Source: Burkholderiales bacterium C2 (GTDB lineage Bacteria; Pseudomonadota; Gammaproteobacteria; Burkholderiales; Burkholderiaceae_C). From it: a DNA stretch of 64,000 bases. The stretch lies in NCBI GenBank assembly GCA_005503085.1, contig SCOI01000011.1, positions 124,001-188,000 on the forward strand, in the 5' to 3' direction. This document shows positions 1-64,000 of the stretch, piece by piece. The notes under the pieces were generated by a model that saw only the letters and a program-made list of their open reading frames with translations, made no database searches and was not told where the DNA came from. Every line of letters begins with the position of its first letter. Within the stretch, counting starts at the first letter, position 1. The translations under genes were made by a program, and so were the position numbers.

Positions 1-1199
1 CCGCTGTCCAGCAAGAGAACCAGCGCCAGGAAGATCACATCGAGCTGATCGCTTCCGAGAACTACACCTCGCCGGCCGTGATGCAGGCACAGGGCAGCCA
101 GCTGACCAACAAGTACGCCGAGGGCTATCCCGGCAAGCGCTACTACGGTGGCTGCGAGTATGTGGACGTGGTCGAGCAACTGGCCATCGACCGCCTGAAG
201 CAGCTGTTCGGCGCCAACTTTGCCAATGTCCAGCCCAACTCGGGTTCGCAGGCCAACCAGGGCGTGTTCTTCGCGCTGCTGCAGCCCGGTGACACCATCA
301 TGGGCATGAGCTTGTCCGAGGGCGGCCACCTGACCCACGGCATGCCGCTGAACATGAGCGGCAAGTGGTTCAACGTGATCTCCTATGGCCTGAACGCCAA
401 GGAAGAGATCGACTACGAGGCGATGGAAGCGCTGGCGCGCGAGAAGAAGCCCAAGCTGATCATCGCCGGCGCCTCGGCCTACAGCCTGCGCATCGACTTC
501 GAGCGCTTCGGCAAGATCGCCAAGGAGATCGGCGCCTATTTCATGGTGGACATGGCCCACTATGCGGGCCTGATCGCCGCTGGCGTCTACCCGAACCCGG
601 TGCCTCATGCCGATGTGGTGACCTCGACCACGCACAAGAGCCTGCGCGGCCCGCGCGGCGGCATCATCCTGATGAACGACGAGGCGATCGCCAAGAAGAT
701 CAATTCGGCGATCTTCCCCGGCATTCAGGGCGGCCCGCTGATGCATGTGATTGCCGGCAAGGCCGTGGCTTTCAAGGAAGCGCTGACGCCCGAGTTCAAG
801 AGCTATCAGGCACAGGTGGTCAAGAACGCGAAGGTGCTGGCCGACACGCTGATCGAGCGCGGCCTGCGCATCGTCTCGGGCGGCACCGAAAGCCATGTGA
901 TGCTGGTGGATCTGCGCCCCAAGGGCCTGACCGGCAAGGAGGCCGAGGCCATCCTGGGCGCCGCCCATATGACCTGCAACAAGAACGGCATCCCGAACGA
1001 CCCGCAAAAGCCGATGGTCACCAGCGGCATCCGTCTGGGCACGCCGGCGATGACCACGCGCGGCTTCAAGGAAGAACAGGTGCGCATCACTGCCCATCTG
1101 ATCGCCGATGTGCTGGACAAGCCGCATGACGAGGCCAATCTGGCCGCCGTGCGCGAGAAGGTCGCGGCCCTGACACGCGACTTCCCGGTCTACCGCTAA
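1..1199 (+). CDS. glyA: Serine hydroxymethyltransferase, 5' end missing at window edge
   Basis: PLP enzyme of the cytoplasm that interconverts serine and glycine while charging tetrahydrofolate with a one-carbon unit. The reading frame is open from base 3 and begins inside the conserved N-terminal block [14 protein letters not shown], so only about 15-20 N-terminal residues are lost. The PLP-binding lysine lies in [12 protein letters not shown] (codon at 636-638). The C-terminal part carries the usual [14 protein letters not shown] motif. nrdR follows after 14 nt on the same strand, a pairing common in proteobacteria. Identification is secure; the true start lies outside the window. Confidence 0.97.
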
Positions 1200-1213
1200 G
1201 CCGCCGCCCGCCG

Positions 1214-1657
1214 ATGCGCTGCCCCTTTTGCTCCCATGCCGAAACCCAGGTGGTCGAAACCCGGGAATCGGATGAAGGCGATGTGGTGCGGCGCCGGCGG
1301 CGCTGCCTGGGCTGCGACAAGCGCTTCACCACCTACGAGCGGGCCGAGATCGCGATGCCCGTGGTGGTCAAGAAAGACGGCACCCGGGCCGACTTCGACC
1401 CGGCCAAGCTGCGCGCCTCGATGCAGCTGGCGCTGCGCAAACGACCGGTCAGCATCGAGCAAGTCGATGCCGCGCTGGCCCGCATCGAGGAAAAGCTGCT
1501 GACCAGCGGCGCCCGCGAACTGCCGTCGACCAAGATGGGCGAATTGGTGATGCGCGAACTCAAGCGCATCGACAAGGTCGCCTATGTGCGCTTTGCCTCG
1601 GTCTACCGCAGCTTCGAGGATGTGGACGAGTTCCGGCAACTGATCCGCGATATCTGA
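1214..1657 (+). CDS. nrdR: NrdR, ATP-cone repressor of ribonucleotide reductase genes
   Basis: Zinc-ribbon plus ATP-cone transcriptional repressor that senses (d)ATP and binds NrdR boxes in front of nrd operons. The 147-residue length is normal. The N-terminus has a four-cysteine zinc ribbon (MRCPFC at residues 1-6, then CLGC), followed by RFTTYER and the ATP-cone domain with the conserved [13 protein letters not shown] start. It sits 14 nt after glyA and is probably co-transcribed with it. No NrdR box pair was noticed nearby, so its targets are elsewhere. Confidence 0.96.
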
Positions 1658-1668
1658 GCCGCGCCCCT

Positions 1669-1697
1669 CCAAGGGGGGTGCCAGGCTCCCCCCTTGG
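1669..1697. repeat. Perfect 10-bp inverted repeat after nrdR
   Basis: Arms CCAAGGGGGG and CCCCCCTTGG enclose a 9-nt loop (TGCCAGGCT) that can itself pair GCC with GGC. The hairpin lies 12 nt after the nrdR stop and 40 nt before the first pilin gene. No T-run follows on either strand, so it is not a textbook intrinsic terminator. It may still end glyA-nrdR transcripts or be an intergenic palindromic repeat. Confidence 0.6.
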
Positions 1698-1737
1698 CAG
1701 GACAGAAAGCGCCGGTGCGGCCCTCTAGATTGGATTC

Positions 1738-2319
1738 ATGCCCGATGAATCCAGTCCGGAGCCGACCATGCCGCAAGCCCCTCACCCCTCGCATCACCTC
1801 CGCGGCCTCAGCCTGATCGAGGTCTGCGTCGTCTGCCTGATCCTGGCGGTGCTGCTGAGCCAGGCGATCCCGTCGATGCAAAGACTCAGGCTCGGCCAGC
1901 ATGTCCGGGGCACCGCCCAGACCCTGATGACCGATCTGCAGCAGGCGCGCAGCGTCGCCGTGATTCAGGGCAAGGCCGTGCATATGCGCTTCAACGCGGG
2001 TGATGGCGGCAGTTGCTACATCGTCTACAGCGGCCCGAGCGACGGCTGCCACTGCGACAACGCGGGCCAGACCCGCTGCACCGATGCGGCAGCCCTGGCC
2101 AAGGTCGAATGGCTGCCCGCCAAGCAGGCCACGACGATACGCGCCAATGTCGAGAAACTCAGCTTCCAGGCCAGGCAAGGCGCGGTGACCAGCACCGGCA
2201 GCATCGACATTGCCGCGCCTGGCGGCCCCTCGATTCGCCATATCGTCGCGATCACCGGGCGTGTGCGCTCTTGCTCACCCGACGGCAGCGCGGGGCGTCT
2301 GCCGCGCTGCGCCGGCTGA
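1738..2319 (+). CDS. fimT: FimT/GspH-type minor pilin, first copy
   Basis: Type IV minor prepilin. The leader ends in a prepilin peptidase site, G23/LSLIE, with the glutamate at +5 and a hydrophobic helix to about residue 47. The body contains a cysteine group (SCY, then GC.C and a further C around residues 95-117). The C-terminus has GRVR (174-177) directly before CSPDG. GRxR near the C-terminus is the DNA-binding motif described for Legionella FimT. A second in-frame ATG at 1768 would give a more usual 13-residue leader. It starts a run of six pilin-like genes. Confidence 0.88.
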   Translation: MPDESSPEPTMPQAPHPSHHLRGLSLIEVCVVCLILAVLLSQAIPSMQRLRLGQHVRGTAQTLMTDLQQARSVAVIQGKAVHMRFNAGDGGSCYIVYSGPSDGCHCDNAGQTRCTDAAALAKVEWLPAKQATTIRANVEKLSFQARQGAVTSTGSIDIAAPGGPSIRHIVAITGRVRSCSPDGSAGRLPRCAG

Positions 2320-2422
2320 ACAGCCCCCTAACCCAAGGGCGCGTGGATCAACGGTCGGATATGGCCGACGAGCGGCCGACCCTGATCGAGAGTCGCTGCG
2401 CACCGCGTTCACATAATTTCCC

Positions 2423-2881
2423 ATGGCCATGCGAACGCCCTCCGCGCCTCACGCTGCCGCCGGTCCGACGGGCGCGCATGGATTCACGCTGGTCGAGCTG
2501 ATGCTGGCGGTGGTAATCGTCGGCATCCTGGCAGCGGTCGCCCTGCCCTCCTTCCAGCAAATGGTGCAAAAAGGCCGGCGTGCCGACGCCGTGGCCACCT
2601 TGTCGGCGGTTCAGCAGGCACAGGAGCGCTGGCGCGCCAACCGGGCGACCTACACCGAAAAGCTCAGCGATCTGCAGTTCAGCAGCGATCAGTCGATCGA
2701 CAAGCATTACGAGATCAAGATCGTGCTGGCGAACGACGGCGCCACCGGCTACACCATCGAGGCGAACGCGCTGGAGAACAGCCCGCAGGCCAAGGACAGC
2801 GCCTGTGCCAAGATGTCCATCACGATGAGCGGCGGCCAGATGCAGTACCTGCCCGCCACCGGTGGATGCTGGTCCAGATGA
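2423..2881 (+). CDS. pilE: Type IV pilin PilE-like protein
   Basis: Pilin of 152 residues with a 20-residue leader and cleavage site G20/FTLVE, then the hydrophobic N-terminal helix. The globular part has one cysteine pair near the C-terminus (SACAK and the final GGCWSR), typical of the PilE disulfide-bonded D-region. It could be a major or minor pilin; its short length and place among minor pilins favour the PilE minor-pilin class of the PilY1 clusters. The stop codon overlaps the ATG at 2878 of the next gene. Confidence 0.85.
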   Translation: MAMRTPSAPHAAAGPTGAHGFTLVELMLAVVIVGILAAVALPSFQQMVQKGRRADAVATLSAVQQAQERWRANRATYTEKLSDLQFSSDQSIDKHYEIKIVLANDGATGYTIEANALENSPQAKDSACAKMSITMSGGQMQYLPATGGCWSR

Positions 2882-3429
2882 ATGCTTCGCGCATCAAGGG
2901 CCTGTCCCTGATCGAACTGCTGGTGGTGGTCGCCGTGCTGGGCATCGTACTGGCCGTGGCCACGCCCTCGCTGACCGATCTGATGAACAAGCGCCGGGTC
3001 CAGTTGATCGCCAACGAACTCAGCACCGACCTGGCCTACGCCCGCTCCGAGGGAGGCCTGCGCAACAAGCGCACAGGCATGACCTTCCGCAGCAGCGACA
3101 CCATGTCCTGCTACACCATCCAGGTCTTCCTGGCCGCCCGTGGCTGCGACTGCACCAAGGGTGCGGGCGTCGCCTGCGATGGCAATATCGAGCTCCGCAC
3201 CACCCAGATACCGTCCTTGACCGGGGTTTCTCTGGTCCTCGGCGATGCCTTCGTCGGCGAATTCAAGAACCTCGATTTCACCGCACCGCTGCGGATTGTC
3301 GAACCGGCCCCCTCGGCCATCCGCGTCGTCGGCAACCGGGGCTACATCCTGGAAGTCCGCATCAGCGTGCTGGGCCGGGTGCTGATCTGCTCACCCGACG
3401 GCAAGTTCGGTGGAGTGCAGCCATGCTGA
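2866..3429 (+). CDS. fimT: FimT/GspH-type minor pilin, second copy
   Basis: Second FimT/GspH-like prepilin, with cleavage site G12/LSLIE followed by a hydrophobic helix. Its body repeats the cysteine layout of the first copy (MSCYT, then GCDC and a later C) and the ending CSPDG...PC. The C-terminal motif reads GRVL instead of GRVR, so the second arginine of GRxR is missing. The longest frame starts at 2866; the ATG at 2878 overlaps the pilE stop as ATGA and gives a shorter leader, so it may be the true start. The 3' end overlaps pilW by 7 nt. Confidence 0.86.
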   Translation: MLVQMNASRIKGLSLIELLVVVAVLGIVLAVATPSLTDLMNKRRVQLIANELSTDLAYARSEGGLRNKRTGMTFRSSDTMSCYTIQVFLAARGCDCTKGAGVACDGNIELRTTQIPSLTGVSLVLGDAFVGEFKNLDFTAPLRIVEPAPSAIRVVGNRGYILEVRISVLGRVLICSPDGKFGGVQPC

Positions 3430-4100
3430 ACCCATCGTCAAGCCGGCTCCAGCACGGTCTGAGCCTGGTCGAAATGATGGTCGGCCTGACGGTCGGCATG
3501 ATTGTTGTCGCCGGCGCCTCGCTGATGATGGTGGGCCAGTTGGAGGACCATCGCCGCCTGATGCTGGAAACCCAGGTGCAGCAGGACTTGCGGGCAGCGG
3601 CCGATCTGGTGCTGCGCGATATGCGCCGCGCCGGCTTCAACCGGCGTGCCGAAGACGGCGTCTCGGCGCCCGGCGCGGCGGCCAAGGCCAATCTCTATGC
3701 GATGGCGAGCCTGGACAAGGACGGGCAACTGCTCTACAGCTACAGCCGGGCCAAGGGCGAGGCCGACGAAGACGGTGAGGTCGCAAACAACGAGGAATTC
3801 GGTTACCGCGTTCGGTCCAAGGAGTTGCAATTCCGCCATGGCGGCAACTGGCAGCCGCTGACGGATCCCAAGACCCTGGAGATCACCAGCTTCGAACCGC
3901 AGCTGCTGGTGCAGCGCGTCAAGCTGGACGAGTTCTGCCAGCGCCCCTGCCCGGCGGGTGCCACCGACTGCCCGCCCAGCATGGAGGTCCGGGAACTGCG
4001 GCTGACCCTGAGCGGCAAGGCCGCGCATGACGCGCGGGTGGTGCGCAGCGTCACGGTCAGCACCCGGCTGCGCAATGACGCGATCGAGGGAGGCTGCTGA
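3423..4100 (+). CDS. pilW: Minor pilin PilW
   Basis: PilW-type minor prepilin of 225 residues. The class III site is G12/LSLVE, followed by MMVGLTVGMIVVAGASLMM as the N-terminal helix and then the typical LVLRDMRRAGF segment of PilW proteins. PilW is part of the minor-pilin priming complex at the pilus tip. It overlaps fimT upstream by 7 nt and is followed 2 nt later by pilX, so translation is probably coupled. Confidence 0.9.
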   Translation: MLNPSSSRLQHGLSLVEMMVGLTVGMIVVAGASLMMVGQLEDHRRLMLETQVQQDLRAAADLVLRDMRRAGFNRRAEDGVSAPGAAAKANLYAMASLDKDGQLLYSYSRAKGEADEDGEVANNEEFGYRVRSKELQFRHGGNWQPLTDPKTLEITSFEPQLLVQRVKLDEFCQRPCPAGATDCPPSMEVRELRLTLSGKAAHDARVVRSVTVSTRLRNDAIEGGC

Positions 4101-4102
4101 TC

Positions 4103-5422
4103 ATGCGCGGCACCGCCCCTCAGCGCGCGTTTGGTCAACAAGGCGCGGCCACTCTGGTGGTCGTGATGGTGCTGTTCTTCATCATGGCGATGATGGCCGC
4201 CTTCGCCAACCGCAATCTGGTGTTCGAGCAGCGCATCGCCAGCAACTACTACCGGGCCGGCCTCGCGCTGGAAACCGCCGAAGCCGGCGGCGAATGGGTG
4301 CTGAACGCGCTGAACGGCGTTTTCATCGATGCCAGTTGTAAGAACAGCGGTGCAATCGGCACGAGTTTCCGCGAGCGCTATCTGAACATCGGCGCCGATC
4401 GCGCCATCAGCACCGACGAAGACAAGGACGCCAACTTCAACCCGCTCAATCCTGCATCCGGCGACCCCTATGTGGCCGCCGGCATCAGCACCGAGGCTGC
4501 GGGCTGGTCCTACCAATGCCCGGTCGACGGCGTGCTGGTGTCGCCGGCGCCGGCCGCCGCCCATCGCTTGCAGCCGATGTTCGCGGTGCGCTTTCGGCCC
4601 CGCGACCGCGCCGGTGTCGTGAACGTGGAGGTGATCAGCTGCACCGACATCATCAAGAACTGCAACCGCCAGGCCTTTGCCGCCCGGGCCGATCTGGCCA
4701 AGACCGTGCTCATTTTTGATGCGGCCCTGGTCAGCGCCTTGAAAGTGCCGCCCGCCAGCCCGCTGACGGTGCGCGGCGCGGTCGACCTGGGCGCCATCGG
4801 GCTGGGGCTGCACAACACCGATCCGGCGCTCAGCGGCTTGCTGATGCAGGCCGGGCTGAGCTACCAGGGCAGCACCAGCCGGCTCAGCAGCGTGCCGGGC
4901 ACGCCGGCGCGCGATGCGCTGGTCAGTGGTGACGAGACGCTGCGAAGCCGCGATGGCAAGCCGGTCGATATGTTCCAGCTGTTTTTTGGCATGTCACCGA
5001 TGACTTACCGCCAGCAACCGGCGATGCGGGAGCTGATCTGTGCAGACGATTGCAGCGCCCAATTGCAGGAGGCTTATGCCAGCGGTCAGCGCATGCTCTG
5101 GGTCGAGGGTCCGGCCGAGATCCGCAGCAATATCACGCTGGGCACGGCAACCGACCCCTTCTTGCTGGTGGTCAACGGTGCCCTGACCCTGGATGGTCCG
5201 ATGCTGCTGAACGGACTGATCTATGCCCGCGGCAACACCTCCTGGAACAACACCGTCGGGGCCCAGCCGGCCGTGCTGACCGGCGCCTTGCTCAGCGACG
5301 GCGACCTGGTCGCCAGCGGCACGGCCGATATCGTCTATCACGCGGACCTGATCAACACGCTGAGCAACCGGCGCGGCAGCTTTGTCCGCGTGCCGGGCAG
5401 CTGGTCGGATGGCACGGAATGA
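4103..5422 (+). CDS. pilX: PilX-type minor pilin with a long C-terminal extension
   Basis: The N-terminus has a short leader ending G14/AATLVVVMV without the +5 glutamate, as usual for PilX and GspK-like tip pseudopilins, then a hydrophobic helix and the RIASNYYRAGLALETAEAG block of PilX. At 439 residues it is about twice the size of the Pseudomonas protein. The last 100 or so residues (from about 335) are rich in short beta-like repeats with alternating G, L, N and D, which suggests a beta-helix or adhesin-like fold. This is inference from composition. The stop overlaps the pilV ATG. Confidence 0.85.
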   Translation: MRGTAPQRAFGQQGAATLVVVMVLFFIMAMMAAFANRNLVFEQRIASNYYRAGLALETAEAGGEWVLNALNGVFIDASCKNSGAIGTSFRERYLNIGADRAISTDEDKDANFNPLNPASGDPYVAAGISTEAAGWSYQCPVDGVLVSPAPAAAHRLQPMFAVRFRPRDRAGVVNVEVISCTDIIKNCNRQAFAARADLAKTVLIFDAALVSALKVPPASPLTVRGAVDLGAIGLGLHNTDPALSGLLMQAGLSYQGSTSRLSSVPGTPARDALVSGDETLRSRDGKPVDMFQLFFGMSPMTYRQQPAMRELICADDCSAQLQEAYASGQRMLWVEGPAEIRSNITLGTATDPFLLVVNGALTLDGPMLLNGLIYARGNTSWNNTVGAQPAVLTGALLSDGDLVASGTADIVYHADLINTLSNRRGSFVRVPGSWSDGTE

Positions 5423-6633
5423 AGCGCAGCCCACGCCTCTTCGGTCGCCCCGCCGATGCTCAAGCGGGCGTGACCCTGATCGAAGCCCTGGTGGCCTTGC
5501 TGATCATGTCCTTCGGCATGCTGGCCCTGGTCGGGCTGCAGGGCAATATGCGGCGCAGCGCCGATCTGGCCAAGCAGCGCAGTGAAGCGGTGCGCCTGGC
5601 TCAGCAAGACCTCGAAACCATCCGGTCCTTCTCCGAGCTGGTGCTTCCAGCGGATGCGGCCGAGCATGTGCGCGCGTTCGCGCAGATCGCGGATCTCAAG
5701 CGCGTCGGCGCGGGCGACCCCGAAAGCAATGCGAGCTTCACCTTGAACCGGGTGCTGGCCCAGCGTCCCGGCGAGCCGCTGTCGGTGCAGGTCACGGTGA
5801 GCTGGGAGGATCGCGCGGGCGCGATGCAGCAAGTGATCATGGGCAGCTTCATCACGCCGGCCGATCCACGGCTCAGCGGCTCGCTGGCCATCGCCCCCGA
5901 GGGCGACCCCAGCCGCCGCCCGCTGGGCCGTCACCTGACGATACCGCCAACGGCCAAGGACCTGGGCGACGGCCACAGCGTCTTCAAGCCGCCGGCCACC
6001 AGCAGCGGCGTGGCCTGGGTGTTCAACAACCTGACCGGCCGCATCGTCAAGCTGTGCCAATTGCCGGACCACGGGGTCGGCACGGACCAGATCACGCTGG
6101 AAGACGTTGCGGCCTACTGCAGCACGGTCTCGAACAGCTATCTGCTCAGCGGTGCGGTGCGCTTTTCGACCGGTGCCACCGCGAGTTCGGAGCAGGCGCT
6201 CAGCCCCGCCCTGCCGCTGAGCCTGGCCATCATCACGGCCAGCACGAGCAAGCCGCCCGCCCCGCCGCCGCACGACTGCTTCAGCAATGCCCCGCTGAGC
6301 GGGCCCGTCGAGATGCCCGAGGGCGTCGGCTACTACTGCGCGGTCTACCCCAATCTCGACGGTGGCGCATGGACCGGCCGGCTGATCCTGAACGGCATCG
6401 CACTCGGCCATGCCGGCTACCGCATCTGCCGCTACAGCGCCGATTACAACGGCGACGAGACGATCAGCAATGTCGAACACCCGCTGGATTATGTCGACGT
6501 CAATGGCTCGCTGACCCGGCAGAATTTCCTGGTCGTCGCCGGCAGCCAGTCCTGCCCGGCGGGGCGCGTGCTCAGCCCGGCCGATGGCCTGTTCTACGAC
6601 AGCAAGACCGTCGTGCACCAGGAGAAGCTCTGA
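5419..6633 (+). CDS. pilV: PilV-type minor pilin with a large C-terminal domain
   Basis: Prepilin with site G17/VTLIE and the characteristic PilV sequence EALVALLIMSFGMLALVGLQ, followed by the N-terminal alpha-helix. PilV proteins are usually 160-200 residues; this one has 404. The extra C-terminal region (from about residue 200) contains cysteines at HDCF, YYCAV, RICRY and QSCPAG and a YNGDETISN stretch. The start at 5419 overlaps the pilX stop (ATGA). It ends the pilin operon; no pilY1 follows. Confidence 0.86.
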   Translation: MKRSPRLFGRPADAQAGVTLIEALVALLIMSFGMLALVGLQGNMRRSADLAKQRSEAVRLAQQDLETIRSFSELVLPADAAEHVRAFAQIADLKRVGAGDPESNASFTLNRVLAQRPGEPLSVQVTVSWEDRAGAMQQVIMGSFITPADPRLSGSLAIAPEGDPSRRPLGRHLTIPPTAKDLGDGHSVFKPPATSSGVAWVFNNLTGRIVKLCQLPDHGVGTDQITLEDVAAYCSTVSNSYLLSGAVRFSTGATASSEQALSPALPLSLAIITASTSKPPAPPPHDCFSNAPLSGPVEMPEGVGYYCAVYPNLDGGAWTGRLILNGIALGHAGYRICRYSADYNGDETISNVEHPLDYVDVNGSLTRQNFLVVAGSQSCPAGRVLSPADGLFYDSKTVVHQEKL

Positions 6634-6677
6634 GTTCCGCGATGAACATCGGGACCCTTGCCGGCTAGACTGCCGCC

Positions 6678-7793
6678 ATGCACAGCACCGCCCCTCACCG
6701 CAGCGACGAATCGGCCATGCGCCATGCCCTGGTCCTGGCCGAGCAGGCCATCGGCCTGAGCGACCCCAATCCGCGTGTCGGCTGCGTCATCACTGATGCC
6801 GAGGGCCGGGTGCTGGGCAGCGGCCATACCCAGGCCGCCGGCCAGGCCCATGCCGAGGTGATGGCGCTGCGCGACGCGCAGGCGCGCGGCGCCGATCTGC
6901 GCGGCGCCACCGCCTATGTGACGCTGGAGCCCTGCTCCCACCACGGCCGCACGCCACCCTGCAGCGATGCCTTGATCGCCGCCGGGCTGAAGCGGGTGGT
7001 GGCGGCCATCGGCGACCCGAATCCGCTGGTGGCGGGTCAGGGCATGGCCCGGCTGCAGGCCGCCGGCATCGCGACCGAGTCCGGCCTGCTGGCCGAGGCC
7101 TCGCGCGAGCTCAATATCGGTTTCTTCTCGCGCATGCAGCGGGGCCGGCCCTTTGTACGGATGAAGGCCGCGGCTTCGCTGGACGGTCGCACCGCCCTGC
7201 CCGACGGCCAGAGCCAATGGATCACCAGCGAGGCGGCGCGCCGCGACGGCCACGCCTGGCGGCGCCGTGCCAATGCGCTGCTGACCGGCATCGGCACGGT
7301 GCGCGATGACGACCCGCGGCTCGATGTGCGCCTGGTCGAGACCGCGCTGCAGCCGCTGCGCGTGGTGGTCGACTCAAGGCTGGAGATCTCGCCGGCGGCC
7401 CGCTTGCTGCCGCCCCCCGGCCCGGTGCTGATCTACGCGGCCCAGGCCCATGACAAGCGTGAGGCGGCCTTGCGGGCGGCCGGGGCCGAGATCGTCTTCA
7501 TGCCCGATGTCCAGGGCAAGGTCGATCTGGCGGCGCTGCTGCTCGATCTGGGCAAGCGCGGCATCAACGAGCTGCATATCGAGGCCGGCCACAAGCTCAA
7601 TGGCTCGCTGGTCCGGGCCGGCCTGGTCGATGAGTTCCTGATCTATCTGGCGCCCAAGCTGCTGGGCCAGGGCCGCGAGATCGCTGCCTTCGGCCCTCTG
7701 GCCAGTTTGGACCAGGCGCTGCAGCTGGAATGGCGCGGGATCTCCCAGATCGGCCCCGACCTGCGCCTGCTGGCCCGCCCCAAAATCCTGTAG
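6678..7793 (+). CDS. ribD: Bifunctional pyrimidine deaminase/reductase of riboflavin synthesis
   Basis: Catalyses deamination and then NADPH-dependent side-chain reduction of the pyrimidine intermediate made from GTP. The N-terminal zinc deaminase domain (residues 10-150) shows the ligands H58 in HAE and C86/C95 in [11 protein letters not shown]. The C-terminal reductase domain starts around 155 ([12 protein letters not shown]) and includes VVVDSRLE. Length (371) is normal. ribBA follows after 39 nt, with no riboflavin synthase gene between them. No FMN riboswitch is seen in the 44 nt upstream. Confidence 0.96.
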
Positions 7794-7832
7794 AGCCCCG
7801 ACTCGGGCAAAACCCTGCCCCGCCCGCCTACA

Positions 7833-8933
7833 ATGCCGGCCATGCCGATATCTCCTGTTCCCGAGCTGGTCGCCGAGCTGGCGGCCGGCCGTATGGTCAT
7901 TCTGGTCGACGAAGAAGACCGCGAAAACGAGGGCGACCTCGTGTTGGCGGCCGACCATGTGAGCCCCGAGGCGATCAACTTCATGGCCAAGTTCGGCCGT
8001 GGCCTGATCTGCCTGACCCTGACCAAGGAGCGCTGCGAACGACTGCAGCTGCCGCCTATGGCCACCCGCAACGGCACCAAGCACGGCACGGCCTTCACCG
8101 TCTCGATCGAGGCCGCCACCGGTGTCACCACCGGCATCTCGGCCGCCGACCGGGCCCGCACCGTGCAGGCCGCCGTGGCCCGTCATGCCAGGGCCGAGGA
8201 CCTGGTCCAGCCCGGCCATATCTTCCCGCTGCAGGCCCAGGACGGCGGCGTGCTGATGCGCGCCGGCCATACCGAGGCCGGCTGCGATCTGTCGCAGATG
8301 GCCGGTCTGAGCCCCAGCGCCGTGATCTGCGAGATCATGAAGGACGATGGCACGATGGCGCGCCTGCCCGACCTGGAGCTCTTCGCCCAGGAGCATGGCC
8401 TGAAGATCGGCACCATCGCCGACCTGATCGAGTACCGCAGCCGCAATGAGTCGCTGGTGCAGCGCGTCACCGAGCGCCGGCTGCAGACCGCGCAGGGCGA
8501 ATTCGCCTGCCATGTGTTCAGCGACCGTACCGGCGCCGTGCACATGGCCCTGGCCCACGGCGGCTGGACACCGGAGGACGAGGTGCTGGTGCGCGTGCAC
8601 GAGCCGCTGTCGGTGCTGGACCTGCTGGAAGCCGGCCCCTGCAGCCACTCCTGGCCCCTGCCCGCCGCGCTGGCCGAGATCCAGCGCGGCGGGCAGGGCG
8701 TGGCCGTGCTGCTGAACTGCGGCGAGGACAGCGAAGCCCTGCTGCAGCGCCTGCAGGACGCCCCCAGCACGCCGCCGCGCCGCATGATGGACCTGCGCAC
8801 CTATGGCGTCGGCGCGCAAATCCTGCGCGAGCTCGGCATCCACAAGATGAAGCTGCTCGGCAGCCCGCGCCGCATGCCCAGCATGACCGGTTACGGGCTG
8901 GAAGTGACCAGCTTCGTCGGCCCCAACACATAA
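7833..8933 (+). CDS. ribBA: Dihydroxybutanone phosphate synthase fused to a degenerate GTP cyclohydrolase II domain
   Basis: The N-terminal domain (residues 1-205) makes 3,4-dihydroxy-2-butanone 4-phosphate from ribulose 5-phosphate. It keeps the acidic loop [11 protein letters not shown] and the [15 protein letters not shown] and GHTEAGCDL motifs. The C-terminal half keeps the RibA scaffold ([22 protein letters not shown]). The zinc site normally written as SECLTGD...RCDCG is absent: after VRVHEP there is no cysteine cluster, and RGGQG replaces the RGHEGRGIG block. GTP cyclohydrolase II activity is therefore unlikely. A second ATG at 7842 is a possible start. Confidence 0.93.
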
Positions 8934-8955
8934 CAACAACAGAAAGAAGAACCAG

Positions 8956-9420
8956 ATGCAAGCATCCGACAAGGGCCAGGCGGCCTCGCTCGACGGCCAC
9001 GATCTGCGCATCGGCCTGGTGCAGGCCCGCTTCAACGATGCCATCACGAGCAAGCTGGCGCAGACCTGCGTGGCCGAGCTGCTGGCCCTGGGCGTGGCCG
9101 AGGACCATATCCGCCACGTCACCGTGCCCGGTGCGCTGGAGGTGCCGGTGGCCCTGCATGCGATGGCCGAGAGCGAGGACTATGACGCGCTGATCGCGAT
9201 CGGCTGCATCATCCGCGGTGAGACCTACCACTTCGAGCTGGTCGCCAACGAGAGCGGTGCCGGCGTGACCCGGGTCTCGCTGGACTACCAGGTGCCGGTG
9301 GCCAATGCCATCCTGACGGTCGAGAACGAGGCCCAGGCCTGGGTCCGTGCCGAGGAAAAAGGCAGCGATGCCGCCCGCGTTGCGGTCGAGATGGCCAATT
9401 TGATGGAAGCACTGCGCTGA
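8956..9420 (+). CDS. ribH: Lumazine synthase
   Basis: Condenses the pyrimidine from the RibD branch with dihydroxybutanone phosphate to give 6,7-dimethyl-8-ribityllumazine; it acts as a pentamer or a 60-mer capsid. The 154-residue protein shows [23 protein letters not shown] (the histidine is the proton-transfer residue) and the C-terminal [16 protein letters not shown] purine-rich ribosome-binding region (AGAAAGAAGA) precedes the start. The stop overlaps the nusB ATG as TGATG, so the two are translationally coupled. Confidence 0.97.
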
Positions 9421-9917
9421 TGTCCGACGACAAGAAGACCCCGACGGTCACCACTGCGGCGGTGAAGAAGAAGGCGCCCGCCAAGTCGGCCCGCCGCCGC
9501 TCACGCGAGGCCGCTTTGCAAGGCCTCTACCAATGGCTGGTGTCCGGCGAGGACGGCGCGGTGATCGAGGCCCATCTGCGCGAGCAGGACGGTTTCGGCA
9601 AGCTCGACAAGCCGCATTTCGAGGCCCTGCTGCACGGCTGCATCCAGGAGGCCGCCGATCTGGACGGCGTGCTGGCCAGGCATGTGGACCGCAAGACCAC
9701 CGAGCTGTCGCCGATCGAGCATGGCGTGCTGATGATCGGTGCCTACGAGCTCAAGCACTGCGTCGACATCCCCTACAAGGTGGCGATCAATGAGGCGGTC
9801 GAACTGGCCAAGTCCTTTGGCGGCACCGACGGCCACAAGTATGTGAACGGCGTACTCGACCGCGCCGCCGGCGATCTGCGGCCCACCGAGGTGCAGGCCG
9901 GTCGCGGCGGCCGCTGA
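9420..9917 (+). CDS. nusB: Transcription antitermination factor NusB
   Basis: All-helical RNA-binding protein that, with NusE (S10), recognises boxA in rRNA operons. The core starts at [17 protein letters not shown] and includes [16 protein letters not shown] and the C-terminal [27 protein letters not shown] basic, lysine-rich N-terminal tail of about 25 residues precedes it. ribH-nusB is a widely conserved pair. An aminotransferase gene follows after 18 nt. Confidence 0.96.
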
Positions 9918-9935
9918 ACCCGGCTTGATGCGCCC

Positions 9936-11132
9936 ATGAAGCTGGCCGGTCGGCTCGACCATATCGAGCCTTTCTACGTGATGGAATGCGCCAAGGCCGC
10001 CGCCGAGATCGCGCGCAGCCCGGCCTGCGACCCGGCCCGGGGCGGCCGGCCGATGATCTATCTGAACATCGGCGAGCCCGACTTCACCGCGCCGCCGGCC
10101 GTGCAGGCCGCAGCGAGCGCCTGTGTCGAGGGCGGCCGCACCCAGTACACGCCGGCCACCGGCCTGCCGGCGCTGCGTGAGGCACTGAGCCGCTGGTACC
10201 GCGAGCGCTTCGCGCTGGACATCGCGCCCGAGCGCATCGTCATCACCGCCGGCGCCTCGGCCGCGCTGCAACTGGCCTGCCTGGCCCTGTTCGAGCGCGG
10301 CGACCAGGTGCTGATGCCCGACCCCTGCTACCCCTGCAACCGCCATTTCGTCGCGGCCGCGGATGCCGAGGCCGTGCTGCTGGCAGCCGGTCCCGAGCAG
10401 CGCTTCCAGCTCAGCGCCGCGCAGATCGAGCAGGCCTGGACCGCGCACACCCGCGGCGTGCTGCTGGCCTCGCCCAGCAACCCGACCGGCACCTCGATAG
10501 AGCCCGAGGAGATGCAGGCCATCGTGCAGGCGGTGCGCGCACGCGGCGGCGTCAGTATCGTCGACGAGATCTATCTGGGCCTCAGCTATGAGGAGCGCTT
10601 CGGCCACAGCGTGCTGGCTTGGTGTGGGGATCAGGGCGATGATGTGATCTCGGTCAACAGCTTCTCGAAGTACTTCGGCATGACCGGCTGGCGCCTGGGC
10701 TGGCTGGTGCTGCCACCGGCCCTGGTGGCGCCGATCGAGAAGCTGGCGCAAAACCTCTTCATCTGCGCCTCCAGTGTGGCCCAGCATGCGGCACTGGCCT
10801 GCTTCGAGCCGACCGTGATCGCCGAGTTCGAGCGCCGCCGCGCCGAGTTCCGCGCCCGTCGCGATTTCATCGTGCCGGCCCTGCAGCGGCTCGGCTTCAA
10901 GGTGCCGGTGCTGCCCGATGGCGCTTTCTATGTCTGGATGGACTGCTCGGCCTTCTCCGACAGCAGCTGGGACTTCTGCTTCGAGATGATGGCCCAGGCC
11001 CATGTGGCGCTGACCCCGGGCCGCGACTTCGGCAAGCTCGGCGCCGAGCGCTGGGTGCGGCTGTCCTTTGCCAGTAGCCTCGACGATCTGCAGCAGGCCG
11101 TCGCCCGGCTGGCCCAAGTCTTGAAAGCATGA
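9936..11132 (+). CDS. Class I/II PLP-dependent aminotransferase
   Basis: Fold-type I aminotransferase of 398 residues. Motifs are YLNIGEPDF near residue 45, the substrate/PLP region SPSNPTGT, DEIYLGLSYE, and the PLP lysine in SFSKYFGMTGWRLGW. The C-terminal arginine region is WVRLSFASS. The family includes aspartate, alanine and aromatic aminotransferases, and the substrate cannot be fixed from sequence alone. It sits between nusB and ybgC-tolQRA and its stop overlaps the ybgC start, so it belongs to the same transcription unit. Confidence 0.9.
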   Translation: MKLAGRLDHIEPFYVMECAKAAAEIARSPACDPARGGRPMIYLNIGEPDFTAPPAVQAAASACVEGGRTQYTPATGLPALREALSRWYRERFALDIAPERIVITAGASAALQLACLALFERGDQVLMPDPCYPCNRHFVAAADAEAVLLAAGPEQRFQLSAAQIEQAWTAHTRGVLLASPSNPTGTSIEPEEMQAIVQAVRARGGVSIVDEIYLGLSYEERFGHSVLAWCGDQGDDVISVNSFSKYFGMTGWRLGWLVLPPALVAPIEKLAQNLFICASSVAQHAALACFEPTVIAEFERRRAEFRARRDFIVPALQRLGFKVPVLPDGAFYVWMDCSAFSDSSWDFCFEMMAQAHVALTPGRDFGKLGAERWVRLSFASSLDDLQQAVARLAQVLKA

Positions 11133-11542
11133 TGAGCGATTTCGAGCACGGGCTGCGGGTCTACTGGGAAGACACCGATGCCGGCGGCGTGGTGTTCTAT
11201 GCCAACTATCTGAAGTTCTTCGAGCGCGCCCGCACCGAGTGGCTGCGTGCGCTGGGCTTCGAGCAGGAGCGCATGCGCCACGAAGAAGGCGTGATGTTCA
11301 TCGTCAGCGCCACCTCGCTGCGCTATCTGAGCCCGGCGCGGCTGGACGATTTTTTACATGTCTCGGTGGCCGTGCGCGAGCGCGGCCGTGTCAGCATGAC
11401 GCTTTATCAGCAGGCCCGGCGCGGTGACGTGCTGCTGGCCGAAGGCGAGATCCGCATCGGCTGCGTCGGCGCCCGAGATTTCAAACCGAGCCGCATCCCG
11501 GCCTCCATCCAACAAGCGCTGGATTCCCTGAACCCACCATGA
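11129..11542 (+). CDS. ybgC: Tol-Pal associated acyl-CoA thioesterase YbgC
   Basis: Hot-dog fold thioesterase of 137 residues. The active-site segment is YWEDTDAGGVVFYANYLKFFERARTEW (read from residue 11), with the catalytic aspartate in DTDAGG. YbgC acts on short-chain or acyl-ACP-related substrates and is the usual first gene of tol operons. Two ATG codons (11129, 11132) overlap the aminotransferase stop. The 3' end overlaps tolQ by 4 nt. Confidence 0.95.
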   Translation: MMSDFEHGLRVYWEDTDAGGVVFYANYLKFFERARTEWLRALGFEQERMRHEEGVMFIVSATSLRYLSPARLDDFLHVSVAVRERGRVSMTLYQQARRGDVLLAEGEIRIGCVGARDFKPSRIPASIQQALDSLNPP

Positions 11543-12234
11543 ATCAAGACCTGTCCATTGTTGCCCTGATCATGCACGCCAGCCTGCCCGTGCAGCTGGT
11601 GATCGTCGGCCTGCTGGCGATGTCGCTGGCCAGCTGGAGCGTGATCTTCAACAAGTTCTTCGCGCTCTCGCGCATCAAGGCCGGCAATGAGGGTTTCGAG
11701 TCCGAGTTCTGGTCCGGCAAGAACCTCAACGAGCTCTACAACAGCGTCAATGGCCGCCAGGGCGGCGCGCCGCTGGAGCGCATCTTCGCGGCCGGCATGC
11801 GGGAGTTCCTGAAGCTGCGCGAACGCCGTGTCGCCGAACCGACCGCCCTGCTCGACGGCGCGCGCCGCGCGATGCGCGCGAGCTACCAGCGCGAACTCGA
11901 CGCGATGGAGAGCCATCTGTCCTTCCTCGCCTCGGTCGGCTCGGTCTCGCCTTATATCGGCCTGTTCGGCACCATCTGGGGCATCATGCATGCCTTCGTG
12001 GGCCTGTCGAACCTGCAGCAGGTGACGCTGGCCACCGTGGCGCCGGGCATTGCCGAGGCCCTGGTCGCCACCGCGATCGGCCTGTTCGCCGCCATCCCTG
12101 CGGTGCTGGCCTATAACCGCTTCGCCCGCCAGATCGACCGCAGCGCGATCACCTTGGAGACCTTCATCGAAGAGTTCTCCAACATCCTGCAGCGCAATGC
12201 CGGTGCGCCCGCCGGCCATCACGGGGCCGATTGA
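11539..12234 (+). CDS. tolQ: Tol-Pal system proton channel subunit TolQ
   Basis: Inner membrane protein of the MotA/TolQ/ExbB family, 231 residues. Three hydrophobic segments lie near residues 15-35, 130-155 and 165-190. The conserved family sequence VGSVSPYIGLFGTIWGIMHAF precedes the second helix (quoted here in part as GLFGTIWGIM). It forms the proton-driven motor with TolR that energises TolA during cell division. It overlaps ybgC and is followed after 1 nt by tolR. Confidence 0.96.
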   Translation: MNQDLSIVALIMHASLPVQLVIVGLLAMSLASWSVIFNKFFALSRIKAGNEGFESEFWSGKNLNELYNSVNGRQGGAPLERIFAAGMREFLKLRERRVAEPTALLDGARRAMRASYQRELDAMESHLSFLASVGSVSPYIGLFGTIWGIMHAFVGLSNLQQVTLATVAPGIAEALVATAIGLFAAIPAVLAYNRFARQIDRSAITLETFIEEFSNILQRNAGAPAGHHGAD

Positions 12235-12235
12235 G

Positions 12236-12670
<435 letters not shown>

Positions 12671-12683
12671 GACAGCGTCCCGC

Positions 12684-13586
12684 ATGAGCAGCAGCACCTT
12701 CGCGCCCACCGGCTTCGACGCGAGCCGCCCGCCGCCCTCGGCCGGCCTGGGCCGCGGCTTCGCGCTGGCCCTGCTGGCCCATGGCCTGCTGATCATCGCG
12801 CTGACCGCCGGCGTGCAATGGCGCTCCAAGACCGAACCGGCCTTCGAGGCCGAGCTGTGGGCCGCGGTGCCGGTGGCAGCGGCGCCGCGCGAGGAGGCCC
12901 CGCCGCCCGAGCCCGAGCCGGTCGTCAAGCCCGCGCCACCCAAACCCGAGCCCCCGCCGCCCGATCTGCAGGCCCAGCGCGATGCCGAGATCGCGATTGC
13001 CAAGGCGCGGGAGAAGAAGCGCGAAGAGCTGGAAGCCAAGCGCCTGGCCGAGCTGGAAGAACAGCGCAAGCAAAAGCTGCGCGAGCTGCAGGAACAGAAG
13101 GACAAGGCGGCCAAGGACGCCAAGACCCTGAAGGAGCAGCAGGCCAAGGAGCAAAAGCTCAAGGACGACAAGGCCCGCCAGGACAGCAAGAAGGCGGAGG
13201 CCCTGGCCGAAAAGCGTGCCGAGGCGCAGCGCCAGGAAAACCTGCGCCGCATCCAGGGCATGGCCGGCGCCAGCGGTGGCCCGCAGGCCACCGGCACGGC
13301 GCTGCAGAGCGCCGGCCCGTCGCCGAGCTATGGCGGCCGCATCAAGGCGCGCATCCGGCCCAACATCATCTACAGCGAATCCGGCGCCGGCAATCCGGTC
13401 GCCGAGGTCGAGGTGCGCGCCGCCGCCGATGGCCACATCATCGGCCGCAAGCTGCTGAAGTCCAGCGGCGATGCCGAGTGGGACAAGGCCGTGCTGCGCG
13501 CGATCGACAAGACCGAGATGCTGCCGCGCGATGTCGACGGCCGCGTGCCCTCGGTGCTGGTGATCACCTTCCAGCCGAAGGACTGA
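12684..13586 (+). CDS. tolA: Periplasm-spanning energy transducer TolA
   Basis: TolA of 300 residues. One membrane helix is near the N-terminus (FALALLAHGLLIIALTAGV), followed by a proline-rich segment (PPPEPEPVVKPAPPKPEPPP), a long K/E/A/Q-rich helical domain (about residues 95-195) and a C-terminal domain that ends GRVPSVLVITFQPKD. The start at 12684 fits the membrane-anchor layout. The usual downstream tolB and pal are absent; the next gene converges from the other strand and overlaps the tolA 3' end by 23 nt. Confidence 0.94.
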   Translation: MSSSTFAPTGFDASRPPPSAGLGRGFALALLAHGLLIIALTAGVQWRSKTEPAFEAELWAAVPVAAAPREEAPPPEPEPVVKPAPPKPEPPPPDLQAQRDAEIAIAKAREKKREELEAKRLAELEEQRKQKLRELQEQKDKAAKDAKTLKEQQAKEQKLKDDKARQDSKKAEALAEKRAEAQRQENLRRIQGMAGASGGPQATGTALQSAGPSPSYGGRIKARIRPNIIYSESGAGNPVAEVEVRAAADGHIIGRKLLKSSGDAEWDKAVLRAIDKTEMLPRDVDGRVPSVLVITFQPKD

Positions 13587-14064
13587 AGCGGCAGATCAAG
13601 GCGTCGGCCGACCAGCGGCCGGCGCCCCAGAAGGCCACCATCAGCAGCAGCGCGCCCCATAGCTGATGACTCAGCAGCGCGGCCGGAGCGATCTCGCTGA
13701 GGCTCAGCACGGCCATGATATTGACCACAGTCAGGCCCAGCGCGGCAAAGCGCCCGCCCAGGCCCAGCGCCAGCAGCACCGGCAGCAGCAACTCACCGCC
13801 GGTGCCCAGCCAGGCCGCCAGCTCGGGCGACAGCAGGGGCACGCGGTACTCGTCCTCGAACAGCAAGAGCGTCGTCGACCAATCGCGGATCTTGGTCAGG
13901 CCGGACAGAAAGAAGACCTGGGCCACATAAAGCCGCGCCGCCAGCAGCGCCAGCGAGCGCAGATGATGGGTCAGTGCGGCCAGCGGTGCGGCCATGGTCA
14001 GCGGCCGCTCCAGGCCAGGGTCGCTGGCCGCGCGCAGCAGCAGGGTCGCGGGATTGCTCATCAT
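13564..14064 (-). CDS. DoxX-family membrane protein of the bufferin locus
   Basis: Small integral membrane protein of 166 residues with about four hydrophobic segments. The DoxX signature region includes RLYVAQVFFLSGLTKIRDW and LGTGGELLLPVLLALGLGGR. Start [10 protein letters not shown] at 14064 overlaps the bufC stop. DoxX-like proteins are frequent partners in MNIO/DUF2282 clusters; a redox or quinone-linked role is likely but not shown here. Its end overlaps the convergent tolA by 23 nt. Confidence 0.88.
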   Translation of the reverse strand: MMSNPATLLLRAASDPGLERPLTMAAPLAALTHHLRSLALLAARLYVAQVFFLSGLTKIRDWSTTLLLFEDEYRVPLLSPELAAWLGTGGELLLPVLLALGLGGRFAALGLTVVNIMAVLSLSEIAPAALLSHQLWGALLLMVAFWGAGRWSADALICRFSPSAGR

Positions 14065-14825
14065 GGGGACTCCGTGAAAGGGATGACCGCCTGCAGCCAG
14101 GCCTCGGACAGGGCGGCTTGCAGCCAGGCGGCGAAGTCGAAGCCGGCATGGGCGGCCAGGGTTTGATCGAGGGCCTGCTGCAGGCTTTGACCCTGCAGCA
14201 GCGCCTGCATGAACAGCGCCTGGTCGGCAGCGAGCAGACGGGCCTCGGCCCGCCAGCCCTGCCGCCACACCAACACGATGAGGTGTTCGTCAGCGCTGCC
14301 GGCCAGGTCCAGCGGCCACCGCGCCGCCGCCGAACCGAGCAGCGACAGCAGCTGCAAGCCGCGCCGCAGCCGCAGGCAAAGCCGGTCCGTTTCCTGCTCG
14401 GCGAGCAGTTGCAGCGAGCCGGCATCGAGTTCAGCGTCCAAGGCCCGCTCGGCCTGATGGGCGGCCCATTCCAGCCGCGCCAGATCGGGCAGCCAGGCCG
14501 GCATGCCGGGCTGATCACGCAGGAACTCGGGCAAGGCCTGACCCCAGCAGCCCAGATCACCGCGCTCCGGTGGGCAGGCACGCCAGAAGGCCCAGGCCAT
14601 CGCCGCGAACTCGGTCTCGCCGAGCGCCTGCTGCAGGCGGCTGAACACCGAGGCCAGGGTCTGGGCGGCCAGCGCCTTGGCATGGCCGCGATAAGCTTGC
14701 AGGCCCCGGGGCAGTGATACGGTGCCCAGGGCTCGGGCCCCGGGCGGCGGCGCTGCGGGGTGAGGTGTTTGCAGCAGCGCTTGCAGCAGCGCCAGCTGGC
14801 GGCGCAACTCGGCCGCGCGGCTCAT
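14061..14825 (-). CDS. bufC: DUF2063/HvfC-like RiPP partner protein (BufC)
   Basis: Protein of 254 residues in the HvfC/BufC (DUF2063) family. The N-terminal part resembles the putative DNA-binding DUF2063 domain ([30 protein letters not shown]), and the C-terminal part is a leucine-rich helical domain. In bufferin systems this partner binds the precursor peptide and helps the MNIO enzyme modify cysteines. It overlaps bufB (4 nt) and doxX (4 nt). The family call rests on motif and context and is weaker than for bufB. Confidence 0.86.
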
Positions 14826-15691
14826 CGCGGCGCCGCCGCGCGCAGGCAGTCCTGCATCAGAGAGGCTTCATCCAGCAGCACGGCGAGCTCGGGCAGGTCG
14901 GTGTCCCACTCGATCAGGCTGGGCACGGCGCCCAGGCGCCGCAGCGCATGGCGGTAGACCTGCCAGACGGGCGCATGAACCCGGCTGCCATGGTCGTCGA
15001 TGACGATATCGTTCAGCCGCGCATAGCCGGCCAGATGGATCTCGCCAACCACACCCGGGTTCAAAGCGTCGATCCATGCGCAGGCCGCGCGCACCGCCGC
15101 CTCCTCATCGGCGCCCCGGTTCAGTGCATTGACCACCAGATTGTTGACATCCAGCAGCAGGCCGCAGCCGCTGCGCCGCACCAGCGCATTGAAGAATTCG
15201 GGCTCGGCGATCCGGTCATCCTCCCAGGCCAGATAGGCGCTGAGGTTCTCGACCAGCAGCGGGCGGCGCAGCCGCTCCTGCACCGTCTGCACATTGGCCA
15301 CCATGATGTCCAGGCTGCTTTCGCTGAAGGCGATCGGCAGCAGGTCATTGGCATGCAGCGCCGGCCCGGCGTCCATGCCGGGCACACGGGCAAAGCTCGC
15401 ATGGTCGGAGACGCGCAGCGGCTGCACTGCCTCGACCAGGCGGGCCAGTTGCTCCAGATGCCAGGGGTCGAGCCCGGCCGCCGAGCCCAGCGAGAGCCCG
15501 ACGCCGTGCAGGCTGATCTCATAGTGCTCGCGCGCGCGCAGCAAGACCTGGCGAGCCGCCCCCCCGGGCGCGAAGAAGTTCTCCGAGTGCAGCTGCAGAA
15601 AGCCCAGATCGGGCCGCTGCTGCATCAGCGCCTGGTAGTGCGGCTGGCGCCAGCCGATACCGACGTTTGAAGAGGCAGGAGCTTCACGCAT
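14822..15691 (-). CDS. bufB: MNIO-family (DUF692) iron enzyme, BufB
   Basis: Multinuclear non-heme iron-dependent oxidative enzyme of 289 residues with a TIM-barrel fold. Conserved metal and active-site candidates are in [43 protein letters not shown] and DDHGSRV. Characterised bufferin MNIOs convert precursor cysteines into thiooxazole-type heterocycles. The neighbouring DUF2282 gene 19 nt upstream supplies the likely substrate, and DUF2063 and DoxX genes follow with 4-nt overlaps. Confidence 0.94.
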
Positions 15692-15710
15692 GGGGGTCGG
15701 GTCTTGTCGC

Positions 15711-15989
15711 TTACTTCTTCGCCTTGGCCTTGGCTTCCTCGGCCGTCATGCCCTTCATGGCCTTGCATTCGCCCTTGGCCACATACTTCCATTCGTCGGG
15801 GGCGTTGTCGGCCTTGGACTGGCCGGCGCAGGAGTGGGTGCCGCTGAGATTGGCGCAGTCGTTCTGGCCGGCCTTGGCGACGCCATAGCATTTTTCCTTG
15901 GCGGCCTTGTCCTGGGCCATGGCTTGGCCGACCGCGCCCATGGACAGGGCGGCGGCCAGCGCGGACGAAACGAGTTGGGATGTCTTCAT
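15711..15989 (-). CDS. bufA: DUF2282 bufferin precursor peptide, BufA
   Basis: Small 92-residue precursor with a Sec signal peptide (about residues 1-25, cleavage after QAMA). The mature part holds four cysteines, C34 ([10 protein letters not shown]), C45 (NDCAN), C54 (HSCAG) and C75 (GECKAM), and ends in a lysine/alanine-rich tail. This matches DUF2282 bufferins, which are post-translationally modified copper-binding peptides. An AAGGA ribosome-binding site precedes the ATG. It is the first gene of the minus-strand buf operon. Confidence 0.93.
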
Positions 15990-16110
15990 CAGAGTTCCTT
16001 GAGGTGTAGGGTTGAGATCGAGGCCGACGCATCATGCGTTGGACACCTGTGTGTCGCAAGTGCCGGCCAAGTCCTTACACTGCGCCCATCGAAAATTCCG
16101 AGCCCTCTTG
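15990..16110. promoter_or_regulatory. Divergent control region between bufA and the ECF sigma gene
   Basis: On the minus strand GTAAGG (16073-16078) and CGAC (16053-16056) are separated by 16 nt. This resembles the GTAACC-16-CGAA type of ECF promoter known for Caulobacter SigF, so it is the best candidate bufA promoter. ACTTG occurs twice as a direct repeat inside it. Between it and bufA lie two inverted repeats: ACGCAT-C-ATGCGT (16027-16039) and ACAC-CT-GTGT (16043-16052). The promoter call is a motif match only. Confidence 0.45.
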
Positions 16111-16674
16111 ATGAGCGACTACGCCAAGGCCATCGAAGCGCTGCGTCCACAGCTGCTGAAATACGCGCGGCTGCAGCTGCGCAACGCCGCCTGGGCCGAG
16201 GACGCGGTGTCCGAGACCGTGCTCGCGGCGCTGGAGAAGCCGCAGGCTTTCGGCGGCCAATCGCAGCTCAAGACCTGGCTGGTGGGCATCCTCAAGCACA
16301 AGCTGATCGACCAGATCCGCCGCAACTGCCGCGAGATGTCGACCACGGCCGAGGACGGCGTCGATCTCGACGACGAGCTCTTCCACCCCGACGGCCACTG
16401 GCGCGAAGCCCCGCAGGACTGGGGCGACCCCGAGCAGGCGCTGCGCCAGCTCGAATTCATGAAGGTGCTGGAGGCCTGCGTCGAGCTGCTGCCCGGCCAG
16501 CAGGGCCGCCTGTTCATGATGAGGGAGTGGCTGGAGCTGGACAGCGACGAGATCTGTAAGGCTTTGGCCATCACGCCGACCAATCTCTGGGTCATGCTGC
16601 ACCGCGCCCGGCTGCGGCTGCGTGATTGCCTTCAACTCAACTGGTTCGCGGGCCCGTCGGCGCCCGCCCGATGA
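16111..16674 (+). CDS. ECF-type RNA polymerase sigma factor beside the bufferin operon
   Basis: Sigma-70 family factor of 187 residues with only regions 2 and 4. Region 2 covers about residues 10-75 (AEDAVSETVLAALEK, TWLVGILKHKLIDQIRR). Region 4 lies around 125-175 (LPGQQGRLFMMREWLELDSDE, given here as LPGQQGRLFMMREW, then IT.TNLWVMLHRAR). It is divergent from bufA and its stop overlaps the anti-sigma ATG. It probably activates bufABC in response to a metal or oxidative signal. The start at 16111 is the one that fits ECF length. Confidence 0.9.
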   Translation: MSDYAKAIEALRPQLLKYARLQLRNAAWAEDAVSETVLAALEKPQAFGGQSQLKTWLVGILKHKLIDQIRRNCREMSTTAEDGVDLDDELFHPDGHWREAPQDWGDPEQALRQLEFMKVLEACVELLPGQQGRLFMMREWLELDSDEICKALAITPTNLWVMLHRARLRLRDCLQLNWFAGPSAPAR

Positions 16675-16871
16675 TCATGCTGCTGCGCCGCTCCTGCAAA
16701 CAGGTCACCCATCTCGTGCTGCAGGCCGAGGACCGCGCGCTGCCGCTGCGCGAACGCCTGGCCGTGCGCCTGCATATGTTGGTCTGCAAGGCCTGCCCGC
16801 GATTTGCCGACCAGGTAGCGCTGATGCGCAGCGCCAGCAAGCGCTGGCGGGCCTATTCGGAGTCGGAGTGA
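16671..16871 (+). CDS. Small zf-HC2 anti-sigma factor
   Basis: Protein of 66 residues with the zinc-binding H-x3-C-x2-C motif (H35, C39, C42 in HMLVCKACP). This is the signature of ZAS/zf-HC2 anti-sigma factors. No membrane helix is present, so it should act in the cytoplasm. The start overlaps the sigma stop as ATGA, which indicates coupled translation with its likely partner sigma factor. Confidence 0.88.
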   Translation: MIMLLRRSCKQVTHLVLQAEDRALPLRERLAVRLHMLVCKACPRFADQVALMRSASKRWRAYSESE

Positions 16872-16884
16872 GCGGCCCCGGCGC

Positions 16885-17523
16885 CTAGGCAATCGCCCCG
16901 CCCGTCTCGCGCAGGTCACGCTCGTTCTGCAAGGCCAGCGCCAATGTCATGCGCACGCCCTCGATCATGCTGGCCAGCGCCATGCTGGGCTGGCCGCTGC
17001 TGCGGGCGGCCTGCTCGGGCAGATAGGGAATGTGCAGAAAGCCGCTGCGCACGCCGCTGCCGGCCAGCCGGTGCTGCAGGCCGTAGAACAGATGGTTGCA
17101 GACAAAGGTGCCTGCGCTCTGCGACACCGAGGCCGGCAGGCCGGCCGCGCGCAGGCCGTGGACGATGGCCTTGATCGGCAGGGTCGAGAAATAGGCCGCC
17201 GGCCCGCTCTCCAGCACCGGCATATCGATGGGCTGGGCCCCGGCGTTGTCGGCGATGCGGGCATCGTCGACATTGATCGCGACCCGCTCCAGCGACAGAT
17301 CGCTGCGCCCGCCCGCCTGGCCCAGGGCCAGCACCAGGCCCGGCCGCAGCTCGGCCAGCGCCTCGTCGAGCACGCGCAGCGACTGCCCGAACACGCAGGG
17401 CAGCTGGCGCGCCACGATGCGTGCCGGGCCCAGCGTCTCGCCGTCCAGCGCACGGGCGATTTCCCAGGCGGGGTTGATGGCCTCGCCCCCGAAGGGCTCG
17501 AAACCGGTCAGCAGAATATTCAT
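16885..17523 (-). CDS. pcp: Pyroglutamyl-peptidase I
   Basis: Cysteine peptidase that removes N-terminal pyroglutamate from peptides. Length (212) and the catalytic triad fit: E79 in SLERVA, C142 in [12 protein letters not shown] and H164 in GFLHIPYLP. The N-terminus [13 protein letters not shown] is typical. It converges with the anti-sigma gene (13 nt between stops) and is divergent from the TRAP operon. Confidence 0.97.
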
Positions 17524-17542
17524 GGCGTCATGGCTGGCTGTC

Positions 17543-17589
17543 GAATCGGCCCGATGCTAACCCGCCGAATCGGGGTGACTACCAATCGG
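17543..17589. repeat. Three direct AATCGG repeats between pcp and dctP
   Basis: GAATCGG occurs at 17543-17549 and 17567-17573, and AATCGG again at 17584-17589, within the 122-nt divergent gap. Same-direction spacing of about two helical turns between the first two could mark a regulator site for the TRAP operon or pcp. No strong sigma-70 hexamers were identified beside them. Confidence 0.35.
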
Positions 17590-17645
17590 CAAGCGCGCCG
17601 GCACGCCCCATGCTCGCACCATTGCCCCGCTGAAGGAGTGTTCGC

Positions 17646-18617
17646 ATGATGACGACTCGATCGATGCTGGCCGCCGGCCTGCTGACCCTGGCGACTGCGG
17701 CCTCGGCCCAGACCAAGTGGGACCTGCCCTCGGCCTACCCGGCGAGCAATTTCCACACCGAGAACCTGATGCAGTTTGCCGCCGATGTCGACAAGGCCAC
17801 GGCCGGCAAGCTCAAGATCACCGTGCACGCCAATGCCTCGCTGTTCAAGGCCAATGAGATCAAGCGCGCGGTGCAGGGCGGCCAGGCTCAGATGGGCGAG
17901 ATCCTCTTGGGCATCTTCGAGAACGAGAACCCGATCTTCGGCGCCGATGGCGTGCCGATGCTGGCCACCGGCTATGCCCAGTCGCGCAAGCTGGCCGAGG
18001 CCCAGAAACCGCATCTGAACAAGGTGCTCGGTGCCCAGGGCATGCAGCTGCTCTACACGGTGGCCTGGCCGCCGCAAGGCATCTACGTCAAGAAGGAGAT
18101 CGGCTCGGTGGCCGATATGCGCGGCATCAAGTGGCGCGCCTACAGCCCGGCCACCGCCAAGATCGCCGAGCTGATCGGCGCCCAGCCGGTCACGATACAG
18201 GCCGCCGAGCTGAGCCAGGCCCTGGCCACCGGCGTGGTCGAGTCCTATATGTCCTCCGGTGCCACCGGCTACGACAGCAAGACCTACGAGAGCATCAAGT
18301 ACTTCTACGACACCCAGGCCTGGTTGCCCAAGAATGCGCTGATCGTCAATAAAAAGGCCTTCGATGCGCTGGACAAGCCCAGCCAGGAGGCGCTGCTGAA
18401 GGCCGCCGCCGAGGCCGAGGTGCGCGGCTGGAAGATCAGCCAGGAGAAGAACGACTGGTACAAGAAGGCGCTGACCGAGAAAGGCATGAAGATCATGCCG
18501 CCCTCGCCCAAGCTGATGCAGGACATGAGCCAGGTCGGCGCCAGCATGCTGGCCGACTGGGAGAAGAAGGCCGGTGCCGAGGGTCAGGCCTTGCTGGCGG
18601 CCTTCCGCAAGCCCTGA
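17646..18617 (+). CDS. dctP: TRAP transporter periplasmic binding protein (DctP family)
   Basis: Periplasmic solute receptor of 323 residues with a signal peptide (cleavage near ASA at 19-21). The DctP fold is indicated by AYPASNFHTENLMQFAADV, the MRGIKWRAYSP segment (the arginine normally binds substrate carboxylate) and ELSQALATGVVES. A GAAGGAG ribosome-binding site lies 7 nt before the tandem ATGs. It is followed by the two membrane subunits. The ligand is probably an organic acid but cannot be named. Confidence 0.94.
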   Translation: MMTTRSMLAAGLLTLATAASAQTKWDLPSAYPASNFHTENLMQFAADVDKATAGKLKITVHANASLFKANEIKRAVQGGQAQMGEILLGIFENENPIFGADGVPMLATGYAQSRKLAEAQKPHLNKVLGAQGMQLLYTVAWPPQGIYVKKEIGSVADMRGIKWRAYSPATAKIAELIGAQPVTIQAAELSQALATGVVESYMSSGATGYDSKTYESIKYFYDTQAWLPKNALIVNKKAFDALDKPSQEALLKAAAEAEVRGWKISQEKNDWYKKALTEKGMKIMPPSPKLMQDMSQVGASMLADWEKKAGAEGQALLAAFRKP

Positions 18618-19149
18618 GTCCACCGGCAGCAGCCTCTTGCGACGCCTGCTCGACGCCCTCTATGACGCTGCGGCTGCGCTGGCCGCGCTGTGCATGGTGG
18701 GCCTGCTGCTGATCGTGCTGGGCGGCGTCGCCGGGCGGCAGCTGGGTTTTTACCTGCCCGGCAGCGATGCCTATGCCGGCTATTTGATGGCGGCCTGCGG
18801 CTTCCTGGCCCTGGCCCACACGCTCAAGCGCGGCGAGCACATCCGCGTGACCCTGCTGATCAACGCGCTGCAAGGCGGCCCGCGCCGTGCGCTGGAGCGG
18901 TTCGCGCTGATGGTGGCCAGCCTGCTCGCGCTGATCGCGGCCTTCTACAGCGCCCGCCTGGTCTGGCAGTCCTGGAGCTTCCAGGACATCTCCACGCTCA
19001 ACGATGCCACCCCGCTGTGGCTGCCGCAGCTGTCGATGGCGATCGGCAACGCGGTGCTGGCCATCGCCCTGCTCGACGAGCTGCTGCTCGAATGGCGCGG
19101 CCGGCGCACCGGCCCGGCCGACGCCGGCCAAGCGCTGCACAACGAATGA
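18574..19149 (+). CDS. dctQ: TRAP transporter small membrane subunit (DctQ family)
   Basis: Four-helix membrane protein; segments lie near CMVGLLLIVLGGVAGRQLG, YLMAACGFLALAHTLKRGEHIRV (the GEHIRV motif is typical of DctQ), MVASLLALIAAFYSARLVW and the C-terminal QLSMAIGNAVLAIALL. The start is uncertain. The longest frame begins with GTG at 18574 inside dctP, while a TTG at 18637 would place it just after the dctP stop and give a normal length. The stop overlaps the dctM ATG. Confidence 0.9.
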   Translation: MPRVRPCWRPSASPESTGSSLLRRLLDALYDAAAALAALCMVGLLLIVLGGVAGRQLGFYLPGSDAYAGYLMAACGFLALAHTLKRGEHIRVTLLINALQGGPRRALERFALMVASLLALIAAFYSARLVWQSWSFQDISTLNDATPLWLPQLSMAIGNAVLAIALLDELLLEWRGRRTGPADAGQALHNE

Positions 19150-20453
19150 ACCACGATCTCGCCATCACCGCACTGCTGATACTGGCCCTGTTCGCCATCC
19201 TGGCCAGCGGGGTCTGGATCGGGCTGGCGCTGTCGGGCGCGGCCTGGCTGGCGATGCAGCTCTTCAGCAGCCGGCCGGCCGGCGACGCGATGGCCGTGAC
19301 GATCTGGGGCTCGGCCTCCAGCTGGACCCTGACCGCGCTGCCGCTGTTCATCTGGATGGGCGAGATCCTGTTCCGCACCCGGCTGTCCAGCGATATGTTC
19401 AAGGGCCTGTCGCCCTGGGTGCAGGCCCTGCCGGGCCGGCTGCTGCACACCAATGTGGTCGGTTGCGCGATCTTCGCCGCCGTCTCCGGCTCCAGCGCCG
19501 CCACCTGCGCCACCATCGGCAAGATGACACTGCCCGAGCTGCAGCGCCGCGGCTACCCGGACGATATCGCGATCGGTTCGCTGGCCGGGGCCGGCACCCT
19601 GGGCCTCTTGATCCCGCCGTCCATCATCATGATCGTCTACGGCGTCAGCGCCGATGTCTCGATCGCCGAGCTCTTCATCGCCGGCGTGCTGCCGGGTGTG
19701 ATGCTGGCGCTGCTGTTTTCCGGCTATCTGGTGTTCTGGGCCTGGCGCCACCCGGATCTGGTGCCGCCGGCCGATGCGCCGATGAGCCTGGCTGCGAAGC
19801 TGAAAGCCTCGGGCAGCCTGATCCCGGTGCTGCTGCTGATCGGTGCGGTGCTGGGCTCTATTTATGCCGGCATCGCCACCGCCACCGAGGCGGCTGCCGT
19901 GGGCGTGCTGGGCGCGCTGCTGCTGTCGGCGGCCCAGGGTTCGCTGAGCTGGGCCAGCTTCCGGGACGCGCTGCTGGGCGGCACGCGGCTGTACTGCATG
20001 ATCGCCTTGATACTCGCCGGCGCCTCCTTCCTGACCCTGGCGATGGGCTATCTGGGCCTGCCGCGCCATCTGGCCGAGTGGATCGCCGGCCTGGGCCTGC
20101 CGGCCTGGGGGCTGCTGATGGCGCTGACCCTGTTCTACATCGTGCTGGGCTGTTTCCTGGACGGCATCTCGATGGTGGTGCTGACCATGGGCGTGATACT
20201 GCCGACGGTGCTGAAGGCCGGCATCGACCCACTGTGGTTCGGCATCTTCGTCGTGCTGGTGGTCGAGATGGCCCAGATCACGCCGCCGGTGGGCTTCAAT
20301 CTCTTCGTGCTGCAGGGCATGACAAGGCGCGAGATCGGCTATATCGCCCGGGTCGCGCTGCCCTTCTTCTTGCTGATGCTGGCCGCGCTGGCGCTGATCT
20401 ACTTCGTGCCGGACATCGTCACCTATCTGCCCCGGCGCATGCGTGGCGGCTGA
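19146..20453 (+). CDS. dctM: TRAP transporter large membrane subunit (DctM family)
   Basis: Large permease subunit of 435 residues with about twelve hydrophobic segments, which uses a sodium gradient to move the solute delivered by the binding protein. Family motifs include FAAVSGSSAATCATIG, GSLAGAGTLGLLIPPSI, GCFLDGISMVVLT and ITPPVGFNLFVLQG. Start at 19146 overlaps the dctQ stop as ATGA. It closes the TRAP operon. Confidence 0.96.
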   Translation: MNHDLAITALLILALFAILASGVWIGLALSGAAWLAMQLFSSRPAGDAMAVTIWGSASSWTLTALPLFIWMGEILFRTRLSSDMFKGLSPWVQALPGRLLHTNVVGCAIFAAVSGSSAATCATIGKMTLPELQRRGYPDDIAIGSLAGAGTLGLLIPPSIIMIVYGVSADVSIAELFIAGVLPGVMLALLFSGYLVFWAWRHPDLVPPADAPMSLAAKLKASGSLIPVLLLIGAVLGSIYAGIATATEAAAVGVLGALLLSAAQGSLSWASFRDALLGGTRLYCMIALILAGASFLTLAMGYLGLPRHLAEWIAGLGLPAWGLLMALTLFYIVLGCFLDGISMVVLTMGVILPTVLKAGIDPLWFGIFVVLVVEMAQITPPVGFNLFVLQGMTRREIGYIARVALPFFLLMLAALALIYFVPDIVTYLPRRMRGG

Positions 20454-20556
20454 GGAACTGGCCGGCGCTGTGCGCCCTGTTCCGCCGACAAGCGCGCTCA
20501 CAATCGCATATGCTGCTCGGGCACCCGCCCCCTGAACACCCAACCCGGAGACCCCG

Positions 20557-23088
20557 ATGCCCGATCCGTCCGCGCCGCTCGACTGGCCATATGCCAAGGC
20601 CCAGGACATCGCGCGTGAGTCCGCCGATGAGCAGCACTTCCAGTGGCCGACACCGCCCTATGCGGCCTACCCGCAGCCGCAGCCGCAGAGCGCGCCCGAG
20701 CCCTGCGAGATCCTGGGCCTCAACAACAGCCGCACCACCGGCCATGTGATCCTGATCGCCTCGCAGGAGCGGGTCGCCCAGGTCACGGTGCCGCCGGCGC
20801 GCAGCGCGATGCCGCTGAAGTTCGCCCAGTTCCGCGCGCTCAAGCTCCTGCGCCCAATCCCGGCCGCGCCGCGCGAGGCAATCGCGATCGACGACCCGCT
20901 GGCGATGGACCAGCGCCCGCGCAGCGAGTTCAAGCTGGCCTTCCATGGCGGCGGCGAGCTCAAGGGCACGACCATCGGTCACTACCAGGACGATCTGGGC
21001 CTCTATCTGTTCCCGCCGGTCTCGGCCAGCGACGATTCGGTACTGCGCGTCTTCGTGCCGCGCGAGGTACTGGCCGGTTTCGAGATCGGCGAGCGCATCG
21101 GCGCCCTGCTGCTGCGCGACCAGAGCGTCAGCCCGGAGCAGGTCGAGGCGGTGGTCCAGGAGCAGAACGATCTGCGCTCGCGCCGCGTCGGCGACATCCT
21201 GGTGGCCAAGCAGGTGGTCTCGGCCGAGCAGCTGATGCAGGCCATTGAGCAGCAGGCCAAGATGCCCATGGTGCGCATCGGCGAGGCCTTGCTGGCGCTC
21301 GAGTTGATCACGCAGGAGCAGCTCGACCAGGCGCTGGAGCAGCAGCGCTCCGACCGCTCGGTGCCGCTGGGCCAGCTGCTGGTGCGCAAGGGTGTCGTGA
21401 CGCGCCAGCAGCTGCAGTCGGCGCTGGCCCGCAAGATGGGCTATCCGCTGGTCGATGTGGAGAATTTCCCGATCGAGGCCGACGCGGTGCGCAAGCTGCC
21501 GCACTCGGTGGCCAAGCGTCTGGAGGTGCTGCCGCTGGTGCTGCGCGAGGGCAAGCTGATCGTCGCGATGGAAGACCCGACCCGGCGTGACGCGATCGAC
21601 GAAGTCGAGTTCATCTCGCAGCTCAAGGTCGTGCCGACCCTGACCAAGGTCGGCACGCTGGTGTTCGCGCTGCCCACCGTCTACGAGCGCTTCGGCAAGG
21701 ACAGCGGGGCCTCGGCCAGCGAGCTGCGCATGCCGGCGCTGAACCTCGATTTCGAGCCCGACACCGCCGGCAAGCTGATCGAGACCCTGGAGCGCGACAG
21801 CCAGGAAAAGTCCATCCGCGAGGACGATACGCCGATCGAGCAGTCGGACAACTCGCTGGTGCGCCTGATCAACAGCATGATCATCGAGGCCCACAGCCAG
21901 GGCGTCTCCGACATCCATATCGAGACCTACCCCGGGCGCGAGAAGCTGAAGATCCGCTTTCGCCGCGACGGCTCGCTGCAACCCTATCTGGAGCTGCCCT
22001 ACACCTATCGCAATGCAATGATCGCGCGCATCAAGATCATGTGCGATCTGGACATTTCCGAGCGCCGCAAGCCGCAGGACGGCAAGATCAACTTCTCGCG
22101 CTTCTCGCCCCAGCACAGGCTGGAGCTGCGGGTCGCGACGATCCCGACCAATAACGGCCTGGAGGATGTGGTGATGCGCATCCTGTCCTCGGCCAAGCCC
22201 ATCCCGCTGGAGAAGCTGGGCCTGTCGGCCCACAATCTGAGCGAGCTGAAGGCGGCGGTCAGCCGGCCCTACGGCATGGTGCTGTGCGTCGGCCCGACCG
22301 GCTCGGGCAAGACCACCACCTTGCACTCGGCACTCAGCCATATCAACCAGCCCGAGCGCAAGATCTGGACCGCCGAGGACCCGATCGAAATCACCCAGAA
22401 CGGCCTGCGCCAGGTCCAGGTCAACCCCAAGATCGACTGGACCTTTGCCAAGGCCTTGCGCGCCTTTTTGCGCGCCGATCCGGACGTCATCATGGTGGGC
22501 GAGATCCGCGACGAGGAGACCGCCCAGATCGCGGTCGAGGCCTCGCTGACCGGTCACCTGGTGCTCTCCACCCTGCACACCAACAGCGCGCCCGAGACCG
22601 TGACCCGGCTGCTGGACATGGGCATGGACCCGTTCAACTTTGCCGATTCGCTCTTGGCCGTGCTGGCCCAGCGCCTGGTCAAGCGCCTGTGCCCGCATTG
22701 CCGCAAGAGCGAGCCCCTGCCCGAGGCCGAGCTGCAGGAATGGCTGGACGACTATCTGCACAGCTTCCCCGCCGACCAGCGCCCCGAGCGCCAGGCCTTG
22801 CTGGGCGAGTGGCAGACCAGCTATGGCGAGAACGGCCGGCTGCTGCGCTACAGCAGCCCGGGCTGCGCCAAATGCGAGAACACCGGCTTCAAGGGCCGCG
22901 CCGGCCTGCATGAGCTGCTGACCGTCTCCAAGACGGTGCGCCGCCTGATACAGACCGGCGCGCGGGCCGAGGAGATCCAGCATTGCGCGCTGGCCGAGGG
23001 CATGCGCACCTTGCGCCAGGACGGCATCGTCAAGGTGCTGGCCGGCGTCACGACCCTGGCCGAGGTGCGGGCCACCAGCAATACCTGA
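20557..23088 (+). CDS. GspE/PilB-type secretion ATPase with an expanded MshEN-like N-terminus
   Basis: Hexameric ATPase of the type II secretion/type IV pilus class, 843 residues. Walker A GPTGSGKTTT is at 579-588, followed by the Asp box and VMVGEIRDEETA, the His box STLHTNSA, and a zinc site made of C712/C715 and C770/C773. Upstream are four consecutive units of the LG..L......V...QL..A...Q type starting near residues 177, 209, 239 and 269, as in c-di-GMP-binding MshEN domains. The first 170 residues are unrecognised. No pilC or secretin genes adjoin it, so its machine is elsewhere. Confidence 0.92.
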   Translation: MPDPSAPLDWPYAKAQDIARESADEQHFQWPTPPYAAYPQPQPQSAPEPCEILGLNNSRTTGHVILIASQERVAQVTVPPARSAMPLKFAQFRALKLLRPIPAAPREAIAIDDPLAMDQRPRSEFKLAFHGGGELKGTTIGHYQDDLGLYLFPPVSASDDSVLRVFVPREVLAGFEIGERIGALLLRDQSVSPEQVEAVVQEQNDLRSRRVGDILVAKQVVSAEQLMQAIEQQAKMPMVRIGEALLALELITQEQLDQALEQQRSDRSVPLGQLLVRKGVVTRQQLQSALARKMGYPLVDVENFPIEADAVRKLPHSVAKRLEVLPLVLREGKLIVAMEDPTRRDAIDEVEFISQLKVVPTLTKVGTLVFALPTVYERFGKDSGASASELRMPALNLDFEPDTAGKLIETLERDSQEKSIREDDTPIEQSDNSLVRLINSMIIEAHSQGVSDIHIETYPGREKLKIRFRRDGSLQPYLELPYTYRNAMIARIKIMCDLDISERRKPQDGKINFSRFSPQHRLELRVATIPTNNGLEDVVMRILSSAKPIPLEKLGLSAHNLSELKAAVSRPYGMVLCVGPTGSGKTTTLHSALSHINQPERKIWTAEDPIEITQNGLRQVQVNPKIDWTFAKALRAFLRADPDVIMVGEIRDEETAQIAVEASLTGHLVLSTLHTNSAPETVTRLLDMGMDPFNFADSLLAVLAQRLVKRLCPHCRKSEPLPEAELQEWLDDYLHSFPADQRPERQALLGEWQTSYGENGRLLRYSSPGCAKCENTGFKGRAGLHELLTVSKTVRRLIQTGARAEEIQHCALAEGMRTLRQDGIVKVLAGVTTLAEVRATSNT

Positions 23089-23112
23089 CCCCCGGCAGCG
23101 GCGTCGACTCCA

Positions 23113-23152
23113 GACAAGCCCGCTTGTCAGCGGCGGGCAAAGTGATTCATAT
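23113..23152 (+). promoter_or_regulatory. Promoter and overlapping operator for the GAF/Fis regulator
   Basis: TTGTCA (23124-23129) and TCATAT (23147-23152) are spaced by 17 nt, a fair sigma-70 pair 29 nt before the regulator ATG. A perfect inverted repeat GACAAGC-CC-GCTTGTC (23113-23128) overlaps the -35 box, a position fit for repression. It could instead be a weak terminator for the ATPase gene, but no T-run follows. Confidence 0.45.
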
Positions 23153-23180
23153 TGGGCCACCCCAGGTCCGGAGTCCCGTC

Positions 23181-24335
23181 ATGGCCCAGCCGCCGCTCAG
23201 CCCCAGCCTCGCGAGCCCCGCCTTCGCCAGCCATCCGCGCATGCTGGTCGATGCCCGCCATTCACAGGCCATCGCCAGCTCGCACGAGCGCTGCCTGGCC
23301 TTCGGCCTGAGCCAGGACAGCGCTCCCGATCTGAAGCGCATCGCCCCCGCCGGCCTGCAGGAGCTGCAGCAGCGCAATGCCCGGCTGTGCGCCCAGGCCC
23401 TGCCGGTGATGGACATGCTGTACGAGCAGCTGATGCATGCGCAAAGCATGGTGCTGCTGACCGATGCCAGCGGCTGCGTGCTGCATGCGCTGGGCGACCC
23501 GGGCTTTCTCGAACGCGCCAACCAGGTGGCGCTGGCGCCGGGCGCGCTCTGGGCCGAGGCCGACAAGGGCACCAATGCGGTCGGCACGGCGCTGATGACC
23601 GAGGGCGCGACCCTGGTCCACGGCCAGGAGCATTTCCTGCGCGCGATGCAGTTCCTGACCTGCTCGGCCGCACCGATCTTCGACCACAAGGGCGCGCTGC
23701 TGGGCGTCATCGATGTCTCGGGCGAGCGCCGCTCCTACCATCCGCACACCCTGGCCCTGGCCAGCATGTCGGCCCGGCTGATCGAGGGCCAATGGTTTGC
23801 CGATCGCTTCCGCCACAGCACCCGGCTGCATTTCCACGCCAGTGCGATGGGCCTGGGCACCCTGCACGAGGGCCAGCTGGCGCTGGACGAGGACGGCCGG
23901 GTGCTGGGCGCGAACCGGCGCGCGCTGGAGCTGCTGGGTCTGGGCGCGATGGCGCTGCGGCGCGAGAACCTGGCCAGCCTGTTCGGCTGCAGCCTGGGTC
24001 AGCTGTCCCAGCAGGCCCGGCAGCAGACCGAGCTGCGCCTGCCCTTGGCGCGCGGCGGCGAAGCGCTGTACGCCAAGCTGAGCCTGGCCCAGGCCGAGCT
24101 GGGCCAGCAGCGCCGCGAAACCAGGGAGGAGCTCGGGCTGCTGGACAGCGCGCCGCTGCCGCTGTCTACGGCCCCGGCGCCGCTGCCCGTGCAGGCCGGC
24201 CACAATCTGCGCCAGACCGAGATGCAGGCCATCGCCGCCGCCGTGCAGGCCGCCGGCGGCAATCTCTCCGAGGCAGCCCGCCAGCTGGGCATAGGCCGCA
24301 GCACCCTGTACCGCAAGCTCAAGGAGATGAGCTGA
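23181..24335 (+). CDS. GAF-domain regulator with Fis-type HTH, AcoR-like but lacking the AAA+ domain
   Basis: Transcription regulator of 384 residues. The N-terminal part matches the AcoR sensor half (SHERC..FGL at about residues 35-45, then MVLLTDASGCVLH and a GAF domain with KGTNAVGTAL and VIDVSGERRSYHPHTL). A second PAS-like segment follows at about 220-260. The C-terminus is a Fis-type helix-turn-helix (LSEAARQLGIGRSTLYRKLKEM). The sigma-54 activating AAA+ domain between them is absent: there is no Walker A or GAFTGA. It therefore probably works with sigma-70 promoters. Confidence 0.88.
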   Translation: MAQPPLSPSLASPAFASHPRMLVDARHSQAIASSHERCLAFGLSQDSAPDLKRIAPAGLQELQQRNARLCAQALPVMDMLYEQLMHAQSMVLLTDASGCVLHALGDPGFLERANQVALAPGALWAEADKGTNAVGTALMTEGATLVHGQEHFLRAMQFLTCSAAPIFDHKGALLGVIDVSGERRSYHPHTLALASMSARLIEGQWFADRFRHSTRLHFHASAMGLGTLHEGQLALDEDGRVLGANRRALELLGLGAMALRRENLASLFGCSLGQLSQQARQQTELRLPLARGGEALYAKLSLAQAELGQQRRETREELGLLDSAPLPLSTAPAPLPVQAGHNLRQTEMQAIAAAVQAAGGNLSEAARQLGIGRSTLYRKLKEMS

Positions 24336-24375
24336 ACTCGTATCATGGCGGCCGCCCCCACTGCACAGTCCCGCC

Positions 24376-25542
24376 ATGAGCGACACCCCCTCCCAGCCCC
24401 GCCTCAGCAGCCTCTCGCACGGAGGCGGCTGCGGCTGCAAGATCGCGCCGGGCCTGCTGTCCGAGATCCTGAAGAACAGCGGCGCCAGCGCCATCGTGCC
24501 GCCGCAGCTGCTGGTGGGCATAGAGACCGCCGATGACGCCGCCGTCTACCAGCTCAATGAGGAGCAGGCCCTGGTGGCGACCACCGATTTCTTCATGCCC
24601 ATCGTCGACGACCCCTTCGACTTCGGCCGCATCGCTGCCACCAATGCGATCAGCGATGTCTATGCAATGGGCGGCCGGCCGATCTTGGCGCTGGCCCTGG
24701 TGGGCATGCCGATCAAGGTGCTGTCCAGCGAGACCATAGGCCGCATCCTGGCCGGCGGCCAGGCGGTCTGCACGGCGGCCGGCATCCCGATCGCCGGCGG
24801 CCACACCATCGATTCGGTCGAGCCGATCTATGGACTGGTCGCGCTGGGCCTGGTCCACCCGAAGCGCATCAAGCGCAATGCCGACGCCCGCGCCGGTGAT
24901 CTGCTGGTGCTGGGCAAGCCGCTGGGCGTGGGCGTGCTGTCGGCGGCGCTGAAAAAGGAAGGGCTCGACGCCGCCGGCTATGCGCAGATGATCGCGTTCA
25001 CGACCCAGCTCAACACCCCCGGCCCCGATCTGGCGGCGCTGGACGGCGTGCATGCGATGACCGATGTGACCGGCTTCGGCCTGGCCGGCCATGGCCTGGA
25101 ACTGGCCCGCGGCGCCCAGGCCCGGGTCGTGATCGACTGGCCGGCGGTGCCCTTGATCGCGGGCGCGCGGGCGCTGGCCGCCCAGGGCTTCGTCACCGGG
25201 GCTTCGGGCCGCAACTGGGACAGCTATGGCGCGCAGATCGAGCTGCCCTCGGGCTTTGCGGCCGAGGACCGGGCCCTGCTGAGCGATCCGCAGACCAGCG
25301 GCGGACTGCTGGTGTCCTGCGCGCCCGAGGCGCTGGACGCGGTGCTGGCGCGCTTTGCCGCCCATGGCTTCGGCCATGCGGCCGTGGTCGGCCGGGTCGA
25401 GGCCGGAGCGCCGGGCCTGAGCGTCCGGGCCTGTATGACAAAGCGGCCCGCAGGCCGCTTTGTCGCCGTCGCTGTGCCGGCTCAGAACTTGGATTCGCCG
25501 GCGCTTTCCGGGTTTTCCTCGACCGGCCAGTCGCGGATATAG
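24376..25542 (+). CDS. selD: Selenide, water dikinase (selenophosphate synthetase)
   Basis: Makes selenophosphate from selenide and ATP for selenocysteine or 2-selenouridine formation. The catalytic residues C19 and K22 lie in HGGGCGCKI, so the active site uses cysteine rather than selenocysteine. Other motifs are DDAAVY, TTDFFMPIVDDP and LLSDPQTSGGLL. The predicted protein is 388 residues, about 36 longer than usual. The extra tail begins at codon TGT (25432), runs through a terminator-like hairpin and overlaps the opposite CBS gene. A stop codon lost at that codon would explain this. Confidence 0.95.
   Translation: MSDTPSQPRLSSLSHGGGCGCKIAPGLLSEILKNSGASAIVPPQLLVGIETADDAAVYQLNEEQALVATTDFFMPIVDDPFDFGRIAATNAISDVYAMGGRPILALALVGMPIKVLSSETIGRILAGGQAVCTAAGIPIAGGHTIDSVEPIYGLVALGLVHPKRIKRNADARAGDLLVLGKPLGVGVLSAALKKEGLDAAGYAQMIAFTTQLNTPGPDLAALDGVHAMTDVTGFGLAGHGLELARGAQARVVIDWPAVPLIAGARALAAQGFVTGASGRNWDSYGAQIELPSGFAAEDRALLSDPQTSGGLLVSCAPEALDAVLARFAAHGFGHAAVVGRVEAGAPGLSVRACMTKRPAGRFVAVAVPAQNLDSPALSGFSSTGQSRI
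25437..25464. terminator. Bidirectional terminator-like hairpin inside the selD tail
   Basis: Perfect 12-bp stem GACAAAGCGGCC / GGCCGCTTTGTC with a 4-nt loop CGCA. The AAA before and TTT after the GC core give each strand a short U-run within the stem, the usual design between convergent genes. It lies between the expected end of selD and the stop of the CBS gene (25482), but is translated in the present selD frame. Confidence 0.7.
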
Positions 25543-25952
25543 GCCTTCAGCATGCGATTCTCGAAGTCCTGGCCATCGACCACCGCCTTGGCCACGTCGT
25601 AGAACGAGATCACGCCCATCAGCGTGCGGCCGTTGAGCACCGGCATATAGCGGGCATGGCGGCCCAGCATCATGCGGCGCACCTCGTCGATCTCGGTCTC
25701 GGGCGTGCAGGTCAGCGGATGGTCGTCCATCACGCTGCGCACCAGCGAGTTGCCGACGCTGCCGCCGTTCTTGACGATGGCGGAAATCACTTCGCGAAAG
25801 GTCAGCATGCCGACCAGATCGCCATGCTCCATCACGACCAGCGAGCCGACATCCATCTCGGCCATCGTCGTGACGGCCTGGGCCATCGGCTGGTCGGGCG
25901 TGATGGTGAACAGGGTGCCGCCCTTGACGCGGAGTATGTCGACGACTTTCAT
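25482..25952 (-). CDS. Two-CBS-domain protein
   Basis: Stand-alone tandem CBS (Bateman) protein of 156 residues. The first CBS repeat covers about residues 10-65 (MDVGSLVVMEHGDLVGMLTFRE) and the second about 75-130 (MLGRHARYMPVLNGRTLMGVISFYDV); quoted segments are partial. Such proteins bind adenosine nucleotides and regulate partners that cannot be named here. It converges on selD, overlapping its annotated tail by 61 nt, and is divergent from metY. Confidence 0.9.
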   Translation of the reverse strand: MKVVDILRVKGGTLFTITPDQPMAQAVTTMAEMDVGSLVVMEHGDLVGMLTFREVISAIVKNGGSVGNSLVRSVMDDHPLTCTPETEIDEVRRMMLGRHARYMPVLNGRTLMGVISFYDVAKAVVDGQDFENRMLKAYIRDWPVEENPESAGESKF

Positions 25953-26047
25953 GGCTGCCTCCTCTTGTGTCGGGCCTCACCCGACAGCTGCTAAAACTGG
26001 TCCCCAACATAGCACACAATCCGCGCATCACACATCTCGGAGACACC

Positions 26048-27355
26048 ATGTCCGGCTACTCAGACCCCGGCTTTGACACCCTGGCGCTACACGCCGGCGC
26101 CGCGCCCGACCCGAGCACCGGCGCACGCGTGACGCCGCTGCATCTGAGCACCTCCTTCGTGTTCGAGAACTCCGAACACGCGGCGGCGCTGTTCAATATG
26201 GAGCGCGCCGGCCATGTCTACTCGCGCATCTCGAACCCGACCACGGCCGTGTTCGAGGAGCGGGTCGCCGCGCTCGAAGGCGGGGTCGGCGCGATCGCCA
26301 CCGCCAGCGGCCAAGCGGCCCTGCATCTGGCCATCGCGACCTTGGCCGGCGCGGGCTCGCACATCGTCGCTTCCGCAGCGCTCTACGGCGGCTCGCACAA
26401 TTTGCTGCACTACACGCTGGCGCGCTTCGGCATTGAAACCAGCTTCGTCAAGCCCGGCGATATCGACGGCTGGCGCGCCGCGATCCGGCCGAACACCAAG
26501 CTGCTGTTCGGCGAGACCCTGGGCAACCCCGGCATGGATGTGCTGGACATTCCGACCGTCGCGGCCATCGCCCACGAGGCCGGTCTGCCGCTCTTGGTCG
26601 ACTCGACGCTGACCACCCCCTATCTGCTCAAGCCCTTCGAGCATGGTGCCGATCTGGTCTACCACTCGGCCACCAAATTCCTGTCGGGCCACGGCACGGT
26701 GGTTGGCGGCGTGCTGGTCGACGGCGGCAATTTCGACTGGGACGCCGCGCATGCCAAACATGGCCGCTTCCCTGAGCTGTGCGAGCCCTATGCCGGTTTC
26801 CACGGCATGGTGTTCGCCGAGGAAAGCACGGTCGGTGCCTTTCTGCTTCGCGCACGCCGCGAGGGCCTGCGCGACTTCGGCGCCTGCATGAGCCCGCACA
26901 CCGCCTGGCTGATCCTGCAAGGCATCGAGACCCTGTCCTTGCGCATGCAGCGCCATGTGCAGAACGCGCAGCGGGTGGCCGAGTTCCTGGCCGGCCATGA
27001 GCTGGTGGCGCGGGTCGGCTACCCGGGCCTGAGCAGCCACCCCGACCATGAGTTGGCACAGAAGCTTTTGCCGCGCGGCTGCGGCTCGGTGTTCAGCTTC
27101 GATCTGAAGGGCAGCCGCGAGCAGGGCAAGCGCTTCATCGAGGCGCTGAAGATCTTCTCCCATCTGGCCAATGTCGGCGACTGCCGCTCGCTGGTCATCC
27201 ACCCGGCCTCGACCACCCATTTCCGCATGGACGATGCGGCGCTGGCCCAGGCCGGCATCACGCCCGGCACGATACGGCTGTCCATCGGCCTGGAAGATGC
27301 CGACGACCTGATCGATGACCTCAAGCGCGCGCTCAAGGCCGCCAGCAAAGCATGA
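26048..27355 (+). CDS. metY: O-acetylhomoserine sulfhydrylase (MetY-type)
   Basis: Cys/Met metabolism PLP enzyme of 435 residues that makes homocysteine from O-acetylhomoserine and sulfide, or a close variant. Motifs are THLHLSTSFVF-like PLHLSTSFVFEN, VYSRISNPTTAVFEER, ATASGQAALHLA, the PLP lysine in YHSATKFLSGHGTVVGGV, and the C-terminal SLVIHPASTTHF. The long form (over 420 residues) separates MetY from the shorter MetB/MetZ. A CGGAGA site precedes the ATG at 26048. The stop overlaps the hydrolase start. Confidence 0.93.
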   Translation: MSGYSDPGFDTLALHAGAAPDPSTGARVTPLHLSTSFVFENSEHAAALFNMERAGHVYSRISNPTTAVFEERVAALEGGVGAIATASGQAALHLAIATLAGAGSHIVASAALYGGSHNLLHYTLARFGIETSFVKPGDIDGWRAAIRPNTKLLFGETLGNPGMDVLDIPTVAAIAHEAGLPLLVDSTLTTPYLLKPFEHGADLVYHSATKFLSGHGTVVGGVLVDGGNFDWDAAHAKHGRFPELCEPYAGFHGMVFAEESTVGAFLLRARREGLRDFGACMSPHTAWLILQGIETLSLRMQRHVQNAQRVAEFLAGHELVARVGYPGLSSHPDHELAQKLLPRGCGSVFSFDLKGSREQGKRFIEALKIFSHLANVGDCRSLVIHPASTTHFRMDDAALAQAGITPGTIRLSIGLEDADDLIDDLKRALKAASKA

Positions 27356-28152
27356 AGCTCCTTGTCAACTCCAATGAGGCCTATGCCTACACCGGTGGCA
27401 AGCCCTTCGACCCCGCCCTGCCCTGCATCGTCTTCATCCACGGCGCGCTGAACGACCACAGCGTCTGGACCCTGCTGGCGCGCTGGTTCGCGCACCACGG
27501 CCACAGCGTGCTGGCGGTGGACCTGCCCGGCCACGGGCGCAGCGCCGGGCCGGCGCTGCCCGATGTCGAGGCGATGGCCGACTGGATCGGGGATCTGCTC
27601 GATGCCGCCGGCGTGCAGCGGGCCGCGCTGGTCGGCCACAGCATGGGCTCGCTGATCGCGCTGGAGGCGGCCGCGCGCCAGCCCGAACGCGCCAGCCATC
27701 TGGTGATGGTGGCGACCGCCTATCCGATGAAGGTCTCCGAGCTTTTGCTGACGACCGCACGAGAGGCCCCGCTGAAAGCCATCCAGATGGTCAACAGCTT
27801 CTCCTTCGCCGGCCTGGCGGCCAAGCCCTCCTACCCCGGCCCCGGCGCCTGGCTGCAGGGCGGCGAGATCGCGCTGAAGCGGCGGATACAGGACCGGCAG
27901 ACGGGAGTCAATCTGTTCGCCCATGACTTCGGCGTCTGCGACCGCTATGCCGGTGGCCTGGAAGCGGCGGCACGGGTGAGCTGCCCGACCGGCCTGCTGC
28001 TGGGCGAGCGCGACCAGATGACCTCGCCCAAGCAGACCCAGGGCCTGGCGCAAGCCCTGAAGGCGCGGGTGCTGAGCGTGCCGGCCGGGCATTCACTGAT
28101 GGCGGAGGCGCCCGATCAGGTCTTGAATGCCTTGCGTCAATTGCTGAAGTGA
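27352..28152 (+). CDS. Alpha/beta-fold hydrolase
   Basis: Serine hydrolase of 266 residues. It shows the oxyanion-hole HG in FIHGALNDHSVW, the nucleophile elbow GHSMGS, the DLPGHGRS loop, the acid residue region GERDQM and the catalytic histidine in VPAGHSLMAE. The start overlaps the metY stop (ATGA), so the two are translationally coupled. The substrate is unknown; the coupling hints at ester or acyl chemistry near sulfur amino acid metabolism, which is inference. Confidence 0.88.
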   Translation: MKLLVNSNEAYAYTGGKPFDPALPCIVFIHGALNDHSVWTLLARWFAHHGHSVLAVDLPGHGRSAGPALPDVEAMADWIGDLLDAAGVQRAALVGHSMGSLIALEAAARQPERASHLVMVATAYPMKVSELLLTTAREAPLKAIQMVNSFSFAGLAAKPSYPGPGAWLQGGEIALKRRIQDRQTGVNLFAHDFGVCDRYAGGLEAAARVSCPTGLLLGERDQMTSPKQTQGLAQALKARVLSVPAGHSLMAEAPDQVLNALRQLLK

Positions 28153-28165
28153 AGGAGCCCAGGCC

Positions 28166-28486
28166 ATGAGCAGCACCGATGCGGTCAAGAACATGCACAG
28201 CTTCACCGAGTTCTACCCTTTCTATCTGGGCGAACACAGCAACCGGACCTGCCGGCGCCTGCACTTCCTCGGCTCGACGCTGAGCCTGCTGTGCCTGGCC
28301 GCCGCGCTCTACACCGGCCAGTGGCGCTTTGTGCTGCTCGCGCTGCTGTGCGGCTATGGCTTTGCCTGGCTCGGCCACTTCGGCTTCGAGAAGAACCGCC
28401 CGGCCTCGTTCAAGCGCCCGCTCTACAGCTTGATGGGCGACTGGGTGATGTACAAGGACATCTGGACCGGGCGCATCAAGTTCTGA
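28166..28486 (+). CDS. DUF962/Mpo1-like small membrane protein
   Basis: Protein of 106 residues with the DUF962 layout: YPFYLGEHSNRTCRRLHFLGS, two hydrophobic segments and GHFGFEKNRPASFKRP. The conserved histidines match yeast Mpo1, an iron-dependent dioxygenase of 2-hydroxy fatty acids, so a similar lipid role is possible. An AAGGAG site precedes the ATG. It lies 13 nt after the hydrolase and its stop abuts the end of the convergent epimerase-like gene. Confidence 0.9.
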   Translation: MSSTDAVKNMHSFTEFYPFYLGEHSNRTCRRLHFLGSTLSLLCLAAALYTGQWRFVLLALLCGYGFAWLGHFGFEKNRPASFKRPLYSLMGDWVMYKDIWTGRIKF

Positions 28487-29434
28487 TCAGGCGGCCAGCA
28501 GCGGCCGCAGATTGCTCAGCATGTCCTGCGCCATCTGGCTCAGCTCGTAATCGAGCTGCCAGCCCCAGTCGGCCCGCGCCGCGCTGTCGTCGATGCGCTG
28601 CGGCCAGCTGGCGGCAATCGCCTGGCGGAAGTCCGGTGCATAGCTGATCTCGAAGCCGGGGATGTGCTTGCGGATCTCGGCGGCGATCTCGCGCGGCGTG
28701 AAGCTGACGCCGGCCAGGTTGTAGCTGCCACGCTGCTTGATCTGCTCGGCCGGCGCCTCCATCAGCTCGATCGTGGCGCGCAGCGCGTCGGGCATATACA
28801 TCATCGGCAAGGCCTGGGCCTCTTCGAGGAAGCAGCTGTAGCGGCCGGTCTTCAGCGCGGCGTGGAAGATGTCGATCGCATAGTCGGTGGTGCCGCCGCC
28901 GGGCGGGGTCTTCCAGCTGATCAGGCCCGGATAGCGCAGGCTGCGCACATCGACGCCATGCTTGGCGTGGTACCAGGCGCACCAGCGCTCGCCGGCCAGC
29001 TTGGAGATGCCGTAAATCGTCGTCGGGTCCATCACGCAAGTCTGCGGTGTGTCCAGGGCCGGCGTGTTCGGGCCGAAGGCGGCAATCGAGCTGGGCCAGA
29101 AGATCTTGTCGAGCTTCTGCACCCGCGCCAGCTCCAGCACATTCAGCAGGCCCTTCATATTCAGGTCCCAGGCCCACATCGGGTGCTGCTCGCCGGTGGC
29201 CGACAGTGCGGCGGCTAGGTGGTAGATCTGGCTCACGCCATGGCGCTTGACCACGGCCGCCAGCGCGGCGGCGTCGGTGACGTCCAGCATCTCGTGGGTC
29301 AGCGCCGGCACCCGGCCCTCGGGCGCCAGATCGCTGGTGATGACGGCGGTGTTGCCATGGCGCAGCGCCAGTTCCTGGGCCAGCTCGGTGCCGATCTGGC
29401 CGTTGGCGCCGATGATCAGAATCTTGGTTGTCAT
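28487..29434 (-). CDS. tdh: NAD-dependent L-threonine 3-dehydrogenase of the SDR/epimerase type
   Basis: Extended short-chain dehydrogenase of 315 residues with the Rossmann motif GANGQIG near the N-terminus, YHLAAALSATGE, and the catalytic Y-x3-K in YGISK. The family looks like a sugar epimerase, but the sequence PSSIAAFGP and the gene directly upstream (kbl, 12 nt) identify the SDR-type threonine dehydrogenase that oxidises threonine to 2-amino-3-ketobutyrate. Start ATG at 29434. Confidence in the reaction comes mainly from the kbl linkage. Confidence 0.92.
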   Translation of the reverse strand: MTTKILIIGANGQIGTELAQELALRHGNTAVITSDLAPEGRVPALTHEMLDVTDAAALAAVVKRHGVSQIYHLAAALSATGEQHPMWAWDLNMKGLLNVLELARVQKLDKIFWPSSIAAFGPNTPALDTPQTCVMDPTTIYGISKLAGERWCAWYHAKHGVDVRSLRYPGLISWKTPPGGGTTDYAIDIFHAALKTGRYSCFLEEAQALPMMYMPDALRATIELMEAPAEQIKQRGSYNLAGVSFTPREIAAEIRKHIPGFEISYAPDFRQAIAASWPQRIDDSAARADWGWQLDYELSQMAQDMLSNLRPLLAA

Positions 29435-29446
29435 GATGTCAGAGGG

Positions 29447-30652
29447 TCAGGTCTTGATCAGGCCGAGTTCTTTGCCGGCCTGGGTGAAGGCGGCCACCGC
29501 TATTTCCAGATGCTCGCGCTCGTGCACGGCCGAGATCTGCACGCGGATGCGGGCCTGGCCCTTGGGCACGACCGGGAAGAAGAAGCCCACCGCGTAGATG
29601 CCCAGCTCCAGGATGCGGGCGCTGAGTTGTTGCGCCAGCACCGCGTCGTGGACCATGATGGGCACGATGGGGTGGCTACCCGGCTTGATCTCGAAGCCGG
29701 CCGCCTGGATCGCCTCGCGGAAGTAGGCGGTATTGGCCTCCAGCTTGTCGCGCAGCGCGGTCGAGCCCTCCAGCAGGTCCAGCACCGCCAGCGAGGCGCC
29801 GACGATGGACGGCGCCACGGTGTTGGAGAACAGATAGGGGCGCGAGCGCTGGCGCAAGAGTTCGATCACCTCCTTGCGGCCGGTCGTGAAACCGCCCGAG
29901 GCGCCGCCCAGTGCCTTGCCCAGCGTGCCGGTGATGATGTCGACCTGGCCGAAGACATCGCGATACTCATGCGTGCCGCGGCCGGTCTTGCCGAGAAAGC
30001 CGCTGGCATGGCATTCGTCGATGCCCAGCAGCGCGCCGAAACGGTCGGTGATCGCGCGGATCTTGTCGAGCTGGGCGATGGTGCCGTCCATCGAGAACAC
30101 GCCGTCGGTGAACACCAGCGTGAAGCGCGCGCCGGCCGCCTTGGCCTCCTCGAGCTTGGCCTCCAGATCGGCCATATCGTTGTGCTTGTAGCGATAGCGC
30201 CTGGCCTTGCACAGGCGGATGCCGTCAATGATGGAGGCGTGGTTCAGCTCGTCGCTGATGATGGCGTCCTGCTCGCCCAGCAGCGGCTCGAACAAGCCGC
30301 CGTTGGCATCGAAGGCGGCCGCGTAGAGGATGGTGTCCTCGGTGCCGAGGAACTTGGCCAGCCGGGCTTCGAGGGTCTTGTGGATGTCCTGCGTGCCGCA
30401 GATGAAACGCACCGAGGACAGGCCGTAGCCATGGGTACGCAAGGCCTCGTGCGCGGCCTCGATGACGGCCGGATGCGAGGACAGGCCCAGATAGTTGTTG
30501 GCGCAGAGATTGATCACCTCGCGGCCATCGGCGGTCTGCACCACAGCGCCCTGCGGCGTCGTGATGATGCGCTCGCTCTTGTAGAGCCCGGCCTCGCGGA
30601 TGCCGGCCAGCTCGGCCCGCAGATGGGCATAGAAATCGTCGCGTGTGCTCAT
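29447..30652 (-). CDS. kbl: 2-amino-3-ketobutyrate coenzyme A ligase (glycine C-acetyltransferase)
   Basis: PLP enzyme of the alpha-oxoamine synthase family, 401 residues. It cleaves aminoketobutyrate with CoA to glycine and acetyl-CoA. Diagnostic segments are CANNYLGLSSHP, SVRFICGTQDIHK, DECHASGFLG and the PLP lysine in TGTLGKALGGASGG. The start at 30652 is preceded by AGGAGA at good spacing and gives the MSTRDDFY terminus; a longer frame adds seven residues without support. It begins the kbl-tdh operon behind a palindromic control region. Confidence 0.96.
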   Translation of the reverse strand: MSTRDDFYAHLRAELAGIREAGLYKSERIITTPQGAVVQTADGREVINLCANNYLGLSSHPAVIEAAHEALRTHGYGLSSVRFICGTQDIHKTLEARLAKFLGTEDTILYAAAFDANGGLFEPLLGEQDAIISDELNHASIIDGIRLCKARRYRYKHNDMADLEAKLEEAKAAGARFTLVFTDGVFSMDGTIAQLDKIRAITDRFGALLGIDECHASGFLGKTGRGTHEYRDVFGQVDIITGTLGKALGGASGGFTTGRKEVIELLRQRSRPYLFSNTVAPSIVGASLAVLDLLEGSTALRDKLEANTAYFREAIQAAGFEIKPGSHPIVPIMVHDAVLAQQLSARILELGIYAVGFFFPVVPKGQARIRVQISAVHEREHLEIAVAAFTQAGKELGLIKT

Positions 30653-30747
30653 CAAAGCTCTCCTGGTGCACAATCCACTAAACAGAACACAGTTCGATAT
30701 ATCGAATTGTTGTGCAGTATCTGAGATTAGCTTTTCAAGGTCAAGCC
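30653..30747. promoter_or_regulatory. Palindromic operator between kbl and the XRE-cupin regulator
   Basis: TTCGATATATCGAA at 30693-30706 is a perfect 14-bp palindrome, extended by ACA on the left and TGT on the right after one mismatched base pair (30689-30710). A second inverted repeat, TGCACAA (30667-30673) and TTGTGCA (30710-30716), encloses it. The low GC content contrasts sharply with the surroundings. Its central place between divergent genes makes it the likely binding site of the XRE-cupin protein. Confidence 0.7.
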
Positions 30748-31326
30748 ATGTCCGCCAACCTGTCCGAGTCTTTGGAGCCGCCCCGCGTCGGCGCTACCCT
30801 GCAGTCGCTGCGCCAGGCGCAGGGCCTGTCGTTGGACGAGTTGTCGCGCCGCGCCGGGGTCTCGAAGTCCATGCTGTCGCAGATCGAACGCAACCAGGCG
30901 AATCCGACCGTGGCTGTCGTGTGGCGTCTGGCGAACGCCTTGCGGGTGGAGCTGTCCGAGCTGCTCAGCGGCGAAAAACCGGCCGCGCCGGCAATCGAGA
31001 CCGTGGCCTCGCATGCGACGCCCAGCCTGGCCAGCCCGGACGGCCTGTGCGTGCTGCGCATCCTCGGGCCTATCGATCTGGCCGGCCAGTTCGAGTGGTA
31101 CGAGCTGACGGTGCAACCCGGCGGCGCGCTCGAATCGGCCGCCCACGAGCCGGGCTCGCGCGAGCATCTGTCGGTGCTGGGCGGCGAACTGGAAGTCAGC
31201 GCCGGCGCGATCAGCCAGGCGCTGAAGGCCGGCGAGACGGCGCGCTACGCCGTCGACGGCCCGCACGCGATACGCAATCGCGGCAGCGCGCCGGCCACCG
31301 CCCTACTGGTGGTGCTGCACCCCTAG
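30748..31326 (+). CDS. XRE-family regulator with C-terminal cupin domain
   Basis: Regulator of 192 residues. The N-terminal helix-turn-helix (about residues 15-70) shows LRQAQGLSLDELSRRAGVSK and SQIERNQANPTVAVVWRLA; the C-terminal half is a cupin-2 beta-barrel that usually binds a small effector. The start at 30748 is preceded by AAGG; the longer frame from 30712 would enter the operator. Divergent from kbl-tdh, it probably controls threonine catabolism and itself. The 3' end overlaps the convergent yihY by 24 nt. Confidence 0.92.
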   Translation: MSANLSESLEPPRVGATLQSLRQAQGLSLDELSRRAGVSKSMLSQIERNQANPTVAVVWRLANALRVELSELLSGEKPAAPAIETVASHATPSLASPDGLCVLRILGPIDLAGQFEWYELTVQPGGALESAAHEPGSREHLSVLGGELEVSAGAISQALKAGETARYAVDGPHAIRNRGSAPATALLVVLHP

Positions 31327-32550
31327 CAACTCGGCCAGCGTGCAGTCGGCCCAGTCGCCACGCGCCCACAGCGGCGCCAGGCTGCCGCCGGCACCGGCCA
31401 GCAGGGCTTGCAGCAGCGGCGCGGCGGGCGTCTCTTCGGGCGTGCGCAGCAACACCAGGCGCGGCGCGCCCTCCTCCTCCAGCCGGCCCAGCCAGTCCAA
31501 GCCCAGCAAGGCCTCCAGCGCCGGTTCCAGCTGCAGCGGATCGATGCGCAGGCGCCGCGCCAGCTCCTGGGCGGCAATGCCCGGCTCGCCGGCCTGGCGC
31601 GCCCGCCACAGCTCGCGCAAGGCCTCCAGCGCCAGCTCCAGCTGCAGGCCCGGCACCTCGGGCCGATGCAGCATGCGCCCGCCCAGCGCCGGGATATTGG
31701 CGGCCAGCAGGGCGCCCAGCAGCATCACGACCCAGCCCAGATACATCCAGATCAGGAAGATGGGCACGGTGGCGAAGGCACCGTACAGCGTCGAGTAGGT
31801 CGGCACCTGCTTGACATACCAGGCCAGCAGGCTCTTGGTCAGGTCGAAGGCCAGCGCGACAAAGATGCCGCCGGCCAGCGCATGGCGCCAGCGCACCTCG
31901 GTATTGGGCACATAGCGGAACAGCCCGGCAACGGCCAGGCTCAGCACCACCAGTTCGACGCCGTTGAGCAGCGCCGCCAGCCCGCCCGGCATGCCACCCA
32001 CCAGACCTTTGCCGGCGGTGATCGCATAGCCCGTCAGCGTCAGGCTGGCGCCCAGCAGCAGCGGCCCCAGGGTCAGCGCGGCCCAGTAGACCAGCATGCG
32101 CTGCATCATCGGCCGCGGCCGCTTGACGCGCCAGATGGTGTTGAGCGTGCGGTCTATCGTGAACATCAGCGCCAGCGCGGTGGCACCGAGCACGACCAGG
32201 CCTACCAGGCCCAGGCGATTGGCCTTGGCGGCGAACTGGGTCAGCGCGGCCAGCACCGGCTTGGCGATATTGGGCGGAATCAGGCTTTGCAGGAAATAGG
32301 TTTCCAGCGAGCGCTGGAAGCTGGCGAAGATCGGAAAGGCGGTGAACAGCGCCAGCATCACCGTCAGCAGCGGTACCAGCGAGATCAGCGTCGTGAAGGT
32401 CAGGCTGCCGGCCGTCTGGCCCAGCCGCGCCTCGGCAAAACGCAGGCGCAGGGTCTGCAGCGTGGCCAGCCAGGGCCAGCTCATCAGCGTGTTCAGAAAG
32501 CCGGCGGCGCTGTCCTCGGACGGCACGGCGGCAGGGGTTCTTGTCGTCAT
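31303..32550 (-). CDS. YihY/BrkB-family inner membrane protein
   Basis: Membrane protein of 415 residues with about six helices in the first 300 residues (AGSLTFTTLISLVPLLTVML, TLYGAFATVPIFLIWMYLGW and others). A C-terminal soluble segment (about 310-415) looks like a winged helix (AAQELARRLRIDPLQLEPALEAL in part). The function of the family is unsettled; it was once called RNase BN in error. The start at 32550 leaves 19 nt to the divergent DUF2069 gene. Confidence 0.9.
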   Translation of the reverse strand: MTTRTPAAVPSEDSAAGFLNTLMSWPWLATLQTLRLRFAEARLGQTAGSLTFTTLISLVPLLTVMLALFTAFPIFASFQRSLETYFLQSLIPPNIAKPVLAALTQFAAKANRLGLVGLVVLGATALALMFTIDRTLNTIWRVKRPRPMMQRMLVYWAALTLGPLLLGASLTLTGYAITAGKGLVGGMPGGLAALLNGVELVVLSLAVAGLFRYVPNTEVRWRHALAGGIFVALAFDLTKSLLAWYVKQVPTYSTLYGAFATVPIFLIWMYLGWVVMLLGALLAANIPALGGRMLHRPEVPGLQLELALEALRELWRARQAGEPGIAAQELARRLRIDPLQLEPALEALLGLDWLGRLEEEGAPRLVLLRTPEETPAAPLLQALLAGAGGSLAPLWARGDWADCTLAELLGVQHHQ

Positions 32551-32569
32551 GCTGGCTATGATGCCAGCC

Positions 32570-32983
32570 ATGTCCTCCCGCTCCGACAAACCACCGATCA
32601 AAACCTCCTCGCGCACCCAGGCCACGGCCCAGGAAGCGCTGTCCCGCAATCTGGCCCTGGGCGCGCTGGCCGCGCTCTTCCTGCTGTGCCTGGCCTGGGA
32701 GCTCTGGCTAGCACCGACCGGCCGCGGCACGCTGGCCGTCAAGGCCTTGCCGCTGCTGATTCCCTTCGTCGGCCTGTGGCGCTACCGGCTCTACACCTTC
32801 CGCTGGCTGAGCCTGATGGTCTGGCTCTATTTCGCCGAGGGCGCGGTGCGCGCCACCAGCGATGTCGGTCCCTCGGTGCCGCTGGCCTGGGCCGAGCTGC
32901 TGCTCTCCAGCCTGATCTTCGTCGCCTGCGCGATGCATGTCCGTCAACGTCTGAATGCGGCCAAGCAGGCCGCCACACCATGA
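32570..32983 (+). CDS. DUF2069 membrane protein
   Basis: Protein of 137 residues with four hydrophobic segments and the DUF2069 pattern LPLLIPFVGLWRYRLYTFRW followed by YFAEGAVRA. The function is unknown. The start at 32570 lies 19 nt from the divergent yihY start; an ATG at 32561 is an alternative. The stop overlaps the start of the FAD oxidase gene by 4 nt. Confidence 0.87.
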   Translation: MSSRSDKPPIKTSSRTQATAQEALSRNLALGALAALFLLCLAWELWLAPTGRGTLAVKALPLLIPFVGLWRYRLYTFRWLSLMVWLYFAEGAVRATSDVGPSVPLAWAELLLSSLIFVACAMHVRQRLNAAKQAATP

Positions 32984-34380
32984 ATCTGCTGAACGAATTG
33001 CGGGAGGCCCTGGGCGCCTCCCAGGTCCTGGTCGAGGGCGATCTGTCGGCCTACGAGATGGATTGGCGCCGCCGCTTTCCCGGCCGGGCCCTGGCCGTGG
33101 TCCGACCCGGCAACACGGCCGAGGTGGCCACCGTCGTGCGCCTGTGCGCCAAACACGACGTCAGCCTGGTGCCGCAGGGCGGCAATACCGGCCTGGTCGG
33201 CGGCTCGACACCCGACGCCAGCGGCACGCAAGTGCTGCTGAGCCTGGCCCGGCTCAACAAGGTGCGCGCCATCGATGCGGCCAATCTGACGATGACGGTG
33301 GAGGCCGGTTGCGTGCTGCAGACGGTACAGGAGGCGGCGGCCGGCGCCGGCTTGCTGTTCCCGCTGAGCCTGGCCGCCGAGGGCAGCTGCACGATTGGCG
33401 GCAATCTGGCCAGCAATGCCGGCGGCACCCAGGTGCTGCGCTATGGCAATGCGCGCGATCTGTGCCTGGGCCTGGAGGTCGTGACCTCGGCCGGCGAGGT
33501 CTGGGAAGGCCTGTCGGGCCTGCGCAAGGACAACACTGGCTATGACCTGCGCGATCTCTTCATCGGCAGCGAAGGCACCTTGGGCGTGATCACCGCCGCG
33601 ACCCTGAAGCTCTACCCCCGGCCGGCCGCGCGCATGACGGCGCTGGCCGCCTGCGACACGCTGGAGGCGGCCGTGGCGCTGCTGAGCCTGGCCCAGGCGC
33701 GGCTCGGCCCGGGCCTGACCGGCTTCGAGCTGATGAACCAGTTCTCGCTGGACCTGGTGCGCAAGCATTTCCCGCAGCTGCGCCAGCCGCTGCCGCCCAG
33801 CCCCTGGACCGTGCTGCTGGAGCTGTCCGACACCGAGAGCGAGGCCCATGCCCGCACGATGTTCGAGGGCCTCTTGGAACAGGCGCTGGAGTCCGAACTC
33901 ATCAGCGACGCAGCGGTGGCCGAGAGCCTGGAGCAGTCGCACGGGCTCTGGCATCTGCGCGAATCGATCCCCCTGGCCCAGGTCGAGGAAGGCCTGAATA
34001 TCAAGCACGATATCGCGCTGCCGGTGTCTCGCATCCCCGCCTTCGTGGCCGCCACCGATGCGGCGCTGGCGGCCGCCTTCCCCGGCGTGCGCATGGTGGA
34101 CTTCGGCCATCTGGGCGACGGCAATCTGCATTACAACGTGCAGGCCCCCGAGGGCGTGGCCGCCGCCGACTTCCTGCGCGCGCATGAGGCGGCGATCAAC
34201 CACATCGTCTATGACGCGGTGCTGGCCCAGGGCGGCTCGATCTCGGCCGAGCACGGCATCGGCCAGCTCAAGCGCGAGGAACTGGCCGAGCGCAAGAGCC
34301 CGGTCGCGCTGGGTCTGATGCGGGCAATAAAAAAGGCCCTGGATCCCCAGGGCCTGATGAATCCGGGCCGCGTGCTGTAG
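32980..34380 (+). CDS. FAD-linked oxidase of the GlcD/D-2-hydroxyacid dehydrogenase family
   Basis: Flavoprotein of 466 residues. The PCMH-type FAD domain (residues 40-215) contains VVRPGNTAEVATVVRLC, VPQGGNTGLVGGSTPD and GSCTIGGNLASNAGG; the C-terminal domain includes FGHLGDGNLHYNV, GGSISAEHGIGQLKR and the end motif ALDPQGLMNPGRVL. Substrates of this family include D-lactate, D-2-hydroxyglutarate and glycolate; no FeS partner gene is present, which favours a single-subunit dehydrogenase. Its last codons overlap a terminator for the convergent RND operon. Confidence 0.9.
   Translation: MNLLNELREALGASQVLVEGDLSAYEMDWRRRFPGRALAVVRPGNTAEVATVVRLCAKHDVSLVPQGGNTGLVGGSTPDASGTQVLLSLARLNKVRAIDAANLTMTVEAGCVLQTVQEAAAGAGLLFPLSLAAEGSCTIGGNLASNAGGTQVLRYGNARDLCLGLEVVTSAGEVWEGLSGLRKDNTGYDLRDLFIGSEGTLGVITAATLKLYPRPAARMTALAACDTLEAAVALLSLAQARLGPGLTGFELMNQFSLDLVRKHFPQLRQPLPPSPWTVLLELSDTESEAHARTMFEGLLEQALESELISDAAVAESLEQSHGLWHLRESIPLAQVEEGLNIKHDIALPVSRIPAFVAATDAALAAAFPGVRMVDFGHLGDGNLHYNVQAPEGVAAADFLRAHEAAINHIVYDAVLAQGGSISAEHGIGQLKREELAERKSPVALGLMRAIKKALDPQGLMNPGRVL
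34324..34355 (-). terminator. Intrinsic terminator of the RND operon, inside the FAD oxidase gene
   Basis: Read on the minus strand: stem AGGCCCTGG, loop GGAT, stem CCAGGGCCT, then TTTTTATT. The 9-bp perfect GC-rich stem plus U-run is a strong factor-independent terminator. It lies 39 nt past the stop of the RND gene and coincides with the codons for KKALDPQGLMN of the convergent FAD oxidase. Confidence 0.75.
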
Positions 34381-34393
34381 GCCCCAGCCGTCC

Positions 34394-37300
34394 TCAGTCG
34401 GCTCCCTGAGGCTGCGTGACCGCAGGGCGGCGGCCGCGCAGCCGGTCGACCAGCTTCATCACCATGCGGAAGATGAAGCGCAGCATCAGCAGGGTCAGGA
34501 TGGCCTCGACAAAGGTCAGCGCGAAGGCCACGGCGGTGTTCCAGCGCGCCTCGCGGCGGCCGAACTTGGCGATCATGCGGTCCTTGGCGATCTCGATGCT
34601 GTCGTAGAAGCTCGGCACCATCAGCAGGGTCAGAAAGGTCGAGGTGATGGTGCCGCCGATGATGGCCACCGCCATCGGCCGATAGAACTCGCCGCCCTCG
34701 CCCACGCCGATGGCCACCGGCAGCATGCCGGCCACCAGGGCAAAGGTCGTCATCAGGATGGGTCTGAAACGCATGCGGCCGGCATGCATCAGCGCCTCCT
34801 CGCGGGGCACGCCCTTGGCCTCCTCCTGGCGTGCGGCGTCCAGCAGCAGGATCGCGTTCTTCGCCACCAGGCCGGCCAGCATGATGATGCCGATGAAGCT
34901 CATCAGGTTCAGCGTGCCGCCGGTCAGCAGCAGCGCCACGACGACGCCGATCAGCGACAGCGGCTGCGACAGCATCACGCCCAGCGGCGCGGTGAAGGAG
35001 CCGAACTGCATCACCAGGATCAGATACATCAGGCCTATGCCCGAGGCCAGGGCTACGGCCATCGCACCGAAGACTTCCTCCTGGTCGGCCGAGGCGCCGG
35101 CCAACTCGATGCCATAGCCGGGCGGGAACTGGATGGACTTGGCCAGCTTGACCGCATCGGCCGTCACCTCGCCGGCCGAGCGGCCCTGGGCATTGGCCGA
35201 GACCGCGATCATGCGCTTGCCGTCGGCATGCTGGATCTTGGACGGGCCCTTGCCCATGGTCACGGTGGCGATCTGCTCCAGCGGCACCATCATGCCGCTG
35301 CCGGCCACGGTGATCGGCAGGCGCTCGATATTGCTGGCGTCGACCCGGTCCTCCGGCGCCAGGCGCACCGCCACATCGCGGGTCTCGCCGCTGGGGTCGA
35401 CCCAGTCGCCGACCTCAACGCCGGCAAAGGCCACGCGCAAGGCATTGGCGGCATCGCCGACCGAGATGCCCAGCGAGTTGGCCAGGCCGCGATTCAGCTC
35501 GATCTGCAACTCGTCCTGCGGGTCCTGCTCGGACAGGCCCACGTCCACCGCACCGGGCACCTGACGCAGCTTGGCCATGTAGTCGTTGGTGATCGCTAGC
35601 AGCTTGCGCGAGTCCTCGCCGGAGAAACGGATCTGCACAGGCTTTTGCGCGCCATTGTTCAGATCGTCCAGCACCACGTACTCGGCACCGACCAGGCGGG
35701 AGACACGCTCGCGCAGATCCTGGGCGATCTCGGCGGCCGAGCGCTTGCGTTCGGTGCTCTTGCCCAGGTCCACATAGATGCGGCCACCGCTGACATTGAC
35801 CTGGCTGTTGGTGGCCTTGGTCTCGGGAATCTCGCGTGCCAGCTTGGCGGCGGCCTCCATCTTCAGCTTCGAGTACTCGAGGCTGGAGCTGGCCGGGGTG
35901 CGCACCTCGACGGCGATGGTGCCGGCATCCGACGCCGGCAGGAAGCTGGAGCCGCCGAACTTGGCCTGCAGCGCGATCGCCAGCACAAAGCTCAGCACCG
36001 CGAACGCGGCCATCCAGCGCCGGTGATGCAGGGCCCAGGCGATCACCTGGCCATAGCGGTCGGCCTGGCGATCGAACCATTCATTGAAGCGCTGCAGATA
36101 GAGCGACAAGCCCTTCTTCGGTGCCTCGTGATGGCCCGGGGGGTCGCCCCAGTAGGCCGACAGCATCGGGTCCAGCGTGAAGGAGATGAACAGGCTGACC
36201 AGCACCGAGGCGACGACGGTCAGACCGAAGGGGCGGAACCACTCGCCCGAGACACCGGGCATGAAGGCCACCGGCACGAAGACCGCGACGATGGAGAAGG
36301 TGGTGGCGGCCACGGCCAGGCCGATCTCGGCCGTGCCGTTGAGCGCCGCGCTGCGCCGGTCGGCACCACGCTCCATATGGCGCACGATGTTCTCGCGCAC
36401 CACGATGGCGTCATCGATCAGCACGCCGATCGCCAGCGACAGGCCCAGCAGGCTCATGAAGTTCAGCGTGAAGCCGCACAGCCAGACCGCGATGAAGGCA
36501 GCCACCACCGAGGTCGGCAGCGACAAGGCGGTGATCAGCGTCGAGCGCCAGGAGTTCAGGAACACATAGACGACCAGAATCGTCAGGCCGGCACCGAACA
36601 CCAGCGCATGGATCACATTGTTGAGGCTGTTCTCGGCGTCCTCGCCGCCGTCCTGCGTGACCTCCAGCGTGGTGCCGGCCGGCAGGGTCTTGGCCGTCGC
36701 CGCGACCAGCTTGCGGATCTCGTTGGCCACCGCCACGGTCGAGGCATCGCGGGAGCGCGTCACCGACAGGCCCACATTCGGGTGGCCGTTGCGCACGCTG
36801 ATGCTCTGGCGCTCGGCAAAGCCGTCGCGGATGCTGGCCACCTGGCCCAGACGCACCAGCTGCTCGCCCTGGCGCTTGACGACGATCTGCTCGAACTCGG
36901 CCGGCGATTCGATGCGCCCCAGCAGCCGGATGCTCTGATCCTGCATGCTGCCGCGCACCTTGCCGACCGGTGCGGTGGTGTTCTGGCTGCGCAGCGCGTT
37001 GACCACCTCGGTGACCGAGACGTTGAACTCGCGCAGCTTCTGCGCATGCAGCAGCACCGACAGCTCGCGGCTCAGCGCGCCGTTGACATTGACCGTGGCC
37101 ACGCCGTTGATGGCGCGGAACTTGTCGGCCAGATCATCCTCGGCCAGGCGCGAGATCTCGGCATGGCTCTGGCTGTTGGACGACAGCGCCAGCTGCATGA
37201 TGGGCTGGGACGAAGGGTCGAAGCGCTGCAGCACCGGCTCGCGCATTTCCAGCGGCAGCTTGTGCCGCACCGCGCCGATGGCGTTGCGCACCTCGTCGGC

Positions 37301-37612
37301 CGCCTCGATCATGTTCTTGTCGAAGTTGAAGATCAGCACCATCTGGGCGCTGCCCTCATTGGCGGTGGCACGCACCTCCTTGACACCGGCGATGCTCTGC
37401 AGCGACTTCTCGATGCGGTTGACGATCTCGCGCTCGGCCGTCTCGGGCGAGGCGCCCGGATAGTTGATGCTGACCACCAGCACCGGCTCCTCGACATCGG
37501 GAATCTGGTTGACGCGCAGCTTGTTGAGCGCCAGCAGCCCCAGGGCCATCAAGCTGATGATGATGACGATGGTCGCGACCGGCTTCTTGACGCTGAAGTT
37601 GGAGAGAAACAT
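34394..37612 (-). CDS. RND-family efflux pump inner membrane transporter
   Basis: HAE1/AcrB-type resistance-nodulation-division transporter of 1072 residues with twelve helices and two large periplasmic loops. The start MFLSNFSVKKPVATIVII is typical and lies 1 nt after the adaptor stop. The proton-relay aspartates are in GVLIDDAIVVREN. The substrate cannot be predicted. The adaptor gene is directly upstream and no outer-membrane channel gene is present, so an unlinked TolC-type partner is expected. Confidence 0.95.
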   Translation of the reverse strand: MFLSNFSVKKPVATIVIIISLMALGLLALNKLRVNQIPDVEEPVLVVSINYPGASPETAEREIVNRIEKSLQSIAGVKEVRATANEGSAQMVLIFNFDKNMIEAADEVRNAIGAVRHKLPLEMREPVLQRFDPSSQPIMQLALSSNSQSHAEISRLAEDDLADKFRAINGVATVNVNGALSRELSVLLHAQKLREFNVSVTEVVNALRSQNTTAPVGKVRGSMQDQSIRLLGRIESPAEFEQIVVKRQGEQLVRLGQVASIRDGFAERQSISVRNGHPNVGLSVTRSRDASTVAVANEIRKLVAATAKTLPAGTTLEVTQDGGEDAENSLNNVIHALVFGAGLTILVVYVFLNSWRSTLITALSLPTSVVAAFIAVWLCGFTLNFMSLLGLSLAIGVLIDDAIVVRENIVRHMERGADRRSAALNGTAEIGLAVAATTFSIVAVFVPVAFMPGVSGEWFRPFGLTVVASVLVSLFISFTLDPMLSAYWGDPPGHHEAPKKGLSLYLQRFNEWFDRQADRYGQVIAWALHHRRWMAAFAVLSFVLAIALQAKFGGSSFLPASDAGTIAVEVRTPASSSLEYSKLKMEAAAKLAREIPETKATNSQVNVSGGRIYVDLGKSTERKRSAAEIAQDLRERVSRLVGAEYVVLDDLNNGAQKPVQIRFSGEDSRKLLAITNDYMAKLRQVPGAVDVGLSEQDPQDELQIELNRGLANSLGISVGDAANALRVAFAGVEVGDWVDPSGETRDVAVRLAPEDRVDASNIERLPITVAGSGMMVPLEQIATVTMGKGPSKIQHADGKRMIAVSANAQGRSAGEVTADAVKLAKSIQFPPGYGIELAGASADQEEVFGAMAVALASGIGLMYLILVMQFGSFTAPLGVMLSQPLSLIGVVVALLLTGGTLNLMSFIGIIMLAGLVAKNAILLLDAARQEEAKGVPREEALMHAGRMRFRPILMTTFALVAGMLPVAIGVGEGGEFYRPMAVAIIGGTITSTFLTLLMVPSFYDSIEIAKDRMIAKFGRREARWNTAVAFALTFVEAILTLLMLRFIFRMVMKLVDRLRGRRPAVTQPQGAD

Positions 37613-37613
37613 C

Positions 37614-38774
37614 TCAACCTCCCCGGCTCGCGGAGGCCGATGCGGCGGCGGCGGCCGGCTTGGCAAGCTCCACCGCACGACCTTCGCTCAGGGCATTGTT
37701 CGGATGGCGCAGCACCTGGTCGCCCGGCTTGAGGCCGACACTGACCTGGTAGAGGCCCTGGCGCTCGTCGCGCTCGCCCAGCTTGACGGCCACCCGGACC
37801 AGCTTGCCGTCCTGCACGCGCCAGACATAGGCCTGGTCGCCCTCGCGCTGGATCGCGCCATCGGCCAGCATCAGTGCGCTGGTGCTCTGGCTCTGCACCC
37901 GGCCCTCGGCGTAGAGGCCGGCCACGCCGGGCTGCTGCTCGCCGGCGAAATCGACCAGCACCTCGACCTGGCGCGTGGTCGGGTTGGCGGCCGCCGCGAT
38001 GCGCCGCACCTTGCCCTCGAAATCGGACTGGGTATAGCCGTTGACCTTGAAGAAGACCGTCTGCCCCACCTTCAGCTCGCTCATGCGGTCGGCCGAGACC
38101 AGGCCTTCGAAACGCATGCTGCTCGGGTCTATCACCTTGACCAGCTCCTTGCCGACCTGGGCGGTATCGCCGGCCGAGACCTTGCGGTCGGAGACGATGC
38201 CGTCAAACGGCGCGCGGGCCTCGGTGCGCTGCAGCTGCTGGCGGGCGGTGGCGGCACGCGCCTTGGCTTCCACCAGCTCGCTTTGCGCGTTGTTGCGGCG
38301 GATCTCGGCGTCTTCCATCGCCTGCATCGAACTCATGCCCTGGGCCTGCAGGGTCTTCATGCGCTGGAACTGGCGCTCGGCCTGCTCGAAGCTCTGCGCG
38401 GCAGCACGCGCCGCCTGCTCGGCCGAGGACAGGGTCTCGCGGATCGCGCTGTCGTCCAGCCGCACCAGCAGATCGCCGCGCCGCACCTTCTCGCCGTTTT
38501 CCTTGAACACCTGCAGCACCATGGCCTGCACCTCGGCGCGCAGGTCGGCGCGCTTCTCCGGCTGGACCGAACCGGTGATCACCGGGCCGCTGGCATAGGT
38601 CGACAAGCCCATGGACTGCAGGTCCTCGGTGGACAGCAGCAGCGGCTTGGCGGCGGCCGGTGCCTTGGCCGCCTGGGCGGTACCCGCGCCGTCGGCGCCG
38701 GGCTTGCCGCAGGCGCCCAGCAGAAGCATCAAAGAGCTGACGAGGACAAGGGCTGGCAGGCGATGGCGCATCAT
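37614..38774 (-). CDS. RND periplasmic adaptor lipoprotein
   Basis: Membrane fusion protein of the HlyD/AcrA family, 386 residues. The signal peptide ends in a lipobox, LLLGAC with the lipidated C22. A lipoyl-type region (PEKRADLRAEVQAMV, RARAPFDGIVS-like EARAPFDGIVSDRKV) flanks a helical hairpin at about 95-185, followed by the beta-barrel and membrane-proximal domains. Coupled to the RND gene with a 1-nt gap. Confidence 0.93.
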   Translation of the reverse strand: MMRHRLPALVLVSSLMLLLGACGKPGADGAGTAQAAKAPAAAKPLLLSTEDLQSMGLSTYASGPVITGSVQPEKRADLRAEVQAMVLQVFKENGEKVRRGDLLVRLDDSAIRETLSSAEQAARAAAQSFEQAERQFQRMKTLQAQGMSSMQAMEDAEIRRNNAQSELVEAKARAATARQQLQRTEARAPFDGIVSDRKVSAGDTAQVGKELVKVIDPSSMRFEGLVSADRMSELKVGQTVFFKVNGYTQSDFEGKVRRIAAAANPTTRQVEVLVDFAGEQQPGVAGLYAEGRVQSQSTSALMLADGAIQREGDQAYVWRVQDGKLVRVAVKLGERDERQGLYQVSVGLKPGDQVLRHPNNALSEGRAVELAKPAAAAASASASRGG

Positions 38775-38942
38775 CTAGAGGGCTCCGGTATTGTTTTGCG
38801 AGCGCCTCCCATGAAGCGCAACAGCCGGGAATCTTGCCACGCGGAACGCGGCCGGCCCAGCCCGCTGCGACAAACGCAAGCTTTGCACCGCTGAACAGCG
38901 AAAACAGCGGACAGGCGGCGATCCTGGCCGCAAAGCCGCGTG

Positions 38943-39386
38943 CTACTGCAGCGTGCCCTTGAGCGCCTCGGGCACGGCCAGCACCGCGATGCCCTCGTCG
39001 GCCAGGGCCACCGCTTCCTCGCGGCTGGCGCGGCCGCGGATGCCGCGCTGCTCGACCTCGCCGTAGTGGATGCGGCGGGCCTCTTCGGCAAAGCGCTCGC
39101 CGACATCCTCGGTACGGGCCAGCAGTTGCCGGACGGCCTGCAGGGCGGCCTGCTGGACCTGCTGCTGCGGATCGGCGGGCGACTGGGCCGGCTTGGGCTC
39201 GGCGGCCGGCCCGCGCAGATGCGAGACGTTCAGGCGCGGCGCGCTGGGCAGGCGCTGCACCTCGGTGGACGCGCAGACCGGGCAGCCGACCAGGCCGCGG
39301 CCCAGCTGCGCTTCGAAATCATCGGCCGAGCCGAACCAGCCTTCGAAGCGGTGCTCCCGATTGCATGACAGATTCAAGACAAGCAT
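38943..39386 (-). CDS. DUF1178 protein
   Basis: Protein of 147 residues with the DUF1178 start MLVLNLSCNREHRFEGWF and a CxxC pair (GCPVCAS) that probably binds zinc, together with C8. The middle is glutamine/alanine-rich and the C-terminus, EEARRIHYGE...RGIRG.AS.EE, is the conserved part. Function unknown. Between this gene and the adaptor gene lie 168 nt with a small inverted repeat (CCGCTG/CAGCGG, 38888-38910) and no convincing gene. Confidence 0.9.
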   Translation of the reverse strand: MLVLNLSCNREHRFEGWFGSADDFEAQLGRGLVGCPVCASTEVQRLPSAPRLNVSHLRGPAAEPKPAQSPADPQQQVQQAALQAVRQLLARTEDVGERFAEEARRIHYGEVEQRGIRGRASREEAVALADEGIAVLAVPEALKGTLQ

Positions 39387-39410
39387 GCCTCGATGATAGG
39401 CAGGCCGGCG

Positions 39411-40010
39411 TCAGGCTGCCGGCTGCCAGTCCAATACCCATGCACCGGCCTGCCAGCGCTGCAGCCACAGCAGGCCGATCAGGGTCTTGGCATCGGTCAT
39501 CGCGCCGCTGGCGGCCAGCGCGTCGAGCTCGGCCGGCGTGTGGGTGACCAGATCGAGGAACTCGCCCTCGTCGAGGCGGCGCTCGCCGGCCGTCAGACCG
39601 CGCGCGAAGAAGATCTCGATGCCCTCGTCGGAATAGGCGATCGCGTTGTGCAGCACGCCGGCATGGGCCCATTCGCGCGCGCTGTAGCCGGTTTCCTCCA
39701 GCAACTCGCGCTGGGCGCAGCGCAGCGGCGCCTCGCCGGCATCGAGCTTGCCGGCCGGAAACTCCAGCATCACCCGGCCCATCGGGTAGCGGTACTGGCG
39801 CTCCATCAGCAGCCGGCCGTCATCGAGCAGGGGCACGACCATCACCGCGCCGGGATGGACGATGTACTCGCGCGCGGCCTCGGCGCCGTCGGGCAGGCGG
39901 ATGCGGTCTCGGCGCACATCGAGAAAATGGCCGCGGTAGACCTGGGTCGAATCGAGCTGCAGCTCGCGCAGCGCCTCGTCCTTGTGGTTGTGCTTGTCCT
40001 CAGCCGCCAT
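39411..40010 (-). CDS. Nudix hydrolase, ADP-ribose pyrophosphatase type
   Basis: Hydrolase of 199 residues. The Nudix box G-x5-E-x7-REL-x-EE-x-G starts at GKLDAGE and ends REELLEETGY-like QRELLEETGY. Upstream is EYIVHPGAVMVVPLLDDGRL and RQYRYPMGRVMLEFPAGK (partial), typical of ADP-ribose or GDP-mannose pyrophosphatases. It overlaps the DUF2818 gene by 11 nt. Confidence 0.92.
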   Translation of the reverse strand: MAAEDKHNHKDEALRELQLDSTQVYRGHFLDVRRDRIRLPDGAEAAREYIVHPGAVMVVPLLDDGRLLMERQYRYPMGRVMLEFPAGKLDAGEAPLRCAQRELLEETGYSAREWAHAGVLHNAIAYSDEGIEIFFARGLTAGERRLDEGEFLDLVTHTPAELDALAASGAMTDAKTLIGLLWLQRWQAGAWVLDWQPAA

Positions 40011-40308
40011 GTCGACCCCGCCGCAGATAGCACCAGACGAAGCCGGGGAAACCCAGCGTGATGAACAGGCACAGCGCGGCCGCGTAGAACTCCCAGCCCT
40101 GCGGCTGACGCTGGCCCTGGTAGGACTCCAGCGCGAAGCCCAGGGCCAGGGTCAGCAGGGCCAGCAGCAAGAGCTCCAGCGCGCGCCAGCCAAAGGGCTT
40201 GGCGGCGCGCTTGGGCCCCAGCAGCAGCACGCGGCTGCTGAAGTACGGCGCATTGGCCGCGATCACCGCGACAAGCAACACCAGCCAGACGGCAGCGGAC
40301 TGATCCAT
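40000..40308 (-). CDS. DUF2818 membrane protein
   Basis: Small membrane protein of 102 residues with three hydrophobic segments (VWLVLLVAVIAANAPYF, LELLLLALLTLALGFALE, FYAAALCLFITLGFPGFVW). DUF2818 genes regularly follow nuoN in Burkholderiales, and here it lies 13 nt after the nuoN stop on the same strand. A role in NDH-1 assembly or function is possible but unproven. Confidence 0.88.
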   Translation of the reverse strand: MDQSAAVWLVLLVAVIAANAPYFSSRVLLLGPKRAAKPFGWRALELLLLALLTLALGFALESYQGQRQPQGWEFYAAALCLFITLGFPGFVWCYLRRGRHGG

Positions 40309-40321
40309 TCAGCGCGGCGCG

Positions 40322-41818
40322 TCAGGGAGCCAGCAGCTTGACGATGGCGGTACCGCACATGGCCATCAGGCCACCGGGCAGCAGACCGAACACCAGCACG
40401 GCGGCGCCATTGAGCGACATCACCGCGCGCACATCGGCCGGCGCGCTCAGCGGCGAGCGGTCGGTGGGCTCGTCGAAGAACATCACCTTGATGACGCGCA
40501 GGTAGTAATAAGCCCCCACCAGCGACAGCACGACGGCAAACACCGCCAGCGCCAGATAGAGCTGTGAACCGGTGGTGACCATGGCCTGCAGCACGGCCAG
40601 CTTGGCATAGAAGCCCGCCGTCGGCGGGATGCCGGCCAGCGAGAACATGAAGATGGTCATCACCAGCGCGAACCAGGGGCTGCGCTTGGCCAGGCCGGCC
40701 AGGTCCTTGATCTCCTCGGCCTCATGGCCCTGGCGCGACAGCAGCAGGATCATGCCGAAGGTGCCCAGCGTCGTCAGCACATAGGTGACCGAGTAGAACA
40801 GCGCCGAGCTGTAAGCATTGGCCATGCCGGCATGGTTGTCGCCGATCACGCCCGAGGCCATCGCCAGCAGCATGAAGCCCATCTGCGCAATCGTCGAGTA
40901 GGCCAGCATGCGCTTGAGATTGCTCTGCGCGATGGCCGCCAGATTGCCGATCACAAGCGACACCACGGCCAGCACGATCAGCATCTGCTGCCAATCGAAG
41001 GCCAGGCCCAGCATGCCCTCCACCAGCAGGCGGATCGTGATCGCGAATGCCGCCAGCTTGGGTGCGGCGCCGATCAGCAGGGTCACCGCCGTCGGTGCGC
41101 CCTGGTAGACGTCGGGCACCCACATATGGAAGGGGGCCGCACCCAGCTTGAAGGCAAGACCGGCCACCACGAAGACCACGCCGAACACCAGCACCGACTT
41201 GTTCGGGGCGCCGGTGGCGATCACATCGAACACCTGCGGGATGTGCAGCGAGCCGGTGGCGCCATACATCATCGACAAGCCGTAGAGCAGGAAGCCGCTG
41301 GCCAGCGCGCCCAGCACAAAGTACTTCATCGCCGCTTCGGTCGAGACCGCATGGTCACGACGCAGTGCCACCAGCGCATACAGCGACAGGCTCATCAGCT
41401 CCAGGCCAAGATAGAGCACCAGGAAGTTGTGGGCCTGCAGCATCACCATGATACCCAGCAGGGAAAACAGGCTCAGCGTGAACAGCTCGCCCTTCAGGAT
41501 CTCGCGCTCGGCCGCATAGGGGCGCGCATAGACCAGGGTCACGAAGGTCGCGATGCAGGCGAAGAAGCCCAGCAGATGGCCCATCGGGTCGGACACCACC
41601 ATGCCCTGCATCGCCGATTCGGTGACGCCGCCATTGAAGGCATTCAGATGCATGGCGCCGACAACCACCAGGGTCAGCTGGGTCAGCCAGTAGGTCGGGC
41701 GGCGTGCCGGGTCGGTGACCCACAGGTCCACCATGGCCACGACGCAGGCCATGGCCAGCAGGATGATTTCGGGATAAACCGCGAGCCAGTTCATAGTCGT
41801 CATTGTTGCTTGGCCCAT
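40322..41818 (-). CDS. nuoN: NADH-quinone oxidoreductase subunit N
   Basis: Antiporter-like membrane subunit of complex I (NDH-1), about 498 residues and 14 helices. Motifs include LGLELMSLSLYALVALRRD, SVEAAMKYFVLGALASG-like STEAAMKYFVLGALASG, and KRMLAYSTIAQMGF. The ATG at 41818 lies 1 nt after the nuoM stop with GGAG in front; ATGs at 41803 and 41794 (MNWLAVYPE) are alternatives. It is the last nuo gene. Confidence 0.96.
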   Translation of the reverse strand: MGQATMTTMNWLAVYPEIILLAMACVVAMVDLWVTDPARRPTYWLTQLTLVVVGAMHLNAFNGGVTESAMQGMVVSDPMGHLLGFFACIATFVTLVYARPYAAEREILKGELFTLSLFSLLGIMVMLQAHNFLVLYLGLELMSLSLYALVALRRDHAVSTEAAMKYFVLGALASGFLLYGLSMMYGATGSLHIPQVFDVIATGAPNKSVLVFGVVFVVAGLAFKLGAAPFHMWVPDVYQGAPTAVTLLIGAAPKLAAFAITIRLLVEGMLGLAFDWQQMLIVLAVVSLVIGNLAAIAQSNLKRMLAYSTIAQMGFMLLAMASGVIGDNHAGMANAYSSALFYSVTYVLTTLGTFGMILLLSRQGHEAEEIKDLAGLAKRSPWFALVMTIFMFSLAGIPPTAGFYAKLAVLQAMVTTGSQLYLALAVFAVVLSLVGAYYYLRVIKVMFFDEPTDRSPLSAPADVRAVMSLNGAAVLVFGLLPGGLMAMCGTAIVKLLAP

Positions 41819-41819
41819 C

Positions 41820-43301
41820 TCAGACTCCACCCAGCTTGCTGGTGGCCACATGCTTGAGCAGCTCGGTCACCGAAACCTGCATCACGTCGGTGAAGGGTTT
41901 GGGGTAGAGGCCCATGAACAGCGTGGCCAGGGCCAGCACGGCCAGCATCAGGAATTCACGCGCATTGATGTCGGTCAGCGCGCGCACATTGTCATTGGTC
42001 ATCGGGCCGAAGTAGACGCGCTTGTACATCCACAGCGTGTAGGCGGCGCCGAAGATCAGCGCGGTGGCGGCGATCGCGCCAAGCCAAAAGTCGTACTGCA
42101 CCGTGCCGATGATCACCATCCACTCGCCGACGAAACCGGCGGTGGCGGGCAGGCCGCAATTGGCCATCGCGAAGAACAGCGCGAAGGCGGCGAACTTGGG
42201 CATGGTGTTGACCACGCCACCATAGGCCGCGATCTCACGCGAATGCACGCGGTCGTAGAGCACGCCGATGCACAGGAACATCGCGCCGGAGACAAAGCCG
42301 TGCGAGATCATCTGCACCAGGCCGCCGGCCACGCCCAGCTCGTTGAAGATGAAGAAGCCCAGCGTCACGAAGCCCATGTGGGCGATGGACGAATAGGCCA
42401 CCAGCTTCTTCATGTCCTTCTGCACCAGGGCCACCAGGCCGATGTAGACCACCGCGATCAGCGACATCGCGATGATGACCCAGGACCAGTGGTGGGCCGC
42501 ATCGGGCGCGATCGGCATCGAGAAGCGCAAGAAGCCATAGGCGCCGAGCTTCAGCATGATGGCGGCCAGCACCACCGAGCCGCCGGTGGGCGCCTCGACG
42601 TGGGCATCGGGCAGCCAGGTGTGCACCGGCCACATCGGCACCTTGACCGCGAAGGCCGCCAGGAAGGCGAAGAACAGCAGCGTCTGGGCCGTCATCGGCA
42701 GCGGCAGCTTGTGCCAGGTCTGGATGTCAAAGGAGCCGCCGGACTGGAAGTACAGATACAGCAGCGCGATCAGCATCAGCAGCGAACCGGCCAGCGTGTA
42801 GAGGAAGAACTTGAAGGCCGCGTAGACACGGTTGGCGCCGCCCCACACGCCGATGATGATGTACATCGGGATCAGCGTGGCCTCGAAGAACACATAGAAC
42901 AGCAGGCCGTCCAGTGCCGAGAACACGCCGACCATCAGGCCCGACAGGATCAGGAAGGCGCCCATGTACTGATTGACGCGCTCCTCGATCACCTCCCAGG
43001 CGGCGATCACGACGATCACCGTGATGAAGGCCGTCAGCGGCACGAACCACATCGAGAGGCCGTCGACACCCAGGTGGTACATCACATTGAAGCGTTCGAT
43101 CCAGGCCAGCTTCTCGCTGAACTGCATCGCGGCGGTCGAGGTATCGAAGCCGGTGATCAGCGGCACGGTCACCGCGAAGCTCGCCAGTGCGGCGATCAGC
43201 GCCATCCAGCGGGCGCTATTGGCCTGGTTGTCACGGCCCAGGGCCAGCAGCGCTAGGCCGCTGAAGATGGGCAACCAGATGGCAAGACTCAACAATCCCA
43301 T
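41820..43301 (-). CDS. nuoM: NADH-quinone oxidoreductase subunit M
   Basis: Antiporter-like proton-pumping subunit of complex I, 493 residues. Conserved segments are HLGVDGLSMWFVPLTAF, YVFFEATLIPMYIIIGVWGG (glutamate on helix 5), VHTWLPDAHVEAPTGGSV and KKLVAYSSIAHMGF. It starts 19 nt after the nuoL stop and is closely followed by nuoN. Confidence 0.97.
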   Translation of the reverse strand: MGLLSLAIWLPIFSGLALLALGRDNQANSARWMALIAALASFAVTVPLITGFDTSTAAMQFSEKLAWIERFNVMYHLGVDGLSMWFVPLTAFITVIVVIAAWEVIEERVNQYMGAFLILSGLMVGVFSALDGLLFYVFFEATLIPMYIIIGVWGGANRVYAAFKFFLYTLAGSLLMLIALLYLYFQSGGSFDIQTWHKLPLPMTAQTLLFFAFLAAFAVKVPMWPVHTWLPDAHVEAPTGGSVVLAAIMLKLGAYGFLRFSMPIAPDAAHHWSWVIIAMSLIAVVYIGLVALVQKDMKKLVAYSSIAHMGFVTLGFFIFNELGVAGGLVQMISHGFVSGAMFLCIGVLYDRVHSREIAAYGGVVNTMPKFAAFALFFAMANCGLPATAGFVGEWMVIIGTVQYDFWLGAIAATALIFGAAYTLWMYKRVYFGPMTNDNVRALTDINAREFLMLAVLALATLFMGLYPKPFTDVMQVSVTELLKHVATSKLGGV

Positions 43302-43320
43302 TATTTTTCTCCGCCCTTGC

Positions 43321-45378
43321 TCACAGACCCGCCAGGGCTCTGAATTGAGGGCCTATATAGGGCCACAGCTGCCAGCTCATCAGGCCGATCACGCCCAGAA
43401 TCATCACCAGGGCATACCAGTACAGATGGCCGGTCTGAACGCGGCGCACCAGGCCGGCGATACCGCCGATGCCGCGGGCCGAGCCATTGATCAAGAGGCC
43501 GTCGATGAGGCCTTGATCGCCGCCCTTCCAGGCGGCCAGGCCGAGACCGCGCGCGGCGCGGGCCAGCACGTTCTCGTTGAACCAGTCCATGAAGTACTTG
43601 TTCTCGAGCACGATGACCAGCGGACGCAGGATCTTGCCCAGCGCCACCGGGACCGCCGGCCAGACCATATAGAACAGATAGGCGGTCACGACACCGGCCA
43701 CGGCCAGCCAGAACGGCAGGGTCATGAAGCCGTGCGTGGCCATCGCCACCGCGCCATGGAAGTGCTCGGCCAGCGAGGCCATGGCCGGATGCGCCGCCGT
43801 GTTGACGATGATGGCGTCCTTGAAGAAATCGCCGAACAGCATCGGCTGGATCGCCAGGAAACCGATCACCACCGAGGGGATGGCCAGCAGCACCAGCGGC
43901 GCGGTCACCACCCAGGGCGACTCGTGCGGGGTGTGCGGCTCGTGATGACCGTGGTCATCATGATGATCGTGCTCGCCCGGGAAGGGCTTGTGGTGGAAGT
44001 TTTCCTTGCCGTGGAAGACCAGGAAATACATGCGGAAGCTGTAGAAGGCCGTCACGAAGACGCCGGCCACCACCGCGAAATAGGCAAAGCTCGCGCCCGG
44101 CAGCGTGCTGGCCTGGACCGCCAGGATGATGCTGTCCTTCGAATAGAAACCGGCAAAGAACGGCGTGCCGATCAGGGCCAGCGAGCCCAGCAAGGCGGTG
44201 ATCCAGGTGATGGGCATGTACTTGCGCAGGCCGCCCATATTGCGGATGTCCTGGTCATGGTGCATGCCGATGATGACCGAGCCGGCGCCGAGGAACAGCA
44301 AGGCCTTGAAGAAGGCGTGCGTCATCAGGTGGAAGACCGCGACCGAGTAGGCCGAGGCACCCAATGCAACCGTCATATAGCCCAGCTGCGACAGCGTCGA
44401 GTAGGCGACGACACGCTTAATGTCGTTCTGGATGATGCCCAGAAAGCCCATGAACAGCGCGGTGATCGCGCCGATCACCAGCACGAAGTTCAGTGCCGTG
44501 TCGCTGAGCTCGAACAGCGGCGACATGCGGGCCACCATGAAGATGCCGGCCGTCACCATGGTCGCGGCATGGATCAGCGCGGAGATCGGGGTCGGGCCTT
44601 CCATCGAGTCGGGCAGCCAGACATGCAGCGGGAACTGCGCGCTCTTGCCCATCGCGCCGATGAACAGGCAGATGCAGGCGACGCTGAGCATCATCCAGTC
44701 CGAGCCCCACAGCGGGGCGTTGAACTTGATCTGCGCCAGCTCATTGGCCTTGGCAAAGGTCTCGCCATAGTTCAGCGAGCCGCCGTAGGCCACCAGCAGG
44801 CCGATGCCCAGGATGAAGCCGAAGTCGCCGACCCGGTTGACCAGAAAGGCCTTCATGTTCGCGAAGATCGCGGTCGGCTTGGTGTACCAGAAGCCGATCA
44901 GCAGATACGACACCAGGCCCACCGCCTCCCAGCCGAAGAACAGCTGCAGCATGTTGTTGCTCATCACGAGCATCAGCATCGAGAAGGTGAACAGCGAGAT
45001 GTAGCTGAAGAAGCGCTGGTAGCCAGGATCCTCTTCCATATAGCCGATGGTGTAGATGTGCACCATCAGCGACACAAAGGTCACGACGCACATCATCATC
45101 GCGGTCAGGCCGTCGACCAGGAAGCCGACCTCCATCTTCAGGCCGCCGATGACCATCCATTCGTAGATGGTCTGGTTGAAGCGGGCGCCGTCGATGGCGA
45201 CCGACTTCAGCACCATCGCCGAGATGATGAAGGAGATCAACACGCCCAGGATGGTGATGCTGTGAGCGCCACGACGGCCGATCTGCTTGCCGAAGAAGCC
45301 GGCCGCGATCGCGCCGACCAGGGGTGCCAGCGGCACCGCCAGCAGCATGTTTTGTGAAAGTGTTGCGGACATAGTCAT
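43321..45378 (-). CDS. nuoL: NADH-quinone oxidoreductase subunit L
   Basis: Largest antiporter-like membrane subunit, 685 residues, including the long lateral helix at the C-terminus that braces the membrane arm. Motifs: LFFGWEAVGLVSYLLIGFWY, PLHVWLPDSMEGPTPISALI, KRVVAYSTLSQLGYM. A histidine/aspartate-rich loop (HDHHDDHGHHEPH) near residue 470 could bind metal. The start at 45378 overlaps the nuoK stop (ATGA). Confidence 0.97.
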   Translation of the reverse strand: MTMSATLSQNMLLAVPLAPLVGAIAAGFFGKQIGRRGAHSITILGVLISFIISAMVLKSVAIDGARFNQTIYEWMVIGGLKMEVGFLVDGLTAMMMCVVTFVSLMVHIYTIGYMEEDPGYQRFFSYISLFTFSMLMLVMSNNMLQLFFGWEAVGLVSYLLIGFWYTKPTAIFANMKAFLVNRVGDFGFILGIGLLVAYGGSLNYGETFAKANELAQIKFNAPLWGSDWMMLSVACICLFIGAMGKSAQFPLHVWLPDSMEGPTPISALIHAATMVTAGIFMVARMSPLFELSDTALNFVLVIGAITALFMGFLGIIQNDIKRVVAYSTLSQLGYMTVALGASAYSVAVFHLMTHAFFKALLFLGAGSVIIGMHHDQDIRNMGGLRKYMPITWITALLGSLALIGTPFFAGFYSKDSIILAVQASTLPGASFAYFAVVAGVFVTAFYSFRMYFLVFHGKENFHHKPFPGEHDHHDDHGHHEPHTPHESPWVVTAPLVLLAIPSVVIGFLAIQPMLFGDFFKDAIIVNTAAHPAMASLAEHFHGAVAMATHGFMTLPFWLAVAGVVTAYLFYMVWPAVPVALGKILRPLVIVLENKYFMDWFNENVLARAARGLGLAAWKGGDQGLIDGLLINGSARGIGGIAGLVRRVQTGHLYWYALVMILGVIGLMSWQLWPYIGPQFRALAGL

Positions 45379-45692
45379 CAGCCCTTCAAGGCGTCCAGTT
45401 CTTCCACATTGATGCTGGCGCGGTTGCGGAACAGCACGACCAGGATCGCCAGGCCGATGGCCGACTCGGCGGCCGCCACGGTCAGGATGAAGAACACAAA
45501 GACCTGGCCGGCCATATCACCCAGATAGTGGGAGAAGGCGACAAAGTTCAGGTTGACCGCCAGCAGCATCAGCTCGATCGCCATCAGCAGCACGATCAGG
45601 TTCTTGCGGTTCAGGAAGATGCCGATCACCGACAGCGCGAACAGGATCGCGCCCAGGGTCAGGAAATGGCCAAGCGTGAGCGCCAGCATCAT
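45378..45692 (-). CDS. nuoK: NADH-quinone oxidoreductase subunit K
   Basis: Three-helix membrane subunit of complex I, 104 residues, homologous to MrpC. The buried glutamates lie in [19 protein letters not shown] and [16 protein letters not shown] strong AAGGAG site precedes the tandem ATGs. It overlaps nuoJ upstream and nuoL downstream by a few bases. Confidence 0.97.
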
Positions 45693-46342
45693 GCGCCTCC
45701 TTGCGTGTTGTCGGCGGCCGGGGTGGCGGCTTGCTCCACCGTCGGTGCCATCTTGACGATGCGCAGGCGCTGCGCCTTCGTGACCTTGACCTGCTCCGAG
45801 GCGTCCTGGCTGCGCGAGTCCTTGCGGCGGCGCAGGGTCAGCGCGATCGCCGCGATGATGGCCACCAGCAGCAGCACGGCCGCGATCTGCAGCGGATACA
45901 GGTACTGCGTGTAGATCGCGATGCCCAGCAGCTTGGTATTGCCCAGCTTGACCGCGGCCTCGCTCAGCGGTGCGGCCTCGGTCAGGCGGAAACCGCCCAT
46001 CAGCACGGCCGCCATCTCCAGCGCGATCAGCGCGCCGACCAGGCCGGCCAGCGGCAGATGCTTCCAGAAGCCATCGCGAATCGCACTGGCCCCTTCATCG
46101 GAGTTGATGTCCAGCATCATCACGACGAAGAGGAACAGCACCATCACGGCGCCGATATAGACCAGCACCAGGGTGATGGCCAGGAACTCGGCCTTCAGCA
46201 GCATCCAGATGCAGGAGGCATTGAAGAAGGCCAGGATCAGGAACAGGGCCGAGTGCACGGTGGATCGCGCCGTGATGACGCGAAACGCCGCGCCCAGAAG
46301 GACGGCCGAGAAAACATAGAACAGCGCGGTGATGGTATCCAT
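45689..46342 (-). CDS. nuoJ: NADH-quinone oxidoreductase subunit J
   Basis: Five-helix membrane subunit of complex I, 217 residues. The helix-3 signature [20 protein letters not shown] is present; its pi-bulge takes part in the conformational coupling of the enzyme. The C-terminal tail after the last helix (about 45 residues, [15 protein letters not shown]) is polar and variable. Start ATG at 46342 lies 58 nt after the nuoI stop. Confidence 0.96.
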
Positions 46343-46400
46343 GGGGTTCCAGCAGGCACAGCTTCAGACACACACCCGCTGGAGCAGCGGGTGCAAGGCC

Positions 46401-46889
46401 TCAGCGGTACTTGGCGTCGGCCTCCTTTTGGGCTGCGATTTCTTTTTCGTAGCGGTCGCCGACGGCCAGGAGCATGTCCTTGGTGAAGTACAGATCGCCA
46501 CGCTTTTCGCCGTGGTATTCGAAGATCGAGGTCTCGACGATGGAGTCCACCGGGCAGCTTTCCTCGCAGAAGCCGCAGAAGATGCACTTGGTCAGATCGA
46601 TGTCGTAGCGCGTGGTGCGACGCGAGCCGTCCTCACGCACATCGCTCTCGATCGTGATGGCCATCGCCGGGCAGACGGCCTCGCAGAGCTTGCAGGCGAT
46701 GCAGCGCTCCTCGCCGTTCTCGTAACGGCGCAGCGCATGCAGGCCGCGGAAGCGCGGCGACAGCGGTGTCTTCTCTTCCGGGAACTGCACCGTGATATTG
46801 CGCGACAGGAAATGCCGGCCGGTCAGGGCCATGCCCTTGAACAGCTCGGTGAGCATGAAGCTCTTGACGAAATGGCTGAAGGAGCTCAT
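46401..46889 (-). CDS. nuoI: NADH-quinone oxidoreductase subunit I
   Basis: Peripheral-arm subunit of 162 residues carrying two [4Fe-4S] clusters (N6a, N6b). The two ferredoxin motifs are [12 protein letters not shown] and [12 protein letters not shown]. The start [11 protein letters not shown] at 46889 fits family length. nuoH ends 10 nt upstream in the same operon. Confidence 0.97.
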
Positions 46890-46899
46890 TGCTGCAGAC

Positions 46900-47997
46900 T
46901 CACTTCCAGATATTGAACGGAGACTGGATCCACAGGCCAACGACGACCAGCCAGATCAGAGTCACGGGAATGAAGATCTTCCAGCCCAGACGCATGATCT
47001 GGTCGTAGCGGAAGCGCGGGAAAGTGGCACGGACCCACAGGAACATGGTCACGACAACAAAGGTCTTGCCGAACAGCCAGGCCCAGTTCCAGAGCGCCAT
47101 CGTGTTCTGGATGAAGCTCGGCGTTTCCATGCCCAGGAGGCTGAAGGAAATCGGTGCCGACCAGCCGCCCAGGAACAGGATCACAGCCAGGGCCGAGACC
47201 AGGATCATATTGGCGTACTCGGCCAGGAAGAACATCGCGAAGGACATGCCCGAGTACTCGATCATGTGGCCGGCGACGATTTCCGATTCACCCTCGACCA
47301 CGTCAAAGGGGTGACGGTTGGTCTCGGCCAGGCCGGAGATGAAGTAGACGACGAAGATAGGCAGCAGCGGCAGCCAGTTCCAGGACAGGAAGGTCAGGCC
47401 CATGTCGGCGAACATGCCCTTGGTCTGCAGCACGACGATGTCCGTCATGTACATGCTGCCCGACACCATCAGCACGACCACCAGGCAGAAGCCCATCGCG
47501 ATTTCGTAGGACACCATCTGGGCCGAGGCGCGCAGCGCGCCCAGAAAGGCGTACTTCGAGTTCGAGGCCCAGCCGGCGATGATCACGCCGTAGACCTCCA
47601 GCGAGGTGATGGCCATCAGGAACAGCAGGCCGGCATTGACATTGGCCACGGCCGCATCGGGGCCGAAAGGCACAACGGCCCAGGCCGCCAGCGCCGGCAT
47701 GATGGTCATGATGGGGCCAAGGAAGAACAGGCCCTTGTTGGCCGCCGTCGGGACGATGATCTCCTTGAAGATCAGCTTCACCGCATCGGCGATCGGGGTC
47801 AGCAGGCCGTAGGGGCCGACACGGTTCGGGCCCGGGCGGATCTGCGACCAGCCGATGGCCTTGCGCTCCCAGAGCGTCAGATAGGCCACGCAAATCATCA
47901 GCGGTGCGACCACCGCGATGATCTTGATCAGGCTCCAGAGCACCGGCCAGAAGCCGCCCAGCAGCGCAGCGCCGCCTTGGTAGAGGGATTCAATCAT
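46900..47997 (-). CDS. nuoH: NADH-quinone oxidoreductase subunit H
   Basis: Membrane subunit of 365 residues that forms the quinone-access channel with NuoB and NuoD. Conserved segments are [20 protein letters not shown] (given whole at 20 residues), [18 protein letters not shown]-type loop and [17 protein letters not shown]. About eight helices. It lies 16 nt after the nuoG stop. Confidence 0.97.
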
Positions 47998-48013
47998 TAT
48001 TGTCCTCGTCGCC

Positions 48014-50341
48014 TCAGGCCTTGCTGACCGTCAGGGTGCCGAACATCGCACCCAGGGCCGCTGTTTCCGCCAGACCGGCCGGCACCCGCAGCGTATTGGC
48101 CGCCAGGCCCGCTTCCAGCCGGGCCGGCAGCTCGGCCGCGCCGGCGCCTTCTTGTGTGATGCGCACACGCGCACCGTCCGCCAGGCCCAGTTGTTCCCAG
48201 AGCTGCTTAGGCAGACCGGCCACCGCGGCGCCGCGCGAATCGGCCGTCAGTTGCAGCGAGGTCGAGTGGCGCACCAGCGCGTCGGCCGCATAGATGGGCA
48301 CCGGCGCCAGGCGCTCGATGCCAGCGGGCGCAGCGGCCGTCTGCACGGTGGCCGACGAGGCATTGCTCAGGCGCGCGCCCAGATCGGCGCCGACGCCCAG
48401 CACCTCGTTGCGCACCTGCTCCGAACTTTCATAGCCGAAGCCCTCGAGCGCCAGCAGATTGCCCAGTACGCGCAGGATCTTCCAGCCCGGACGGGTCTCG
48501 GCCAGCGGCGGCACGACGCCGACAAAGCTCTGCGCCCTGCCCTCGGCGTTGACGAAGGTGCCCGAGGTCTCGGTGAACGGTGCGGTCGGCAACAGCACGT
48601 CCGCATACTCCAGACCGCTCTTGAAGGGGCTCATCACGACGACCATCTCGGCCGCAGCCAGGGCCTTGGCGGCGGCAGCGGCGTTGGCGCTGTCGAGCAC
48701 CGGATCGGTGTTCAGCAGCAGCACCGCCTTCAGTGCCTCGCCGCCCAGCATCTGGCCGGCATTCAGGCCGCCTTGCTGCGGCAGCGCGCGGGCCAGCTGG
48801 GCGCCGACCGTGTTGGCGGCTTCGCTCAGATAGCCGACGCTGGCGCCGGTCTGGGCGCCGATCCAGTTGGCCAGCACCAGCAGGCTGGCAGCCTGCGGAT
48901 GCTGGGCGGCCGCATTGCCCAGCAACACGGCCTTGCGGGCGCCGGACAGCAGCGCGGCCGCGATGGCCTTGGCCGCTTCGGTCGCTTCGCCGGTGGCCGG
49001 AGCGGCAGCACCGGTGCTGGCGGAGATCGCAGCGGCGACGTCGGCCAGCGACTGCAGCCAGGCGCTCGGTGCCACCGTGATGCGGGCCGCGACCGGCATC
49101 AGCCAGTCGTCTTCGCTGGCGTTCAGGCTCAGCACCTGGGCGCCACGGCGGGTCGCCTGGCGCAGGCGCTGGGCAAACAGCGGATGGTCCTTGCGCAGCG
49201 AGGAACCGATCACCAGCGCACGATCCAGCTCGGACAGCGCGGCAATTGGGCTGCCCAGCCAGCGCGCCTGGCCCGACTCGGCCACATTGGCGAAGTCGGC
49301 ATGGCGCAGGCGGTGATCGACGTTGTCGCTGCCCAGGCCGCGCACCAGCGCGGCCAGCAGGTGCAGCTCTTCGATCGTGCTGTGGGCCGAGCCCAGCGCA
49401 CCGATGGCGGCGGCGCCATGTTCGGCGCGCACCAGCTTCAGGCCGTTGGCCACGTACTCGAGCGCCGTGCTCCAGTCGACCGTCTTCCAGGCGCCGCCCT
49501 GCTTGATCATCGGCGCGCTCAGGCGCTGGTCGCTGTTCAGCGATTCATAGGAGAAGCGGTCGCGGTCGGCGATCCAGCATTCATTGACGGCCTCGTTTTC
49601 CAGCGGCACGACGCGCATCACCTGCTTGCCCTTGACCTGGACGATCAGATTGGCACCGGTGCTGTCGTGCGGGGACACGCTCTTGCGGCGCGACAGCTCC
49701 CAGGTGCGGGCGCTGTAGCGGAAGGGCTTGCTGGTCAGCGCGCCGACCGGGCAGATATCGATCATATTGCCCGACAGCTCGGAGTCCACCGAGCGGCCGA
49801 CAAAGGTCTGGATCTCGGCATGCTCGCCGCGATGCGCCATGCCCAGCTCCATCACGCCGGCGATTTCCTGGCCGAAGCGCACGCAGCGGGTGCAATGGAT
49901 GCAACGGCTCATCTCTTCCATCGAGATCAGCGGGCCGACATTCTTGTGGAAGACCACGCGCTTTTCTTCCGAGTAGCGCGATTTGCTGCCGCCATAGCCG
50001 ACGGCCAGATCCTGCAGCTGGCACTCGCCGCCCTGATCGCAGATCGGGCAGTCCAGCGGGTGGTTGATCAGCAGGAACTCCATCACGCCCTGCTGGGCCT
50101 TGACCGCCTTCTCGCTCTTGGTGCGGACGATCATGCCCTGGGTCACCGGCGTCGCGCAGGCGGGCATGGGCTTGGGCGCCTTCTCGACGTCGACCAGGCA
50201 CATGCGGCAGTTGGCGGCGATCGAGAGCTTCTTGTGATAGCAGAAATGCGGGATGTAGGTGCCGGCCTTCTCGGCGGCATGCATCACCATGCTGCCCTCC
50301 AAGACCTCCACCTTCTGGCCGTCGAGTTCGATTTCAATCAT
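48014..50341 (-). CDS. nuoG: NADH-quinone oxidoreductase subunit G
   Basis: Large Fe-S subunit of the NADH arm, 775 residues. The N-terminus carries a [2Fe-2S] site ([15 protein letters not shown]), followed by the H-C3 cluster site and [14 protein letters not shown], then [11 protein letters not shown]. The C-terminal molybdopterin-oxidoreductase-like domain is rich in alanine, more variable and catalytically inactive in this family. It begins 18 nt after nuoF. Confidence 0.97.
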
Positions 50342-50359
50342 GTCGTGTCCTGTCCTGCC

Positions 50360-51712
50360 TCAGACCGAGGCCGGCACCAGAGCCGTTTTGTGTTCGATCA
50401 GATGAACGAACTCGTTTTTGAAATTCTTGATCATCGCGCGCACCGGCATCGCGGCGGCATCGCCCAGCGCGCAGATGGTGCGGCCCTGGATGTTGTCGGC
50501 CACCGAGTTCAGCAAGTCGATGTCTTCCGCCTTGCCCTGGCCGTTGGCGATGCGCTCGACCACGCGGTGCATCCAGCCCGTGCCTTCGCGGCAGGGCGTG
50601 CACTGGCCGCAGCTCTCATGCGCATAGAAATAGGACAGGCGCAGCAGGCTCTTGACCATGCAGCGCGAATCGTCCATCACGATGACCGCGCCCGAGCCCA
50701 GCATCGAGCCGGCCTTGGCGATGGAGTCATAGTCCATCGTGCAGTTCATCATCACCTCGGCGGTCAGCACCGGCGACGAGGAGCCGCCAGGAATCACCGC
50801 CTTCAGCTGGCGGCCCTTGCGCACGCCACCGGCCAGTTCCAGCAACTTGGCGAACGGCGTACCGAGCGGAATCTCGTAGTTGCCGGGGCGCTCGACATCG
50901 CCCGAAACCGAGAAGATCTTGGTGCCGCCGTTGTTCGGCTTGCCGATCTCCAGATAGGGCTGGCCGCCGTTGCGGATGATCCAGGGCACCGCGGCGAAGG
51001 TCTCGGTGTTGTTGATCGTCGTGGGCTTGCCGTACAGGCCGAAGCTGGCCGGGAACGGCGGCTTGAAGCGCGGCTGGCCCTTCTTGCCTTCGAGCGACTC
51101 CAGCAGCGCCGTTTCCTCGCCGCAGATGTAGGCACCGAAGCCATGGAAGGCGTGCAGCTGGAAGCTGAAATCCGACCCCAGGATGTGCTCACCGAGGAAG
51201 CCGGCGGCGCGGGCTTCTTCCAGGGCCGCTTCGAAGCGCTCGTAGACCTCGAAGATCTCGCCGTGGATGTAGTTGTAGCCCACCTTGATGCCCATCGCGA
51301 AGGCGGCAATGGCCATGCCCTCGATGACGATGTGCGGGTTGTACATCAGGATGTCGCGGTCCTTGCAGGTGCCCGGTTCGCCCTCGTCCGAGTTGCAAAC
51401 CAGATACTTGGCACCGGGGAACTGGCGCGGCATGAAGCTCCACTTCAGGCCGGTCGGGAAGCCCGCGCCGCCGCGGCCGCGCAGGCCCGAGGCCTTGACC
51501 TCGGCGATCACCTGATCGGACGTCATCGGCGCGCCGTCGGCCGTGCCCTCGCCCTTCAGGATCTTGCGCAGCGCCTGGTAGCCGCCGCGCGCGACATAGT
51601 CCTTCAGACCCCAGTTGCTGCCGTCCAGATCGGCATAGATCTGGGCGCCGATATGGCGGTCGTGGAAACAGGTCTCGTTGCCCTTGGCTTGAAACTTGGA
51701 GAGATCCAGCAT
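50360..51712 (-). CDS. nuoF: NADH-quinone oxidoreductase subunit F
   Basis: NADH- and FMN-binding subunit, 450 residues. The FMN/NADH site includes [16 protein letters not shown] and [30 protein letters not shown], and the N3 [4Fe-4S] ligands [13 protein letters not shown] plus the distal C in [10 protein letters not shown]. The start MLDLSKFQ at 51712 lies 8 nt after the nuoE stop. Confidence 0.97.
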
Positions 51713-51720
51713 GCTTTCCC

Positions 51721-52227
51721 TCAGTTCTTCGCAGCGTTGGCCTTCAGCACGTCGACGAGTTCGTCGAGGCGCTGGTGGCTCATGAAGCTGCACATCTGGC
51801 GGTCATTGACCAGCATCACCGGTGCGTCGGCACAGGCGCCCAGGCATTCGCTCTTCTGCACGGTGAACAGGCCATCGGCCGTTGTGCCGCCCTCATCCAC
51901 GCCGAGCTTCTTGCACAGATGCTCGAGCGCCTGCTGGCCGTCGCGCAGCTGGCAGGGCAGATTGGTGCAGACGTTCAGCTTGAACTGGCCCAGCGGACGC
52001 TGGTTGTACATGTTGTAGAAGGTCGTGACCTCGTACACGGCGATGGCCGGCATGCCCAGGTAAGCGGCAATGGCGTCCTCGCTGGCGCGCGACACATGGC
52101 CCTGCTCCTGCTGGACGATGGCCAGGCAGGCCATCACGGCCGACTGCTTCTGATCGCTCGGGTACTTCGCCACCTCGCGCGCGAAACGCGCGGCCGTGGC
52201 CTCGCTCAGGATGTATTCAGTGCTCAT
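51721..52227 (-). CDS. nuoE: NADH-quinone oxidoreductase subunit E
   Basis: Thioredoxin-like [2Fe-2S] subunit, 168 residues. The four ligands are in CTNLPC and CLGAC (C-x4-C and C-x3-C). The ATG at 52227 ([10 protein letters not shown]) is preferred; a GTG at 52239, overlapping the nuoD stop, would add four residues. It forms the NADH dehydrogenase module with NuoF and NuoG. Confidence 0.96.
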
Positions 52228-52235
52228 CGCTTCAC

Positions 52236-53489
52236 TCACCGATCAATCTCGCCGAACACGATGTCCATCGTGCCGATGATGGCCACGGCATCGGCCAGCA
52301 TATGGCCGCGCGCCATCTCGTCCAGCGCCGCCAGATGCGAGAAGCCCGGTGCACGGATCTTCAGGCGGTAAGGCTTGTTGGCGCCATCGCTGACGATGTA
52401 GATGCCGAACTCGCCCTTCGGGTGCTCGACCGCCGCATAGGCCTCGCCCTCGGGCACCTTGAAGCCCTCCGTAAAGAGCTTGAAGTGGTGGATCAGCTCC
52501 TCCATATTCGACTTCATGCCGACACGGGCCGGCGGCGCCACCTTGTGGTTGTCGGTGATGACCGGGCCGGGGTTCTTGCGCAGCCAGTCCACGCATTGCT
52601 GGATGATGCGGTTGGACTGGCGCATCTCCTCGACACGCACCACATAGCGGTCGTAGGTGTCGCCGTTGGTGCCGACCGGCACATCGAAATCGATGTGGGC
52701 ATAGGCATCGTAGGGCTGGGTCTTGCGCAGGTCCCAGGGGATGCCGCAGCCGCGCAGCATCGGGCCGGTCAGGCCCAGGTTCAGCGCGCGCTCGGGCGTC
52801 AGTACACCGATGCCGACGGTGCGCTGCTTCCAGATGCGGTTGTCGGTCAGCAGGGTTTCGTAGTCGTCGACGTTCTTCGGGAAACGCTTACAGAAGTCCT
52901 CGATGAAGTCCAGCAAGGAGCCCGAGCGATTCTCATTGAGCATCGCAATCGTCTTGGCGTTCTTGATCTTGCTGACCTGGTACTGCGGCATCACGTCCGG
53001 CAGATCGCGGTAAACGCCGCCCGGACGGAAGTAGGCCGCATGCATGCGCGCGCCCGACACCGCCTCGTACATATCGAACAGGTCTTCGCGCTCGCGGAAG
53101 GCGTAGATCAGCACATTCATCGCGCCGCAGTCCAGCCCGTGGGCGCCCAGCCACATCAGGTGGTTCAGCAGCCGGGTGATCTCGGCAAACATCACGCGGA
53201 TGTACTGCGCACGGATCGGCACCTCGATGCCCAGCATCTTCTCGATCGCCAGGCAGTAGGCCTGCTCATTGGCCATCATCGACACATAGTCGAGACGGTC
53301 CATATAGGGCAGCGACTGGATGTAGGTCTTGCTCTCGGCCAGCTTCTCGGTGGCGCGGTGCAGCAGGCCGATATGCGGATCGGCGCGCTGGATCACTTCG
53401 CCGTCGAGCTCCAGCACCAGGCGCAGCACGCCGTGGGCAGCCGGATGCTGAGGACCGAAATTGAGGGTGTAGTTCTTGATCTCGGCCAT
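52236..53489 (-). CDS. nuoD: NADH-quinone oxidoreductase subunit D
   Basis: 49-kDa subunit of complex I, 417 residues, related to NiFe hydrogenase large subunits and lining the quinone pocket. Conserved sequences are [21 protein letters not shown] (first 12 residues quoted suffices: [12 protein letters not shown]), HRGTEKL-like [11 protein letters not shown], and [13 protein letters not shown]. It is separate from nuoC, which lies 3 nt upstream. Confidence 0.97.
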
Positions 53490-53492
53490 GGT

Positions 53493-54086
53493 TCAGAGTC
53501 CGCCGTAGTTTTCTTCGCGGATGATGCGCGGCGTGATCTCACGCGGCTCTATCGTCACCGGCTGGTAGATCACGCGCTTTTGCTCGGCGTCGTAGCGCAT
53601 CTCGACATGGCCCGAGGTCGGGAAGTCCTTGCGCATCGGGTGGCCGATGAAACCGTAATCGGTCAGGATGCGGCGCAGGTCTTCATGACCCTCGAAGATG
53701 ATGCCGTAGAGATCGAACGCTTCGCGCTCAAACCAGTTGGCCGCGTTCCAGATGGGCGTCAGCGCCGCCACGAGGGGCAGGTCGTCATCCGGGCAGAACA
53801 CCTTCAGCCGCACACGCCAGTTCTTGCTGACCGACAGCAGATGGGTCGCGACGGCAAAGCGCGGGCCTTCGTAGCCACCGTTGCCATAGTCGCTGTAGTC
53901 CAGGCCGCAAAGATCGATCAGTTGCTCGAACTTCAGCTCTGCGTGATCGCGCAAGGTGGTCGCCACCGCCAGATAGTCGGCCGCCGCCACCTGGATGGTG
54001 ATCTCGCCGAACTCGCGCTTGAGGCTCTGGATCTGGCCGCCCAGCGCTGCTTCCAGCGCGGCTTGCAGGGTGTCAAGTTTGCTCAT
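53493..54086 (-). CDS. nuoC: NADH-quinone oxidoreductase subunit C
   Basis: 30-kDa subunit of 197 residues. The signature ERETFDLYGI is present as [22 protein letters not shown], here quoted in part, followed by GHPMRKDFP. It sits between nuoB (13 nt) and nuoD (3 nt) and stabilises the junction of the peripheral arm. Confidence 0.97.
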
Positions 54087-54099
54087 GAATGCCTAACCT

Positions 54100-54576
54100 T
54101 CAGCGCGCGATGGTGTTTTCGCGGCGGATCTTGGCCTGCAACTGCAAGATGCCGTACAGCAGCGCCTCGGCCGTCGGCGGACAGCCCGGCACATAGACAT
54201 CGACCGGCACGATGCGGTCGCAGCCGCGCACCACCGAGTAGCTGTAGTGGTAGTAGCCGCCGCCATTGGCGCAGGAGCCCATCGACAGCACCCAGCGCGG
54301 CTCGGCCATCTGGTCATAGACCTTGCGCAGCGCCGGCGCCATCTTGTTGCACAGGGTGCCGGCCACGATCATCAGATCGGACTGCCGCGGGCTGGGCCGG
54401 AACAGCATGCCGAAGCGGTCGATGTCATAACGGGCCGCGCCCGCATGCATCATCTCGACCGCACAGCAGGCCAGACCAAAGGTCATCGGCCACAACGACC
54501 CGGTCTTGGACCAGTTGATCAACTTGTCGACCGAGGTGGTGACAAAGCCCTCTTTCAAAACGCCTTCGATGCCCAT
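54100..54576 (-). CDS. nuoB: NADH-quinone oxidoreductase subunit B
   Basis: Subunit of 158 residues that binds cluster N2, the electron donor to quinone. The tandem-cysteine site [10 protein letters not shown], the third ligand in MGSCANGG and the fourth in [14 protein letters not shown] are all present. It lies 27 nt after nuoA. Confidence 0.97.
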
Positions 54577-54603
54577 GGGGTGTGCCTTCGGGTCAAGCCT
54601 TGT

Positions 54604-54963
54604 TTATTCCCAGTCCAGGGCGCCTTTTTTCCACTCGTAGGCAAAACCCACGACCAGAATGCCGAGGAAAATCATCATGGCCCAGAAACCCGCCGCACCA
54701 ATCTCGCGCAAGGACACAGCCCAGGGAAACAGGAAGGCGATTTCCAGGTCAAACAAAATGAACAGAATGGCCACGAGGTAATAGCGCACATCGAATTTCA
54801 TGCGCGCGTCTTCAAAAGCCTCGAAGCCGCATTCGTAAGGGGAGTTCTTGGCCTGATCCGGCCGGTTCGGTCCGAGCAGAAAGCCCAGCACCTGGGGCGC
54901 CACGCCGACGCCTGCGCCGACCAGGATGAAGAGGATGACGGGTAGGTACTGATCCAAGTTCAT
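54604..54963 (-). CDS. nuoA: NADH-quinone oxidoreductase subunit A
   Basis: Three-helix membrane subunit of 119 residues and first gene of the nuo operon. The conserved loop [20 protein letters not shown] (20 residues) and [12 protein letters not shown] are present. The start MNLDQYLP at 54963 is normal. Only about 55 nt separate it from an upstream terminator-like hairpin, and no clear promoter is visible between them. Confidence 0.96.
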
Positions 54964-55018
54964 GGTTGACGCTCTAGTGATCCACCGCAGCACCTCCAGG
55001 CACCGCAGCCGAATTTCG

Positions 55019-55073
55019 AAAAAAAGCAACGGGCGCGCCGCTAGCGAAATCATTCGCTTACGGACCGCGCCCG
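55019..55073 (-). terminator. Terminator or attenuator hairpin between tRNA-Leu and nuoA
   Basis: On the minus strand CGGGCGCG and CGCGCCCG (outer 8-bp stem, 55066-55073 and 55030-55037) enclose a second hairpin AGCGAA-4 nt-TTCGCT (55043-55058). The outer stem is followed by TTGC and seven T residues (55025-55019). This has the form of an intrinsic terminator, placed 100 nt after tRNA-Leu and about 55 nt before nuoA. Confidence 0.6.
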
Positions 55074-55175
55074 CCTTGTCCCCTACAGCAAGCCTCCTCG
55101 GAGATACCCACTGCGACAGGGCGCTTCGATCAGCAGATTCAGGGCTCCAGCCCGAAGAATGCTAACCGATTGATC

Positions 55176-55260
55176 TGGTGCCGTCGGCGAGACTCGAACT
55201 CGCACAGCTTTCGCCACTACCCCCTCAAGATAGCGTGTCTACCAATTTCACCACGACGGC
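55176..55260 (-). tRNA. tRNA-Leu (anticodon GAG)
   Basis: 85-nt tRNA on the minus strand, including an encoded 3' CCA. The acceptor stem pairs GCCGTCG with CGACGGC; the T-arm contains GTTCGAGTC. The anticodon stem CTATC/GGTAG holds the loop TTGAGGG with anticodon GAG, reading CUC/CUU leucine codons. A long variable arm typical of leucine tRNAs is present. It sits between secG and nuoA, a conserved location in betaproteobacteria. Confidence 0.93.
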
Positions 55261-55415
55261 TGTCAATTACTTTCGCTACTGTCCGGTGGCTTGAGGTTTG
55301 CTCCCAGACAGCCTCGAATTCTATACCGAAAATCCCTAGCTTCTGAAGAGCTGATGAAGGATTTTGCCAAGCTCATGCAGGTCTTGTGCGCCCTGCATGA
55401 CGAGGCTCAAGGCGC

Positions 55416-55787
55416 TCAGTTCGAGGCAGCGGAGGCGGCCGGCAGCGCCGCAGGCACGGCGCCCGGAATCGCCGCAGCACCCGAAGCCGCCGCGCTCGCC
55501 GGCGCCGCGCGGTCCAGCACGCTCTCACCACCGGCGGCCGCGCCGACGCGCTGGTTGCCCATATAGGCCAGCGCCAGCGTGCAGGCAAAAAACACCGTGG
55601 CGCAGATCGCCGTGCTGCGCGACAAGAAGTTGGCGCTGCCGGTGGCCCCGAACAGGCTGCCCGAGGCACCACTGCCGAAAGAGGCGCCCATGTCGGCGCC
55701 CTTGCCATGCTGCACCAGCACCAGGCCGATCATCGTCAACGCACTCAGCAGCTGAACGATCAGCACCAGATTCATGAAAACTTGCAT
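55416..55787 (-). CDS. secG: Preprotein translocase subunit SecG
   Basis: Two-helix membrane protein that assists SecYE, 123 residues. The conserved part is VLVQHGKGADMGASFGSGAS (20 residues), followed by SANFLSRSTAICATVFF. The C-terminus is a long alanine/proline-rich tail of low complexity. It lies 62 nt after tpiA and is followed by tRNA-Leu, a standard betaproteobacterial order. Confidence 0.96.
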   Translation of the reverse strand: MQVFMNLVLIVQLLSALTMIGLVLVQHGKGADMGASFGSGASGSLFGATGSANFLSRSTAICATVFFACTLALAYMGNQRVGAAAGGESVLDRAAPASAAASGAAAIPGAVPAALPAASAASN

Positions 55788-55849
55788 CTCAATTCACTCC
55801 AAAGATTCTTCTTGATGCCGCGCACCGGCGCGGCATGTCTGTTTATTCG

Positions 55850-56590
55850 TCAATGCGCCGCGCGGCAGATGGCGGCAAAGTCCGCCGCCTTCAAGGCCGC
55901 GCCGCCGATCAGGCCGCCGTCGATATCGGGCTGGGCAAACAGCTGCGCGGCATTGTCGGCCTTGACGCTGCCACCATAGAGAATGCGCATCGAATCGGAC
56001 TTCTGCGTGGCTGCATGCAGCTGCGTGCGCAGCACCGCATGCACCGCCTGCGCCTGTTCGGGCGAGGCGGTCAGCCCGGTACCGATGGCCCAGACCGGCT
56101 CATAGGCCAGCACGATCTCGCCGATGCAATGCGTCAGCGTGTGGATCACCGCCGCCAGCTGGCGCTTGACGACCAGCTCGGTCTGCCCCGCCTCGCGTTC
56201 GGCCAGCGTTTCGCCAACGCAGACGATGGGCGTCACGCCATGCGCCAACGCCGCCTTGGCCTTGTCGGCCACCAGTTGATCGCTCTCCTGGTGGTAGGCA
56301 CGGCGCTCGGAATGACCGACGATCACATAGCGGCAGCCGATATCGGCCAGCATCGCCGACGAGACTTCGCCGGTGTAAGCGCCCTGCTCGTGTGCCGAAC
56401 AATCCTGGGCACCGAAAGCGATGGCCGCGCCGGTCAGCGCCAGCGCGGTTTCGCTGATGTAGGGAAACGGCACGCAGACCGCCACATCGGCACTCCACGG
56501 CCCCGCTTCTTTCAGACCGGCCAGCAAAAGCGCATTGGCAGCGCGGCTGCCATGCATCTTCCAGTTGCCCACGACCAGTTTCTTGCGCAT
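55850..56590 (-). CDS. tpiA: Triosephosphate isomerase
   Basis: Glycolytic enzyme, 246 residues, interconverting dihydroxyacetone phosphate and glyceraldehyde 3-phosphate. Active-site residues are visible: N and K in [10 protein letters not shown] in [10 protein letters not shown], and E in [11 protein letters not shown]. The phosphate loop is [15 protein letters not shown] precedes the ATG at fair spacing. Likely co-transcribed with the upstream quinone oxidoreductase (15 nt) and secG. Confidence 0.97.
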
Positions 56591-56605
56591 CGAATTACTC
56601 CAGAC

Positions 56606-57592
56606 TTACCAGCTCAGCACGATCTTGCCGACATGCTCGCCCGACTCCATCAAGCCGTGGGCGGCCGCGGCCTGATCGGCAGCAAAAGTGCGATAGATGA
56701 CGGGAACAACTGCTCGCGACACCAGCAGCGGCCAGACGCGCTCACGCAGCGCGCTGGCGATGCCGGCCTTGAACGCCAGCGAGCGCTGCCGCAGGGTCGA
56801 GCCGCTGATCGTCAGCCGACGACGCAGCACGGCACCAGCATCGAACTTGGCGTCCACACCGCCCTGCACCGCGATGATGACCATGCGGCCATCGTCGGCC
56901 AGGCACTGCACGCCACGCTCTACATAGGCCCCAGCCACCATATCCAGGATCACATCGACACCACGCCCTTCGGTCGCCGCCTTGACCTCGGCGACGAAGT
57001 CCTGGGTCTTGTAGTTGATCGCGACATCGGCCCCCAGCTTCAGGCAGGCTTCGGCCTTGTCGGTAGTGCCGACCGTGACCAGCACCCGCGAGCCCAGCGC
57101 CTTGGCGATCTGGATCGCCGTGACGCCGATGCCGCTGCTGCCGCCATGCACCAGCAGGCTTTCGCCCGGCTGCAGGCGCGCCCGCTCGAACACATTCGAC
57201 CAGACGGTGAAGAAGGTCTCCGGCAGGCTGGCGGCCTCGGCCATGCTCCAGCCCGCCGGCACCGGCAGACATTGCGCGATCGGCGCCACGCACAGCTGCG
57301 CATAGCCACCGCCAGCCACCAAGGCGCAGACGGCATCGCCCAGCTTGAGGCCGGCGGCAGCCAGCTCGGCCGCATCGCCAGCCACAATCCGGCCGGCCAC
57401 CTCCAGGCCCGGCAGATCGCTGGCACCCGCCGGCGGCGGATACGCCCCCTTGCGCTGCAGCACATCGGGGCGGTTGATGCCATAGGCCTCGACCGCGATC
57501 AAGAGCTCCCCAAGCCCGGCAACGGGATCGGGCCGCTCGATGAGCTGCAACACTTCGGGGCCGCCGGGGCGGCTGATGGCAATGGCCTTCAT
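56606..57592 (-). CDS. NAD(P)H-quinone oxidoreductase, zeta-crystallin type
   Basis: Zinc-independent medium-chain dehydrogenase of 328 residues (PIG3/QOR group). The Rossmann motif GGSSGIGVTAIQIAKALGSRV (partly quoted) is at about 145-165; the N-terminus shows NRPDVLQRKGAYPPP, and DMVAGAYVERGVQCLA is typical of PIG3-like oxidoreductases. The start at 57592 (MKAIAISRPGGP) is preferred over a 20-residue longer frame. Its gene lies between pnp (10 nt) and tpiA. Confidence 0.93.
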   Translation of the reverse strand: MKAIAISRPGGPEVLQLIERPDPVAGLGELLIAVEAYGINRPDVLQRKGAYPPPAGASDLPGLEVAGRIVAGDAAELAAAGLKLGDAVCALVAGGGYAQLCVAPIAQCLPVPAGWSMAEAASLPETFFTVWSNVFERARLQPGESLLVHGGSSGIGVTAIQIAKALGSRVLVTVGTTDKAEACLKLGADVAINYKTQDFVAEVKAATEGRGVDVILDMVAGAYVERGVQCLADDGRMVIIAVQGGVDAKFDAGAVLRRRLTISGSTLRQRSLAFKAGIASALRERVWPLLVSRAVVPVIYRTFAADQAAAAHGLMESGEHVGKIVLSW

Positions 57593-57602
57593 GCGTCCTT
57601 GC

Positions 57603-59744
57603 TTACTCTTGCGGCGCAGCGTCTTCCTGAGGAGCCGCCACCGGCGCCGCATCGCGGTCCAGCAGCGCCTTCATCGACAGCTTGATGCGACCCTTCTCAT
57701 CGGTCTCCAGCACCTTGACCTTGACGATCTGGCCTTCCTTCAGGAAGTCGGTGACTTTCTCGACACGCTGATGGGCGATCTGGCTGATGTGCAGCAGGCC
57801 GTCCTTGCCGGGCAGCAGGTTCACCAGGGCACCGAAGTCCAGGATCTTGGTGATCGGGCCTTCGTAGATCTTGCCGATCTCGACTTCGGCGGTGATCTCC
57901 TGGATGCGACGCTTGGCGTGCTCGGCCTTGTCGGCATCGGTCGATGCGATCGTGATCGTGCCGTCTTCACCGATATCGATGGTCGTGCCGGTTTCCTCGG
58001 TCAGCGCGCGGATGGTGGCGCCGCCCTTGCCGATCACGTCACGGATCTTTTCCGGATTGATCTTGATGGTGTACAGACGCGGCGCGAACTGCGACACCTC
58101 GGTATTGGCCACGCCCATCGCCTCGACCATCTTGCCCAGGATGTGCAGACGCGCTTCCTTGGCCTGAGCCAGTGCGACCTGCATGATTTCCTTGGTGATG
58201 CCCTGGATCTTGATGTCCATCTGCAGCGCGGTGATGCCACCGGTGGTGCCGGCCACCTTGAAGTCCATATCGCCCAGATGATCTTCATCACCCAGGATGT
58301 CGGTCAGCACGGCGAAGCGGTTGCCATCCTTGATCAGGCCCATCGCGATGCCGGCCACATGGGCCTTCATCGGCACGCCAGCATCCATCAGCGCCAGGCA
58401 ACCACCGCAGACCGATGCCATCGACGAGGAGCCGTTGGACTCGGTGATCTCCGACACCAGACGCATCGTGTAGGGGAAGTCTTCCTTGCTCGGCAGCGCG
58501 GCAATCAGCGCGCGCTTGGCCAGGCGGCCGTGGCCGATTTCGCGGCGCTTGGGGGTGCCGAAACGGCCCGCCTCGCCGGTGGCGAAGGGAGGCATGTTGT
58601 AGTGCAGCATGAAGCGGTCCTCGAACTCGCCAGCCAGCGCGTCGATGCGCTGCGCGTCGCGGTCCGTGCCCAGCGTGGCGACCACCAGAGCCTGGGTCTC
58701 GCCGCGGGTGAACAGCGAGGAGCCGTGGGTACGCGGCAGCAGGCTGTTGCGGATTTCGATGGCGCGCACGGTGCGGGTGTCACGGCCGTCAATGCGCGGC
58801 TCGCCGGCCAGGATCTGGCCACGCACGATCTTGGCTTCGATCTCGAACAGCAGGGCTTCGATCGCGACGCTGTCGAAGGCCACGCCTTCGGCCTTCAGGG
58901 CGGTCATCACATCGGCGTAGGCCGCGCGGCAGGCCTGGGTGCGGGCCTGCTTGTTGCGGATCTGGTAGGCGGCTTCGAGCTTGGCCTTGGCCAGGCCGTC
59001 GATCTTGGCGATCAGGGCCTCGTCCTTGGCCGGCGGCTGCCAGTCCCAGGCCGGCTTGCCGGCGTCACGCACCAGCTCATTGATCGCGGCGATCGCGACA
59101 TTGCCCTGCTCGTGGCCGAACACCACGGCGCCCAGCATCACTTCTTCGCTCAGGCCGGCGGCTTCGGACTCGACCATCAGCACGGCGGACTGCGTGCCGG
59201 CGACCACCAAGTCCAGCTGGCTGTCCTTCAGCGCGGTCTGACCCGGGTTCAGCACGTACTCGCCATTGACATAGCCGACACGGGCCGCACCGATGGGGCC
59301 GTTGAACGGGATGCCGCTGACGGCCAGCGCGGCGCTGGTGGCGATCATCGCGGCGATGTCGGCCTGCACCTCGGGGTTCAGGCTGACGACGTGGACGATG
59401 ACCTGGACTTCGTTGTAGAAGCCTTCGGGGAACAGCGGGCGGATCGGACGGTCGATCAGGCGGCAGGTCAGCGTCTCCAGCTCGCTGGGGCGACCTTCGC
59501 GCTTGAAGAAGCTGCCGGGGATCTTGCCGGCGGCATAGGACTTCTCGGTGTAGTCGACGGTCAGCGGGAAGAAGTCCTGGCCGGCCTTGGCCTCGGTCTT
59601 GGCCACCACGGTGGCCAGCACCACGGTGTCATCGATATTCACCAGCACGGCGCCGGTGGCCTGGCGAGCGATCTCGCCGGTTTCCATCGTGACGGTGTGG
59701 GCACCCCACTGGAAGGTCTTCGTGACTTTATTGAACATGCTCAT
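57603..59744 (-). CDS. pnp: Polynucleotide phosphorylase
   Basis: Exoribonuclease and RNA-tailing enzyme, about 713 residues. Two RNase PH domains ([28 protein letters not shown]), a KH domain ([16 protein letters not shown]) and an S1 domain ([20 protein letters not shown]) appear in order. Three in-frame ATGs lie at 59750, 59744 and 59738; AGGAG directly touches the first, so 59744 with a 6-nt spacing is the most likely start. Paired with rpsO as in most bacteria. Confidence 0.97.
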
Positions 59745-59909
59745 GCTCATCTCCTCTTGATGTCATGCCGCTTGCGGTGCGGCTCAGAACCGGGAGTGAG
59801 ACTGGGTTTGGCGGGATGCCATTCCAGAGAATCTGCTTCACATCGAACGATGCAGAGGCCTTGGAATGACACAGCAGCGCCACGTCAGCTCAACTCCAAC
59901 TGAAAGCGT

Positions 59910-59952
59910 AAAAGACAAAGAGCCTGTGCTGGACGTTGACCCAGACAGGCTC
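59910..59952 (-). terminator. Hairpin with T-rich tail after rpsO
   Basis: On the minus strand GAGCCTGT-CTGG and CCAG-C-ACAGGCTC form a 12-bp stem with one bulged base and an 8-nt loop, followed by TTTGTCTTTT. It begins 18 nt after the rpsO stop. It probably ends or attenuates rpsO transcripts ahead of pnp; a processing site is another option because pnp leaders are often cut by RNase III. Confidence 0.7.
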
Positions 59953-59970
59953 CTTGATCTCACACGCGAA

Positions 59971-60231
59971 TTACTTGCGCAGGCCCAGCTTCTGGATCAG
60001 CGCGACGTAACGGGCGGCGTCCTTGCGCTTCAGATAGGCCAGCAGGCTCTTGCGCGTGTTGACCATCTTCAGCAGACCACGACGACCATGATGGTCCTTC
60101 ATGTTTGCCTTGAAGTGAGGAGTCAACGAGTTGATGCGCGCGGTCAGCAGGGCCACCTGGACTTCCGGCGAGCCGGTGTCGTTGGCGCTGCGGGCGTTCG
60201 ATTGAACGATTTCTGCTTTATTGATGGTCAT
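59971..60231 (-). CDS. rpsO: Ribosomal protein S15
   Basis: Small-subunit protein of 86 residues that binds the central domain of 16S rRNA. Conserved segments are [35 protein letters not shown] and [20 protein letters not shown]. The start MTINKAEI at 60231 is normal; a longer frame to 60294 lacks support. pnp follows after a hairpin. Confidence 0.97.
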
Positions 60232-60406
60232 ATGCGTTTCCAGCATTCGGATTCCGCTGGAACGACGCCAGGGCCAATGCCCTGCCACGCACACAGACGG
60301 TTTCCATGGTTTTACTTGCGGTCACGGGTGAAACCGACCCGAGCCGTGCCTTGATTTCACTCATCCGGGCTCCCGTACGGGCTAGCTCGGCGAGCAAAAC
60401 CTGCGG

Positions 60407-60435
60407 ATTATAGACCAAGTCGGCGGCGCGCTTCA
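60407..60435 (-). promoter_or_regulatory. Candidate rpsO promoter
   Basis: A perfect TATAAT -10 box lies on the minus strand at 60412-60407. The best -35 is weak (CTGAAG, 18 nt upstream, at 60431-60436). The remaining leader to rpsO contains the palindromes CCCGTACGGG and GCTCG-G-CGAGC just downstream, which could fold in the mRNA leader. Confidence 0.5.
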
Positions 60436-61710
60436 GCGAGCCGGCCTGGACATCTGGCATCGATGCGGCTGCTCCGCCCGGGCCTCGTCCACAAAGCGCA
60501 CGGTACGGAAGCCATAGCCCGAGCCCTCGTTGTCGTGGCGCGCGCCGGGCGAGCCGGCGCGCTTCATCACGCTGACGTAGAGCGGCTGGATGAACTGGTG
60601 GTCGGCCGCGCGCATCTGGCCCTGCCCGACACCGCCCAGCGTCTTGCCGTCGTACTTCAGGCCCTCCATCGCCCGGGCCACGGTCGCCACGTCCAGCGAC
60701 TTCGCCCGCTCGATGCCAGCCACCAGCACCTCGACCATGGCCTGCATGCGGGCGTGAACATAATCATCCTCGGGCTTGGGGAAGCGCGCGCGGAATGCGG
60801 CGTAGAAGCGATCCGAGCTGGGCGTGCCGACATTCGGATGCCATTCGGCCACGGCCACCACCCTGTCGATGCCCGCATCACCCAAGGCGGCCGGCACACC
60901 GAGCGCATTGCCATAGAAGGTGTAGAAGCGCGCGTTCAGCCCCACATCCTTGGCCGCCTTGATCAGCAGGGTCAGATCATTGCCCCAGTTGCCGGTCAGC
61001 ACCGCCTGTGCGCCGCTGGCCTTGATCTTGGTGACATAGGGCATGAAGTCCTTGACCCGGCCGACCGGGTGCAATTCGTCGCCGACGATCTCGATATCGG
61101 GCCGCTTGGCCGCCAGCATCTCGCGACCCTGCCTCAGCACATGCTGGCCGAAGCTGTAGTCCTGGCCGATCAGGTAGAGCTTCTTGATCGAGGCGTCCTC
61201 GCGCAACTCGTCGGTCAGCGCGGCCAGGCGCATATCGGCATGGGCGTCGAAGCGGAAATGCCAGAAGCTGCATTTCTCGTTGGTCAGCGCCGGATCGACC
61301 GCCGAGTAGTTCAGGAACAGCGCGCGCCGCTGCGGTTCGCGCTCGTTGTGCTTGTTCAAGGCATCGATCAAGGCGGCGGCCGTGGCCGAGCTATTGCCCT
61401 GCAGCACGAACGAGGCCTTCTGATCGACGGCCGAGCGCAGCATGGACAGCGCTTCCTCGGTCGCCCCCTTGCTGTCCAGCCGCAGCAACTGCAAGGGCCG
61501 CGCACCGCCCGGCAGCTTGACACCGCCTCTTGCGTTGACACGCTCGGTGGCCCAGACCAGGTTGCGATAGACCGCCTCGCCGGCATTGCCGAAGGGACCG
61601 GACAGGCCCTCGATCAAGGCCAGCTTGATCGGTTCGGCGGCACCAGCCATCAGCGGCGCGGCCAGCAAAAGGGCGGCCAGATGGTGACGAGAAGGGAAGT
61701 TCCAAGCCAT
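60433..61710 (-). CDS. ABC transporter substrate-binding protein, branched-chain amino acid type
   Basis: Periplasmic type I binding protein (Peripla_BP_6 family), 425 residues, with a signal peptide ending near GAA at residue 25. Family features are LIEGLSGPFGNAGEAVYRNL, VNARGGVKLPG, QGNSSATAAALIDA and YLIGQDYSFGQHV. No permease or ATPase gene is adjacent, so the ligand and partners are unknown. It is divergent from hsp20, and its 3' end touches the rpsO promoter region. Confidence 0.9.
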   Translation of the reverse strand: MAWNFPSRHHLAALLLAAPLMAGAAEPIKLALIEGLSGPFGNAGEAVYRNLVWATERVNARGGVKLPGGARPLQLLRLDSKGATEEALSMLRSAVDQKASFVLQGNSSATAAALIDALNKHNEREPQRRALFLNYSAVDPALTNEKCSFWHFRFDAHADMRLAALTDELREDASIKKLYLIGQDYSFGQHVLRQGREMLAAKRPDIEIVGDELHPVGRVKDFMPYVTKIKASGAQAVLTGNWGNDLTLLIKAAKDVGLNARFYTFYGNALGVPAALGDAGIDRVVAVAEWHPNVGTPSSDRFYAAFRARFPKPEDDYVHARMQAMVEVLVAGIERAKSLDVATVARAMEGLKYDGKTLGGVGQGQMRAADHQFIQPLYVSVMKRAGSPGARHDNEGSGYGFRTVRFVDEARAEQPHRCQMSRPAR

Positions 61711-61832
61711 GAGGAAGTGAATTTTTGAGGGCTATTGAATTGAGAAAAGCCGCGCCAAGCTTGGTTGGCATGGGGGCTGCGCCCTGAAAGATCCAGCAGC
61801 GATTTTTCCGCCATCTCATTGTAGGAGCTGCC

Positions 61833-62246
61833 ATGTTTGTGATTCCCGTGTCCCGTCATTCCGCCGATCTGTCGCGCCACATCGAGCGCCTGTTCAACAC
61901 TGATCGGGACGCCGTCGCCTTGCGCAGCCCGGCGCTGGACGTCAGCGAGACCGATGCCGCCTACACCTTGCAGCCCGATCTGCCGGGCGTGGCCAAAGAG
62001 GCCGTCAAGATCAAGATCGAAGGCCGCCGCGTCAGCATCGATGCCGAGCAGACCCGCGCCGCCGAGAAGGCCGAAGGCGAGCGGGTGCTGTACCGCGAGC
62101 GCTCGGTGACGCGCTTCTCGCGCACGCTGGCCCTGCCTCAGGAGCTCAACAAGAGCGACTCCACCGCCAAGCTGGACAACGGCGTGCTGACCCTGACCCT
62201 GGTCAAGCGCCAGCCGGACAATGCCGGCGAACTCAGCGTCAGCTGA
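61833..62246 (+). CDS. Small heat shock protein (Hsp20/alpha-crystallin family)
   Basis: ATP-independent holdase chaperone of 137 residues. The alpha-crystallin domain spans about residues 38-137, with LQPDLPGVAKEAVKIKIEGR (20 residues), YRERSVTRFSRTLALP and LDNGVLTLTLVKRQ. AGGAG precedes the ATG by 7 nt. The usual C-terminal IxI motif is not evident. No clear sigma-32 promoter was found. It converges on tsaD with 6 nt between stops. Confidence 0.95.
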   Translation: MFVIPVSRHSADLSRHIERLFNTDRDAVALRSPALDVSETDAAYTLQPDLPGVAKEAVKIKIEGRRVSIDAEQTRAAEKAEGERVLYRERSVTRFSRTLALPQELNKSDSTAKLDNGVLTLTLVKRQPDNAGELSVS

Positions 62247-62252
62247 GCCGAG

Positions 62253-63296
62253 TCAGGGCGAGCCGAGCGCCCAGCGCGGGCGCACCTCGAAACCACCGCC
62301 CTGCGGCTGCAGCGTCGCCATGCCGCGCTGCAGCCGCATCGCGGCGGCCATCGCAATCATCGCGCCGTTGTCGGTGCACAGACTCAGCTCCGGGTAGTGC
62401 ACGCGCACGCCGCGCTTGGCGCAGGCGGTGTTCAGCTGCTGACGCAGCAGGCTGTTGGCACCGACGCCGCCGGCCACCACCAGGCGCTTGAGCCCGGTGT
62501 TCTTCAGCGCCAGCAGCGACTTCTTCACCAGCACCTCGACGATGGCGGCCTGGGTCGAGGCCGCCAGATCGGCGCGCTGCTGATCACTCGGGCCTTCGCC
62601 GAGCTTCTTCACCTGCGTCAGTACCGCCGTCTTCAAGCCGGCAAAGCTGAAGTCGGGCTTGCCGCTGTGCAGCAGCGGGCGCGGCAGCGCAAACGCTGCG
62701 GGGTCGCCCTGCTCGGCCAGCCGGGCCAGATGCGGGCCGCCGGGATAGGGCAGGCCCAGCAGCTTGGCGCTCTTGTCGAAGGCCTCACCGGCCGCATCAT
62801 CGATGGTCTCGCCCAGGATCTCGTACTGGCCGACATCATCGACCCGCATCAGCTGGGTATGGCCGCCCGAGACCAGCAAAGCAACGAAGGGAAACTCGGG
62901 CGCATCGACCGACAGAAAGGGCGACAGCAGATGGCCTTCCAGATGGTGTACGCCCAGGGTCGGCTTGCCCAGCGCCGCCGCCAGCGACACCGCGACACCG
63001 GCGCCCACCAGCAGGGCCCCGGCAAGACCCGGCCCCTGGGTATAGGCGATCACACCGATATCGGCCAGCTCGACGCCGGCCGCAGCCAGCACCTCGCGCG
63101 TCAGCGGCAGCACACGGCGGATATGGTCGCGCGAGGCCAATTCGGGCACGACGCCGCCATAGGCCTGGTGCATGCTGATCTGGCTGTGCAGGGCCTGGGC
63201 CAGCAAGGTAGGCACGCCCTGGGCACCCGGCTCGGGCACATCGACCAAGGCCACGCCGGTCTCATCGCAGGACGACTCGAAGCCCAGGACCTTCAT
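62253..63296 (-). CDS. tsaD: tRNA threonylcarbamoyladenosine transferase TsaD
   Basis: Kae1-family enzyme of 347 residues that attaches the threonylcarbamoyl group to A37 of tRNAs reading ANN codons. Metal ligands are in [12 protein letters not shown] (HxxxH), with [14 protein letters not shown] at the N-terminus, [19 protein letters not shown] and [12 protein letters not shown] at the C-terminus. It lies 2 nt after the fdx stop. Confidence 0.97.
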
Positions 63297-63298
63297 GT

Positions 63299-63637
63299 TC
63301 AGTGATTCTCTTTGGCGTGATTGATCGAGTACTTCGGGATCTCGATGGTCACGTCAGCTTGCCCCAGGATGGCCTGGCAGCTCAGCCGCGAATCGGGCTC
63401 CAGGCCCCAGGCACGGTCCAGCATGTCTTCCTCGCCCTCCTCCATCTCGGACAGCGTGCGGCCACCTTCGCGCACGATCACATGGCAGGTGGTGCAGGCG
63501 CAGACCTGGTCGCAGGCATGCTCGATCTCGATATGATTGTCCAGCAGCGCCTCGCAGATCGAGGTACCGGCCGGCGCCGTCACGGTCTTGCCCTGCGGGC
63601 AGTACTCGGCATGGGGAAGGATTTTGATGATGGGCAT
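63299..63637 (-). CDS. fdx: ISC-system [2Fe-2S] ferredoxin
   Basis: Adrenodoxin-type ferredoxin of 112 residues used in Fe-S cluster assembly. The ligands follow C-x5-C-x2-C...[15 protein letters not shown] and later SRLSCQA. Preceded by hscA (14 nt) on the same strand, it is part of the iscRSUA-hscBA-fdx operon whose earlier genes lie beyond the right edge. iscX does not follow; tsaD does. Confidence 0.97.
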
Positions 63638-63651
63638 GGAGCTTCCCCTGT

Positions 63652-64000
63652 TTACATCTGTTCGATATTGCGGCCGGTCAGCGCCTGCTGAATGCCACGA
63701 TTCATGCGCTCGGCAGCGAAGGCCTCGGTGCCCTTGGCCAGCGTCTCGACGGCCGCATTGATCGCGTCCGCGTCCTCGCCCTCGGCGGCCAGGGCCAGCT
63801 GCTTCAGCAACTCGGCCACGGCGGCGCGCTGCGCCTCGTCCAGCAGGTCGCCGTCGGCCGCCAGCGCCGACTGCGTGGCCAGCGTCATGCGCTCGGCCTC
63901 GACACGGGCCTCACGCAGCTTGCGCGCCTGCATATCCGATTCAGCGCTGGCAAAACCGTCCTTCAGCATGCCGGCGATCCGATCGTCCGACAGGCCGTAG
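63652..64000 (-). CDS. hscA: Chaperone HscA, C-terminal part (gene continues past window edge)
   Basis: C-terminal about 116 residues of the Hsp70-type chaperone of iron-sulfur assembly. In-frame codons upstream of the internal ATG at 63969 read YGLSDDRIAG, followed by MLKDGFASAESDMQARKLRE, the HscA lid region, ending GRNIEQM. The N-terminal ATPase domain lies outside the window. The identity is supported by the fdx neighbour. Confidence 0.93.
   Translation of the reverse strand, partial: YGLSDDRIAGMLKDGFASAESDMQARKLREARVEAERMTLATQSALAADGDLLDEAQRAAVAELLKQLALAAEGEDADAINAAVETLAKGTEAFAAERMNRGIQQALTGRNIEQM

What the first reader, a model, noticed from the sequence alone, without database searches (positions are those of the whole stretch)
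13564..16871. Complete bufferin-type RiPP locus with its own sigma and anti-sigma factor
bufA (DUF2282), bufB (MNIO/DUF692), bufC (DUF2063) and doxX form an overlapping minus-strand operon. An ECF sigma factor and a zf-HC2 protein lie divergent. MNIO enzymes modify cysteines of secreted precursors, and bufferins bind copper in the periplasm, so this is probably a metal-stress RiPP pathway. The set is compact and complete, and the pairing with a soluble anti-sigma factor gives a full sense-and-respond unit.
Basis: partly seen in the sequence, partly recalled or inferred. Interest (0 to 1): 0.75.

Follow-up and report, generated by a model that had tools for sequence, protein, structure and literature searches.

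The report
Copper-peptide operon under stress sigma factor
This bacterium carries a known kind of operon that makes a small, probably copper-binding, cysteine-modified periplasmic protein, and DNA signals suggest that the neighbouring stress sigma factor switches it on together with a second such operon and a methionine-repair enzyme elsewhere in the genome.

Summary
At 13564-16871 lie bufA (DUF2282), bufB (MNIO), bufC (DUF2063) and doxX, divergent from an ECF sigma gene and a 66-residue zf-HC2 (ZAS-type) anti-sigma. Bufferin-1 operons are known, and Cupriavidus gigPABT/rpoQ-rsqA has the same divergent layout, so the gene set is a new member.

Added here:
- A conserved promoter, GTAAG-N16..18-YGAC, points at bufA (16053-16079, minus) and never at the sigma gene (0 of 72 independent relatives). 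It resembles the published meningococcal sigma-E promoter.
- GTAAGG-N15..16-CGAC occurs six times in the genome. Four sites precede genes: bufA, an unlinked bufferin-2 operon, an msrP homologue and a Sel1-like gene.
- In relatives the motif recurs before msrP, msrA/B, egtD/B and thioredoxin-like genes: oxidant/thiol defence plus bufferins, not metal response alone.
- In compact divergons the bufA -35 overlaps the sigma gene's probable housekeeping -10 (TACACT) on the other strand (53 of 54 loci).

Copper binding, cysteine modification and the inducing signal could not be tested.

The parts
15711..15989 (-). bufA: 92-aa DUF2282 bufferin-1 precursor with four Cys and a signal-peptide-like N-terminus
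   Evidence: Cys invariant in 77 of 77; signal peptide by eye
14822..15691 (-). bufB: MNIO (DUF692) maturase
   Evidence: Pfam 299.6 bits; NCBIfam MNIO_BufB 299.2, cut-off 310; aligns to 3bww
14061..14825 (-). bufC: DUF2063 partner protein
13564..14064 (-). doxX: DoxX-family membrane protein; ATG at 14064 by my reading
16053..16079 (-). Predicted ECF promoter of bufA: TGTAAGGA, spacer, CGAC; begins 90 nt upstream of the bufA start
16076..16081 (+). TACACT, probable housekeeping -10 of the sigma gene; overlaps the bufA -35. A poor -35 candidate, GTCGCA, lies at 16053-16058 with a 17-nt spacer
   Evidence: not found by the consensus scan
16111..16674 (+). ECF sigma factor, PRK12520 type
16671..16871 (+). 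66-aa ZAS (zf-HC2) anti-sigma: C9, H35, C39, C42
   Evidence: same spacing as MseR

Best explanation
The locus is a bufferin-1 operon. BufA is a small Sec-exported precursor; BufB with BufC oxidises its central cysteines in the cytoplasm, by analogy to 5-thiooxazoles, and the mature protein binds Cu(I) in the periplasm; DoxX is an accessory membrane protein (all inferred from homology). At rest the ECF sigma, made from a housekeeping promoter, is held by the soluble ZAS anti-sigma (inferred). An event that oxidises or metallates the anti-sigma's cysteines releases it (inferred; oxidant/thiol stress, with copper as one possible cause). The free sigma drives bufABC-doxX from the promoter at 16053-16079 (motif shown; activity inferred). 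In trans it drives a bufferin-2 operon, an msrP homologue and a Sel1-like gene (motifs shown; control inferred). The housekeeping -10 of the sigma gene overlaps the bufA -35 on the opposite strand (conservation shown), so use of the bufA promoter may block fresh sigma synthesis and limit the response (inferred).
For: Family matches. Upstream of bufA, one exact dyad in 9 of 25 divergent loci against at most 3 in 20 shuffles. In an independent set the motif is present in 46 of 47 loci with divergent bufA and in 3 of 25 without. It never points at sigma, 0 of 72. Presence before bufA goes with the sigma being in the genome: 27 of 40 versus 6 of 37 (lineages not independent). -35 and spacer match the published meningococcal promoter. 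Trans targets: 14 of 21 bufferin-2 precursors carry the strict motif, mononucleotide shuffles 43 of 42,000; own genome 6 hits, 4 before bufA, bufA2, msrP and a Sel1-like gene. Recurrent redox families at 60 chosen hit regions. Overlap: AGTGTAAG in 53 of 54 compact divergent loci, 0 of 16 bufferin-2 and 2 of 36 other promoters; TACACT in 11 of 25 sigma loci without divergent bufA, shuffle mean 0.16.
Against: No expression, binding or mass data. BufB is 11 bits under NCBI's BufB cut-off. In 7 of 27 copies scored as divergent in the first set no GTAAG-N16..18-YGAC site was found within 250 bp upstream of bufA. Of the 21 divergent first-set copies with the motif, only 13 have AGT before it; the other 8 have gaps of 190 bp or more between bufA and sigma (read), so the overlap belongs to compact loci only. 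A sigma-70 consensus scan finds no promoter before the sigma gene. The window holds four matches of the relaxed motif, three inside coding DNA, so a match alone is weak; 24 of the 60 hit regions showed no recurrent family. In Cupriavidus deletion of rpoQ raised gig expression, and Neisseria sigma-E gave no response to the oxidants tested.
Confidence: 0.75

Rival explanations
1. Copper-sensing model: the sigma/anti-sigma pair is a dedicated metal sensor, copper (or gold) binding to the anti-sigma's thiols releases the sigma, and methionine-repair targets are secondary.
For: The Cupriavidus gig operon is induced by copper and gold. 5-thiooxazole peptides bind copper. Cys/Zn sites can be displaced by Cu(I) (recalled).
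Against: The predicted regulon in relatives is rich in methionine-sulfoxide and thiol repair. ZAS relative HrsE controls an oxidant response. The anti-sigma is cytoplasmic, whereas the Cupriavidus paper infers a periplasmic copper signal for gig.
Confidence: 0.3
2. Two separate promoters without functional coupling: the GCAG flank is conserved only because two promoters are packed into about 100 bp, and occupancy of one does not affect the other.
For: TACACT is found upstream of sigma also without bufA (11 of 25), so it serves sigma in any case; the overlap is seen only in compact loci.
Against: The exact overlap is kept in 53 of 54 compact loci, although separate placement is possible, as loci with wider gaps show.
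Confidence: 0.45
3. The bufA promoter is recognised by another ECF sigma of the genome, and the divergent sigma has other targets.
For: Motif also found before bufA in 3 of 19 copies from genomes without a PRK12520 match and in 3 of 18 from genomes with only a below-cut-off match. Genomic neighbourhood is not proof; rpoQ deletion did not lower gig in Cupriavidus.
Against: 27 of 40 versus 6 of 37 association with the sigma; match with the published promoter of a ZAS-controlled sigma.
Confidence: 0.1

Closest known systems
gigPABT / rpoQ-rsqA of Cupriavidus metallidurans (PMC10304878, passages)
   Same: Same four-gene operon (gigPABT; equated with bufferin clusters in PMC12452194) with a divergent ECF sigma gene and putative anti-sigma gene; sigma region reported as RpoD-dependent
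   Different: The paper calls RsqA predicted membrane-bound; here the anti-sigma is a 66-aa soluble ZAS protein
Sigma-F/NrsF regulon of Caulobacter (PMC3511200, passages)
   Same: One ECF sigma controls a DUF2282/DUF692/DUF2063/DoxX operon, an unlinked second DUF2282/DUF692/DUF2063 operon and YedY (MsrP by recall); sigF not strongly autoregulated
   Different: Anti-sigma NrsF has six putative membrane segments; three NrsF proteins were confirmed at other relatives' bufA loci, but the window uses ZAS
Sigma-E/MseR of Neisseria meningitidis (PMC2893595, passages)
   Same: Soluble ZAS anti-sigma with the same C/H/C/C spacing; similar -35 and spacer; regulon has an operon with a DoxX-like gene, and MsrA/MsrB
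   Different: Sigma and target genes form one autoregulated operon; the neisserial peptide (gonophorin, PMC13097082) is of the EGKCG type, not DUF2282
RpoE2/HrsE of Haemophilus influenzae (PMC7907618, passages)
   Same: 67-aa cytoplasmic anti-sigma with ZAS motif; controls MsrAB and, elsewhere in the genome, a DoxX/COG3220/DUF2063 cluster
   Different: The cluster is not next to the sigma gene and its precursor is not DUF2282

Membership tests
Bufferin-1 (DUF2282) RiPP locus | DUF2282 precursor with four conserved Cys | tested here: met
   89.0 bits, cut-off 22.4; Cys invariant in 77 of 77 ORFs
Bufferin-1 (DUF2282) RiPP locus | Gene order bufA, bufB (MNIO), bufC (DUF2063), often with doxX | tested here: met
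   order as in PMC12452194
Bufferin-1 (DUF2282) RiPP locus | Maturase over NCBI's MNIO_BufB name cut-off | tested here: not met
   299.2 versus 310 bits, yet the best-scoring model; Pfam MNIO family met, 299.6 versus 25. A near miss of a naming threshold; I file the locus by the first two features
Bufferin-1 (DUF2282) RiPP locus | Sec signal peptide on the precursor | tested here: inconclusive
   N-terminus looks like one by eye; no signal-peptide program was available
Bufferin-1 (DUF2282) RiPP locus | Cysteines turned into 5-thiooxazoles; copper binding | not testable with these tools
   needs mass spectrometry and metal-binding assays
ZAS anti-sigma paired with an ECF sigma | H-x3-C-x2-C plus an upstream Cys at MseR spacing, encoded directly after the sigma | tested here: met
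   C9-H35-C39-C42 versus MseR C4-H30-C34-C37; 31 of 31 ORFs; ZAS gene behind the sigma in 72 of 72 independent loci
ZAS anti-sigma paired with an ECF sigma | Binds zinc and inhibits its sigma | not testable with these tools
   biochemistry needed
Classical autoregulated ECF operon | The sigma's own promoter motif precedes the sigma gene | tested here: not met
   0 of 72 independent loci, within 300 bp upstream

The most novel reading that the evidence does not exclude
One 10-bp element (GCAGTGTAAG / CTTACACTGC) is at once the -35 of the ECF-dependent bufA promoter and the -10 of the housekeeping promoter of the ECF gene on the other strand. Activation of the target would then physically shut off production of its own sigma factor, giving a self-limiting pulse that does not depend on the anti-sigma. 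The same sigma ties both bufferin families to methionine-sulfoxide and thiol repair across Roseateles-like Burkholderiales.
Probability: 0.35. Interest if true: 0.65.

Novelty: new variant of a known kind. Interest (0 to 1): 0.45.

Why it matters
Bufferins are described as copper-chelating RiPPs, but what switches them on in most bacteria is open. The part of the MNIO census that I read names only NrsF as anti-sigma in bufferin-1 clusters (PMC12452194, section 14). The data here predict that in many Burkholderiales a soluble cysteine/zinc anti-sigma does that job. They also predict that bufferin-1, bufferin-2 and methionine-sulfoxide reductases answer to one sigma, which would place bufferins in oxidant as well as copper defence. 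The promoters are given to the base, so the claim can be tested with a few reporter fusions in laboratory strains.

Tried and rejected
Inverted repeat in the bufA leader (window about 16020-16045): it looked like a conserved hairpin, but it folds no better than shuffles (window z -0.46; 48 leaders median z -0.5, 36 control leaders -0.04). Rejected.

One-mismatch motif search of the own genome: 140 hits against 353 for the reversed control, i.e. noise. Only exact forms were used.

Motif matches in coding DNA: in the sigma gene (window 16555-16580), where Cys-Lys codons spell TGTAAG, and two in the ORF at 52236-53489 (nuoD by recall). Taken as coincidence. The C11 hit precedes an ORF without a visible link to the rest and was left out of the regulon.

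A sigma-70 consensus promoter in the intergenic region: none found. Acinetobacter SigAb was considered as a parallel (PMC12153292, passages): copper-responsive, but with a different anti-sigma, and the words bufferin, DUF692 and DUF2282 do not occur in that paper's main text.

The script's first count of divergent sigma/ZAS loci (23 of 77 BufA copies) was too low: its rules missed L039, L045, L068, L101 and L102, and reading one search gives 28 of 73 loci. The script likewise scores L068 as not divergent. Seven further divergent loci carry a lower-scoring sigma. Three of their anti-sigmas were scanned and all three are NrsF; the other four were not scanned.
Full report
1. What is there. The minus strand carries bufA (15711-15989), bufB (14822-15691), bufC (14061-14825) and doxX (13564-14064). 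The plus strand carries an ECF sigma (16111-16674) and a 66-aa anti-sigma (16671-16871). All six match their Pfam families over cut-off. In NCBIfam the sigma passes PRK12520 (294.3, cut-off 255) and the anti-sigma passes antisigmaE (64.0, cut-off 50). BufB is just under the BufB cut-off (299.2 versus 310), DoxX and BufC are below the Hvf cut-offs, and BufA has no hit. BufB aligns to 3bww, a DUF692 structure. The four BufA cysteines are invariant in 77 of 77 ORFs and the anti-sigma C/H/C/C in 31 of 31. The anti-sigma spacing (C9, H35, C39, C42) equals that of meningococcal MseR (C4, H30, C34, C37; PMC2893595, passages).

2. How common. A DUF2282 gene was found in 64 of 120 sampled relatives. 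I fetched 72 stretches around those hits; with the window that is 73 loci and 77 BufA ORFs. By the table, 28 of 73 loci have the PRK12520-type sigma plus ZAS anti-sigma divergent to bufA. Seven more have another, lower-scoring sigma; three of their anti-sigmas were scanned and are NrsF. In six of seven loci with a gap above 600 bp (of 25 measured) a thioredoxin-like gene sits between bufA and sigma (one of the six scanned: AhpC-TSA over cut-off, TlpA below cut-off).

3. A promoter for bufA. In 25 divergent loci the dyad TAAG-N17-CGAC occurs upstream of bufA in 9; in each of 20 mononucleotide shuffles the best dyad reached 3. In the window it reads TGTAAGGACTTGGCCGGCACTTGCGAC, minus strand, 16053-16079, beginning 90 nt upstream of the bufA start. 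The consensus deduced for the meningococcal sigma-E promoter, whose sigma is also held by a ZAS anti-sigma, is GTMAGBWTT, 12-13 nt, CGTCTAAH (PMC2893595). The window has GTAAGGACT, 13 nt, CGACACA: eight of nine -35 positions and the spacing agree (my comparison).

4. Independent set. A scan of named genomes with the sigma protein found 255 relatives, of which the best 80 were kept. The nearest is Paucibacter sp. PLA-PC-4 (98%), so the window probably comes from a Paucibacter/Roseateles-like bacterium. Of the 72, all have the ZAS gene and 47 a divergent bufA. The motif GTAAG-N16..18-YGAC, sought within 300 bp, reads away from sigma in 46 of the 47 and in 3 of the 25 others, and towards sigma in 0 of 72. 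So bufA, not the sigma gene, looks like the target. Across the 77 BufA copies of the first set the motif is present in 27 of 40 where the genome has the sigma over its NCBI cut-off, and in 6 of 37 otherwise (Fisher 7.6e-6, lineages not independent). In 7 of 27 copies scored as divergent there it was not found within 250 bp.

5. Targets in trans. TGTAAG-N16..18-CGAC occurs five times in the 5.8-Mb own genome (reversed control 29): bufA; a site ending 64 nt before a second precursor gene on another contig; the sigma coding region; the ORF at 52236-53489; and one before an unrelated ORF. The second precursor passes NCBI's BufA2 model (103 bits, cut-off 60), its maturase passes MNIO_BufB (385.3, cut-off 310) and the partner passes DUF2063: a bufferin-2 operon. 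GTAAGG-N15..16-CGAC has six hits (reversed control 27): bufA, bufA2, a site beginning 53 nt upstream of an msrP homologue, a site beginning about 71 nt upstream of the likely start of a Sel1-like gene, and two coding hits. The msrP homologue is named from PF00174 (113 bits) and likeness by eye to the MsrP scanned; Sel1 is weak (E 0.0048, below cut-off). In relatives 22 bufferin-2-type maturase loci (the best-scoring ones) were examined. The precursor was found in 21, and the strict motif TGTAAG-N16..18-YGAC lies within 250 bp upstream in 14 of 21 (mononucleotide shuffles 43 of 42,000).

6. Wider regulon. I searched 25 relatives for TGTAAG-N16..17-CGAC (the tool's list was cut short) and fetched 60 hit regions, 59 from relatives and one from the own genome. 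This is only part of the list, chosen mostly by the -35 sequence and before I saw the genes; most sigma, bufA and bufA2 hits were left out. 36 of 60 fall into recurrent families: MsrP 9, DUF1223 6, Pyr_redox 3, VTT/Pyr_redox 3, ArsS 3, and two each of EgtD, MsrB, MNIO, thioredoxin-like, Sel1-like and a phosphorylase-like family. Single hits include MsrA and EgtB. One member was named by HMM for MsrP, MsrB, EgtD, EgtB, MsrA, ArsS, DUF1223, Pyr_redox and VTT (EgtD, EgtB and MsrA from cut-short sequences); the rest are by eye. The other 24 show no recurrent family and will include chance hits. Genome-wide the motif is rarer than its reversed control in nearly all genomes, so hit numbers alone prove nothing; the recurrence of gene families is the evidence. 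The set resembles the Caulobacter sigma-F regulon (two DUF2282 operons plus YedY; PMC3511200, passages) and those of Neisseria and Haemophilus (MsrAB plus a DoxX-containing operon).

7. Overlapping promoters. In the 54 divergent loci of the named set with the motif, the bases before TGTAAG are also conserved (GCAG, 89-98% per base), and GTAAG lies 12-71 nt from the sigma start. AGTGTAAG occurs in 53 of 54 (45 of 46 independent), but in 0 of 16 bufferin-2 and 2 of 36 other predicted promoters, and in 0 of 12 bufA copies not next to sigma (read). In the first set 13 of 21 divergent copies with the motif have it; the eight without have gaps of 190 bp or more, and the ten measured with it have gaps of 182 bp or less (read). 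So the overlap belongs to compact divergons. On the sigma strand the element is CTTACACT. In sigma loci without divergent bufA, TACACT still lies within 100 nt upstream in 11 of 25 (shuffle mean 0.16, maximum 2 in 2000), 32-50 nt from the start in 9 of the 11. I read TACACT (16076-16081) as the sigma gene's housekeeping -10, in line with the report that rpoQ-rsqA depends on RpoD (PMC10304878, passages). Against: no good -35, and a consensus scan finds nothing.

8. Mechanism and signal. 5-thiooxazole formation and Cu binding are reported for relatives (PMC13097082, passages and section 11; the original bufferin paper was not seen). The ZAS cysteines make a cytoplasmic thiol/zinc switch likely. 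What trips it is open: gig responds to Cu and Au, rpoE2 to HOCl and H2O2, and Neisseria sigma-E to none of the stimuli tested. In Cupriavidus deletion of rpoQ raised gig expression in metal-treated cells, a warning against assuming control from neighbourhood.

9. Novelty. The gene set is a new member of a known kind; ZAS control and the overlapping promoter make a variant. I did not find the bufferin-1/ZAS pairing, its regulon or the overlap described (0 papers; listings), nor in the passages read. The library lacks most subscription journals, so this is weak evidence of absence.

10. Mended on checking: the share of divergent copies without a motif (7 of 27), distances of the msrP and Sel1 sites, the limits of the 60-region sample, the 13 of 21 first-set figure for the overlap, and the relaxed-motif count in the window (four matches, three of them coding).

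Noticed in passing
L105:6342-8253 (own genome, another contig): Second bufferin operon (BufA2 with six Cys, MNIO, DUF2063) without a sigma gene next to it, with the same predicted promoter ending 64 nt upstream.
   Followed up: yes
L038, L043, L050, L063, L073, L084, between bufA and the sigma gene: A thioredoxin-like (TlpA/ResA-type) gene sits between bufA and sigma; in most of these loci a further TGTAAG site beside the sigma start points at it.
   Followed up: partly
L044, between bufA and the sigma gene: A small signal-peptide-like protein with repeated NPCAAKNPC motifs next to a bufferin operon; possibly another cysteine-rich metal binder.
   Followed up: no
L193, L199, L216: ArsS-type (arsenosugar radical SAM) genes directly behind the predicted sigma promoter; a possible arsenic link of this regulon.
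   Followed up: partly
L173, L195, L215: Ergothioneine genes (egtD twice, egtB once) behind the predicted sigma promoter.
   Followed up: partly
L289 and L301: Sigma/ZAS pairs without bufA, in strains that also give a bufA-linked pair (L262, L272), with GTAAACT in place of TACACT upstream.
   Followed up: no
window 16555-16580: The promoter motif occurs inside the sigma coding region here and in many relatives, because Cys-Lys codons spell TGTAAG; a trap for motif searches.
   Followed up: partly
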